A stretch of DNA of 44,256 bases from Dyella marensis (GTDB lineage: Bacteria > Pseudomonadota > Gammaproteobacteria > Xanthomonadales > Rhodanobacteraceae). Made by a program: the position numbers and the translations under genes. Shown one piece after another: positions 1 through 44,256 of the stretch; position 1 is the first letter of the stretch; every line of letters begins with the position of its first letter. The notes below the pieces were generated by a model, which searched no databases, was not told the DNA's origin, and worked only from the letters and a program-made list of their open reading frames with translations. Where the stretch lies: the NCBI RefSeq assembly GCF_900112865.1, contig NZ_FONH01000026.1, positions 1 through 44,256 of the forward strand. Direction: 5' to 3'.

Positions 1-228
1 GGCGAGTTCAGCCGCACGCTGCCGGGTGCCGACCACGCGAAGGGCGGCACTGCGACGGTGATCGGCAAGTACGTCAGGACGGGCAGCGCCGGCCGACAGC
101 TGCCCGATGGCTCGCCGCCGGAGGATGCGGCGCCCGCTGAGGCGCTATGGGCTTATCTCGCGGCGGCCCTGCGCATCGAAGGAGCGTCGCCGTTCGGCGC
201 CAACCCGCACCCGCAACTGCTGCTTTGA
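1..228 (+). CDS. C-terminal fragment of a probable DUF1501 family protein (5' end outside window)
   Basis: An open frame runs from the window edge to a TGA at 226-228, giving the last 75 residues of a protein. It starts GEFSRTLPGADHAKGG, which resembles the (S/G)EFxRT...G-DH-GG block near the end of DUF1501 proteins. These are sulfatase-like, often Tat-exported proteins that usually sit beside a DUF1800 gene. It ends with a hydrophobic-aromatic stretch (LWAYLAAALRIEG) and PFGANPHPQLLL. The start and most of the domain are missing, so the family call rests on this short block. The gene converges on the alkaline phosphatase gene at 482-2227, with repeats between them. Confidence 0.5.
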   Translation, partial: GEFSRTLPGADHAKGGTATVIGKYVRTGSAGRQLPDGSPPEDAAPAEALWAYLAAALRIEGASPFGANPHPQLLL

Positions 229-341
229 CGTAGGTTGGGGTGAGCCGCAGGCGACTGCGAAGGCAGGATGCCGTAGCGAACATCCGCGTAGCGGATGGCC
301 CGAAGGGCGGGCTGCTGAGGCAGCCCGTAACCCCAACCTAC
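229..341. repeat. Palindromic GTAGGTTGGGGT element, diverged copy (A)
   Basis: The outer ends are GTAGGTTGGGGT at 230-241 and ACCCCAACCTAC at 330-341. The interior no longer pairs well and holds a diverged GC-rich stretch. It is the most degraded of five copies in the window; the others are at 5730, 19903, 22108 and 30657. It begins just after the stop codon of the upstream gene. Confidence 0.7.
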
Positions 342-342
342 C

Positions 343-476
343 CTGCTCGTCATTCCTGCGCAGGCAGGAATCCAGTCGCGAAAACCCAGGGTTTTCGCGA
401 CAACATCGGTCCGGCTTTTCGCGACTATCGAGCGATGTCGTTACTGGATTCCTGCCTGCGCAGGAATGACGAGCAG
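343..476. repeat. 33-bp perfect inverted repeat (CATTCCTGCGCAGGCAGGAATCCAG type)
   Basis: The left arm at 343-375 and the right arm at 444-476 are perfect reverse complements. Each arm contains its own small palindrome, TTCCTGCGCAGGCAGGAA. The 68-base interior also has a short inverted pair around AAAACCCAGGGTTTTCGCGAC. Elements with this ATTCCTGC..GCAGGAAT core are a known dispersed repeat type in several proteobacterial genomes. It lies between two convergent genes and could act as a bidirectional transcript end. Confidence 0.8.
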
Positions 477-481
477 TGAGC

Positions 482-2227
482 TTACTTGCCGCTCACCTGC
501 TTCACCCACGCCTCATACGCCGGCCGCTCCACCGGCACCCCGTCCGCATTGCAGCTGCCAAGCCTGCACAACTCCTCACGCAAGCGCGGCGCATGCTGCA
601 CGATCACATGGAAGATCGCGTTCTGCTCGATCTCGCCATGGAACGCCGACGCACCCGGGCCATTGGCAAAGATCGCCACGTCCTCGCCGCCATGCGTCTC
701 GCCCTTCAACGGCACGATCGATTCCTGCATGTAGTCTGGCGCGGTGGTGTCGACCTTGCTCAGGTCGGGCCGCCCGTTCTTTGCCGGCGAGTACTCGCCC
801 GGATTGTGCGGATAGCGCTTCGGCCCCTCCGGTTGCTTGTCGGTCGCACCGGTATAGCCCGGGCCGTTGGCGAAACCCAGCGTGGTGTACGGCTTGCCGG
901 TCGCGTCGCGCGCCACGCCCGCACCGCCTTCCTCGTCGTAGCTGTCGGTGTGCCCCTGCACCAGCCCGAGGATGTCGTTGCCGCGCTTGGGGTAGCCGGC
1001 GAAGGTGAGCGTGTGCGCATGGTCGGCGGTGACCACGATCAGCGTGTCCTTGGGATCGGTATGGGCAAGCGCCGCCGCCACGGCGTCGGCCATCGAAATG
1101 GTCTCGTCCAGCGCGCGGTAGGCATTGCCGGCGTGCAGCGCATGATCGATGCGGCCGCCTTCGACCATCAGGAAGAAACCGTTGGGGTTGCGCTTGAGCA
1201 CGTCGATCGCCGCCACGGTCATCTCGGCCAGGCTCGGCTCGCCGGCCTTGTCCTGCGCACGCTCATGTTCGTAGTTCATGTGCGAAGGCTCGAACAGGCC
1301 GAGCAGGCGCGGCGTATTCGACAGGTCCAGCGCCTTGAGCTGCTGCTCGTTCCATACGTAAGCGCCGCCCGGGTGCTTCGCCTTCCACTCGGCGATCAGG
1401 TCGCGGCCATCGAGGCGCTGTCCCACCTTGTTGGCGTATTCCGGATCGGTCTCGCCCGCCGGCATGAATTCGGTGCGCCCGCCGCCCATCGCCACGGTGA
1501 GGCCATCGAGCGCGGGGAAGTCGACCAGCTGCGCCGCGAAATCCTTGCAACCCTGCGCCTTCGCCTGTGCGGTCAGCTCGGCATCCACTTCCCAGTTGCG
1601 CTCCGGCAGGTGGCCATACGTCGCCGCCGGCGTGGCGTGGGTGATACGCGTGGTGGTCACCGCGCCGGTGCTCATGCCGGCAGCGGCAGCCAGTTCCAGC
1701 GTGGTCACCAGCTCCTGGCCCCTGCTGGCGGCGCAATCCTGCCGGCGTGGCACCTGCGAGACACCGATATAGCCGGCGCGCGTCTTCACGCCGGTCATGA
1801 TCGCGGTCATGGTGCCGGCCGAATCCGGCGTCTGCTGGTCGGTCTCGTAGGTGCGGCTGAAGGCGCTGAAGGGGAACTGCTCGAAGCTCAGCTTGTAGCT
1901 CTCGCCGTCCACGCCCTTGCGCTGCCCCGCGCGCACGTGCGCGGCGGCGATGGTCGGGATGCTCATGCCGTCGCCGAGGAAGACGATGACATTCTTCGCC
2001 TTCTGCCCCTGCGCACTCGCCTGCGCCGACACCTGCGCCGCCTGCGCGGCACCATTGCGGAACCACCACGACGGCGTCTCGCCCTCAGGGCGCTTGATCG
2101 ACGGCACGTCGATAACGGCGGCCGCATTCTGCTTCGGCGGCGTCACTGCCTGGCTGGCGCAGGCGCTCATCAGCGCGCAGAGCGAAAGCACCGACCCGCG
2201 GCGCGCGAGCATGGACGAACGACTCAT
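482..2227 (-). CDS. Alkaline phosphatase, animal-type, predicted lipoprotein
   Basis: The 581-residue product should hydrolyse phosphomonoesters outside the cytoplasm. The N terminus is a lipoprotein signal with the lipid-modified Cys at about residue 23 (LMSAC). FLGDGM near residue 86 gives a metal-binding Asp, and PDSAGT near 136 holds the nucleophilic Ser. Later blocks are VEGGRIDHALH, TADHAHTLTFAGYPKRGN and ETHGGEDVAIFANGP. These match vertebrate-style alkaline phosphatases more closely than E. coli PhoA. I chose the ATG at 2227 because GAAGAGG lies just upstream; an in-frame ATG at 2242 has no such site. The gene follows nagX by 68 bases on the same strand and may be the last gene of the nag transcript. 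No phosphate-regulon box is visible in that short gap. Confidence 0.9.
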   Translation of the reverse strand: MSRSSMLARRGSVLSLCALMSACASQAVTPPKQNAAAVIDVPSIKRPEGETPSWWFRNGAAQAAQVSAQASAQGQKAKNVIVFLGDGMSIPTIAAAHVRAGQRKGVDGESYKLSFEQFPFSAFSRTYETDQQTPDSAGTMTAIMTGVKTRAGYIGVSQVPRRQDCAASRGQELVTTLELAAAAGMSTGAVTTTRITHATPAATYGHLPERNWEVDAELTAQAKAQGCKDFAAQLVDFPALDGLTVAMGGGRTEFMPAGETDPEYANKVGQRLDGRDLIAEWKAKHPGGAYVWNEQQLKALDLSNTPRLLGLFEPSHMNYEHERAQDKAGEPSLAEMTVAAIDVLKRNPNGFFLMVEGGRIDHALHAGNAYRALDETISMADAVAAALAHTDPKDTLIVVTADHAHTLTFAGYPKRGNDILGLVQGHTDSYDEEGGAGVARDATGKPYTTLGFANGPGYTGATDKQPEGPKRYPHNPGEYSPAKNGRPDLSKVDTTAPDYMQESIVPLKGETHGGEDVAIFANGPGASAFHGEIEQNAIFHVIVQHAPRLREELCRLGSCNADGVPVERPAYEAWVKQVSGK

Positions 2228-2295
2228 GGCAAACCTCTTCATCGTCAGCTTGATGTCAGCAAGCGGACGATGATAGCGGCTGATGGCGAAGCGCG

Positions 2296-3369
2296 TCAGA
2301 GCTTGAGGTAGATCCGCCGGCGATCCATCGCCCACACGATCGCCCACCACACGGCGACGAAAGTCACGGCAAACGCGAGCGATGCGACATACGGCCCGGC
2401 CAGCGGCGTGATCCATCCGGCGAATACCGATCGATACAGGGGATCCTGGATACCCAGCCCTGGCAGCAGGATCTGCATGAACTCCGAGCCCGCATACGCG
2501 GCGACCGCGTTGACGCCGAAGCGCCGCCCCAAGGCGGGCCAGCCGCGCAGGTCCACCAGCAGGTGGAACGCCAGCAGCGCCAGCGTCGCCCAACCGGCCG
2601 TCCACAGCACGAACGACGGCGTCCACAGATTCTTGTTGAGCGGCTGCAGCAGCGACCACATCGCACCGAGCAGCACATAGGCCACGCCGCTCAGCAGCAG
2701 CGCACGCCGATCGTCGCGCCGCAGCCAGTGGCCCGCGCGCAAACCCAGCAGCGAGGTGGCGATCGAAGGCAGCGTGCCAAGCAGGCCCTCCGGATCGTGG
2801 CCCAGGCCGGTGGCGGGGAAATAGCGGTAGGCGAAGTGGCCGAACACGGTGGTATCGGTGCGGCTGACGATGTTCTGGAACGGCTCCAGCGTGCCACCCA
2901 GCGCGAGCAGTCCCGCATAGCCGGCCAGCAGCGCGGCGATGGCGCTCCACTGCACGCGGCCATTGGCATAAAGCTGGAACGCCGCCGCCGCCGCGAAGCA
3001 GATGCCGATCCGCTGCAGCACGCCCGGGATGCGCATATGCGCATCCGGCAGGATCAGCGCCGCGGCGGCATTGATCAGCAGGCCCAGGCCGACGATGCGC
3101 AAGGCGCGCACCAGCGCGGCGCGCATCAATGCGCCGCGGTCCGCGCCCTGCTCCATCCGCGGTGCGATCGCCAGCGCCACCGACACACCCACCACGAACA
3201 GGAAGAACGGGAACACCAGGTCGGTCGGCGTGCAGCCATGCCATTGGGCGTGCTCGAGTGGCCAGTACACATGGCTCCAGTCGCCCGGATCGTTGACCAG
3301 CAGCATCGCCGCCACGGTGCAGCCGCGCAGGGCGTCGACCGAAGCGAGGCGGCGAGCGGCGGCGTTCAT
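2296..3369 (-). CDS. nagX: NagX-like acyltransferase-family integral membrane protein
   Basis: The 357-residue product is a polytopic inner-membrane protein. The N-terminal block VDALRGCTVAAMLLVNDPG, followed by WHGCTPTDLVFPFFLFVVG, is typical of the DUF5009/DUF1624 group related to heparan-alpha-glucosaminide N-acetyltransferase (COG4299, NagX). Hydrophobic segments fill the rest, and the protein ends with the short tail IYLKL. Its ATG overlaps the stop codon of the hexosaminidase gene by 4 bases, so the two are probably translationally coupled. NagX genes recur in GlcNAc clusters of Xanthomonas and Shewanella. The molecular role is unsettled; acetylation of, or transport linked to, periplasmic amino sugars is an inference. 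Confidence 0.85.
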   Translation of the reverse strand: MNAAARRLASVDALRGCTVAAMLLVNDPGDWSHVYWPLEHAQWHGCTPTDLVFPFFLFVVGVSVALAIAPRMEQGADRGALMRAALVRALRIVGLGLLINAAAALILPDAHMRIPGVLQRIGICFAAAAAFQLYANGRVQWSAIAALLAGYAGLLALGGTLEPFQNIVSRTDTTVFGHFAYRYFPATGLGHDPEGLLGTLPSIATSLLGLRAGHWLRRDDRRALLLSGVAYVLLGAMWSLLQPLNKNLWTPSFVLWTAGWATLALLAFHLLVDLRGWPALGRRFGVNAVAAYAGSEFMQILLPGLGIQDPLYRSVFAGWITPLAGPYVASLAFAVTFVAVWWAIVWAMDRRRIYLKL

Positions 3370-5675
3370 CGTGTAGCCGACGGCGTCAGGCTGGCGCGCT
3401 CGATGCCGTAGAGCGGGCCGGTGATGGGCGCGGTGAAGATCAGACAGAGATCGTGCACGCCTTTCGCATCCGGCAGCGCCGCGGCCAGCTGGAAGCGGCG
3501 CGGGCCGGATGGATCCGGCAGCGGCATGCTGGCCAGCACGTCGCCCTCGCAGCTGTCCTTGCGCACTACCAGTTCGCCATGCGCGGTCTTCGCCGGGCGC
3601 GATACCACCAGCTTGGCCTCGTGCGCCAGCTGGAAGTTGCGCTCCAGGCGCACCGCTTCGACGTGGATGCTGGCGATGCCGTCCAGGCGCGCGGCCGGAT
3701 ATTCCTGGCAGGTATCGAAGATATTGACGCTGTAGGCCGGCGTCATGCTGGTCGCATCCGGCATGGGCTGTACGCGCAGGCGGAAGTCGCTGCCCGGGCA
3801 ATTGATCAGCTCGGCGTTCTCACGCGTCAGCAGATGGGTGGCATCCAGCACGCGCTCGCGCGGCGCCGCCAAGGGCTGGCCGCTGGCGTCCAACGCCACC
3901 GCACGCACCGTGGTCGGCAGCTTCACCTCGAACGGCGCCTGGTAGCGCGGCGATTGCGCGGTCGGCTCGCTGCCGTCCAGCGTGTAGTGCAGCGTGCCGA
4001 ACTTCACCTGGTTGGCCAGCGTCACGCTGGCCTTGCCGGCGGCGAGCGCGGCGTTGCGGTCTGTTTCGATGATGGGCGCGAAAGCGCTGTCCGCGTAGGC
4101 GACATCGGCGGCGCGATACCGCGCCAGCTGTGCCGGCAGGCGTGCGAGGAAGCCATTCCAGTCGCGTTCGTTCGCAGGCGACCACAGCACTTCTGACAGC
4201 GCGTCCAGCCGCGGAAACACCGCGTGCTGCACATGCGCGATGGTGGGCATGTGTTCGGTCCACACATTGGCTTGCGCACCCAGCACATGCCGCGCCTGGG
4301 TGGCGTCCAGTTCCTTCGGCACCGGCTCGAATGCATAGATGCCCGCCAGGTCGCGCACAGGGACACGGCCGGTCGTCTCGTCCGCACGGTCGCTCTGCAA
4401 CTGGTCGAAGTACAGGTCCGGCGCCGGCGAGGACACCACGTCATGACCCTTGCGCGCCGCCTCGATCGCACCCTTGATGCCGCGCCACGACATCACCGTG
4501 GCGTCGGCCGGCACGCCACCCTCGAGAATCTCGTCCCAGCCGATCAGCCGGCGCCCGTGCGCCTTCAGGTAGGTGCCCAGGCGCGCGATGAACCAGCCTT
4601 GCAGCGCATCTTCGTTCTTCAGCCCCAGCGCGCGGATCTTCGCCTGCACCGCGGACGACGCCTGCCACTGGTCCTTCACTGCCTCGTCGCCGCCCACGTG
4701 GATGTAGCGCGACGGGAACAGCGCCATCACTTCGTCCAGCACGTGCTGCATGAACACGAAGGTGGCGTCATCCACGTTGTATAGATAGGTATGCACGCCC
4801 CAGTCGCCCGACACCGGCGGACGCTGGCCGGTCACGCCCAGCTCCGGATACGAGGCGACCGCGGCCTGCGCGTGGCCGGGCATGTCCAGCTCGGGGACGA
4901 TGGTGACGTGGCGCTCCGCGGCGTAGGCAACCAGCGCGCGGATCTCATCCTGGGTATAGAAGCCGCCGTAGCGCGCCGGCTCGCCATCCTTGCCCGCGTA
5001 CGGCGGCGAGCGCCAGGCGCCGATGCGGGTCAGTTCCGGATAACGCTTGATCTCGATGCGCCAGCCCTGGTCGTCGGTGAGATGCCAATGCAACACGTTG
5101 AGCTTGTGCAGCGCCATCTGGTCGATCAGCGCGCGGATCTCGGCGACGCTCTGGAAATGGCGGGCAGAGTCCAGCATCAGGCCGCGCCAGGGGAAGCGCG
5201 GCGCGTCTTCGATATGCACGAAGGGCGCGGCGGCTTTGGCATCTTCCTGGGTCAGCAACTGCCATAGCGTGACCGCGCTGTGGAACAGGCCATCGCTGTC
5301 GCGCGCGGCGATGCGCGCGCCCTTGGCGTCGACGTCCAGCACATAGCCTTCGACGGGAGCGGACGACTTGGCGTCGCGGTGAAGCACGATGGCCGGCGCG
5401 CTGCCGGCCCGGTCGACGATGCGCAGGTCCAGCCCGCGGCTGCGCTTGATCTGCGCGGCGAGCCAGGTGGCGGTGCGGCGGCTGTCGGCGTCGGTGGCCA
5501 CCAGCACGGTGTTCGCATGGATAGCGAGTACACCGTTTGATCGTGTCACTTTCCCGGGCAGCGGAATCAGCGACAGCGGGGCATCACCTTGTGCTCCGCC
5601 CGCAAGAGCGAAAGACGGAAGAACGGCCAGCGCGGCCAGCAGCAGGGTCCGGCCGAGGTGTGGTGCGAAAGTCAC
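3366..5675 (-). CDS. Beta-N-acetylhexosaminidase, glycoside hydrolase family 20, exported
   Basis: The 769-residue enzyme should release terminal GlcNAc from chitin oligosaccharides or glycans in the periplasm or at the cell surface. A signal peptide ending near FALA-GG is followed by the small GH20 N-terminal domain and then the catalytic barrel. LDSARHFQ and LHWHLTDDQGWR precede HVGGDEA, whose Asp-Glu pair at about 330-331 provides catalysis. A chitobiase-like C-terminal domain (LHYTLDGSEPT) and about 150 further residues of beta-rich sequence follow. The open frame extends upstream through a palindromic repeat, but that part looks untranslated. I chose the GTG at 5675 because it begins the signal peptide and has GAGGA upstream. 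The stop overlaps the nagX start. Confidence 0.9.
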   Translation of the reverse strand: MTFAPHLGRTLLLAALAVLPSFALAGGAQGDAPLSLIPLPGKVTRSNGVLAIHANTVLVATDADSRRTATWLAAQIKRSRGLDLRIVDRAGSAPAIVLHRDAKSSAPVEGYVLDVDAKGARIAARDSDGLFHSAVTLWQLLTQEDAKAAAPFVHIEDAPRFPWRGLMLDSARHFQSVAEIRALIDQMALHKLNVLHWHLTDDQGWRIEIKRYPELTRIGAWRSPPYAGKDGEPARYGGFYTQDEIRALVAYAAERHVTIVPELDMPGHAQAAVASYPELGVTGQRPPVSGDWGVHTYLYNVDDATFVFMQHVLDEVMALFPSRYIHVGGDEAVKDQWQASSAVQAKIRALGLKNEDALQGWFIARLGTYLKAHGRRLIGWDEILEGGVPADATVMSWRGIKGAIEAARKGHDVVSSPAPDLYFDQLQSDRADETTGRVPVRDLAGIYAFEPVPKELDATQARHVLGAQANVWTEHMPTIAHVQHAVFPRLDALSEVLWSPANERDWNGFLARLPAQLARYRAADVAYADSAFAPIIETDRNAALAAGKASVTLANQVKFGTLHYTLDGSEPTAQSPRYQAPFEVKLPTTVRAVALDASGQPLAAPRERVLDATHLLTRENAELINCPGSDFRLRVQPMPDATSMTPAYSVNIFDTCQEYPAARLDGIASIHVEAVRLERNFQLAHEAKLVVSRPAKTAHGELVVRKDSCEGDVLASMPLPDPSGPRRFQLAAALPDAKGVHDLCLIFTAPITGPLYGIERASLTPSATR

Positions 5676-5729
5676 TGGCTGCGTTCCTCTTCTCTCTAAG
5701 TTCTGCTGAAGCGCCCCGTGCGGGGAAGC

Positions 5730-5834
5730 GTAGGTTGGGGTGAGCGCAGCGAACCCCAACGATCGGCGGGCAGACGCCGAAAGCTGTCGCCGGTCGAACC
5801 CTCGTTGGGGTTCGCTGCGCTCACCCCAACCTAC
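5730..5834. repeat. Palindromic GTAGGTTGGGGT element (B)
   Basis: The arms at 5730-5760 and 5804-5834 (31 bases each) are perfect reverse complements around a 43-base centre. Each arm is also a small hairpin, because GTTGGGGT and AACCCCAAC inside it can pair. The element lies between the hexosaminidase start and the terminator of the TonB receptor gene. It could fold as one long hairpin or as two short ones. Confidence 0.9.
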
Positions 5835-5850
5835 CGCTTTTCGTGGCCTC

Positions 5851-5880
5851 CCTAAAGAAGGGCCCGGACAAGCCGGGCCC
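5851..5880 (-). terminator. Rho-independent terminator of the TonB-dependent receptor gene
   Basis: On the minus strand, 27 bases after the receptor stop codon, GGGCCCGG and CCGGGCCC form a perfect 8-bp stem (5860-5867 with 5873-5880) around a 5-base loop. The transcript then reads CTTCTTTAGG, a modest U-rich tract. This suggests the hexosaminidase, nagX and phosphatase genes need their own promoter or rely on read-through. Confidence 0.7.
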
Positions 5881-5907
5881 AAATGGGGAGGTGTTGCTCA
5901 GTGTGCC

Positions 5908-8685
5908 TCAATACTTCAACCGGAGGTTGAGGTAGTACTGGCGTCCGTTGACGTAGAAGGCGTACGGCTGGTTACCGATGCCCTCGACGTTGGTGTAGTA
6001 CTTGATCTTGGGATTGTTGAGGTTCATCGCGTCGAACGACAGCGAAGCCCAGTCGTTGATCTTGTAGCCCAGCGACAACGCGAGGTTGCCCAGGCCCGAC
6101 TGGAAGTACGTGTCGGTGCGGCTGACGCCGGCGAAGAACGACGAACGGTAGGTGTAGCTCAGGCGCGCGTTGAAGCGCTCGTTCTCGAAGTAGCCGGAAA
6201 CGTTGTAGGTGTTCTCCGAGGTGCCCTGCAGCGGCTTGCCGGTGGAGGTGCTGCCGTCGGCATAGGTGTAGTTGGCGGCCACGCCGAAGTTGTCGCCGAT
6301 GGGCTGCGTATAAGCCAATTCGATGCCGCTGATATGGCCGTCCACGTTCACCGGCACGCTCACCAGGTAGGTGTTGAACACGTCCTGGCCGGAGTTGTTG
6401 CTGGCGTTCTGGTCCTTGTAGGTGCGGCTGACCGGACCGAAGTTCACGTAGTCCTTCAGGTCCATGTAATACGCACCGGCCGACAGCAGGCCGCGCGGCG
6501 CGAAGTACCACTCCAGGGACGCATCGAAGTTGGTCGAGACGATCGGCTTGAGCTGCGGGTTGCCGCCGCTGCCGGTGTGGGTCAGGTCGTCCAGCGAGAC
6601 CGAACCGGCCAGCGCGGAGTAGTCCGGACGGGTCATGGTCTGCGACGCCGCGAGGCGGCCGATCAGGTCGTCGGTGAAGCTGTACTTGAAGTTCGCGCTG
6701 GGCAGGAACTTGCTGTACGTGTGGTCGTACTTGCTCTTGTAGTAGTTGCCGAAGGCCGAGCCGGTGATCGGACCTGCCACGGTGTACTGCTCGGGATTGC
6801 TGGTGTTGTAGTTGATGTTCTCTTCGGTGCGCACCCAGCGGCCGCCCAGGTTGCCGCTCCAGCGCTCGCCGGAGAAGTTGGCCTGCAGGTAGGCGGCGGT
6901 GACCTTTTCCTTCACCTTGTAGATGTTCTGCCAGTTGAAGCGCGTCACCGCATCGCGGTTGGCGAACTGGCCGTCGATCTGGGCCAGCTGGCCCGGCGTG
7001 TAGTACCAGATGTTGCCGGGCACGCTGCCGCCCAGATCGCTGGTGAAGTCGCTCGGATAGTTGGCGTGGCCGGTCGGATAGTTGGCCGGATTCTGCCAGT
7101 CGGTGGCGAAGTTCGGGCCCTGGCCGATGTCGGTCTTGTTCTGGCGGGTGTGGTCCGAATAGCGCGCGCCGAATTCCAGCGAGGACAGCACGCCGCGATC
7201 CACCGCCCACTCGCCGTCGCCGCCGATCCAGTTTTCCTTGTCGGTGACCTCGATCGCCTGGTCGCCGAAGATCCAGCCGTCCTGCGGGCGGATGCCAGAG
7301 GGCGTGCTGTTGTCGCCGCCGAGCGACCAGCTGGCGGGATGGTCAAGACCGTTCATGGCCCACGACGCGCCGCCACCGCCGCCCGTGCCCAGCTCGAGCA
7401 CGTCCTGCGTCGGGCTGCTGCCCTTGCCCTTGGTAGTGCCGACCTGGCCCTTGAAGGTGAGCGACTGCGAGGCGCGCCACTCGCCGTCCAGGGTGACATA
7501 GCGCGATTGCGAGGCCGCGCCCGGACGCGAGATCTGGTCGTAGACGCCCCACGAGGTGTTGGTGCACGGCGCGCCGCCGCACATCACGCTGGGATCGGTC
7601 ACCTTCGGATAGACGGCGTTGGTGATCACGCCGTTCTTCACCGAATAGCTGCTGGGCACCAGGTACGGCGCGAAGTGGCTGCTCCACAACATGTAGTTGC
7701 GGTTGTAGTTGTCCGCTTCGAGCTTGGAGTAGAAACCGCTCAGGTTCAGCGTGACCGTATCGCTGGGCTTGAACTCCAGGTCGATCACGCCACCCTTGCG
7801 CTCGCGCTCCTGAGTGAACAGCGTGGCGCCGAGCAGGTTCGGATAAGCCAGGCCGGCCAGCTTCGGGTCGGCCACGGCGGCCGGATCGGTGGCGGCGATC
7901 TTGCCGTAGCCGCCCACCACTTCCTGGCCGTTGCGCTGCAGGCTGCGCTTCTCGTAGAAGCCCTGCAGCATCACGCCGAAGGTGTTGTCGCTGTTCTTCC
8001 AGTTGAACAGGCCGCTGAACTGCGGCTTGGTGTTGCTCGGCAGGTCGGAATAGACGCCGCCGATCGAGGCTTCCGCGGTGAGCGGCTTGGCGAACTCCAG
8101 CGGCTTGCGCGTGATGATGTCGACCGAGCCGGCACTGCCGCCTTCGACGATCTTCGCTTCGGAACTCTTGTGCACCACCACCTGGCTGACGATTTCGGAC
8201 GGCAGCAGGCTATAGCTCACGCTGCGGCCCACGGTCTGCACCTGGCTCAGCACGAACCAGTCGCCGGTGCCCACGGTGTGGCCGTTGACCAGGGTCTGGG
8301 TCATGCTGGGATTGGTGCCGCGCAGGCTGACGCGGTCGGCCTCGTCGAAGCCGCCTTCGCTGGCGCTGGACGAACTGATGTTCACGCCGGGCAGGCGCTG
8401 CAGCGTATCGGCCACGTTCTTGGCCGGCAGCTTGCCCACGTCCTCGGCAGTGATGACGTCGACATGCGAGTCGGCGTACTTCTTGAATTCGATCGACTCC
8501 GCCTCGGTATCGCGGATGCCGGTGACCACGACGGTGCCCAGCTCCTTGGCCTTGTTCTTGTCGGCGCCGGCCTTGGTCTGGGCCGTGCCGGTCGTGCCGG
8601 TCTGGGCATCCTGCGCGTAGATGGCGCCGGAAAGACAGAGTCCGGCGACGATGCTGGCGGCTAGTAGCGTCTTACGGTGTGACAT
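5908..8685 (-). CDS. TonB-dependent outer membrane receptor, probably for chitin oligosaccharides or GlcNAc
   Basis: The 925-residue protein has a signal peptide ending IYA-QDA and a TonB-box-like TVVVTG near residue 52. A plug domain follows (DVGKLPAKNVADTLQRLPGV, then SLRGTNPSMTQTLVNG). It has a long barrel and ends in an aromatic-alternating strand, LNLRLKY, as outer membrane barrels do. The layout and length match the TonB receptor group common in Xanthomonas and Caulobacter carbohydrate-uptake loci. The start is clear, with GGGGAGG six bases before the ATG. It lies 99 bases downstream of nagK on the same strand and ends at a terminator. The substrate is inferred from the flanking hexosaminidase and nag genes. 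Confidence 0.93.
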   Translation of the reverse strand: MSHRKTLLAASIVAGLCLSGAIYAQDAQTGTTGTAQTKAGADKNKAKELGTVVVTGIRDTEAESIEFKKYADSHVDVITAEDVGKLPAKNVADTLQRLPGVNISSSSASEGGFDEADRVSLRGTNPSMTQTLVNGHTVGTGDWFVLSQVQTVGRSVSYSLLPSEIVSQVVVHKSSEAKIVEGGSAGSVDIITRKPLEFAKPLTAEASIGGVYSDLPSNTKPQFSGLFNWKNSDNTFGVMLQGFYEKRSLQRNGQEVVGGYGKIAATDPAAVADPKLAGLAYPNLLGATLFTQERERKGGVIDLEFKPSDTVTLNLSGFYSKLEADNYNRNYMLWSSHFAPYLVPSSYSVKNGVITNAVYPKVTDPSVMCGGAPCTNTSWGVYDQISRPGAASQSRYVTLDGEWRASQSLTFKGQVGTTKGKGSSPTQDVLELGTGGGGGASWAMNGLDHPASWSLGGDNSTPSGIRPQDGWIFGDQAIEVTDKENWIGGDGEWAVDRGVLSSLEFGARYSDHTRQNKTDIGQGPNFATDWQNPANYPTGHANYPSDFTSDLGGSVPGNIWYYTPGQLAQIDGQFANRDAVTRFNWQNIYKVKEKVTAAYLQANFSGERWSGNLGGRWVRTEENINYNTSNPEQYTVAGPITGSAFGNYYKSKYDHTYSKFLPSANFKYSFTDDLIGRLAASQTMTRPDYSALAGSVSLDDLTHTGSGGNPQLKPIVSTNFDASLEWYFAPRGLLSAGAYYMDLKDYVNFGPVSRTYKDQNASNNSGQDVFNTYLVSVPVNVDGHISGIELAYTQPIGDNFGVAANYTYADGSTSTGKPLQGTSENTYNVSGYFENERFNARLSYTYRSSFFAGVSRTDTYFQSGLGNLALSLGYKINDWASLSFDAMNLNNPKIKYYTNVEGIGNQPYAFYVNGRQYYLNLRLKY

Positions 8686-8784
8686 GGTTTCCTCCCCTCA
8701 AAGGATCGCTGGTGCGGATGCCGTGGCGTCGCCGAGGTCCGCTAGGCGGTGACTGGGCTTGCGCCCCTTAGGTTGCTGCGCTGA

Positions 8785-9846
8785 CTACGATGGCTGTGTT
8801 GCTGAGCTCTCCGGCGGATGCGCGGTATGGCCTTCCAGATACATGCCGGCCGCGCCGATCACTCCCAGCTGCCCGTGCTCCATCAGGCGCACCGGCACTT
8901 GCTGCAAAAAGGCCCGCATCACGCCCTTGTTGAAAAAGCGCTCGCGGAAACTGCTGGTCAGCAGCACGTCGCGGATCTGCGGCAGGATGCCGCCGGCGAG
9001 GAACACGCCGCCGCGCGCGCCGTAAAGCAGGGTCAGATCGCCGACGAAGCTGCCGAGCAGGCCGCAGAAGACCTCCAGCGCCTCCACGGCCGCGGCATCG
9101 CTGGCGTCCAGCGCGGCGCGGGTGATCTCGCTCGGCTTGGCCAGTACGGGTGACTGGCCGCGCAGCACGCACAGCGCGCGATACAGATTCAGCAGGCCGG
9201 GACCGGACAGCGCATGTTCGAACGACACGTACGGCCGCTCGCCGGCCAGCACGCGCAGGATCTCGATCTCGCGCTCGTTGCCGGGCGACAGGGCGATCTG
9301 CCCCGCCTCGGTGGCCAGCACGGTGGCGTGCGGCTTGCCCGGCAGCAGCACCGCCGAGCCCAGGCCGGTGCCCGGCCCCATCACCAGCACCGGGCCGACG
9401 CCGCCGGGGGTCTGCGCCTCGATCACCGGCGTGGTGTCGGCATGGACCAGGAACTGCGTGGCATAGGCCACGGCCTCGAAATCGTTGACCACGGCCAGCC
9501 GCTCGATCCCCAGGCTGTCGCGGATGTCGCGGATGGACACCGGCCAGGGCAGGTTGTCGTTGACGATGGCGTCGCCCAGCACGTAGCCGGCGCTGGCCAC
9601 CGCGCACTGGTCCACCTGCACGGCGCCGCCGAGCTGGCTGACGAAATCCTTGAGCACCGCGGTGAGGCTGGGCCATTCGGCGCAGGCGTAGCGGTGGTAC
9701 TGCAGCACGGTGACGGGGCGCGCGCCGTCCGGGCGCTGGCTGACCAGCCCGATGCGCGCATGGGTCCCACCGACGTCCGCCGCCAGGAAAGGCATCCCCT
9801 GCGAGGCACCCTTCAGCCCGCCGCCCTGGTTGACCAGTTCCGCCAC
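8785..9846 (-). CDS. nagK: Glucokinase-family sugar kinase, probable GlcNAc kinase
   Basis: The 353-residue product belongs to the bacterial glucokinase (Glk) family. The phosphate-binding block FLAADVGGTHARIG starts near residue 20. NDFEAVAYA supplies the likely catalytic Asp, and GPGTGLGSA, EAGQ and GGVFLAGGI follow. Within this cluster it probably makes GlcNAc-6-phosphate after NagP imports unphosphorylated GlcNAc; glucose cannot be excluded as a substrate. The start is a GTG with GGAGG five bases upstream. An internal ATG (MPFLAADVGG) would give a shorter but still complete kinase. It is the first gene of the minus-strand nag transcript, behind a promoter with a NagR-type operator. Confidence 0.87.
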   Translation of the reverse strand: MAELVNQGGGLKGASQGMPFLAADVGGTHARIGLVSQRPDGARPVTVLQYHRYACAEWPSLTAVLKDFVSQLGGAVQVDQCAVASAGYVLGDAIVNDNLPWPVSIRDIRDSLGIERLAVVNDFEAVAYATQFLVHADTTPVIEAQTPGGVGPVLVMGPGTGLGSAVLLPGKPHATVLATEAGQIALSPGNEREIEILRVLAGERPYVSFEHALSGPGLLNLYRALCVLRGQSPVLAKPSEITRAALDASDAAAVEALEVFCGLLGSFVGDLTLLYGARGGVFLAGGILPQIRDVLLTSSFRERFFNKGVMRAFLQQVPVRLMEHGQLGVIGAAGMYLEGHTAHPPESSATQPS

Positions 9847-9921
9847 AAGCCCCTCCCCATCTTCACGTTCGACGCGGTCATGCCGACGTCATGCTGTTGT
9901 CACAGCCCCCGATGAGGGCGG

Positions 9922-9951
9922 AATATGGGAGCGCAATGACAACGTTGTCAA
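9922..9951 (-). promoter_or_regulatory. nagK promoter
   Basis: On the minus strand a perfect -35 box TTGACA (9946-9951) and a -10 box CATATT (9922-9927, 4 of 6 matches) are separated by 18 bases. The -35 box lies inside the palindromic operator, so a bound repressor would block RNA polymerase. The nagK start is 76 bases further on. Confidence 0.7.
9937..9950. promoter_or_regulatory. NagR-type operator, perfect palindrome
   Basis: TGACAACGTTGTCA is a perfect 14-base palindrome with a central CG, the usual form for LacI-family repressors. Closely similar sites are reported for NagR of Xanthomonas. It overlaps the -35 box of the nagK promoter. Confidence 0.75.
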
Positions 9952-10170
9952 CAGGTCGAATTTCCTAGACCCTTGCTGACGGTTCCGCGACGCAGCAAAC
10001 ACCTCTGCATAACGCCGGCCGGGCCCGGCCCGGAAGCCGGCCGATTCCCATGGCTGCGCCACTTAGCACGGTTTTTGCCGGGTCCGGGGCAGGCATGTCG
10101 CGCCGCGCCATGCCCCACTGCCGAGGTGCTGACCCGCGGCAGCCTTCCAGGCACCCTTCCGAAGCGCCGA
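9952..10170. other. Spacer between the divergent nag promoters; no gene seen
   Basis: These 219 bases have no open frame with coding character. They contain a 14-base GC palindrome, GGCCGGGCCCGGCC, at 10017-10030, within a larger GC-rich stem that ends near 10042. Nothing else was recognised. Confidence 0.5.
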
Positions 10171-10200
10171 TTGACAACGTTGCTAGTTAGCGCGGATAAC
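10171..10200 (+). promoter_or_regulatory. nagP promoter
   Basis: A perfect -35 box TTGACA (10171-10176) and a -10 box GATAAC (10195-10200, 4 of 6 matches) are separated by 18 bases. The geometry and operator overlap mirror the nagK promoter. The nagP start is 64 bases downstream. Confidence 0.7.
10172..10185. promoter_or_regulatory. NagR-type operator, imperfect second half
   Basis: TGACAACGTTGCTA keeps the left half-site and the CG centre of the 9937 palindrome but has CTA instead of TCA at its right end. It overlaps the nagP -35 box. It is probably a weaker site than the one at nagK. Confidence 0.65.
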
Positions 10201-10264
10201 ACGATGGGAGGCGACGCGGCCTGCGGGCCGCCGTCGGCATCGGCACTACTCGGGGAGTCACTAC

Positions 10265-11557
10265 ATGTCGTCCACAAGCTTCGCCGCCGGCGATACGCAC
10301 GACCGGGCCTCCGGCCTGGTACCGATGCTGATCATCGGCCTGCTGTTCTTCATCTTCGGCTTCGTCACCTGGCTCAACGGGCCGCTGATCACCTTCGTCA
10401 AGCTGGCGTTCTCCCTGGACGACGTGAACGCCTTCCTGGTGCCGATGGTGTTCTATTGCTCGTACTTCTTCCTGGCCCTGCCCTCCTCCGCGGTGCTCAA
10501 GCGCACCGGCATGAAGAAAGGCATGGCGCTGGGCCTGTTCGTGATGGCGATCGGCGCGGTGCTGTTCGGCCAGTTCGTGTCGATGCGCGTCTACGGCGGC
10601 GCGCTGGCCGGCCTGTTCGTGATCGGCGCGGGCCTGGCCCTGCTGCAGACGGCGTCCAATCCGTACATCAGCATCCTGGGTCCCATCGACAGTGCGGCGC
10701 AGCGCATCGCCTTCATGGGCATCTGCAACAAGGTGGCCGGCGCGCTGGCGCCGTTCGTGTTCGGCTGGCTGGTGCTGAGCGGCATCGATACTTTCGACCA
10801 GCAGGTGAAGGCCGCGCCGACGCCGGAAGCGCGCGAGGCGCTGCTCAACACCTTCGCCGCCAAGGTGCACATGCCTTATCTGGCCATGGCCGGCCTGCTG
10901 GTGCTGCTGGCGGTGTGGGTGCTGCGTTCGCCGCTGCCGGAGATCAAGCCGTCCGGCGCCAACAGCGAAGCGGAGATCGGCCACGCCAAGGGCAACCTGC
11001 TGAGCTTCCCGCACCTGTGGCTGGGCGTGCTGTGCCTGTTCCTGTACGTGGGCGTGGAAGTGATGGCGGGCGACGCGATCGGCACCTATGGCCAGGGCCT
11101 GGGGCTGCCGCTGGACGCCACCAAGCATTTCACCTCGTTCACCCTGTTCGCCATGCTGCTGGGCTACCTGGCCGGCCTGGTGCTGATCCCGAAGATCATC
11201 TCGCAGCAGAGCTACCTGGCCGTATCGGCGGTACTGGGCGTGGCCTTCACCGTGGGCGCCTGGGCCACCACCGGCTACACCTCGGTCGGCTTCGTGGCCG
11301 CGCTGGGCTTCGCCAACGCCATGATGTGGCCGGCGATCTTCCCGCTGGCGATCAAGGGGCTGGGGCGCTGGACCGAGGCCGGCTCGGCGCTGCTGATCAT
11401 GGCGATCGTCGGCGGCGCGCTGGTGCCGCAGGCCTTCGTGCATCTGAAGCAGCACTACGACTTCCAGCTGGTCTTCATGCTGCTGATGGTGCCCTGCTAC
11501 CTGTACATCCTGTTCTACGGACTGCGCGGGCACCGCGTGGGCCAGCACGCGCCGTGA
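10265..11557 (+). CDS. nagP: GlcNAc permease, FucP-type major facilitator
   Basis: The 430-residue inner-membrane transporter has about twelve hydrophobic segments. It carries the features of the fucose/glucose/galactose permease family, including FGFVTWLNGPL in the first helix and QTASNPYISILGP in the fourth to fifth helix region. NagP proteins of Xanthomonas and Shewanella belong to this family and import GlcNAc by proton symport. A GGGGAG site lies about 8 bases before the ATG. It is the first gene of the plus-strand nag unit. A 9-of-10-bp hairpin after its stop separates it from nagR. Confidence 0.88.
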   Translation: MSSTSFAAGDTHDRASGLVPMLIIGLLFFIFGFVTWLNGPLITFVKLAFSLDDVNAFLVPMVFYCSYFFLALPSSAVLKRTGMKKGMALGLFVMAIGAVLFGQFVSMRVYGGALAGLFVIGAGLALLQTASNPYISILGPIDSAAQRIAFMGICNKVAGALAPFVFGWLVLSGIDTFDQQVKAAPTPEAREALLNTFAAKVHMPYLAMAGLLVLLAVWVLRSPLPEIKPSGANSEAEIGHAKGNLLSFPHLWLGVLCLFLYVGVEVMAGDAIGTYGQGLGLPLDATKHFTSFTLFAMLLGYLAGLVLIPKIISQQSYLAVSAVLGVAFTVGAWATTGYTSVGFVAALGFANAMMWPAIFPLAIKGLGRWTEAGSALLIMAIVGGALVPQAFVHLKQHYDFQLVFMLLMVPCYLYILFYGLRGHRVGQHAP

Positions 11558-11566
11558 GCCAGGTCA

Positions 11567-11592
11567 GGCGGGGCCGTTGTCACGGCTCCGCC
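11567..11592 (+). other. Hairpin between nagP and nagR
   Basis: GGCGGGGCCG and CGGCTCCGCC pair with one mismatch around the loop TTGTCA. No T-tract follows, so it is not a standard terminator. It could protect the nagP message end or reduce read-through into nagR. Confidence 0.5.
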
Positions 11593-11653
11593 ATCCTCGC
11601 CGCAAGCGGCTGGGCTACGATGCCCGTCCTGTTTCCCCCGGAGTTTCCTTAAG

Positions 11654-12736
11654 TTGCGCAACCCCACCATCAAGGACGTCGCCAAATCGTCCGGCGTCTC
11701 GCTGAAGACGGTCTCCCGCGTGATCAACCGCGAGGCCTCGGTGCGTGCCGACACGCGCGAAAAGGTGGAGCGCACCATCGAGGCGCTCGGCTACCAGCCC
11801 AATCCGTCCGCGCGCGGCCTGCGCAGCACGCATGCGTATGCGATCGGCCTGGTCTACGACAACCCCAACGCGCACTACGTGATCAGCATGCAGGAAGGCG
11901 TGCTGTCGGCCTGCCGCGAACGCGGCTTCGGCCTGCAGATCCACCCCTGCGATTCCTCGTCGCCCGCCCTGGCGCGCGAGCTGTGCGCGCTGGTCGAACG
12001 CAATCGCCTGGCCGGCCTGGTGCTGGCGCCGCCGATGTCCGAGCAGCATGAGCTGGTCAGCACGCTGTCCAAGCACGGCATCGACTTCGTGCGGATCATT
12101 TCCTCGCGCGAGGATCCGCACGACGGCTCGCCCTGCGTCTACGTGGACGACCGCAGCGCGGCCTATGCGATCACCGAGCACCTGATCCAGCTCGGCCACA
12201 AGCGCATCGGCTTCCTGTGGGGCGAGCCGCATCACCGTTCCAGCCCGGAGCGCTACCAGGGCTACGCCGATGCGCTGAAGGACTACGGCATCGTGCAGGA
12301 CAAGAAGCTGGTGCTGCCCGGCCGCTACGCCTTCGACGACGGTTTTCGCGGCGCGCGCAAGCTGCTGGCGCTGAAGGATCCGCCCACCGCGATCTTCGGC
12401 AGCAACGACGAAATCGCCGCCGGCGTGCTCGCCGCGGCGCGCTCCAGCGGCCTGGACGTGCCGTGGGATCTTTCGATCGCCGGCTTCGAGGACAGCCCGT
12501 TCTCCAAGCAGGCCTGGCCGGCGCTCACCACCGCGCGCCAGTCCACCGGCGAGATCGGCCGCCACGCCGCGCTGCACCTGATGGCCGATCTGCAGCGCGA
12601 GAACGGCGAAGGCTTCGCCGAACCGTCGAACGAATGCTTCGTCCCCGAACTGGTGGTGCGCGGTTCCACCGCGCCACCGAAGAACAACACCCCCAAGACC
12701 GCCGCGCCCCGCGCCGGTCAGCCACGCAAGGCCTGA
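11654..12736 (+). CDS. nagR: LacI-family repressor of the nag genes
   Basis: The 360-residue regulator has a LacI-type helix-turn-helix at residues 5-26 (TIKDVAKSSGVSLKTVSRVI). The hinge follows (GYQPNPSARGLRST), then a periplasmic-binding-protein-like effector domain (NDEIAAGVLAA, SIAGFEDSPF). It starts with TTG: no ATG lies near, and the helix-turn-helix is normally within a few residues of the start. GGAG lies about 10 bases upstream. It sits between nagP and nagB-II, and LacI-type operators flank the nagP and nagK promoters. By analogy with Xanthomonas NagR, the inducer should be GlcNAc-6-phosphate or a related amino sugar. Confidence 0.87.
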   Translation: MRNPTIKDVAKSSGVSLKTVSRVINREASVRADTREKVERTIEALGYQPNPSARGLRSTHAYAIGLVYDNPNAHYVISMQEGVLSACRERGFGLQIHPCDSSSPALARELCALVERNRLAGLVLAPPMSEQHELVSTLSKHGIDFVRIISSREDPHDGSPCVYVDDRSAAYAITEHLIQLGHKRIGFLWGEPHHRSSPERYQGYADALKDYGIVQDKKLVLPGRYAFDDGFRGARKLLALKDPPTAIFGSNDEIAAGVLAAARSSGLDVPWDLSIAGFEDSPFSKQAWPALTTARQSTGEIGRHAALHLMADLQRENGEGFAEPSNECFVPELVVRGSTAPPKNNTPKTAAPRAGQPRKA

Positions 12737-12771
12737 CGCACGGCCGCACGCATCACCGAGAACGCCATCCC

Positions 12772-13806
12772 ATGAAGCAAGCCAGCGACACCCTGATGTA
12801 CCGCGAAGCCCACGAGTCCGCCGACGTGGTCGAGCGCCAGCTCGCCGCCAATGCCGACGTGCTGAAGGCGCTGGGCGAACGGCTGCGCGCCGAGCCGCCG
12901 CGGTTCATCGTCACCTGCGCGCGCGGCAGTTCCGACCATGCGGCGGCCTATGCCAAGTACGTGTTCGAGACCCGGCTGGGGCTGCTCACCGCCTCGGCCT
13001 CGCCGTCCGTGGCCTCCATCTACGACGCCGACCTGAAGCTGGACGGCGCGCTGTTCCTGGTCATCTCGCAGTCCGGCAAGAGCCCCGATCTGCTGCGCAG
13101 CGCGCAGGCGGCGAAGGACGCCGGCGCGCTGGTGGTGGCGATGGTCAACGTGGAGGACTCGCCGCTGGCCGCGCTGGCCGACACGGTGATCCCGCTGCGC
13201 GCCGGCCCCGAGCTGAGCGTGGCGGCGACCAAGAGCTACCTGGCCACGCTGGCGGCGATCCTGCAGCTGACCGCGCACTGGGGCAATGACGACACCCTGC
13301 ACGCCGACGTGGCGCGCCTGCCCGCCGACCTGCGCCGTGGCTGGGACGCCGACTGGAGCGCGCTGGTCGACGGCCTGCGCGAGGCGCGCAACCTGTTCGT
13401 GGTCGGCCGCGGCTACGGCTTCGGCGCCGCACTGGAAGCGGCGCTCAAGCTCAAGGAAACCTGCGGCCTGCACGCCGAGGCCTTCAGCGCGGCCGAGGTG
13501 AAGCACGGTCCGATGGCGATCGTCGGCGCCGGCTTCCCGGTGCTGTTCTTCGCCCAGGGCGACGACACGCTGGACAGCACGCTGGCCGTGGCGGAGGAAT
13601 TCCGCGCGCGCGGCGCGCGCGTGCTGGTGGCCAAGCCCGGCGCCAGCGGCGCGGACGCGCTGCCGCTGCCGGCCGGCATGGATTCGATCGTCACCCCGCT
13701 GCTGGCGGTGCAGAGCTTCTATCGCGCCACCAGCGAACTGGCGCTGGCGCGCGGCTTCGATCCGGACGTGCCGCCGCACCTGCGCAAGGTGACGGAGACG
13801 GTCTGA
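12772..13806 (+). CDS. nagB-II: Glucosamine-6-phosphate deaminase, GlmS-like type II (SIS domains)
   Basis: The 344-residue enzyme consists of two SIS sugar-phosphate isomerase domains and resembles the C-terminal half of GlmS without the glutaminase. Visible blocks are CARGSSDHAA near residue 45, ISQSGKSPD near 95, GRGYGFGAALEAALKLKETC near 215, and KHGPMAI near 245. In this context it should convert glucosamine-6-phosphate to fructose-6-phosphate and ammonia, the last catabolic step. Type II enzymes replace classical NagB in Xanthomonas and Shewanella. The ATG at 12772 lies 35 bases after nagR. The stop overlaps the nagA ATG by one base (TGATG). Confidence 0.9.
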   Translation: MKQASDTLMYREAHESADVVERQLAANADVLKALGERLRAEPPRFIVTCARGSSDHAAAYAKYVFETRLGLLTASASPSVASIYDADLKLDGALFLVISQSGKSPDLLRSAQAAKDAGALVVAMVNVEDSPLAALADTVIPLRAGPELSVAATKSYLATLAAILQLTAHWGNDDTLHADVARLPADLRRGWDADWSALVDGLREARNLFVVGRGYGFGAALEAALKLKETCGLHAEAFSAAEVKHGPMAIVGAGFPVLFFAQGDDTLDSTLAVAEEFRARGARVLVAKPGASGADALPLPAGMDSIVTPLLAVQSFYRATSELALARGFDPDVPPHLRKVTETV

Positions 13807-14966
13807 TGAGCGCAGCGCAACCGCTACTGGCCCTGGTCAACGGCCGCGTCCTCGCCGACCACGGCCCGCGCAACGATCTCGCCGTGCTGGTGCGCGGCGG
13901 GCGCATCGAGGCGCTGGTGCCGGCCGGCGATCCTTCGCTGGACAAGGCCACGCGCCACGACCTGCAGGGCCGCCTGCTGCTGCCCGGCTTCATCGACGTG
14001 CAGGTCAACGGCGGCGGCGGGCTGCTGTTCAATGCCGCGCCGACGGTGGACACGCTGCGCGGCATCGCCGCGGCGCACCGCAGGTTCGGCACCACCGGCA
14101 TGCTGCCGACGCTGATCACCGATACCGCCGACGTGATGCACGCCGCGCTCGAAGCAGTCGATGCAGCGATCGCCGAAGGCGTACCCGGCATTCTCGGCAT
14201 CCATCTGGAAGGCCCGTTCCTGGCGCCGGCGCGCAAGGGCATCCACGACGCCAACCTGTTCCGCCTGCCCGACGCCGCGGATATCGCCGACATCGCGCGC
14301 AAGCACCGCGGCGTGGTGATGATGACGCTCGCGCCCGAACGCGTGCCGCTGGAGACCATCCGCCAGCTGAGTGCGGCCGGCGTGATCGTGGTCGCCGGCC
14401 ATACCGCCGCCGACTACGCCACCATGCGCGCCGCGCTGGATGCCGGCGTCAGCGGCTTCACCCACCTCTACAACGCGATGACCCCGCTCGGCAGCCGCGA
14501 CCCCGGCGTGGTCGGTGCGGCGCTGGACGATCCGCACAGCTGGTGCGGGCTGATCGTCGATCTGCATCACGTGCATCCGGCCAGCCTGCGCGTCGCCATC
14601 GCCGCCAAGGCGCGCGGCAAGAGCGTGCTGGTCACCGATGCGATGCCACCGGTGGGCGCGGACGATCCGACCTACGTGCTCAATGGCCAGACCATCGTCG
14701 CCCGCGACGGCGTCTGCCAGAGCGACGACGGCGTGCTGGCCGGCTCGGCGCTGGACATGGCCACCGGCGTGCGCCATCTGGTCAACGCGGTGGGCCTGCC
14801 GCTGGCGGAAGCCTCGCGCATGGCCAGCGCCTATCCGGCCGCCTGGCTGGGACTGGAGCGCGAACTGGGGCGCATCGTCGCCGGCCAGCGCGCGGACTTC
14901 GCCGTGCTGGACGACGCACTGGTCGTGCAGGAAACCTGGATCGGCGGCGTACGCTACGCCGCCTGA
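13806..14966 (+). CDS. nagA: N-acetylglucosamine-6-phosphate deacetylase
   Basis: The 386-residue cytoplasmic amidohydrolase removes acetate from GlcNAc-6-phosphate and feeds NagB-II. GFIDVQVNGGGG is near residue 61. The metal Glu is in HLEGPF (E135). Two further His ligands are in AGHTA (H199) and FTHLYNAM (H220), and the catalytic Asp is in VTDAMPP (D278). These are the expected residues of the family, at full length. It is coupled to nagB-II by a one-base overlap. Its stop lies only 7 bases before the end of the convergent gene at 14974, and no terminator is visible. Confidence 0.95.
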   Translation: MSAAQPLLALVNGRVLADHGPRNDLAVLVRGGRIEALVPAGDPSLDKATRHDLQGRLLLPGFIDVQVNGGGGLLFNAAPTVDTLRGIAAAHRRFGTTGMLPTLITDTADVMHAALEAVDAAIAEGVPGILGIHLEGPFLAPARKGIHDANLFRLPDAADIADIARKHRGVVMMTLAPERVPLETIRQLSAAGVIVVAGHTAADYATMRAALDAGVSGFTHLYNAMTPLGSRDPGVVGAALDDPHSWCGLIVDLHHVHPASLRVAIAAKARGKSVLVTDAMPPVGADDPTYVLNGQTIVARDGVCQSDDGVLAGSALDMATGVRHLVNAVGLPLAEASRMASAYPAAWLGLERELGRIVAGQRADFAVLDDALVVQETWIGGVRYAA

Positions 14967-14973
14967 TCGCGCT

Positions 14974-15474
14974 TCACTGCGCGGTGCCGTCCACCACCTC
15001 GATCGACACGATGCCGCGCACCCAGCGCGCGGCGCGCTTGTCGTCCGGAACCACCAGGCGGAATGGGCCATCGGTCGCCAGGGATTGCCCGTCGCGGGCG
15101 TCGGCCAGCAGCACGGTCTTGCCGCCGATCGACGGATCCAGCTCGGCCAGCGCGAACACCGCCTGATAGTGGTCGGTGGCGGTGACGCGCACGAACAGCG
15201 CCAGGCCCTTGCCGCGCAGCGGCTTGTCCAGCGCGCCCGCGCGGCGCAGCAGCTCGGCCAGCGCGACGCCCGACCACTCCGCGGGCTTTTCGTCGTGGAC
15301 CGCTGCCGTCAGCTTGGCCTGCGGCAGTGCCGCCAGTGCGGTGCGGTCGAACACGGTCGCCTTGCCATCCACCACGACGCGCAGCGATGGCGAGGGCTCG
15401 GCGGCATGCAGGCCGAAGGCGAGCAGGCAGGCGAGAAAAAACCACGCAAAGCGACCGTGGGATGCGCGCCTCAT
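14974..15474 (-). CDS. Small exported protein with a sulfite-oxidase-like (molybdopterin) fold
   Basis: The 166-residue product has a signal peptide ending near LHA-AEP. The mature part resembles the oxidoreductase molybdopterin-binding domain (PF00174) seen in stand-alone form in many Proteobacteria: VVVDGK, EWSGVALAELLRRAG, VRVTATDHYQAVFALAEL and DGPFRLVVPDDKRAARWV. The only Cys is in the signal peptide, so the Cys that ligates molybdenum in true sulfite oxidases is absent. I chose the ATG at 15474, preceded by AAGGGG, over an upstream ATG at 15558 that would bury the signal peptide. It diverges from the nap operon. A role with nitrate reductase or cofactor handling is a guess from position. 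Confidence 0.7.
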   Translation of the reverse strand: MRRASHGRFAWFFLACLLAFGLHAAEPSPSLRVVVDGKATVFDRTALAALPQAKLTAAVHDEKPAEWSGVALAELLRRAGALDKPLRGKGLALFVRVTATDHYQAVFALAELDPSIGGKTVLLADARDGQSLATDGPFRLVVPDDKRAARWVRGIVSIEVVDGTAQ

Positions 15475-15595
15475 GATGTCAGTGCCCCTTGCCTGGAAGT
15501 TGCAGGATTGTAGGCAGCGCTCCCGATCGCTGTCACAGCCGGTTTCACCAAACATCAACGTGAACGCTCGGTAGAGTACCGCGCGATGTGCTCGA

Positions 15596-15611
15596 CTTGA
15601 CCGGCGTCAAG
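15596..15611. promoter_or_regulatory. FNR/DNR-type activator site of the nap operon
   Basis: CTTGACCGGCGTCAAG is a perfect palindrome of the form TTGAC-N4-GTCAA, which fits the CRP/FNR superfamily (FNR, DNR or NnrR type). Its centre lies between 15603 and 15604, 41.5 bases before the start point predicted from the -10 box at 15633. That is the class II activator position. Confidence 0.75.
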
Positions 15612-15632
15612 TGATCGCCGGTTCGATCGCAC

Positions 15633-15638
15633 TAGGAT
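15633..15638 (+). promoter_or_regulatory. -10 box of the nap promoter
   Basis: TAGGAT matches TATAAT at 4 of 6 positions. Transcription would start near 15645. No -35 box is visible where the activator site lies, as expected for an activator-dependent promoter. The leader before napE is about 44 bases. Confidence 0.6.
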
Positions 15639-15688
15639 CGGTTGAGGGCGTGGCACCACGTCCCGTCCCGCCGGCAAGGGGAGTGAGC

Positions 15689-15847
15689 ATGGAACGTCCC
15701 GTGGATCGCACCGGGAAACGCCAGGAGCGGATGGTCTTCCTGCTCCTTACCGTCGCGCTGTTTCCCATCCTGGCCGTGCTGACCGTAGCGTCCTACGGCT
15801 TCGCCGTGTGGATCTGGCAGATGTTCAACGGCCCGCCGGGAGGCTGA
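15689..15847 (+). CDS. napE: NapE, small membrane subunit of the periplasmic nitrate reductase operon
   Basis: The 52-residue protein has a charged N terminus ([14 protein letters not shown]) followed by one long transmembrane segment. That segment ends in GFAVWIWQM, and a short FNGPPGG tail follows. This matches the typical NapE pattern of one helix with a conserved aromatic motif. AAGGGGAG lies 6 bases before the ATG; an upstream in-frame start at 15611 would fall at the activator site. It is the first gene of the nap operon, and napD follows after two bases. NapE's function is unknown, though an accessory role in NapABC assembly is often suggested. Confidence 0.88.
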
Positions 15848-15849
15848 GC

Positions 15850-16218
15850 ATGTCCAGCAACGACTTCCGGCCCGACCGGCGCGCCTTCCTGCAGGGGCGC
15901 TTTCCGCGCGGCGAGCGCGGGAACGAGGCGATGAACGACGAGCTGCATATCTCCAGCCTGCTGGTGCAGCACCGGCCGGAAGCCATGCCGGCTTTGGAAG
16001 CCTATGTCGACACGCAACCGGCATTGGAGATCTCCGCGCGCGGCGAGCATCGCTGCGTACTGTTGTGCGAAACCGGCCACCAGCGCGAGGTGCTCGAACT
16101 GATCGACGCCATGCTCGCGCTGCCGGGCGTGGTCAACATCTCGCTGATCTATCACCACGCCGAGCCGCGCGACGAACTCGAACAGCCGCTGCAGCCGTCA
16201 CAAGGAGCCGACGCATGA
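15850..16218 (+). CDS. napD: NapD chaperone with a NapF-like N-terminal extension
   Basis: The 122-residue product has a NapD domain from about residue 28: [16 protein letters not shown], an [11 protein letters not shown] strand, and [13 protein letters not shown]. NapD binds the twin-arginine signal of NapA and prevents export before cofactor insertion. The first 27 residues (core [15 protein letters not shown]) do not belong to NapD. They resemble the RRAFLxGR start of the ferredoxin-type protein NapF, whose gene sits between napE and napD in many operons. No cysteines of NapF remain. The strong GGGAGG six bases before the ATG at 15850 favours translation of the whole fusion. An internal ATG at 15931 would give a plain NapD. 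The stop overlaps the napA start by 4 bases. Confidence 0.85.
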
Positions 16219-18710
16219 CCCTGACGCGACGCGAATTCATCCGCAACACGGCAGCGGCGGCCGCGGCCAGCGCCGCCGGCCTCGCGCTTCCGGCCGCCGC
16301 CAGCAACGTGCTGACCGAGGGCGACCTCACGCAACTGAAATGGGACAAGGCGCCGTGCCGCTTCTGCGGCACCGGCTGCGGCGTCAACGTGGCGGTGAAG
16401 AACGGCCGCGTGGTAGCCACCCATGGCGACGTGCACGCGGAGGTCAACCGCGGCATCAACTGCGTCAAGGGCTATTTCCTGTCTAAGATCATGTACGGCA
16501 CGGACCGCTTGACCACGCCGCTGCTGCGCAAGACCAACGGCGCCTACGACAAGAACGGCCAGTTCACGCCGGTATCGTGGGACGAAGCCTTCGACGTGAT
16601 GGCCGCGCAGTTCAAGCAGGTGCTGAAGACCAAGGGGCCGGGCGCGGTGGGCATGTTCGGCTCGGGCCAGTGGACGATTTTCGAAGGCTACGCCGCCAAC
16701 AAGCTGATGAAGGGCGGCTTCCGCAGCAACCATATCGACCCGAACGCACGCCACTGCATGGCCTCGGCGGTGATGGGTTTCATGCGCAGCTTCGGCATGG
16801 ACGAGCCGATGGGTTGCTACGACGACATCGAAGCCGCCGACGCCTTCGTGCTGTGGGGCTCGAACATGGCGGAGATGCACCCGATCCTGTGGACGCGGGT
16901 GACCGACCGGCGCCTGTCCAATCCGCACGTGAAAGTGGCGGTGCTGTCGACCTACGAGCACCGCAGCTTCGAGCTGGCCGACATCCCGATCGTGTTCACC
17001 CCGCAGACCGACCTGGTCATCCTCAACTACATCGCCAACCACATCATCAAGACCGGCAAGGTCAACCAGGACTTCGTCGGCAAGTACACCAGCTTCAAGC
17101 GCGGCAACGACGATATCGGCTACGGCCTGCGCCCGGACCATCCGCTGGAGCTGAAGGCGAAGCACGCCAAGGACGCCAACGGCGGCCAGCCGATCAGCTT
17201 CGAGGAATTCGCCAACTTCGTGGCGCCGTACACGCTGGAAAAAACCGTGCAGATGACCGGCGTCGAGCGCGGCTGGCTGGAGCAGCTGGCCGAGCTGTAC
17301 GCCGATCCCAAGCTGAAGGTGACCTCGTTCTGGACCATGGGCTTCAACCAGCACACGCGCGGCGTGTGGGCCAACAACATGGTCTACAACATCCACCTGC
17401 TGACCGGGAAGATCGCCACGCCCGGCAACAGCCCGTTCTCGCTCACCGGCCAGCCTTCCGCCTGCGGCACCGCGCGCGAGGTGGGCACCTTCAGCCATCG
17501 CCTGCCGGCGGACATGGTGGTGACCAATCCGGAACACCGCCGCCATGCGGAGGAGATCTGGAACATCCCGCACGGCATCATCGATCCGGTCCCGGGCTAT
17601 CACGCGGTGGAGCAGAACCGCGCGCTGCGCGACGGCAAGCTCAATGCCTACTGGGTGATGGTCAATAACAACATGCAGGCCGGCGCGAACATGCTGGAGG
17701 AGACCTATCCCGGCTATCGCAACCCGGACAACTTCATCGTCGTTTCCGACGCCTATCCCACCGTTACCGCACAGGCGGCGGACCTGATCCTGCCGGCGGC
17801 GATGTGGGTGGAGAAGGAAGGCGCCTACGGCAATGCCGAACGGCGCACGCAGTTCTGGCACCAGCTGGTGAAGGCGCCCGGCGAGGCGCGCTCGGACCTG
17901 TGGCAGCTGATGGAATTCGCCAAGCGCTTCACCACAGACGAATGCTGGCCGGCGGAGATCCTCGCGGCCAACCCGCAGTTCAAGGACAAGACGCTGTACG
18001 ACGTGCTCTATCGCAACGGCAAGGTGGATCGCTTCCCGGCCGCCGATATCGAAGCGGGCTTCCAGAACGACGAGTCCGCCGCGTTCGGCTTCTACGTGCA
18101 GAAGGGCTTGTTCGAGGAATACGCCGCGTTCGGGCGCGGCCACGGCCACGACCTCGCCCCGTTCGACGCCTATCACCAGGCGCGCGGCCTGCGCTGGCCA
18201 GTGGTCGACGGCAAGGAAACGCGCTGGCGCTATCGCGAAGGCGCCGATCCCTACGTCAAGGCGGGCGCCGGCTTCCAGTTCTACGGCAATCCCGACGGCC
18301 GCGCGGTGATCTGGGCACTGCCCTACGAGCCGCCGGCGGAGATGCCGGACGACGAATACAACCTGTGGCTATGCACCGGCCGCGTGCTGGAGCACTGGCA
18401 TTCCGGCTCGATGACCATGCGCGTGCCGGAGCTGTACCGCAGCTTCCCCGCCGCGGTGGTGTTCATGCATCCGGACGATGCGGTGGCGCGCGGCCTCAAG
18501 CGCGGCGACGAGGTGCGCGTGGTGTCGCGCCGCGGCGAAATGCTCTCGCGCATCGAGACGCGCGGCCGCAACCGCGTGCCGCGCGGGCTGGTGTTCGTGC
18601 CGTGGTTCGACGCGGGCCAGCTGATCAACAAGGTCACGCTGGACGCGACCGATCCGATCTCCAAGCAGACCGACTACAAGAAGTGCGCCGTCAAAGTGCT
18701 GCCCGCCTGA
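16215..18710 (+). CDS. napA: Periplasmic nitrate reductase, catalytic molybdoprotein
   Basis: The 831-residue enzyme reduces nitrate to nitrite in the periplasm. The N terminus is a twin-arginine signal ([15 protein letters not shown]). CRFCGTGCG and the later CVKGYF give the four [4Fe-4S] cysteines at about 48, 51, 55 and 83. ARHCMASAV near residue 181 holds the Cys that ligates molybdenum. The C-terminal bis-MGD binding region includes [19 protein letters not shown], and the protein ends near [10 protein letters not shown]. Length and motifs match E. coli NapA. It overlaps napD (ATGA) and precedes napB by 10 bases. Electrons should reach it from quinol through NapC and NapB, since no napG or napH is present. 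Confidence 0.97.
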
Positions 18711-18720
18711 GGATGCCCTG

Positions 18721-19296
18721 ATGTCCAACACTTCCCGTTTCGTCGCCAGCGCCGTGGTCGTGCTGGCGCTGGCATCGGTGCTGGCGTTCGTGGCTTCGCA
18801 CCGTAAGGCGGGACCCACCGGCGCCGCGCAGGAGGCCGCTGCGCCGGCCGCTTCGGTGGCTGCGCCCGCACCGCGCCCCGCCGTTGCCGTGGTGCCTGCC
18901 GGTTCCGGCCTCGATGCGATCCGCCGCGGCGCCGAGCTCGACAAGGAGATCGCGCCGCCGCCGATGGCGCGGGTGGAAAACACCGACATCCGGCGCAACC
19001 GCGCCTATCCGATGCAGCCGCCGACCATCCCGCACAGCATCGACAACTACCAGATCGACCGCAATTCCAACCGCTGCATGCTGTGCCATGCGCGCGCCAA
19101 CGCGGACAAGTTCCAGGCGCCGCCGGTGAGCGTCACCCACTACATGGACCGCGACGACCAGTTCCTCGCCACCATCTCGCCGCGACGCTACTTCTGCAAC
19201 CAGTGCCACGTAGTGCAGACCGATGCCCAGCCGCTGGTGGCTAACGGCTTCAAGGACATCGACACCGTGCTGTCCGAACCGAACAAGGCGAACTGA
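18721..19296 (+). CDS. napB: Periplasmic nitrate reductase, diheme cytochrome c subunit
   Basis: The 191-residue protein has an N-terminal hydrophobic signal or anchor and then an alanine/proline-rich linker to about residue 60. The NapB core carries two c-type heme sites, CMLCH at 119-123 and CNQCH at 159-163. Further family features are [17 protein letters not shown] and [10 protein letters not shown]; the His in the latter is a likely heme ligand. NapB passes electrons from NapC to NapA. The long Ala/Pro linker is a little more extended than in E. coli NapB. It starts 10 bases after napA and ends 2 bases before napC. Confidence 0.95.
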
Positions 19297-19298
19297 GC

Positions 19299-19898
19299 AT
19301 GTGGGCCTGGATGAAGCGATGCCTGCTCGTCTTCTGGCACACGCTGCGCCGTCCCAGCGTGCACTACAGCCTGGGCTTTCTCACCCTCGGCGGCTTTCTC
19401 GCCGGCGTGCTGTTCTGGGGCGCGTTCAATACGGCGCTGGAGGCGACCAATACCGAGAGGTTCTGCACCAGCTGTCACGAGATGCGTGACAACGTGTTCC
19501 AGGAGCTGAAGACGACCATCCACTACAGCAACCGCTCAGGCGTGCGCGCCACCTGCCCCGACTGCCATGTGCCGCACAACTGGACCGACAAGATCGCGCG
19601 CAAGATGCAGGCTTCGAAAGAAGTGTGGGGCAAGATCTTCGGCACCATCGATACGCGGGAGAAGTTTCTCGACGAACGGCTGGTGCTGGCGGAACACGAA
19701 TGGGCGCGTCTGAAAGCCAACGACTCGCTGGAATGCCGCAACTGCCACAACTACGCCTCGATGGACCTGACCCGCCAGTCGCCGCGCTCGGCTTCGATCC
19801 ACAAGCGCTGGCTGGGCACGGGGGAGAAGACCTGTATCGATTGCCACAAGGGGATTGCCCATCACCTGCCGGATATGAAGGGCATTCCTCAAGGCTAA
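19299..19898 (+). CDS. napC: NapC/NirT-family tetraheme quinol dehydrogenase
   Basis: The 199-residue inner-membrane protein has one N-terminal transmembrane helix (about 24-44) and a periplasmic domain. That domain has four CxxCH heme sites: CTSCH at 56, CPDCH at 86, CRNCH at 146 and CIDCH at 179. It oxidises quinol and supplies electrons to NapB and NapA. The family blocks [12 protein letters not shown] and [10 protein letters not shown] are present. It is the last gene of the operon, which ends at a palindromic element starting 4 bases after the stop. Confidence 0.96.
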
Positions 19899-19902
19899 AC
19901 CG

Positions 19903-19998
19903 GCGTAGGTTGGGGTGAGCCGCAGGCGAACCCCAACAGGACGATGCGTCTGGATGCGGCCATGTTGGGGTTCGCCTGCGGCTCACCCCAACCTACGC
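19903..19998. repeat. Palindromic GTAGGTTGGGGT element (C)
   Basis: The arms at 19903-19937 and 19964-19998 (35 bases) are perfect reverse complements around a 26-base centre. Both arms carry the variant CCGCAGG. The element begins just after the napC stop and may end the nap message. Confidence 0.9.
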
Positions 19999-20079
19999 GT
20001 TCCGCCAGGCCGACACCAAACTGCAACATGCCTTCCCCAGCATGGCCGGCCTGCTCCACCCCATCCACCGAGGTTCCCG

Positions 20080-22101
20080 ATGCTCCCGCTCCATCGCCGC
20101 GCCCTGAAAACCGCGGCCGCCCTGCTGCTGACCGCCATCTACGCAAGCCCCGCCCTGGCGGCCCCGCACCGGGTGATCCTGTTCGTATGGGACGGCATGC
20201 GCCCCGACGCGGTGAGCGAGGAGGACACGCCCAACCTGCTGGCGCTGTCCAGGCGCGGTACCTGGTTCGAGGACAACCACTCGACCTATCCCACCTTCAC
20301 CATGGCGAACGCCTCGACCTTCGCCACCGGCAGCTTCCCCGGCACGCTGGGCTTCTACGGCAACCGCTTCTGGGCCTCGCGCGAGACGGGCCTGAAGACC
20401 ACGCCGGTCGCCCGCACCACCACTGGCGAGGACGTGAACTTCCGCAACCCGGTCTATGTGGAAGACGACCTGGTGCTGCGCGCCCTGGACAAGGCCAGCA
20501 AGGGCGACCTGCTGGAACTGCCCACGCTGTTCGCCGCCGCGCAGAAAGCCGGCTTGAAGACCGCCGCCATCGGCAAGTCCGGCGCAGCCTTCCTGCAGAA
20601 CTACCGCCTGCCCAACCAGGGCGACCCGGACAAGGTCGGCCTGCTGCTGGACGAGCGCACCGCGCTGCCGCTGTCCTTCGCCAAGGAGCTGCAGGCCGCC
20701 GGCTTCCCGCTGCCCAAGACCACGCCGAACGTCTACGCGGAAGGCGAACTGACCTTGCGCGGCGAGGACGAGGATCCGACGGCGCGCGGCAAGGCGGCCA
20801 AGCTCAAGGACGGCGCCACCAGCGACGCCACCGCCGGCGGCGATACGCCGCCGAGCGCGGCGAACGAGTGGATGATGAAGGTCTACCTGGACCAGGTGCT
20901 GCCCAGGCACAAGCCGGACCTGAGCGTGGTGTGGATGCGCAATCCCGATACCACCCAGCACATCTACGGCGTCGGTTCGCCGGAGTTCCATCTCGCGCTG
21001 CAGGCGCAGGATGCGCTGCTCGGCCAGCTCGAAGCGAAGCTGCGCGAGCTGGGCATGGCCGGAGACACCGACATCATCGTGGTCTCCGACCATGGCCACA
21101 GCAATATCGCCGGCCCGACCGACCTGTTCCCGCTGCGCCAGATCAACGACGGCCGCGTGGCCGGCGTCGACGCCGAATGGGGTTATTCGGTCTCCGGCGG
21201 CATCCGCATGGCGCATGAGCTGACCACGCGCGGCGGCATCCCCGCCTTCGACGGCCTGGGCTGCGTGTACTCGCCGGTGATGACCGGCATCCGCGCCGAT
21301 GGCTCGCAGCAGCAGCCGACCCGCTACGACGACGACGGCCGCGTGTGCGGCAAGCCGATGGCCTACACCACGCCCAGCTATGTGGTGCCCGACACGCTGC
21401 CCAAGGGCGCGCTGGTGCTGGCGCCGAACGGCGGCACCGAATACTTCTATCAGCCGGAACACGACGCCGACGTAGTGAAGCGCGCCGTGCGTTTCCTGCA
21501 GTCGCGCGAGTATGTGGCGGCGGTGTTCGTGGCCAAGCGCTACGGCAACCTGCCTGGCACGCTGCCGGCGGAGAACGTGCACCTGGAGAACGCGGCACGT
21601 GGTCCGGACATCATCGTCAGCTACGCCTGGGATGCCGACGCGACCATCCAGGGCTTCCGCGGTACCGAGTACTCCACCGTCTTCCCCGAATCGCCCAGCG
21701 AGCGCGGCGAGCACGGCAGCTTCAGTCCGATCGACGTGCACAACACCCTGCTCGCCGCCGGCCCGAGCTTCCGCGGCGGCTTCCGCGACGCGCTGCCCAG
21801 CGGCAACGTCGACGTGGCGCCGACCATTGCGGCCCTGCTTGGCCTGAAGCTCCCGCAGGCGCAGGGGCGCGTGCTGCAGGAGGCGCTGGGCGGCACGCTG
21901 GGCAAGGCGGCGGACAGCTATCGCGTGACGCCGACCGAACTGCGCCCGGCGCAGGCGTCCACCGGCCTGAGCATGCAGCGTGTGGACGGCAGCACATTGC
22001 AGGGCTCGAGCTACACCTTCCGCCTGCAGCTGAAGCAGCTGGAAAGTGCGGACGGCAAGCGCTGGACGTATTTCGATTACGCCAAGCCCGAGCGGCACTG
22101 A
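20080..22101 (+). CDS. Nucleotide pyrophosphatase/phosphodiesterase-family enzyme, exported
   Basis: The 673-residue product belongs to the type I phosphodiesterase/nucleotide pyrophosphatase branch of the alkaline phosphatase superfamily (PF01663). A signal peptide ends at ALA-APH. The first metal Asp is in FVWDGMRPD (D38), and YPTFTMAN aligns the likely Thr nucleophile at about residue 74. Later metal blocks are NPDTTQH and SDHGHS. It should cleave phosphodiester or pyrophosphate bonds of exported substrates; the exact substrate is unknown. I chose the ATG at 20080, with GAGG six bases upstream, because the longer frame runs back through a palindromic repeat. It converges on the sulfatase-like gene, with element D between them. 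Confidence 0.87.
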   Translation: MLPLHRRALKTAAALLLTAIYASPALAAPHRVILFVWDGMRPDAVSEEDTPNLLALSRRGTWFEDNHSTYPTFTMANASTFATGSFPGTLGFYGNRFWASRETGLKTTPVARTTTGEDVNFRNPVYVEDDLVLRALDKASKGDLLELPTLFAAAQKAGLKTAAIGKSGAAFLQNYRLPNQGDPDKVGLLLDERTALPLSFAKELQAAGFPLPKTTPNVYAEGELTLRGEDEDPTARGKAAKLKDGATSDATAGGDTPPSAANEWMMKVYLDQVLPRHKPDLSVVWMRNPDTTQHIYGVGSPEFHLALQAQDALLGQLEAKLRELGMAGDTDIIVVSDHGHSNIAGPTDLFPLRQINDGRVAGVDAEWGYSVSGGIRMAHELTTRGGIPAFDGLGCVYSPVMTGIRADGSQQQPTRYDDDGRVCGKPMAYTTPSYVVPDTLPKGALVLAPNGGTEYFYQPEHDADVVKRAVRFLQSREYVAAVFVAKRYGNLPGTLPAENVHLENAARGPDIIVSYAWDADATIQGFRGTEYSTVFPESPSERGEHGSFSPIDVHNTLLAAGPSFRGGFRDALPSGNVDVAPTIAALLGLKLPQAQGRVLQEALGGTLGKAADSYRVTPTELRPAQASTGLSMQRVDGSTLQGSSYTFRLQLKQLESADGKRWTYFDYAKPERH

Positions 22102-22107
22102 CAACAC

Positions 22108-22203
22108 GCGTAGGCTGGGGTGAGCCAAAGGCGAACCCCAACGGTGCGATGCGTTTGAACGTGCCGATGTTGGGGTTCGCCTTTGGCTCACCCCAACCTA
22201 CGC
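22108..22203. repeat. Palindromic GTAGGTTGGGGT element (D)
   Basis: The arms at 22108-22142 and 22169-22203 (35 bases) pair with one mismatch (GGCTGGGG against CCCCAACC). Both arms carry the variant CCAAAGG, which differs from the other copies. It lies exactly between two convergent genes and could end both transcripts. Confidence 0.9.
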
Positions 22204-22213
22204 CGGGCGTCGA

Positions 22214-23932
22214 TTATTCCTCGTACACGTGCAGGTGATTGAAGATCCACCCGTGATACGACTTCACCAGATCCTGGTCGATGCAATCGGTGTACAGGCC
22301 CTTGCAGCGCTCGCGCAGCACCGTCGCCGCGGAGAAATACGGATCCATCGGCACGCCAGCCGCCTGCAGCACCATGTTCGGCAGGTGCGCGATATCGAGC
22401 ATCGGGTAGTTCGGCAAGCTGCGGCCGGGCACGTTGCTCTTGATCATGTAGTACGACAGGTAGTCCTTGTACGGCTGCAGCGCCGGCGGCCAGCTGCGCT
22501 CCATCTGGCGGATCAGGCCATCGAACGAGGGCTGGTGGTCGCCGAAGTGCATCAGCACGGTGGGCTCGGGGCGATCCAGGAAGGCTTTCTCCAGCTGGGT
22601 CATCGCCAGGTCGGAGTTGTGCAGGTTGGATAGATAGGTATTGAAGTTCAGCGCCGGTTTCTCGGCCAGGCCCTTGAGCAGCGGCCGGTTGAACGGCGCC
22701 GGCAGCGAGGACAGCGGGTCCAGGTCGTGCGGGCCGTGCTGGGCCAGGGTCAGGATCATCACGAACACCGGCTGGCCCGGCTTCTTGACCTTGTCGTAGA
22801 CGCGCTTGGCGGCGTCGAACATCTGCGCGTCGGTTTCTTCCCACTCCTCCAGTCCCAGATCCTTGGCGTCGTAGAACTGCTCGAAGCCATAGGCCGTATA
22901 CGCGTTGCGGCCGTTGAGGAAGGCGCCGTTGGTCGGATAGATCGCCACGGTGAGATAGCCCAGGCGCTGCAGCTGCTGCGGCAGCGAGTCGCGCACATGC
23001 GGCGCCAGCACGTAGGGCGCATACATGCCGCCGGGGCCGAAGATGTCCTGCGGCATGCCGGTGAGCACGGCGAACTCGCTGACCCAGGTGCCGCCGCCGA
23101 AGGTGTGCACGCGCAGCGGGCCGTGCGCCAGGGTGTACTTGTCCGGCTTGAACATCTGCACGCGGCACTGCGGCACGTTGCAGACGGCGAAGTTGGACGG
23201 GTCGAAGGTGCTCTCTTCCAGCACCTGCACGATGTCGGGGTACGGCTGCTGCGCCGTGCCGAGGCCACCGTGCGCAGTGGCGCCCCACTCCTGCTCGGCC
23301 AGCGTGTCGTCGGTCATCGGCGGCAGCGCGACGTTGGAGTCCTGCAGGTTGACGAAGAAGTTGGTCAGCTGCGCGTCGTCGGACAGCTTCTGCCACGCAT
23401 TGCGCGCATGCACCTGGGCAAACGGGCCGTTCGGCAGCAGGCAGATCCAGAACACCAGCGCGCAGGCGACGGCGCCGCCGACACGCACGGCGAACGCCTT
23501 CGGCCGCGACAGGTTGCCGAGCATGCGGCGATCGCCGCGCCACACCAGCCACAGGCCCAGCGGCACCAGCACCGCCACACCTGCCGCCAGTTCCCACAGG
23601 TGCGGATAGTGCGCCAGCGTCTCGACCAGACTGGAACGCAGGTAATAGACGAAGTCCGACGGCATCAGCGGCGCGTCGAGATACTGCTGCTTGATCTCCG
23701 AAATGAAGTCCAGCCCCAGGAACAGCGCGCCCGTCACCACCAGCGCCATGGCCACGCGCGCGAAGGCGAACAGCAGCACGCCACAGGTGCACAGCATCAG
23801 CGCAAAGACGAAACCCTGCTGCTGCAGCACCGGCTCCTGGCCGGCGGTGGCGCGCACGCAGCCGGCGAAGAACAGGCTTGCGCACAGCCACGCCACGCTG
23901 TTCCGCGTAATGCGAAACGACCCTCTCTGCAT
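22214..23932 (-). CDS. LtaS-like sulfatase-fold membrane protein (phosphoglycerol or phosphoethanolamine transferase type)
   Basis: The 572-residue protein has an N-terminal membrane part with four or five helices (to about residue 170) and a periplasmic sulfatase-fold domain. VQVLEESTFDPSNF near residue 240 supplies the Thr nucleophile (T242) in the EST motif of the LtaS/MdoB group. GGGTWVSEFAVLTGMP and HFGDHQPS, a metal block, follow. Family members move phosphoglycerol or phosphoethanolamine onto glycans or lipids, or act as hydrolases. The substrate here cannot be read from the sequence; osmoregulated glucan or lipid A decoration is possible. The start has only a weak AGGGGG upstream. It diverges from the CpdB-type gene. 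Confidence 0.85.
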   Translation of the reverse strand: MQRGSFRITRNSVAWLCASLFFAGCVRATAGQEPVLQQQGFVFALMLCTCGVLLFAFARVAMALVVTGALFLGLDFISEIKQQYLDAPLMPSDFVYYLRSSLVETLAHYPHLWELAAGVAVLVPLGLWLVWRGDRRMLGNLSRPKAFAVRVGGAVACALVFWICLLPNGPFAQVHARNAWQKLSDDAQLTNFFVNLQDSNVALPPMTDDTLAEQEWGATAHGGLGTAQQPYPDIVQVLEESTFDPSNFAVCNVPQCRVQMFKPDKYTLAHGPLRVHTFGGGTWVSEFAVLTGMPQDIFGPGGMYAPYVLAPHVRDSLPQQLQRLGYLTVAIYPTNGAFLNGRNAYTAYGFEQFYDAKDLGLEEWEETDAQMFDAAKRVYDKVKKPGQPVFVMILTLAQHGPHDLDPLSSLPAPFNRPLLKGLAEKPALNFNTYLSNLHNSDLAMTQLEKAFLDRPEPTVLMHFGDHQPSFDGLIRQMERSWPPALQPYKDYLSYYMIKSNVPGRSLPNYPMLDIAHLPNMVLQAAGVPMDPYFSAATVLRERCKGLYTDCIDQDLVKSYHGWIFNHLHVYEE

Positions 23933-24018
23933 GTTGCGTTGGCCCCCTGTTCCGGCCGGTCTGTCATCAGGGCGCCATCTTACGTTCTCATTTCCTTCAC
24001 AGACAGAACCAGAGGTAA

Positions 24019-24060
24019 CGGGCAGGCGGCGACGGGCTAGGGTTCAGCCGCCGTTGCCCG
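24019..24060. other. Hairpin in the divergent region before the CpdB-type gene
   Basis: CGGGCAGGCGGC at 24019-24030 pairs with GCCGCCGTTGCCCG at 24047-24060, with a small internal bulge and a 16-base loop. It lies in the 209-base gap between the divergent genes. No T-tract follows, so a regulatory rather than terminating role is possible. Confidence 0.4.
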
Positions 24061-24141
24061 GTTTCGAAGGCCCGGCGAGGCGTCCTCCGCCATGCCGATC
24101 TGCTAGCTTGCGCGGCTTGCTTTCGTTTGAAGGGAATCCCC

Positions 24142-26127
24142 ATGCCGCTCCGCCATCTCCCCTTTGCCGTCCTCGCCGCCGCGCTGCTCGCCGGTTGCGC
24201 CTCCCAGAGCGCCCGCACGGGCCGCGTGCCGGACGGCAGCCATGCCCAGGTGGCGATCCTGGAGACCACTGACATCCACTCCAATGTGCTGAGCTACGAC
24301 TATTACAAGCTCAAGCCCGATGCGACGGTGGGCTACGAGCGCACCGCCACGCTGATCCGCCAGGCCCGTCAGCAGTATCCGAACAGCTTCCTGTTCGACA
24401 GCGGCGACACCATCCAGGGCAGCGTGCTGGCCGACTACCAGGCGCAGGTGAAGCCGCTCGGCTGCAACGAAGAACTGTCGATCTACGCCGCCATGGATGC
24501 GGTCGGCTACGACGGCGGCACCGCCGGCAACCACGAGTTCAACTACGGCCTGCCGTTCCTGTCGCAGGTCACCGGCACGCCGATGAACGTCGACGGCGGC
24601 CGCAGCGACCGCTGCGCCGGCCCGCATTTCCCGCTGGTGCTGGCCAACGTGTTCAGCGCCCGCGACGGCGCGCCGATCTTCAAGCCGTGGGCGGTGGTGG
24701 AGAAGTCGATCCAGGTCGACACGCCCGGCGGCGGCAAGCGCAGCGTGCCGCTGCGCGTGGGCATCATCGGCTTCACCCCGCCGCCGATCCTGGAATGGGA
24801 CAAGCAGAACCTGGAAGGCAAGGTCACCGTGACGGGCGTGGTCGAGGCGGCGAAGAAATACCTGCCCGAACTGCAGGCCCAGCACCCGGACCTGATCGTG
24901 GCGGTGCTCCATGGCGGCCTCAACACGGCCGCCTATACCTCCGACATGGAGAACGGCGGCTGGCACCTCGCCGCCGTGCCCGGCATCGACGTGCTGCTGC
25001 TGGGCCATTCGCACACCGAATTTCCCGGTCCGCATTACAAGGACATGCAGGAGGTCGACGCCGAACGCGGCTTCGTGCGCGGCGTGCCAGCGGTGATGGG
25101 CGGTTTCTTCGGCAAGGACCTTGGCGTGGTCGAGCTGGCGCTGGCACGCCGCGACGGACGCTGGACCGTCGACAAGGAGCACACCCACAGCGAAGTCCGC
25201 CCGATCTGCACCAAGAAGGACGACTGCGTGCCGGCGGACGCGGCCATCGCCCCGCTCGTCGCCAAGGCGCACGAGGCCGCCGTGGCCCATGTCAGCACGC
25301 CGATCGGCGAGACCCGCCTGCGCCTGAGCAGCTATTTTTCCGACGTGGGCAACATGACCGCGCTTTCGGTGGTCAACGCCGCGGAGCGCGCCTACGTGCA
25401 GGCCGAACTGCCCAAGACCCATCCGGAACTGGCCAACGTGCCCGTGGTGGCCGCGGCCGCCGCGTTCCGCACCGGCTTCGGCGGCCCGGACGACTACACC
25501 GACGTGCCGGCCGGCCCCTTGAGCCTGCGCAGCGCGGCCGACCTGTACTTCTATCCGAACACCCTGGCGGCGGTGAAAACCGACGGCGCCGGGCTGAAGG
25601 CGTGGCTGGAGAAGTCGGCCGAGCGTTTCCGCCAGATCGATCCGTCCACCACCGCCGAGCAGCCGCTGCTCAACGACCGCATGCCCGGCTACAACTTCGA
25701 CCAGCTGCAGGGCGACATCAGCTACGTGATCGATGTGACCAAGCCGGCCGGCAAGCGCATCGTCGACCTGCGCTGGAAGGGCAGGAAGGTCGACCCGAAG
25801 CAGCCCTTCGTGATCGTGACCAACAACTATCGCGCCAGCGGCGGCGGCAATTTCCCGGGGCTGGACGGCAAGAACATCGTGCTGGCCGCGCCGGACGGCA
25901 CACGCGAGATCCTGGCCAAATGGCTGGAGCGCCAGCGCACGCTGAGCGCGAAGGACCTGCCGAAGGCGTCATGGCGCTTCGCGCCGGTGAAGACGCGCGG
26001 GCCGGTGGTGTTCAAGGGCGCCGCGGGCAAGGAAGCTGAGGCGCGCGAGGCGGGGGTGAAGAATGTGCGGCAGGTGAAAGACAACGGGGACGGGACGGCG
26101 GTGTACGCGATCGACCTGTCGAAGTGA
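24142..26127 (+). CDS. cpdB: 2',3'-cyclic-nucleotide 2'-phosphodiesterase/3'-nucleotidase-type lipoprotein
   Basis: The 661-residue product has a lipoprotein signal with its Cys at about residue 19 (LLAGCA). The metallophosphoesterase domain shows ETTDIHSN (D44, H46), FDSGDT, GTAGNHEFN near 129, and LLGHSHTEFPG. The C-terminal 5'-nucleotidase substrate domain follows (LYFYPNTLAAVKTDGAGLKAWLE, then NNYRASGGGNFPGL). The paired YDYY near residue 53 is typical of CpdB. It should dephosphorylate cyclic nucleotides and 3'-nucleotides outside the cytoplasm. I chose the ATG at 24142, with AAGGGA seven bases upstream, over an in-frame TTG at 24127. A repeat element follows the stop. Confidence 0.9.
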   Translation: MPLRHLPFAVLAAALLAGCASQSARTGRVPDGSHAQVAILETTDIHSNVLSYDYYKLKPDATVGYERTATLIRQARQQYPNSFLFDSGDTIQGSVLADYQAQVKPLGCNEELSIYAAMDAVGYDGGTAGNHEFNYGLPFLSQVTGTPMNVDGGRSDRCAGPHFPLVLANVFSARDGAPIFKPWAVVEKSIQVDTPGGGKRSVPLRVGIIGFTPPPILEWDKQNLEGKVTVTGVVEAAKKYLPELQAQHPDLIVAVLHGGLNTAAYTSDMENGGWHLAAVPGIDVLLLGHSHTEFPGPHYKDMQEVDAERGFVRGVPAVMGGFFGKDLGVVELALARRDGRWTVDKEHTHSEVRPICTKKDDCVPADAAIAPLVAKAHEAAVAHVSTPIGETRLRLSSYFSDVGNMTALSVVNAAERAYVQAELPKTHPELANVPVVAAAAAFRTGFGGPDDYTDVPAGPLSLRSAADLYFYPNTLAAVKTDGAGLKAWLEKSAERFRQIDPSTTAEQPLLNDRMPGYNFDQLQGDISYVIDVTKPAGKRIVDLRWKGRKVDPKQPFVIVTNNYRASGGGNFPGLDGKNIVLAAPDGTREILAKWLERQRTLSAKDLPKASWRFAPVKTRGPVVFKGAAGKEAEAREAGVKNVRQVKDNGDGTAVYAIDLSK

Positions 26128-26136
26128 TTGCTTGAG

Positions 26137-26293
26137 CCCCTCTCCCTCTGGGAGAGGGGTTGGGGTGAGGGTACGGGCGGAGCAAAGCGCACCACTGCGC
26201 CCTTACCCTCATCCGGCTGCCGCCACCTTCCTCGCTCCTCAGAGCCGCGCACATCCAAGTGCGCTCCCCGCGTGCTCCCGAAGGAAGAAGGAT
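26137..26293. repeat. CCCCTCTCCC/GGGAGAGGGG repeat element, composite copy 1
   Basis: It opens with a 10-bp perfect stem (26137-26146 with 26150-26159), followed by GTTGGGGTGAGGGTACGGGCGGAG. Then comes a CCCTCATCC...CACCTTC block. After CACCTTC at about 26224-26230 lies an inserted module, CTCGCTCCTCAGAGCC, with the imperfect palindrome GCGCACATCCAAGTGCGC at 26247-26264. It sits between two convergent genes and may act as a terminator. Confidence 0.8.
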
Positions 26294-26308
26294 TCCAACT
26301 TGGCAGCC

Positions 26309-26830
26309 TTACATCCCCAAGAACGACTTCCCCTGCTTCAACACCGTGTCGCACACCTTGGTGGTGAGCTGCGACTTCAGGTCGCTCGAGCCGCCGCCCA
26401 CGCTGGACAGATCCAGGCTCTTGCCATTCTTCCCTTGCAGAATGCCGCTGGCGCCGCTGAGATAGCTCGGATCGCGCGTGGGATCGCCGCTCGTAGGCTG
26501 GCCGGAACTCTTCTTTTTCTTGCCCATCAGGCCACCGAGCACATCGCCGCCCGATGACGCACTGCCATTGGCCGACGCACCGCCACCGAGCTTGCCCAGC
26601 AACTGATCCTTGATGCCCGACGCACCGGAATCGCCGCCGAGGTAATTGTTCTTCACGCAGTACTGCAGCAGCCCGGCCACATTGCCCATGCTGCCGGAGC
26701 TCATCGAACCGCCGCCACCGCCGAGCAGTCCGCCGAGCTTGCCGAGGTCCTGGGCGCTGCTCGTGCCGCAGGCCAGGCCAAGGCCGAGAGCCAGGCCGGT
26801 CGCGGCGATACCGCGGATGCGTTTGTTCAT
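26309..26830 (-). CDS. DUF2501 family exported protein
   Basis: The 173-residue protein has a signal peptide (LALGLGLACGTSSA-QDL). A glycine/serine-rich stretch follows (LGGLLGGGGGSMSSGSMG), then VAGLLQYCVKNNYL and ASGIKDQLLGKLGG. It ends with VCDTVLKQGKSFLGM. These match DUF2501, the family of E. coli YjjA, whose function is unknown. The two Cys after the signal region (in QYCVKN and KVCDTV) are conserved in the family as I know it and may form a disulfide. AGGAG lies about 9 bases before the ATG. It diverges from the threonine operon; no functional link is evident. Confidence 0.8.
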   Translation of the reverse strand: MNKRIRGIAATGLALGLGLACGTSSAQDLGKLGGLLGGGGGSMSSGSMGNVAGLLQYCVKNNYLGGDSGASGIKDQLLGKLGGGASANGSASSGGDVLGGLMGKKKKSSGQPTSGDPTRDPSYLSGASGILQGKNGKSLDLSSVGGGSSDLKSQLTTKVCDTVLKQGKSFLGM

Positions 26831-26928
26831 GAGGAAGGCTCCTGGTTGTTGAGATCGCGGGGATTCAACACTTCGTCTCGTTACGTGGGTGTCACCGGGG
26901 TCGAGTCCTAAAGTTTCAGTTGCACCTG

Positions 26929-26958
26929 TTGACTGCGGTGCAGCATGGCCCGTATGGT
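26929..26958 (+). promoter_or_regulatory. Threonine operon promoter
   Basis: The -35 box TTGACT (26929-26934) and -10 box TATGGT (26953-26958) are 18 bases apart. The start of transcription is predicted at 26964-26966, at or within two bases of the thrL ATG. The same architecture recurs at 31059-31088. Confidence 0.7.
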
Positions 26959-26965
26959 CGATCCC

Positions 26966-27115
26966 ATGTCGCCGCTTCCTGCCTCCATCCGCATGCTTTC
27001 CAGCCCGGTCCACGCCGGGCGCATGCCGTTGGCCGGCGCCATCGCTTCCTCCGCCACGATTATTACCACCGGTACCGGTACCACCGGCCACGGGTGGGTG
27101 TCCGCGCGCGAGTAG
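26966..27115 (+). CDS. thrL: Threonine operon leader peptide
   Basis: A 49-residue frame holds a Thr/Ile run at residues 31-40 (TIITTGTGTT), the pattern expected where both threonine and isoleucine end products are sensed. Ribosome stalling at these codons would control a downstream hairpin. It lies 96 bases before the homoserine dehydrogenase start. I chose the ATG at 26966 because it is 7 bases after the -10 box and shares the sequence CATGTCGC with the ilv leader start. It has no ribosome binding site and is probably translated from a leaderless message. Internal ATGs at 26993 and 27023 are alternatives, also without clear ribosome binding sites. Confidence 0.75.
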   Translation: MSPLPASIRMLSSPVHAGRMPLAGAIASSATIITTGTGTTGHGWVSARE

Positions 27116-27162
27116 CTTCATCACACGCAACGGCCCCGCCCCTCGAAGAGGCGGGCCGGGCC
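27092..27162 (+). promoter_or_regulatory. Threonine attenuator: competing stems
   Basis: A GC-rich hairpin spans 27132-27162 (CCCG with CGGG, CCTC with GAGG, tip GAA). Upstream, GGGTGGG (27092-27098, near the end of thrL) can pair with CCCGCCC (27135-27141) with one G-U pair and would disrupt it. No T-tract follows the hairpin, so the termination mechanism may not be a standard intrinsic one. Confidence 0.55.
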
Positions 27163-27211
27163 ACTCCGAACCGCCAGCGAGAGACGGGGCTCCCAACTCA
27201 AGGAGACCTCT

Positions 27212-28360
27212 GTGAACGCCCTCGCCCCTCAACTCGAACATCCCAAACACCCCGTGCTTGTCCGGGCGCTGCCGACGACCACTCCACGCCGCCGCATGCT
27301 GGCCGTGGGTCTGATCGGCCCCGGTCGTGTCGGCAGCGCCCTGCTCACCCAACTGCGTGCGGCGCAGACGCGCCTTTCCGAATCCGGCCTGGAACTGAAG
27401 CTGTGCGGCGTGGCCGCCAGCAAGCGCATGTGGCTGGACTGCGACGATCCGGACCTCAACCGCCGCTGCGACCGCGCCCAGATCTGGCGCCCCGCCGACC
27501 TGCGCCAGTTCGCCCGCCACGTGCTTGGCGACGACGGCCGCCACGCCCTGCTGATCGACTGCAGCGCCAACGACGAGGTGGCCGCGCACTACGCCGGCTG
27601 GCTGGCCGAGGGCGTGCATGTGGTCACCCCGAACAAGCTCGCCGGCAGCGGCCCGCTGGAGCGCTGGCAGGCGATCCGCGCGGCCAGCCATGCCGGCGCG
27701 CGCTTCCGCTACGAAGCCACGGTCTGCGCCGGCCTGCCGGTAGTGCAGACGCTGCGCGACCTGCTCGACACCGGCGATGAGCTGCTCGCCGTCGACGGCA
27801 TGTTCTCCGGCACGCTGGCCTGGCTGTGCAACCGCCACGACGGCGGCCGGCCGTTCTCCGCGCTGGTGCGCGAGGCGCATGCGCTGGGCTATACGGAGCC
27901 CGATCCGCGCGACGACCTGTCCGGCCTGGACGTGGCGCGCAAGCTGGTGATCCTCGCCCGCGAAGCCGGCTGGGCGCTGTCGCTGGACGACGTGGACGTG
28001 CAGAGCCTGGTGCCCGCCGAACTGGCCGCGCTGGACGCCGACGCCTTCATGGCGCGCCTGGACGAACTGGACGCCCCGATGGCCGCCCAGCTGGCCATCG
28101 CCCGCGCCGAGGGCGGCGTGCTGCGCCACGTCGCCAGCCTGGACCGCGACGGCCGCGCCAGCGTGAAACTGGCCGTGCTGCCCGCCTCCCACCCCTTCGC
28201 GCACACGCGCCTGACCGACAACGTGGTGCAATTCACCACGCGCCGATACCACGATAATCCGCTGCTGGTGCAGGGACCGGGCGCCGGGCCGGAAGTGACG
28301 GCCGCGGGCGTGTTCGGCGACCTGCTGCGCATCGCCGAGTCGCTGGAGGCACGCGCATGA
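27212..28360 (+). CDS. Homoserine dehydrogenase (ThrA C-terminal type, without aspartokinase)
   Basis: The 382-residue enzyme reduces aspartate semialdehyde to homoserine. The Rossmann motif [10 protein letters not shown] is near residue 32. [13 protein letters not shown] and [15 protein letters not shown] follow, then [10 protein letters not shown]. It ends with [21 protein letters not shown]. These blocks match the C-terminal half of bifunctional ThrA/MetL rather than the ACT-containing stand-alone Hom. No aspartokinase domain precedes it: only about 30 unrelated residues lie before the Rossmann fold, and the leader region lies just upstream. The start is a GTG with AAGGAG six bases upstream. 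The stop overlaps the thrB ATG. Confidence 0.93.
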
Positions 28361-29349
28361 ACGCCCAGCTCGCTGCTCAGAATCCGGAACCGATGGCCCG
28401 CTCTCCCCAACGCGCTCTTTCCGCCCAGGCCCTCGCGCCGGCCAGTGTCGGCAACGTCGGCATCGGCTTCGACATCCTCGGCCACAGCGTGGCCGGCGCC
28501 GGCGACCGCGCCCGGGTGCGCCGCATCGACGAGCCCGTCGTGCGCATCGCCGCCATCGAAGGCTGCGTCGTCGACCTGCCGCTCGATCCCGCGCAGAACA
28601 CCGCCGGCATGGCGCTGATGGCCCTGCGCAAGGCGCTGGGGCTGCGCCATGGCTTCGAACTGGTGCTGCACAAGGGCATCGCGCTGGGTTCGGGCATGGG
28701 CGGTTCCGCGTCGTCCTGCGTGGCTGCCCTGGTGGCCGCCAATGCGCTGCTGGAACGTCCGCTGCCGATGGAGTCGCTGTACGGTTTCGCGCTCGAAGGC
28801 GAAGCCGTGGCCAGCGGCGGCCGCCACGGCGACAACGTGGGGCCGATGCTGCTCGGCGGCCTGGTGCTGGCCACGCGCGACCGCCTGGTGCGCGTGCCCG
28901 TGCCGGACGCCTGGCATTGCGCCCTGGTCCATCCGCACATGGTGCTGGAGACGCGCAAGGCGCGCGCCGCGCTGGCCGGCGCCTATCAGCTGGGCGAGTT
29001 CGTCGCGCAGAGCGCGAATCTTTCGCTCATGCTCGCCGGCTGCTGGCAGGGCGATGCCGGGCTGGTACGCGAAGGCTTGAACGACGTGCTGGTGGAACCG
29101 CGCCGCGCACCCTTGATCCCTGGCTTCGCGCGGGTGAAGCAGGCGGCGATGGACCATCGCGCGATGGGCGCGAGCATTTCCGGCGCCGGCCCCAGCGTGT
29201 TCGGCTGGTTCGAGCAGCGCGACGAAGCCAAGGCCGCCGCCGCCGCGATGGCCGCGGCCTTCGCCGAGGCGGGGCTGGACAGCGACACGCTGGTCTCGCC
29301 GATCGCCGGTCCCAGCGCCGCATTGATCGACGTGGAGCGCAAGGCATGA
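28357..29349 (+). CDS. thrB: Homoserine kinase, GHMP family
   Basis: The 330-residue enzyme phosphorylates homoserine. It shows [16 protein letters not shown] near residue 27, the ATP loop [19 protein letters not shown] near 112, and the C-terminal [12 protein letters not shown]. About 20 extra residues precede the usual N terminus; an internal ATG at codon 13 could be the true start. It overlaps the homoserine dehydrogenase gene upstream and thrC downstream by 4 bases each (ATGA), so the operon is tightly coupled. Confidence 0.95.
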
Positions 29350-30671
29350 GCGAACCCCTGCTCTATCACAGCACGCGTGGCGCCGCGCACGGCGCCGGCA
29401 TCGGCGAGGCGATCGCCGCCGGCCTCGCGCCGGACGGCGGCCTGTATGTGCCCGAGGCCCTGCCCAGCCGGCGCCCGGACGACTTCGACCCCGACGGCAC
29501 GCTCGCCGACACGGCGGCACGCCTGCTGCGCCCCTTCTTCGCCGGCCATGCGCTGGCCGCGGAACTGCCGGCGATCTGCGCCGAGGCCTTCTGCTTCGAC
29601 GCGCCGCTGCGGCCGCTGCCGCAGCACCCCGGCGCCGCGATGCTGGAGCTGTTCCATGGGCCCAGCGCGGCCTTCAAGGATTTCGGCGCGCGCTTCCTGG
29701 CCAGCTGCTTCCGCCGCCTGCGCAAGGCCGGCGAGGCGCCGCTAACCATCCTGGTCGCCACCTCCGGCGACACCGGCGCGGCGGTGGCGGCCGCATTTCA
29801 CCGGCAGCCCGGCGTGGAGGTGGTGATCCTCTATCCGGATGGATTGGTCTCGCCGCGCCAGGCGCACCAGCTCGGTTGTTTCGGCGACAACGTACGCGCC
29901 CTGCGCGTGGCCGGCCGCTTCGATGATTGCCAGCGCATGGTCAAGGCCGCGCTCAACGACACGGCGCTGCAGGCGCAGCGGCCGCTGTCCTCCGCCAACA
30001 GCATCAGCCTCGGCCGCCTGCTGCCGCAGATGGCGTACTACGCGCACGCTTCGCTGCGCTGGTGGCGCGAGCATCGCCGCCCGCTCAACTTCATCGTGCC
30101 CACCGGCAACCTGGGCAATGCATTGGCCGCCGTGTGGGTGCGCGAGATGGGGCTGCCGGTCGGCGCGATCGAGCTGGCCTGCAATGCCAACGAGACGCTG
30201 CCGGACTACTTCGCCGGCACGCCCTATGCGCCGCGCGCCGCGGTCGCCACGCTGGCCAACGCGATGGACGTCGGCGCACCGAGCAACTTCGAGCGCCTGC
30301 GCTGGACCTTTCCCTACGACGACGACCTGCGCGGCCAGCTCTCCTCGCACAGCGTCGACGACGACACCATCCGCGCCACGGTGCGCCGGCATGCGCTGGA
30401 GCACGGCGAAGTGTTCTGCCCGCACACGGCGACGGCGATGCACCGGCTCGACCTGCGCCAGGAAAAAGCGGACTGGGCCGTGGTGTCGACCGCGCATGCG
30501 GCGAAGTTCGAAAGCGTGGTCGAACCGCTGATCGGCCGCGGCGTCGCCGTGCCCCCGGCGCTGCAAGCGATGCTGGCGCGACCGGCCCAGGCCGAAGCGA
30601 TCGAGGCCAGCGACGACGCGCTCAAGCAGTGGCTGCTCCCGCAACCGGCTCACGTCCGTAGGTTGGGGTAA
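29346..30671 (+). CDS. thrC: Threonine synthase
   Basis: The 441-residue PLP enzyme converts O-phosphohomoserine to threonine. [13 protein letters not shown] holds the PLP-binding Lys at about 111. [15 protein letters not shown] and [13 protein letters not shown] follow, with [13 protein letters not shown] between them. The start overlaps thrB by 4 bases. The last residues (VRRLG) and the TAA stop are encoded by palindromic element E: a G-to-A change within that element, relative to the other copies, makes the stop. The natural C terminus has therefore probably been altered by the repeat. Confidence 0.95.
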
Positions 30672-30750
30672 GCCGCAGGCGAACCCCAACGAGCCTCTCC
30701 TTTAACCGTGAGGTCTGTTGGGGTTCGCCTTCGGCTCACCCCAACCTACG
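30657..30750. repeat. Palindromic GTAGGTTGGGGT element (E), overlapping the thrC end
   Basis: The arms at 30657-30690 and 30717-30750 (34 bases) pair with a few mismatches. The left arm has GGGGTAAGCCGCAGG where other copies have GGGGTGAGC, and the right arm has CCTTCGG. The left arm contains the last thrC codons and its stop. Confidence 0.9.
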
Positions 30751-31058
30751 TCGAGTCGGTTTTTTGTGCCCCGCCACATCCGTGTTTTGGCCCGGCAAAG
30801 CAGAGTCCGAATGGACCGTACGGCATGGCATGGTAGTGCGGATCGACCGTCGTACCAGTCCACGCAATCTACTGATGCGCGTCGACTTCCCTGCCGACCT
30901 TCGCACACGCCTGTAGGAATAGTCTGGATTTCAGCCATTTCCTCCATGTGTGCCGACATGCGCGGAATCGGCGCCGAATGGCGCTCTCATCCCATCCGGC
31001 CATCTGGACGTCCAAATGTGATCGAGTCAGTTTTTTTCGATCATTACACAAGAAACTG
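30751..31058. other. Unassigned spacer before the ilv/leu leader
   Basis: No convincing gene is visible in these 308 bases. The stretch is less GC-rich than its surroundings. It is bracketed by two near-identical segments, TCGAGTCGGTTTTTT at 30751 and TCGAGTCAGTTTTTTT at 31022. The second is followed by TCGAT, forming a small inverted pair with ATCGA at 31021. The first T-run may help end the thr transcript. Confidence 0.4.
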
Positions 31059-31088
31059 TTGACACGCCCTGACGAGCCCCGTTAGGGT
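31059..31088 (+). promoter_or_regulatory. Promoter of the leu/ilv cluster
   Basis: A perfect -35 box TTGACA (31059-31064) and a weak -10 box TAGGGT (31083-31088) are 18 bases apart. Transcription is predicted to start at 31094-31096, at the leader peptide ATG. CTG precedes TTGAC here and at the thr promoter. Confidence 0.65.
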
Positions 31089-31095
31089 CGATGAC

Positions 31096-31233
31096 ATGTC
31101 GCAACGCAACACCACCGCAAGCATCGCCGAAAGGACCCGCCCTCCAGCGGTTCCAGGCCTGCTGCGGCTGCGCGGCAACCTCCTTCTTGCCCTTGTACTC
31201 GTACTCCTTATTACCAACGGAGGTGCGGGCTGA
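31096..31233 (+). CDS. Branched-chain amino acid leader peptide
   Basis: A 45-residue frame holds a dense Leu/Val/Ile run at residues 29-39 (LLLALVLVLLI). It is followed by an antiterminator and a strong terminator before leuA. Ribosomes short of charged Leu, Val or Ile tRNA would stall here and let transcription continue into the cluster. The ATG lies 7 bases after the -10 box with no proper ribosome binding site, so leaderless translation is likely. TCGAT..CATGTCGC around the start is shared with the thr leader. Confidence 0.87.
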   Translation: MSQRNTTASIAERTRPPAVPGLLRLRGNLLLALVLVLLITNGGAG

Positions 31234-31289
31234 GGGCGTGTGTCCAGGTAAAGCAAAACTGACCTGAATACCCCAAAGAACCCCGCACC
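31222..31289 (+). promoter_or_regulatory. Antiterminator pairing of the leu/ilv attenuator
   Basis: GGTGCGGG at 31222-31229 is perfectly complementary to CCCGCACC at 31282-31289, which includes the left side of the terminator stem. The first segment covers the last codons of the leader peptide. A ribosome stalled at the Leu/Val run (31180-31212) would leave it free to pair, whereas a ribosome reaching the stop codon would mask it. Confidence 0.75.
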
Positions 31290-31311
31290 CGAACAGGATG
31301 CGGGGTTTTTT
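31279..31311 (+). terminator. Terminator of the leu/ilv attenuator
   Basis: AACCCCGCA pairs with TGCGGGGTT (9 bp) around an 11-base loop, followed by a run of T ending at 31311. It is 36 bases before the leuA start and 45 bases after the leader stop. Confidence 0.9.
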
Positions 31312-31346
31312 GTTGCCCTCGGCGCAGCGCCAGCAGCGGAGCCGAC

Positions 31347-32954
31347 ATGAATCACGAAACCCAGCACAGCAACGACAGCAGCGAGGACGGCGTAGTAGCC
31401 GACGACCGCGTGCGCATCTTCGACACCACCCTGCGCGACGGCGAACAGGCGCCAGGCTTCGGCATGGACCGCCGCGCCAAGCTGCGCATGGCGCACGCGC
31501 TCGAGGCGCTCGGCGTGGACGTGATGGAAGCGGGCTTTCCGCAGGCTTCGCCGGACGATTTCGCCGCCGTCGCCGACATCGCCAAGGCGGTTCGCCACTC
31601 CACCGTCTGCGCGCTGGCGCGCTGCCAGGCCGCCGACATCGACACCGCCGGCCGCGCGCTGGAAGCCGCGCAGCACTCGCGCATCCATGTGTTCCTGTCG
31701 ACCAGCCCGCTGCATCGCGAGCACAAGCTGGGCATGAGCAAGCAGCAGGTGATCGACACCGCCATCGCTGCCGTCGAGCGCGCCAGGGCGCTGTGCCACG
31801 AGGTCGAGTTCTCCGCCGAGGACGCCATGCGCACCGAGCCGGACTACCTGGCCGAAGTGTTCAGCGCGGCCATCGCCGCCGGCGCCACTACGGTCAACGC
31901 GCCGGACACGGTCGGCTACGTCACCCCCGCCGAAATCGCCGAACGCTTCGCCTACCTGCGCAAGCACGTGAAGGGCGCCGAGCGCGTGGTGTTCTCCTCG
32001 CACTGCCACGACGACCTGGGGATGGCCGTCGCCAACAGCCTGGCCGCGGTCAGCGCCGGCGCGCGGCAGATCGAATGCACCATCAACGGCATCGGCGAAC
32101 GCGCCGGCAACGCCTCGCTGGAAGAAGTGGTGATGGCGCTGCGCGTGCGCGGCCCCTACTTCGGCGTGGACTCGCGCATCGACGCGCGCCGCCTGGTGCA
32201 GACCTCGCGCCTGCTGACCCAGCTGACCGGCCAGGCCGTGCCGCGCAATAAGGCCATCGTCGGCGACAACGCTTTCGCGCACGAGTCGGGCATTCACCAG
32301 CACGGCATGCTCAAGCACCGCGGCACCTACGAAATCATGCGTCCGCAGGACGTCGGCATGGGCGAGACCAAGCTGGTGCTGGGCAAGCATTCCGGCCGCC
32401 ACGCGCTGCGCTCGCGCCTGCAGGCGCTGGGCCACACGCCCGAAGAAGCCGCGATGGACGACATCTTCGCGCGCTTCAAGGCGCTGGCCGACAAGAAACG
32501 CGAAATCCACGACGAAGACCTGGAAGCGCTGGCGCTGGGCCAGGATCCGGACGCTGCCGGCCCCTGGCGGATCGTGCAGTTGAACAGTTCCTCGCACCTG
32601 GGCGGCAGCGCCTCCGCCTCGGTGCGGCTGGCCCACGACGATGGCCGCGAGATCGGCGAAGCCGCCATCGGCGACGGTCCCGTGGACGCGGTCCTGCGCG
32701 CGATGGAACGCGCCACCGGCACCGACCTGGAGCTGACCCAGTTCCAGGTGCGCGCCGTCAGCGAAGGCGGCGACGCCCAGGGCCAGGCCCAGCTCACCGC
32801 GCGCCACGCCGCGCGCAACTGGCGCGGCAACGGCGTCAGCACCGACATCGTCGAGGCCACCGCGCTGGCCGCGCTTTCCATCGTCAACCGCATCGAGCGG
32901 CAGGCCGCCCCGTCCGCCGCCGCGCAACCGCAAGTCCAAGGAGCCACCGCATGA
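31347..32954 (+). CDS. leuA: 2-isopropylmalate synthase
   Basis: The 535-residue enzyme condenses 2-oxoisovalerate with acetyl-CoA, the first leucine-specific step. [15 protein letters not shown] near residue 23 and [14 protein letters not shown] carry the metal-site residues of the HMGL-type barrel. [33 protein letters not shown] and [13 protein letters not shown] follow. The C-terminal regulatory domain, from about residue 400, is the usual leucine-feedback region. CGGAG lies before the ATG. The N terminus has about 15 extra polar residues. The stop overlaps ilvE by 4 bases. Confidence 0.96.
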
Positions 32955-33892
32955 CCACGCCCTTTCTCTGGCACAACGGCCAGATCAAGCCGTGGACCGA
33001 AGCCACGGTCCACGTCAGCACCCACGCGCTGCACTACGGCTCCTCGGTGTTCGAGGGCGAGCGCGTGTATGCCACGCCGCAGGGCCCGGCCTATTTCCGC
33101 CTCGCCGACCACACGCGGCGCCTGTTCGAGTCGGCGCGCGTGTACGAGATCGAGGTCGGCTACAGCGAAGACGAGATCAACGCCGCCTGCATGGAAGTGA
33201 TCCGCGCCAACCGCATGGGCTCGGCCTACGTGCGTCCCATCGTGTTCCGCGGCGCCGGCGGCCTGGGCGTGCTGGCCAAGCCGGGCGCGCCGGTGGACGT
33301 GGCGATCATGGCGATGGAATGGGGCGCCTACCTGGGCGATGCGCGCGAGCAGGGCGCCGACGTGTGCGTGTCCTCGTGGCAGCGCCCGGCGCCGAACACC
33401 GTGCCGAGCTGGGCCAAGGCCGGCGGCAATTACCTGAGCAGCCAGCTGATCGGCCTGGAAGCGCGCCGCGGCGGCTACGCCGAAGGCATCGCGCTCGGCC
33501 ACAACGGCCTGCTGAGCGAAGGCGCCGGCGAGAACGTGTTCGTGGTCAAGAACGGCAAGCTGCTGACCCCGCCGACCAGCGCCGGCATCCTGGCCGGCAT
33601 CACCCGCGACACGGTGATGACGCTGGCCGAAGACCTCGGCATCAAGGTCGAGGAACGCGACCTGCCGCGCGAAGCGCTGTACACCGCCGACGAAGTGTTC
33701 ATGACCGGCACCGCCGCCGAGATCACCCCGGTGCGCTCGGTCGACCGCAAGCCGGTCGGCACCGGCCGCCCCGGCCCGATCACCCGTGCGCTGCAGGACG
33801 CCTTCTTCGGCCTGTTCGATGGCAGGACCGACGACCGCTGGGGCTGGCTGGCGCCCGTGCACGTGCAGGCCGCCGAGCAGGTGGCCGCATGA
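32951..33892 (+). CDS. ilvE: Branched-chain amino acid aminotransferase
   Basis: The 313-residue PLP class IV aminotransferase makes the final transfer to valine, leucine and isoleucine. [16 protein letters not shown] near residue 25 and YVRPIVFRG precede [12 protein letters not shown], which holds the PLP Lys at about 156. [14 protein letters not shown] and [12 protein letters not shown] complete the family pattern. It overlaps leuA and leuC by 4 bases each. Confidence 0.96.
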
Positions 33893-35304
33893 GCGCGCGC
33901 ACCCTGTTCGAGAAACTGTGGGACGCGCACGTCGTCGCGCCCGAAACCGCCGACACGCCGGCCATCCTGTACATCGACCTGCACCTGGTGCACGAAGTCA
34001 CCTCGCCGCAGGCCTTCAGCGAACTGCGCGAGCGCGGCCTGAAGCTGCGTCGCCCCGATCGCGCGCTGGCCACGCTGGACCACTCCACGCCGACCCTGCC
34101 CGCCAACGACAAGGGCGAGCGCCCCTACGCCAACGAGGAAGCCAAGGCCCAGGTCGCCCAGCTGGAAGCGAACTGCCGCGAGTTCGGCGTCGAGCTGCAC
34201 GGCTGGGACAGCAGCGAGCGCGGCATCGTGCACGTGATCGGCCCCGAGCTGGGCGCCACCCAGCCGGGCATGACCATCGTATGCGGCGACAGCCACACCT
34301 CCACCCACGGTGCCTTTGGAGCATTGGCCTTCGGCATCGGCACCACCGAGGTCGGCCACGTGATGGCCACGCAGTGCCTGCTGCAGCGCAAGCCGAAGAC
34401 GCTGGCGATCCATGTCGACGGCCAGCTGCCCAAGGGCATCGGCGCGAAGGATCTGATCCTGCACATCATCGGCGAGATCGGTGTCGACGGCGGCACCGGC
34501 CATGTCATCGAATACCGCGGCGAAGCCATCGAGGCCTTGTCGATGGACGAGCGCATGACGGTCTGCAACATGTCGATCGAGGCCGGCGCGCGCGCGGGCC
34601 TGATCGCACCCGACGACACCACCTTCGCCTGGCTGAAGGGCCGTCCGCGCGTGCCGCAGGGCGCGGCGTGGGATGCGGCCGTGGCCAAGTGGCGCGCGCT
34701 GCGCACCGACGCCGGCGCCAGCTACGACCGCGAAGTGCGTATCGACGCGAGCAAGGTCAAGCCCACCGTCACCTACGGCACCCATCCGGGCATGGCCATC
34801 GCCATGGACGCTCCCGTGCCGGCCGCGCGCTCGGCGCAGGAAACCCGCGCGCTGGACTACATGCGCGCCCAGCCCGGCAAGCCGATGCAGGGCACGCCGG
34901 TGGACGTGGTGTTCATCGGCAGCTGCACCAACTCGCGCCTGTCCGACCTGCGCGAGGCCGCCGCGATCTTGCGCGGTCGCCGCATCGCCGAAGGTGTGCG
35001 CATGCTGGTGGTGCCGGGTTCCGAAGCGGTGCGCCGCGACGCCGAGCGCGAAGGCCTGCACCAGGTGTTCACCGCGGCCGGCGCCGAGTGGCGCGTGCCG
35101 GGCTGCTCGATGTGCATCGCCATGAACGGCGACCTGGCGCAGCCGGGCCAGCTGGTGGTCAGCACCTCCAACCGCAACTTCGAAGGCCGCCAGGGCAAGG
35201 GCGCGCGCACCGTGCTGGCCAGTCCGGCCACCGCCGCCGCTTCCGCGCTGGCCGGCTCCATCGCCGACCCGCGCGAATACGTCAACGAGGCCGCTGCCGC
35301 ATGA
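33889..35304 (+). CDS. leuC: 3-isopropylmalate dehydratase large subunit
   Basis: The 471-residue aconitase-family subunit isomerises 2- to 3-isopropylmalate together with LeuD. The cysteines for the [4Fe-4S] cluster are in FIGSCTNSR (C346) and PGCSMC (C406, C409). Substrate-loop blocks [20 protein letters not shown] and [12 protein letters not shown] are intact. Length is typical of bacterial LeuC. The start overlaps the ilvE stop and the end overlaps leuD, each by 4 bases. Confidence 0.97.
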
Positions 35305-35885
35305 AAGCCGTCACCCGCATCCATTCGCGTACCGCAGTCCTGGCCGACGAGAACATCGACACCGACCGCATCATTCCCGCGCGCTTTCTTACCACCACCG
35401 AGCGCGCCGGCCTGGGCAAGCTGTGCTTCAACGACTGGCGCTATCTGCCGGACGGCAGCGACAACCCGGCCTTCCCGCTGAACCAGCCGCAGGCCAAGGG
35501 CTGCGCGATCCTGGTCGCCGGGCGCAACTTCGGTTGCGGCTCCTCGCGCGAGCACGCGCCGTGGGCGCTGCTGGACTTTGGGATCCAGGCGGTGCTGTGC
35601 AGCGAGATCGCGGACATCTTCCGCAACAACGCGCTGAAGAACGGCCTGCTGGCCATCGTGGTGTCCGATGCCGAGCACCGCTGGCTGCTGGATCACCCCG
35701 GAACCGAGCTGAGCATCGACGTGGAAGGCCAGTACATCGCCCTGCCCGACGGCGGCCGCATTCCGTTCCAGCTCGAACCCTTCGCCCGCCACTGCCTGCT
35801 GAACGGCGTCGACCAGCTCGGCTACCTGCTGCAGCACGACGACGCCATCGCCCACTACGAACAGCATCTGGAGCAAGCCGCATGA
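35301..35885 (+). CDS. leuD: 3-isopropylmalate dehydratase small subunit
   Basis: The 194-residue LeuD partner supplies the swivelling domain of isopropylmalate isomerase. [14 protein letters not shown] near residue 17 and [17 protein letters not shown] near 74 are the family signatures. [12 protein letters not shown] follows. Its ATG overlaps the leuC stop and its stop overlaps the leuB ATG. Confidence 0.97.
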
Positions 35886-36979
35886 AAGCCCGCATCGTCA
35901 CCCTGCCCGGCGACGGCGTCGGTCCGGAAGTCACCGCCGCCGCCGTCGCCGTGCTGGACGCCGTCGCCGCCCACTACGACCATACGTTCGACTACGAGCA
36001 ACACCTGATCGGCGGCTGCGCCATCGACGCCACCGGCGAACCGCTGCCGGCCGATGCTCTGGCCGCGTGCAAATCCGCCGATGCGGTGCTGCTGGGCGCA
36101 GTCGGCGGGCCGAAGTGGTCCGATCCGTCCGCGCCGGTGCGTCCCGAGCAGGGCCTGCTGGCGCTGCGCGCGGCGCTGGGCGTGTACGCCAACCTGCGTC
36201 CGCTGCAGGTGCATCCGGCGCTCACCGCGCTGTCGCCGCTGAAGGACGACAAGCTGCGCAACGTCGACGTGCTGTTCGTGCGCGAGCTCACCGGCGGCGC
36301 CTACTTCGGCGCCAAGACGCGCACCGTCGATACCGCCACCGACGAGTGCAAGTACACCGTGGTCGAAGTCGAGCGAGTGGTGCGCCGCGCCTTCGAGCTG
36401 GCGCGCGGCCGCCGCCACAAGGTCACCTCGGTGGACAAGGCCAACGTGCTGGAAACCTCGCGCCTGTGGCGCAGCACGGTGCAGCGCATCGCCGCCGACT
36501 ATCCGGACGTGAAGCTGGAGCACCAGCTGGTCGATTCGATGGCGATGCTGCTGCTGACCCAGCCGGCCAGCTACGACGTGGTGGTCACCGAGAACCTGTT
36601 CGGCGACATCCTCACCGACGAAGCCGCCGCCCTGGCCGGTTCGCTGGGCCTGCTGCCCTCCGCCTCGCTGGGCGAAGGCGCGCGCGGCCTGTACGAGCCG
36701 ATCCACGGTTCGGCGCCGGACATCGCCGGCAAGGGCGTGGCCAATCCGGTCGGCGCGATCCTCTCCGCGGCGATGCTGCTGCGCCATTCGCTGGGCCTGG
36801 AAGAAGAAGCCGGCGCAGTGGAAGCGGCGGTCGAGCACGTGCTGGAGCACGGCCCGCGCAGCCGCGACATCGGCGGCGACGCCGGCACCGCGGCGATCCG
36901 CGAAGCCGTGGTGGCCGCGCTGGACGAACACGTCGCCAACTCGGAAGCCTTTTTCAGCGGAGCGCGCGCGTGCGGCTGA
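35882..36979 (+). CDS. leuB: 3-isopropylmalate dehydrogenase
   Basis: The 365-residue NAD-dependent enzyme oxidises and decarboxylates 3-isopropylmalate. [10 protein letters not shown] opens the protein. [12 protein letters not shown] and [17 protein letters not shown] follow, then [25 protein letters not shown] and [15 protein letters not shown] carry the Lys and Asp of the active site, and [20 protein letters not shown] is the nucleotide-side block. It ends the leuA-ilvE-leuCDB coupled run. The next gene, ilvD, starts 195 bases later. Confidence 0.97.
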
Positions 36980-37023
36980 GCCATGTCCCCATGGTTCGCG
37001 CCAGCGCGGCCTCCGTGCCGTCT

Positions 37024-37127
37024 GCTTCCCCCTGCGTGCAGCGGGATATGAGGGCGTCGCTCACTCCGCCCCGGGTGAACGCCACTCCCCGCGCCCTGTC
37101 CCGCGTGCCCCTGCGCGCAGGGGGAGC
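37024..37127. repeat. Imperfect inverted repeat between leuB and ilvD
   Basis: GCTTCCCCCTGCGTGCAG at 37024-37041 and CTGCGCGCAGGGGGAGC at 37111-37127 are near-perfect reverse complements. The interior holds GGGATATGAGGGCGTCGCTCAC. It looks like a third type of dispersed intergenic element. No promoter is obvious in this 195-base gap, so ilvD may depend on read-through. Confidence 0.6.
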
Positions 37128-37174
37128 AACCCATCGCAGCCACCGATGTACCGCAACCCGGAGTTTGTCTTTCC

Positions 37175-38881
37175 ATGCGCAGTGACCTCATCAAGACCGG
37201 CGCCGACCGCGCCCCCGCGCGCGCGATGCTGCGCGCCACCGGGCTGGACGACGGCGCCATCGCCAAGCCGCTGGTGGCGGTGGTGCATACCTGGTCCAAC
37301 GTCAGCCCCTGCAACCTCAACCTGCGCGAGCTGGCCGAACAGGTGGCCGAAGGCATCCGCGCCGCCGGCGGCACGCCGATCGAGTTCAACACCATCGCCG
37401 TCACCGACGGCATTGCCATGGGCACGCCCGGCATGCGCGCCTCGCTGATCAGCCGCGAGGTGATCACCGACTCGATCGAGCTGGCCGTCGACGGCCACTG
37501 CCTGGACGCGATGGTGGTGCTGTGCGGCTGCGACAAGACCATCCCCGCCGCCGCGATGGCGATGGCGCGCCTGGATATCCCTGCAGTCGCGCTGTACGGC
37601 GGCACCATCGCGCACGGCACGCACGATGCGCATCCGATCACCATCCAGCAGGTGTTCGAGGCGGTCGGCGCGCATGGCGCCGGCAAGATCGACGACGCCG
37701 AGCTGGCTGCGGTCGAGCGCGATGCCTGCCCGGGCGCCGGTGCCTGCGGCGGCCAGTTCACCGCCAACACCATGGCGATGGTGCTGACCACGCTGGGCCT
37801 GTCGCCGATGGGTTTCAACGACATTCCCGCCACGCATCCGGCCAAGGCCGCGGCGGCACGCCGCTGCGGCGAGCTGGTGATGGATTGCCTGCGCGAGCAG
37901 CGCACGCCGCGCGCGCTGATCAATCGCACCTCGCTGCGCAACGCCGCGCGCATGGTCGCCGCCACCGCCGGCTCCACCAACGCAGTGCTGCATCTGCTGG
38001 CAATCGCGCGCGAAGCCGGTGCGCCGTGGACGCTGGAAGATTTCGAGCCGGCCTCCAAGCACACGCCGGTGATCGCCGACCTGCTGCCGGGCGGCCGCTA
38101 TACCGCGGTGGAAATGTTCGGCGCCGGCGGCGCCGCGCGCGTGGCGCAGGAACTGATCGCCGCCGGCATGCTGGACGACGTTCCGACCGTCACCGGCCGC
38201 AGCCTGTTCGAGGAAGCCGCGGCGGCGCCGCGCGCGGAGCAGCAGGACGTGATCCTGCCGGTCGGCCAGCCGCTGAAGCCGCGCGGCGGCTATTCGATCC
38301 TGTACGGCAACCTCGCGCCGGAAGGCTGCATCCTCAAGCTTGCCGGCAAGGGCGCCACCCATTTCGAAGGCACCGCCCGCGTGTTCGAAAGCGAGGAGCA
38401 GGCCTTCGCCGCCGTGCAGCAGGGCCGCATCGCCAAGGGCGACGTGATCGTGATCCGCAACGAAGGTCCGGCCGGCGGCCCGGGCATGCGCGAGATGCTC
38501 GGCGTCACCGCCGCGCTGATCGGCCGCGGCCTGGGCGACGACGTTGCGCTGATCACCGACGGCCGCTTCTCCGGCGCCACCCACGGCTTCATGGTCGGCC
38601 ACATGGCGCCGGAAGCGGTGCGCGGCGGCCCGATCGCGTTGCTGCGCGACGGCGACCGCATCCGCATCGATGCCGGCCTGCGCGAAATCGCCACCGACGC
38701 CGATCTGGCCGAGCGCCGCCAGCACTGGACGCCACCCGCACCCAAGGTCACCACCGGCGCGCTGGCCAAGTACGCGCGCCTGGTCGGCTCCGCTTCCGAC
38801 GGCGCCAATACGCACCCCGAAACATCCGTCGCTACCCCCAAACACGTCCAAGTCACCGCTACCGAAGGAGTCACCGCATGA
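37175..38881 (+). CDS. ilvD: Dihydroxy-acid dehydratase
   Basis: The 568-residue enzyme dehydrates dihydroxyisovalerate and its methyl analogue for valine and isoleucine. [37 protein letters not shown] and [18 protein letters not shown] supply cysteines at about 46, 119 and 191, the usual iron-sulfur ligands. It is shorter than E. coli IlvD (about 616). The WSNVSPCN form, instead of E. coli SFTQFVPGH, marks the other main subfamily, thought to carry a [2Fe-2S] cluster. GGAG lies about 11 bases before the ATG. It overlaps ilvC by 4 bases. The last 25 residues are Thr/Val-rich and unlike the rest. Confidence 0.95.
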
Positions 38882-39897
38882 GCAGCACCACTTCCAACCC
38901 GACGCTGGCCAACGCCCGCATCGCCGTGCTCGGCTACGGCAGCCAGGGCCGCGCGCACGCCCTCAACCTGCGCGACTCCGGCCTGGACGTCGTGGTCGGC
39001 CTGCGCAAGGGCGGCCCCTCGTGGGAACGCGCCAGCGCGGAAGGCTTCACCGTGGCCGAGCCGGGCGAAGCCGTGCGCGGCGCCGACCTGGTCGCCGTGC
39101 TGACGCCCGACATGGTGCAGCCGGCGCTGTACAAGGAATCGATCGAGCCGAACATCAAGGCCGGCGCCGCGCTGCTGTTCGCGCACGGCTTCAACGTGCA
39201 CTTCAAGCAGATCGCCCCGCGCGAGGACATCGACGTGATCCTGGTCGCGCCGAAGGGTCCGGGCGCGCTGGTGCGCCGCGAGTACGAGATCGGCCGCGGC
39301 GTGCCCAGCATCTGGGCGATCCACCAGGACGTCACCGGCCAGGCCGAGGCCAAGGCCAAGGCCTATGCCGACGGCATCGGCGGCGGCCGCGCGCTGCTGA
39401 TCAAGACCGACTTCAAGGAAGAGACCGAGACGGATCTGTTCGGCGAACAGGCCGTGCTGTGCGGCGGCGCCAGCTCGCTGGTGCAGGCCGGTTTCGAGAC
39501 CCTGGTGGAAGCCGGCTACCAGCCGGAGATCGCCTACTACGAAGTGCTGCACGAGCTGAAGCTGATCGTGGACCTGTTCTACGAAGGCGGCATCGCGCGC
39601 ATGCTGGAATTCGTCTCCGAGACCGCGCAGTACGGCGACTACGTCAGCGGCCCGCGGGTGATCGACGCCGGTACCAAGGCGCGCATGAAGGATGTGCTGA
39701 CCGATATCCAGGACGGCACCTTCGCGCGCAACTGGATCGCCGAGTACCAGGCCGGCCTGCCCAACTACAAGCGCTTCAAGCAGGCGGACCTGGAGCATCC
39801 GATCGAGCAGGTCGGCGCCAAGCTGCGCGCGCGCATGTCCTGGCTGCAGGCGGGTGCCGCCAAGGCGGCCGGCGAGCCGCTGAAGAAGGTGGGCTGA
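38878..39897 (+). CDS. ilvC: Ketol-acid reductoisomerase, class I
   Basis: The 339-residue NADPH-dependent enzyme makes dihydroxyisovalerate and dihydroxymethylvalerate from acetohydroxy acids. [19 protein letters not shown] is the Rossmann motif near residue 15, and the following LRKGGPSW loop suits [33 protein letters not shown] and the knotted C-terminal domain ([20 protein letters not shown]) give the metal-binding acids. It is the short form, as in Xanthomonas, not the long E. coli type. It is coupled to ilvD; 212 bases separate it from ilvG. Confidence 0.97.
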
Positions 39898-39934
39898 GCC
39901 AGCTCGCGCTTAGTACCTCAAGCTCACGGCGTAC

Positions 39935-40055
39935 CCCCTTCTCCCTCCGGGAGAAGGTGCCGGCAGGCGGATGAGGGTTCGGCCGGAGCGGTGCACATCA
40001 TTCTTGCGCTCCGCCCGTACCCTCACCCCAACCCCTCTCCCGAAGGGAGAGGGGC
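39935..40055. repeat. CCCCTCTCCC/GGGAGAGGGG repeat element, simple copy 2 (reverse orientation)
   Basis: It is the same family as 26137 and 43818 but inverted. The CCCCTCTCCC/GGGAGAGGGG stem is at 40032-40054, and the opposite end is CTTCTCCCTCCGGGAGAAG near 39939. It lacks the nested insert found in the other two copies and therefore shows the original element. It fills most of the ilvC-ilvG gap. Confidence 0.8.
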
Positions 40056-40109
40056 TTTACCTCGCCATCCTGCGGGCGCGAGGCTCAATCCAAAGGAACC
40101 CGCTTCACC

Positions 40110-41987
40110 ATGAACGCGCTGCTGCCGCACACCTACGACGCTGTCCCCGAAGACGACGCCACCCATCCCCTCAATGCGTTGCGCATGAGCGGCGCCGAGG
40201 TGGTGGTACAGGTACTGGCCGACGAGGGCGTGGACGTGCTGTTCGGCTATTCGGGCGGCGCCATCCTGCCGGTGTACGACGCGGTGTTCCGCTACAACGC
40301 CACGCATATCGGGCCCAGCGGCGGCGAGCCGATGCCGCTGATCGTGCCGGCCAACGAGCAGGGCGCGGGCTTCATGGCGGCCGGCTACGCACGTGCCTCG
40401 GGCAAGGTCGGCGTGGCCATCGTCACCTCGGGCCCCGGCGCCACCAACATGGTGACGCCGGTGCGCGACTCGATGTCCGATTCGGTGCCGATGGTAGTGC
40501 TGTGCGGCCAGGTGCCGACCACCGCGATCGGTTCGGATGCGTTCCAGGAAGCGCCGATCGCCAACATCATGAGCGCCTGCGCCAAGCATGTGTTCCTGGT
40601 CACCGACGCCGAGAAGCTGGAAGCCACCCTGCGCACCGCGTTCGAGATCGCGCGCAGCGGCCGGCCCGGGCCGGTGGTGGTGGATATCCCCAAGGATGTA
40701 CAGAACACCCTGCTGCCGTTCCACGGCGAGGGCCTGCTGCCGATGCCCGGCTATCGCGCGCGGCTGCAGCGGCTGGAGCAATCCACCCTGGACGACGCGC
40801 AATGCGTGGCCTTCTTCGAGGCACTGGCACAGTCCAAACGTCCGCTGATCTACGCCGGCGGCGGCACCATCGCCTCCGGCGCTTCCCATGAGTTGCGCGC
40901 CTTCGTCGCCGACTACGGCCTGCCCGTCACCACCACCCTGATGGGCCTGGGCGCTTACGACACCACCGAGCCGCTGGCCCTGCACATGCTGGGCATGCAC
41001 GGTACGGCCTATGCCAACTACGCGGTGGAGGATTGCGACTTCCTGTTCACGCTGGGCGCGCGCTTCGACGACCGCGTGGCGGGTGTGCCGGACAAGTTCG
41101 CGCCGCAGGCGAAGTTCATCGCGCAGATCGACATCGACCCGGCCGAGATCGGCAAGGTCAAGAGCGTCGACTGGCACCATACGGGCGACCTGACGCGCAC
41201 GCTTGCGCAGCTGCGCGCCTGGGGCGAACGCCACGGCTGGCGCGAGCAGCTGTCCGCACGCTATGCACCCTGGCATCGCCACGTGGCGGAACTGAAACAG
41301 GTGCACGCGCTGGACTACGACCGCGCCAGCCCGCTGATCCAGCCCTATGCGGTGATCGAGGAGATCAACCGCCATACGCAAGGCCACGCAGTGATCAGCA
41401 CCGGCGTCGGCCAGCACCAGATGTGGGCGGCGCAGTATTTCGACTTCCGCGAGCCGCGCCATTGGCTCAGCTCCGGCTCGATGGGCACCATGGGCTTCGG
41501 CCTGCCCGCGGCGATCGGCGCGCAGTTCGCGCGGCCTGGCGCGGTGGTGATCGATATCGACGGCGACGCCAGCATCCGCATGAACCTGGGCGAGCTGGAA
41601 ACCGTCACCACTTACGGCCTGCCGGTCAAAGTCGTCGTGCTCAACAACATCGGCGACGGCATGGTGCGGCAGTGGCAGAAGCTGTTCTTCCGCGGCCGCT
41701 TCGCTTCCTCCGACAAGAGCCTGCACCGCAAGGACTTCATCAAGGCCGCGCAGGCCGACGGTTTCGAGTGGGCACGCCGCCTGGAGCGCAGGGAAGAACT
41801 GGCGGCCACCATCGCCGACTTCCTCGCCCACCCGGGCCCGGCCTTCCTGGAGGTGATGATCGACCCGGATGCCGGCGTGTATCCGATGGTCGGCCCCGGC
41901 GCCACTTACGCGCAGATGATTACCGGCGATCACATCGCCTCGCGCCAGGCCGTGCAGGCCGACGGCGCCGCCAGCGACATGTTCTGA
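40110..41987 (+). CDS. ilvG: Acetolactate synthase large subunit
   Basis: The 625-residue ThDP enzyme makes acetolactate and acetohydroxybutyrate. FGYSGGAILPVYDAVF near residue 45 and NEQGAGFMAAGYARA supply the catalytic Glu. TSGPGATNMVTPVRD and GRPGPVVVDIPKDVQ follow. The ThDP-binding block reads DIDGDASIRMN...VVLNN, with GDA where the family normally has GDG. GDGMVRQWQKLFF then follows. It is longer than usual, with about 25 extra N-terminal residues and a longer C terminus. AAGGA lies 12 bases before the ATG. The small subunit gene starts 11 bases after its stop. Confidence 0.94.
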   Translation: MNALLPHTYDAVPEDDATHPLNALRMSGAEVVVQVLADEGVDVLFGYSGGAILPVYDAVFRYNATHIGPSGGEPMPLIVPANEQGAGFMAAGYARASGKVGVAIVTSGPGATNMVTPVRDSMSDSVPMVVLCGQVPTTAIGSDAFQEAPIANIMSACAKHVFLVTDAEKLEATLRTAFEIARSGRPGPVVVDIPKDVQNTLLPFHGEGLLPMPGYRARLQRLEQSTLDDAQCVAFFEALAQSKRPLIYAGGGTIASGASHELRAFVADYGLPVTTTLMGLGAYDTTEPLALHMLGMHGTAYANYAVEDCDFLFTLGARFDDRVAGVPDKFAPQAKFIAQIDIDPAEIGKVKSVDWHHTGDLTRTLAQLRAWGERHGWREQLSARYAPWHRHVAELKQVHALDYDRASPLIQPYAVIEEINRHTQGHAVISTGVGQHQMWAAQYFDFREPRHWLSSGSMGTMGFGLPAAIGAQFARPGAVVIDIDGDASIRMNLGELETVTTYGLPVKVVVLNNIGDGMVRQWQKLFFRGRFASSDKSLHRKDFIKAAQADGFEWARRLERREELAATIADFLAHPGPAFLEVMIDPDAGVYPMVGPGATYAQMITGDHIASRQAVQADGAASDMF

Positions 41988-41998
41988 TCGAGAGACTC

Positions 41999-42247
41999 AT
42001 GAAACACACGCTTTCCATCCTGCTGCAGAACGAAGCCGGCGCCCTGGTGCGCGTGGCCGGGTTGTTTTCCGCGCGCGGTTTCAATATCGACTCGCTCACC
42101 GTGGCCGCCACGCAAGACCCGGCCGTCTCGCAACTGACCCTGGTGATGCACGGCGCCGACGAGGCGGTGGACCAGCTGATCAAGCAGACGCGCAAGCTGG
42201 TGGACGTGATCGAGGTCAGCCATCCCGCCGCGGAAGCGCTGCAGTGA
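41999..42247 (+). CDS. ilvM: Acetolactate synthase small (regulatory) subunit, single ACT domain
   Basis: The 82-residue protein is one ACT domain: HTLSILLQNEAGALVRVAGL, FSARGFNIDSLTVAAT and SQLTLVMHGADEAVDQLIKQ. Its sequence resembles the N-terminal half of IlvH, but its length is that of IlvM. It should bind IlvG and tune its activity. CGAGAG lies just upstream. The gene overlaps the ilvA GTG start by 4 bases (GTGA). Confidence 0.92.
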   Translation: MKHTLSILLQNEAGALVRVAGLFSARGFNIDSLTVAATQDPAVSQLTLVMHGADEAVDQLIKQTRKLVDVIEVSHPAAEALQ

Positions 42248-43815
42248 ACGCGGTGGCCGCGCACCGGCCGCCGACGGAAGAAGCGGACCACGACCTGCTG
42301 CGCCGCACGCTGGCGGCGCGGGTCTACGAGGTGGCGCGGGAGACCGCACTGGAATCGGCGCCGCTGCTGTCGGCACGGCTCGGCCAGCGCGTGCTGCTCA
42401 AGCGCGAAGACCAGCAGCCGGTGTTCTCCTTCAAGCTGCGCGGCGCCTACAACAAGATGGTCGGGCTCGACGCGGCGCAACGCGCGCGCGGCGTGATCGC
42501 CGCTTCCGCCGGCAACCATGCGCAGGGCGTGGCGCTGGCGGCGGCGAAGCTGGGCCTGCGCGCCGTGATCGTGATGCCGGTGACCGCGCCGCAGGTAAAG
42601 ATCGATGCGGTGCGCCGCCTCGGCGGCGCCTGGGTCGAGGTGGTGCTGGCCGGGGATTCGTACAGCGATGCGCAGGCCGAGGCCGCGCGGCTCGAACAAC
42701 AGCACGGCTACACCTTCGTGCATCCCTTCGACGACCCCGCCGTGATCGCCGGCCAGGCCACCGTGGGCATGGAAATCCTGCGCCAGCATCCGGGCCCGCT
42801 GCATGCGGTGTTCGTGCCGGTGGGCGGCGGCGGCCTGCTCGCCGGCGTGGCGGCCTATATCAAGGCGCTGCGGCCCGAGGTGAAGGTGATTGGCGTGCAG
42901 ACCGTCGACTCCGACGCGATGGCGCAGTCGCTGGAGCAAGGCGAACGCGTGACGCTGGACGAGGTGGGCCTGTTCGCCGACGGCACCGCGGTCAAGCGCG
43001 TGGGCGCGGAAACCTTCGCGCTGTGCCAGCGCCATGTCGACGCCATGCTGCGCGTCGATACCGACGCCATCTGTGCGGCGATCCGCGACGTCTTCCAGGA
43101 AACCCGCAGCGTGCCGGAGCCCTCCGGCGCGCTGGCCCTGGCGGGGCTCAAGCAGTACGCGGCCACGCACCAGCTCGACGACGCCACCCTGGTCGCCATC
43201 GTCTCCGGCGCCAACCTCAACTTCGACCGCCTGCGCTTCGTGGCCGAGCGCGCCGAAGTGGGCGAGCAGCGCGAGGCGGTGTTCGCCGTGACCATCCCGG
43301 AAGAACGCGGCAGCTTCCGCCGCTTCTGCGCGACGCTGGGCCAGCGCTCGATCACCGAATTCAACTACCGCATCGGCGATGCGGCCAGCGCGCATATCTT
43401 CGTCGGCATCCAGATCCGCCAGCGCGACGAGCGCGAGGCGCTGACCGCCGCTTTCGCCGCGGAAGGCTTCGGCGTGCTGGATCTCACCGACGACGAGCTG
43501 GCCAAGCTGCACCTGCGCCACATGATCGGCGGCCGCTCCCCGCTGGCCCACGACGAGCTGCTGTACCGCTTCGAGTTTCCCGAGCGCCCCGGCGCGCTGA
43601 CCCGCTTCCTCGGCCATATGCACCCGGACTGGAACATCAGCCTGTTCCATTACCGCAACCATGGCGCGGACTACGGCCGCATCCTGGTCGGCATCCAGGT
43701 GCCGGCCGGCGAGCGCGCGATGTTCGAGCAGTTCCTGGCCCAGCTGGGCTACCCCTGCCGCGACGAAAGCGGCAACCCCGCCTACCGCCTGCTCCTGCGC
43801 GAAGCCTCGCCCTGA
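42244..43815 (+). CDS. ilvA: Threonine deaminase, biosynthetic, with two ACT-like domains
   Basis: The 523-residue PLP enzyme converts threonine to 2-oxobutyrate, the entry to isoleucine. QPVFSFKLRGAYNKM holds the PLP Lys at about 64. SAGNHAQGVALAAAKLGL and PVGGGGLLAGVAAY follow. From about residue 340, two ACT-like regulatory segments are visible (REAVFAVTIPEERGSFRRF and LLYRFEFPERPGALTRFL), as in feedback-inhibited IlvA. It starts with GTG overlapping the ilvM stop. The last residues run to a repeat hairpin that begins 3 bases after the stop. Confidence 0.96.
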   Translation: MNAVAAHRPPTEEADHDLLRRTLAARVYEVARETALESAPLLSARLGQRVLLKREDQQPVFSFKLRGAYNKMVGLDAAQRARGVIAASAGNHAQGVALAAAKLGLRAVIVMPVTAPQVKIDAVRRLGGAWVEVVLAGDSYSDAQAEAARLEQQHGYTFVHPFDDPAVIAGQATVGMEILRQHPGPLHAVFVPVGGGGLLAGVAAYIKALRPEVKVIGVQTVDSDAMAQSLEQGERVTLDEVGLFADGTAVKRVGAETFALCQRHVDAMLRVDTDAICAAIRDVFQETRSVPEPSGALALAGLKQYAATHQLDDATLVAIVSGANLNFDRLRFVAERAEVGEQREAVFAVTIPEERGSFRRFCATLGQRSITEFNYRIGDAASAHIFVGIQIRQRDEREALTAAFAAEGFGVLDLTDDELAKLHLRHMIGGRSPLAHDELLYRFEFPERPGALTRFLGHMHPDWNISLFHYRNHGADYGRILVGIQVPAGERAMFEQFLAQLGYPCRDESGNPAYRLLLREASP

Positions 43816-43817
43816 AG

Positions 43818-44006
43818 CCCCTCTCCCCTCGGGAGAGGGGTTGGGGTGAGGGTACGGGCGGAGCGCAAGAGTGACGTGCATCGCTCCGGCCGAACCCTCA
43901 TCCACCTGCCGGCACCTTCCTCGCTCCTCAGAGCCGCGCACATCCATGTGCGCTCCCCGCGTGCTCTCCCACGGGGACTACCTTCGGGTCGCCGGAGGGA
44001 GAAGGG
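43818..44006. repeat. CCCCTCTCCC/GGGAGAGGGG repeat element, composite copy 3
   Basis: A perfect 10-bp stem (43818-43827 with 43831-43840) follows the ilvA stop and may terminate the cluster transcript. GGTACGGGCGGAGCGCAAG, CCCTCATCC and CACCTTC follow in the family order. An insert like that of copy 1 then follows, including the palindrome GCGCACATCCATGTGCGC at 43936-43953. The element closes with GGAGGGAGAAGG near 43995-44006. Confidence 0.8.
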
Positions 44007-44256
44007 TTCATCCCTGGGAACTGAGTAGCCCCAGAGGTAGGGGGGTACACCCCTCCCTGCGTTTATCCCTTCAGATACCCGGGAAAGGCGGCCTGCCGCC
44101 CCGCCCCGGCGAGCTTTTGCCGTGTCCGCCCCCTGCCCGGGCGGTCCGGCGCCGGTTCTCTTCCGGTGCTCCCGGAAGAGAGCGCAAGCCGCACGGACCG
44201 CGGATTGCGTGGCCTCGTCCCTCCCCTGAGACGAGTCCAACCCTGGAAACAGGGGC
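44007..44256. other. GC-rich structured non-coding stretch at the window end
   Basis: No credible gene is seen in the last 250 bases. A strong hairpin is present: TCTCTTCCGG at 44157-44166 with CCGGAAGAGA at 44172-44181. There is also a CCCTGG...CAGGGG pair at the very end. A minus-strand open frame of about 150 codons crosses this region and the repeat but has no recognisable domain. It could be part of a structured RNA or another repeat. Confidence 0.35.

Follow-up and report, generated by a model that had tools for sequence, protein, structure and literature searches.

Layout of the two operons

The window analysed here, a stretch of 44,256 nucleotides from Dyella marensis, contains two amino acid biosynthetic operons, each of which is preceded by a short open reading frame. 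The thr leader (reading frame sequence MSPLPASIRMLSSPVHAGRMPLAGAIASSATIITTGTGTTGHGWVSARE; stop codon at 27113) is followed downstream by homoserine dehydrogenase, thrB and thrC, while the leu/ilv leader (reading frame sequence MSQRNTTASIAERTRPPAVPGLLRLRGNLLLALVLVLLITNGGAG; stop codon at 31231) is followed by leuA, ilvE, leuB and ilvD. At leu/ilv the reading frame that precedes the operon carries a regulatory codon run, as is characteristic of transcription attenuators. No Rfam family was matched at gathering score anywhere in the window. Table 1 collects the features discussed in this report.

Table 1 Features of the thr and leu/ilv regions, in window coordinates.
Feature	Coordinates	Strand	Remarks
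thr promoter (-35 TTGACT, 26929-26934; 18-nt spacer; -10 TATGGT, 26953-26958)	26929..26958	+	geometry conserved in relatives
ORF of the thr leader peptide (49 aa; ATIITTGTGTT is its Thr/Ile run), predicted to be leaderless	26966..27115	+	no SD core upstream
thr region 2 (GGGTGGG, within the GWV codons), can pair with CCCGCCC in region 3	27092..27098	+	helix 2:3, arm-swap 0/5000
thr hairpin 3:4, CGGCCCCGCCCCTC / GAGGCGGGCCG, no U-tract directly behind	27131..27158	+	arm-swap 0/5000, arms from own folds
thr hairpin 5:6, CGGGGCTCC ... GGAGACC, covers homoserine dehydrogenase SD	27184..27208	+	pairing favours own arms over swapped ones
first structural gene of the thr operon (homoserine dehydrogenase), start codon GTG	27212..28360	+	SD AAGGAGA at 27200-27206
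leu promoter (-35 TTGACA, 31059-31064; 18-nt spacer; -10 TAGGGT, 31083-31088)	31059..31088	+	conserved
ORF of the leu/ilv leader peptide (45 aa, with the run LLLALVLVLLIT), predicted to be leaderless	31096..31233	+	
putative leu antiterminator strand GGTGCGGG where the leader ORF ends, can pair with CCCGCACC in the terminator	31222..31229	+	both exact strings in 47/57 loci
leu intrinsic terminator, CCCCGCACCCGAACAGGATGCGGGG + T6	31281..31311	+	sequence and fold
leuA, 2-isopropylmalate synthase	31347..32954	+	

The promoter-start module and its conservation

The earlier note had claimed that the promoters of the two leaders share the same geometry, and this is indeed what is found: at both loci the spacer is 18 nt long and the ATG follows 7 nt past the -10 box (CGATCCC before the ATG at 26966 in thr, CGATGAC before the ATG at 31096 in leu). 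AUG is the start codon of both leaders. A sigma-70-type promoter placed in this way would make the A of the leader ATG the first base transcribed; given such a predicted start, the ribosome would have to load on a 5' AUG, with neither 5' UTR nor Shine-Dalgarno (SD) sequence to assist it. No published start-site maps that settle these 5' ends were found for Xanthomonas or its relatives, in a literature search that lacked most subscription papers.

Within the family, Rhodanobacteraceae, the leader start is preceded by TTGAC at a distance of 35-39 nt in 48/50 thr loci and 49/50 leu loci, and the three loci missed by this rule do carry TTGAC on inspection (L052 has a frameshift-like leader, L078 uses GTG as its leader start, and L032 falls outside the detection rule). 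The distance range was not imposed: ATG/TTGAC pairs were allowed at any separation from 15 to 60 nt across all loci, and 61 of 82 thr pairs and 57 of 62 leu pairs nonetheless sit at 35-39 nt. Among the family matches the mean separation is 36.7 nt (sd 0.6) for thr and 36.9 nt (sd 0.4) for leu, near-constant despite the fact that thr leader length in the family varies from 22 to 53 aa. A TAnnnT hexamer ending 6-8 nt before the ATG is present in 41/48 thr and 49/49 leu family loci, being absent from the other 7 thr loci, and the base at -1 is C or T in all 97 family leaders and in 19 of 21 leaders from other families. In these other families the distance is kept in 13/20 thr and 8/20 leu regions (no module-bearing leader was found in the remaining 7 and 12, respectively), with the TAnnnT box in none of the 21 matches; because the box is missing, the promoters concerned (7 family thr, 21 other-family) are recognised from the -35 element and the spacing alone. 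In its strict form the leu module occurs in just one of 274 class-level genomes, namely that of D. marensis itself. A further 60 leuA loci, mostly outside the family, yielded 14 candidate leaders, none with an SD core and seven in which a TTGACA-like box precedes the ATG by 36-39 nt; the record titles of these seven name Chromatiales, Woeseiaceae, Proteobacteria and two Planctomycetes.

Searching the whole 5.0-Mb genome for the module as TTGACN{17,20}TANNNTN{5,8}ATG gave four matches, and the reversed pattern used as a control gave none. Two of the four are the thr and leu leaders, while the other two open reading frames that were read by eye as TetR-like and MarR-like regulators. The -35/ATG spacing is not by itself enriched in this genome, since omitting the -10 box (TTGACAN{30,32}ATG) gave 16 matches as against 15 in the reversed control; none of these matches except the leu leader opens a reading frame with a codon run, the thr leader lying outside this pattern by virtue of its TTGACT. 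Besides thr and leu, these searches found no leader peptide in the genome that bears the module. In the stretch read before hisG there is no leader with His codons. A small reading frame does stand before hisG, and we take it to resemble a repressor of the TrpR/YerC type.

Probable leaderless translation of the leader peptides

Applying a simple rule (GGAG, GAGG or AGGA at -16 to -5), an SD core is found in all six structural genes of the window that were checked and in none of 118 leaders of all families. Duplex scores with the 16S tail separate leaders from genes poorly, the values being -7.6 for thr and -6.2 for leu as compared with -5.6 to -9.3 for the six genes. The view put forward in the earlier note, that the leaders lack a 5' UTR, gains support from conservation, in the form of the near-constant promoter-ATG distance within the family, the lack of an SD core in all the homologues and the pyrimidine at -1, and the best explanation, which we regard as probable, is translation of both attenuator leader peptides from leaderless mRNA.

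It could be argued instead that transcription starts farther upstream and that the AGG of hexamers such as TAGGGT or TAAGGT acts as a weak SD sequence. The hexamer is certainly G-rich, with G at position 4 in 46/49 leu loci, and it contains AGG in 31/49 leu and 14/41 thr loci, so that sequence alone does leave room for such a reading; it is, however, judged unlikely, and we would give it little credence. AGG is absent from 18/49 leu and 27/41 thr hexamers (TACGTT, TATGGT and TAATGT all occur), whereas T, A and T at positions 1, 2 and 6, at fixed offsets, are each present in 45/49 leu loci; the absence of all three SD cores from the leaders also speaks against it, and it leaves both the constant distance from TTGAC and the pyrimidine at -1 unexplained. 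A still less probable suggestion, to be regarded as very remote, is that the true start is a downstream in-frame ATG with its own means of initiation, the ATG near the promoter being incidental: several thr leaders do have further in-frame ATGs, but the one that the leaders share is that at the fixed distance from TTGAC, and 27 of 29 leu leaders inspected have a single ATG.

The likeness of the two leaders might also stem from recent copying between their start regions, given that both window leaders begin ATGTCGC and that in one genome (G261) codons 2-8 of thr and leu are 76% identical. Comparison across 31 genomes makes this most improbable. Upstream of the leaders, thr-leu identity is 0.359 within a genome and 0.369 between genomes (3777 of 5000 permutations reach the within-genome value), while codons 2-8 show only a small within-genome excess (0.412 vs 0.386; 64/5000). 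The proposal that the module is kept for its function rather than recently copied is thereby supported, upstream likeness being no higher within genomes than between them.

Proposed attenuation at leu/ilv

An intrinsic terminator stands before the first gene of the leu operon in the window, as seen from sequence and fold, and 56 of the 57 leu loci have a T-rich stretch in the 120 nt that follow the leader stop. The leu terminator, evident in sequence and fold alike, was not picked up by a consensus terminator scan, which listed none. The complementarity listed in Table 1 suggests how the switch may operate: a ribosome stalled in the Leu/Val/Ile run would leave GGTGCGGG free to pair with CCCGCACC, thereby blocking the U-tract terminator, whereas a ribosome that reaches the stop codon would cover GGTGCGGG and the terminator would form. 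Folding of the stalled leu states still yielded the terminator. With complementarity and terminator read from sequence, and the switching inferred, the leu/ilv leader would appear to work as a classical attenuator.

The putative thr switch

MAFFT aligned the thr SD hairpin poorly and alifold returned no structure, for which reason an arm-swap test was used, comparing the pairing of each sequence's own arms with that of arms exchanged between species (5000 permutations, phylogeny being ignored). For helices 2:3, 3:5 and 5:6 the own arms beat the swapped arms, with 0/5000 permutations in each case; helix 3:4 also gave 0/5000, a result that is partly circular in that the arms were picked from each sequence's own fold. 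Helix 4:5, considered as a partner that might free the SD sequence, showed no covariation (1470/5000) and was rejected. The homoserine dehydrogenase SD sequence thus lies in a conserved, covarying hairpin, as would be expected of a translational attenuator, and a U-tract directly behind the hairpin occurs in none of the 61 thr loci; a T-rich 8-nt window between leader stop and start codon is present in three of the 61, in no case adjoining the hairpin. The lack of a U-tract at the hairpin, together with the position of the first gene's SD sequence inside a covarying hairpin, suggests that translation of homoserine dehydrogenase is most likely what the thr front end controls.

A possible but on balance doubtful alternative is that thr attenuation works at the level of transcription, which would be terminated by Rho or at a U-less hairpin, with the SD hairpin being secondary. 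Regions 2, 3 and 4 do have the layout of classical alternative hairpins, and release of the SD sequence on stalling was not seen by equilibrium folding, its accessibility being higher in the stalled state in only 27/61 loci. Against this, the want of a T-rich tract directly behind the hairpin at any thr locus is to be set beside the tract that follows the leader stop at almost every leu locus, and the arm-swap test favours the SD hairpin.

Wider meaning and comparison with known systems

For attenuation to work, a ribosome must trail RNA polymerase closely from the earliest codons on. It may tentatively be proposed, though with rather more doubt than conviction, that amino acid attenuators in this gammaproteobacterial order and beyond use leaderless initiation as a regular part of their design: with the AUG at the first transcribed base there would be no 5' UTR, and the pioneer ribosome would follow the polymerase with fixed timing. 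A single front end would then serve for termination at leu and for masking of the SD sequence at thr. If the leaders are indeed leaderless, the sensor relies on 5'-AUG initiation and not on SD recruitment, from which one would expect factors favouring leaderless initiation to shift the control of amino acid operons. At a practical level, gene finders that demand an SD sequence can miss leader peptides; a simple rule for finding them is to look for TTGAC some 37 nt ahead of an ATG with a codon run after it.

The enterobacterial thrL, leuL and ilvL attenuators combine a run of control codons with alternative hairpins; their leaders follow a 5' UTR and are read from an SD site. The terminator logic of the enterobacterial leu attenuator is the same as that of Dyella leu, while the Dyella thr leader, unlike these attenuators, has no U-tract. 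In translational attenuators of the ermC type, stalling in the leader governs SD exposure via alternative helices; such exposure would be common to Dyella thr, but ermC is induced by a drug and thr putatively by an amino acid.

The contrast with SD-led attenuators drawn in the earlier note was too strong, since leaderless attenuator leaders have already been published for Sinorhizobium, Streptomyces and mycobacteria. The accessible part of a review of C. glutamicum his genes (PMC3896937) contains no leaderless leader peptide. For the trpL (rnTrpL) transcription attenuator of Sinorhizobium meliloti, the available text gives the ATG as the reported transcript 5' end (PMC7298713), which places an attenuator leader at the 5' end just as predicted for Dyella; this system is Trp-responsive and alphaproteobacterial, and its 5' end is reported where that of Dyella is predicted. 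Streptomyces lividans has leaderless leuL, ilvL, trpL, thrL and metL according to the portion available (PMC8079986), including leaders with Leu, branched-chain and Thr codons as in Dyella, some of them without a typical terminator; in this actinobacterium, however, the leaders named there are 12-29 aa long and thrL precedes thrS rather than a thr biosynthetic operon. The polycysteine leaderless uORFs of mycobacteria, as far as the accessible extracts describe them (review PMC9031893; reference entry PMC13236596), are likewise short reading frames that control downstream genes by attenuation, differing from Dyella in the use of cysteine and in their mycobacterial host. Leaderless attenuator leaders as such are thus already known, and the novelty is smaller than first thought; what the comparison suggests to be new here is the contrast between a classic terminator in leu and an SD-covering hairpin without a U-tract in thr.

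Leader reading frames and their promoter-start module

The promoter geometry described in the earlier note, a TTGACT or TTGACA box, 18 nt, a -10-like box, 7 nt and the ATG, is present at both leaders, and in the window sequence the codon runs of the two leader reading frames match the amino acids of the genes downstream. Between thrC and the leu promoter (30658-30755) there is also a long inverted repeat, GTAGGTTGGGGT ... ACCCCAACCTAC, resembling a repeated intergenic element or terminator.

Leader reading frames and structural genes, with their positions in the window
Feature	Position	Remarks
thr leader ORF, short	26966	Thr/Ile codon run, ahead of thr genes
Homoserine dehydrogenase	27212	thr genes
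thrB	28357	thr genes
thrC	29346	thr genes
leu leader ORF, short	31096	Leu/Val/Ile codon run, ahead of leuA set
leuA	31347	ilvE, leuB, ilvD downstream

Comparison of upstream regions from relatives, one of the checks proposed in that note, finds the module conserved. Searches of 147 Rhodanobacteraceae genomes gave matches to LeuA in 126 and to homoserine dehydrogenase in 143, and 50 thr and 50 leu loci were read (in each case 30 from the search output, the genome studied here among them, and 20 picked for divergence); TTGAC lies 35-39 nt ahead of an in-frame ATG in 48/50 thr and 49/50 leu loci. This range was not imposed by the search, since with 15-60 nt permitted it still takes in 61 of the 82 ATG/TTGAC pairs at thr and 57 of the 62 at leu, counted across every locus. 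The three loci missed also have the module: one has an apparent frameshift once the codon run has begun (L052), one a GTG start codon (L078), and one fell outside the detection rule used (L032). The module was further found in 23 of 55 loci scanned (from 80 named-record loci), including all 18 of L159-L176, whose record titles include Dyella, Rhodanobacter, Luteibacter and Tahibacter; four Lysobacter loci had no module in the upstream stretch examined.

Among 20 thr and 20 leu regions from other families of the Xanthomonadales, 13 and 8 respectively have a leader at the right distance. TAnnnT at 6-8 nt occurs in 0/21 of these leaders, the -10 position reading, for example, TCCTCT or TTTTCT, while TTGAC to ATG is still 35-39 nt; in regions with no match the attenuator may be absent, the leader may lie elsewhere in the operon, or it may fall below the thresholds. 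Of 274 genomes of the class, a single one, the genome studied here, has a strict form of the leu module. Looser rules, defining leaders solely by codon run and terminator, were applied to 60 leuA loci, most of which belong to other families, and gave 14 candidate branched-chain leaders. In seven of these a box that differs from TTGACA at no more than one position lies at 36-39 nt (30-60 nt permitted), the other seven have none, and a Shine-Dalgarno (SD) core is seen in none of the 14. Two Planctomycetes loci (L218, L219) have candidate Leu leaders ahead of leuA in which a TTGACC box precedes the ATG by 36 nt.

Within the entire 5.0-Mb genome the pattern TTGACN{17,20}TANNNTN{5,8}ATG has four matches, and the reversed pattern none. 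Two of the four are the thr and leu leaders; the remaining two (L003 and L004, contigs 25 and 36) start ORFs that, read by eye, look like TetR-like and MarR-like regulators, whose mRNAs are possibly leaderless. No His-codon leader was seen in the stretch read ahead of hisG (L158), where a small upstream ORF resembles a TrpR/YerC-type repressor.

That the module is conserved rather than recently duplicated, as the earlier note had it, is borne out in the 31 genomes having both leaders: thr-leu identity upstream of the ATG is 0.359 within genomes against 0.369 between them. Recent copying of one leader start onto the other is not supported, as this identity is not raised within a genome, and the simplest reading is that the same promoter-start layout has been kept up independently at thr and leu. 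Codons 2-8 show a small excess within genomes (0.412, against 0.386 between; 64/5000 permutations). One genome, G261, is an outlier in this respect; its leaders (L094, L127) have near-identical first codons, MTHRSN and MTQRSN, and a local exchange is possible.

Evidence for leaderless starts

Among family matches the TTGAC-ATG distance averages 36.7 (sd 0.6) at thr loci and 36.9 (sd 0.4) at leu loci, while the thr leader varies from 22 to 53 aa in length; a start codon fixed to the promoter but not to the remainder of its leader fits the prediction for a 5'-terminal AUG. A TAnnnT box ending 6-8 nt ahead of the start codon is present in 41/48 thr and 49/49 leu family loci. A pyrimidine (C or T) directly precedes the ATG in 97/97 family leaders and 19/21 from other families, a pyrimidine-A context being common at transcription starts. 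An SD core (GGAG, GAGG or AGGA at -16 to -5) is found in 0/118 leaders over all families and, by the same rule, in 6/6 structural genes of the window. Taken together, distance, TAnnnT, -1 pyrimidine and absent SD core point to leaderless starts for both leaders.

A less likely reading is that the -10 hexamer, itself G-rich, acts as a weak SD. AGG occurs inside it in 31/49 leu and 14/41 thr cases, and position 4 is G in 46/49 leu; scoring the duplex energy against the 16S tail hardly tells leaders from genes (-7.6 and -6.2 for the window leaders against a range of -5.6 to -9.3 among the six genes, a poor separation). The lack of any SD core counts against a weak SD, but the frequent AGG and the G at position 4 leave room for one on sequence alone.

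Output of the two leaders

Behind the leu leader a T-rich stretch follows within 120 nt in 56/57 loci; in the window the terminator is a GC hairpin with T6 (sequence and fold). GGTGCGGG at the leader ORF end and CCCGCACC in the terminator are jointly found in 47/57 leu loci. Folds of stalled states still favour the terminator, so that the proposed leu switch relies on established attenuation logic. A second pairing (31231-31325), of GCTGAGGGCG around the leader stop with TGCCCTCGGC behind the terminator, encloses the terminator in the fold.

The arrangement at thr is different: a T-rich window between leader stop and start codon occurs in 3 of 61 loci examined, in none of the three directly behind the hairpin. 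In 48/61 local folds, 3 or all 4 bases in the SD core of the first thr gene are paired. With relatedness disregarded in all permutations, pairing of the SD hairpin arms is better with the native partner than with one from another species (0/20000 over all 61 loci; 16/20000 with 25 distinct arms), and arm swaps support helices 2:3, 3:5 and 5:6 (0/5000 each), and weakly 2:5 (215/5000), 2:3 being a leader-end/intergenic pairing and 5:6 the SD hairpin. Helix 3:4 likewise gives 0/5000, a partly circular result because its arms were drawn from each sequence's own fold. Helices 4:5 (1470/5000) and 3:6 (1302/5000) lack such support. In equilibrium folding, stalling did not open up the SD: its accessibility was higher in the stalled state in 27/61 thr loci.

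The thr promoter spacer (26935-26948) is kept in many relatives (L041-L056, L061) as YGCRGYGCARCA, containing a palindrome-like TGCAGTGCA; the leu spacer differs, and the thr spacer may be a regulator site. One genome (G012, contig 2) has tandem homoserine dehydrogenase copies with equal scores at 240233-241318 and 241974-243059.

Comparison with known systems

Leaderless attenuator leaders are already in print, and the kind is therefore known: examples are trpL of Sinorhizobium meliloti (PMC7298713), leuL, ilvL, trpL, thrL and metL of Streptomyces lividans (PMC8079986) and mycobacterial Cys uORFs (mentioned in PMC9031893 and PMC13236596). Literature listings, which take in only a minority of subscription papers, showed no description of one from Xanthomonas or relatives. 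The leaders described here, predicted to be leaderless, would be a variant of that kind, kept throughout this family and with a thr branch that looks translational.
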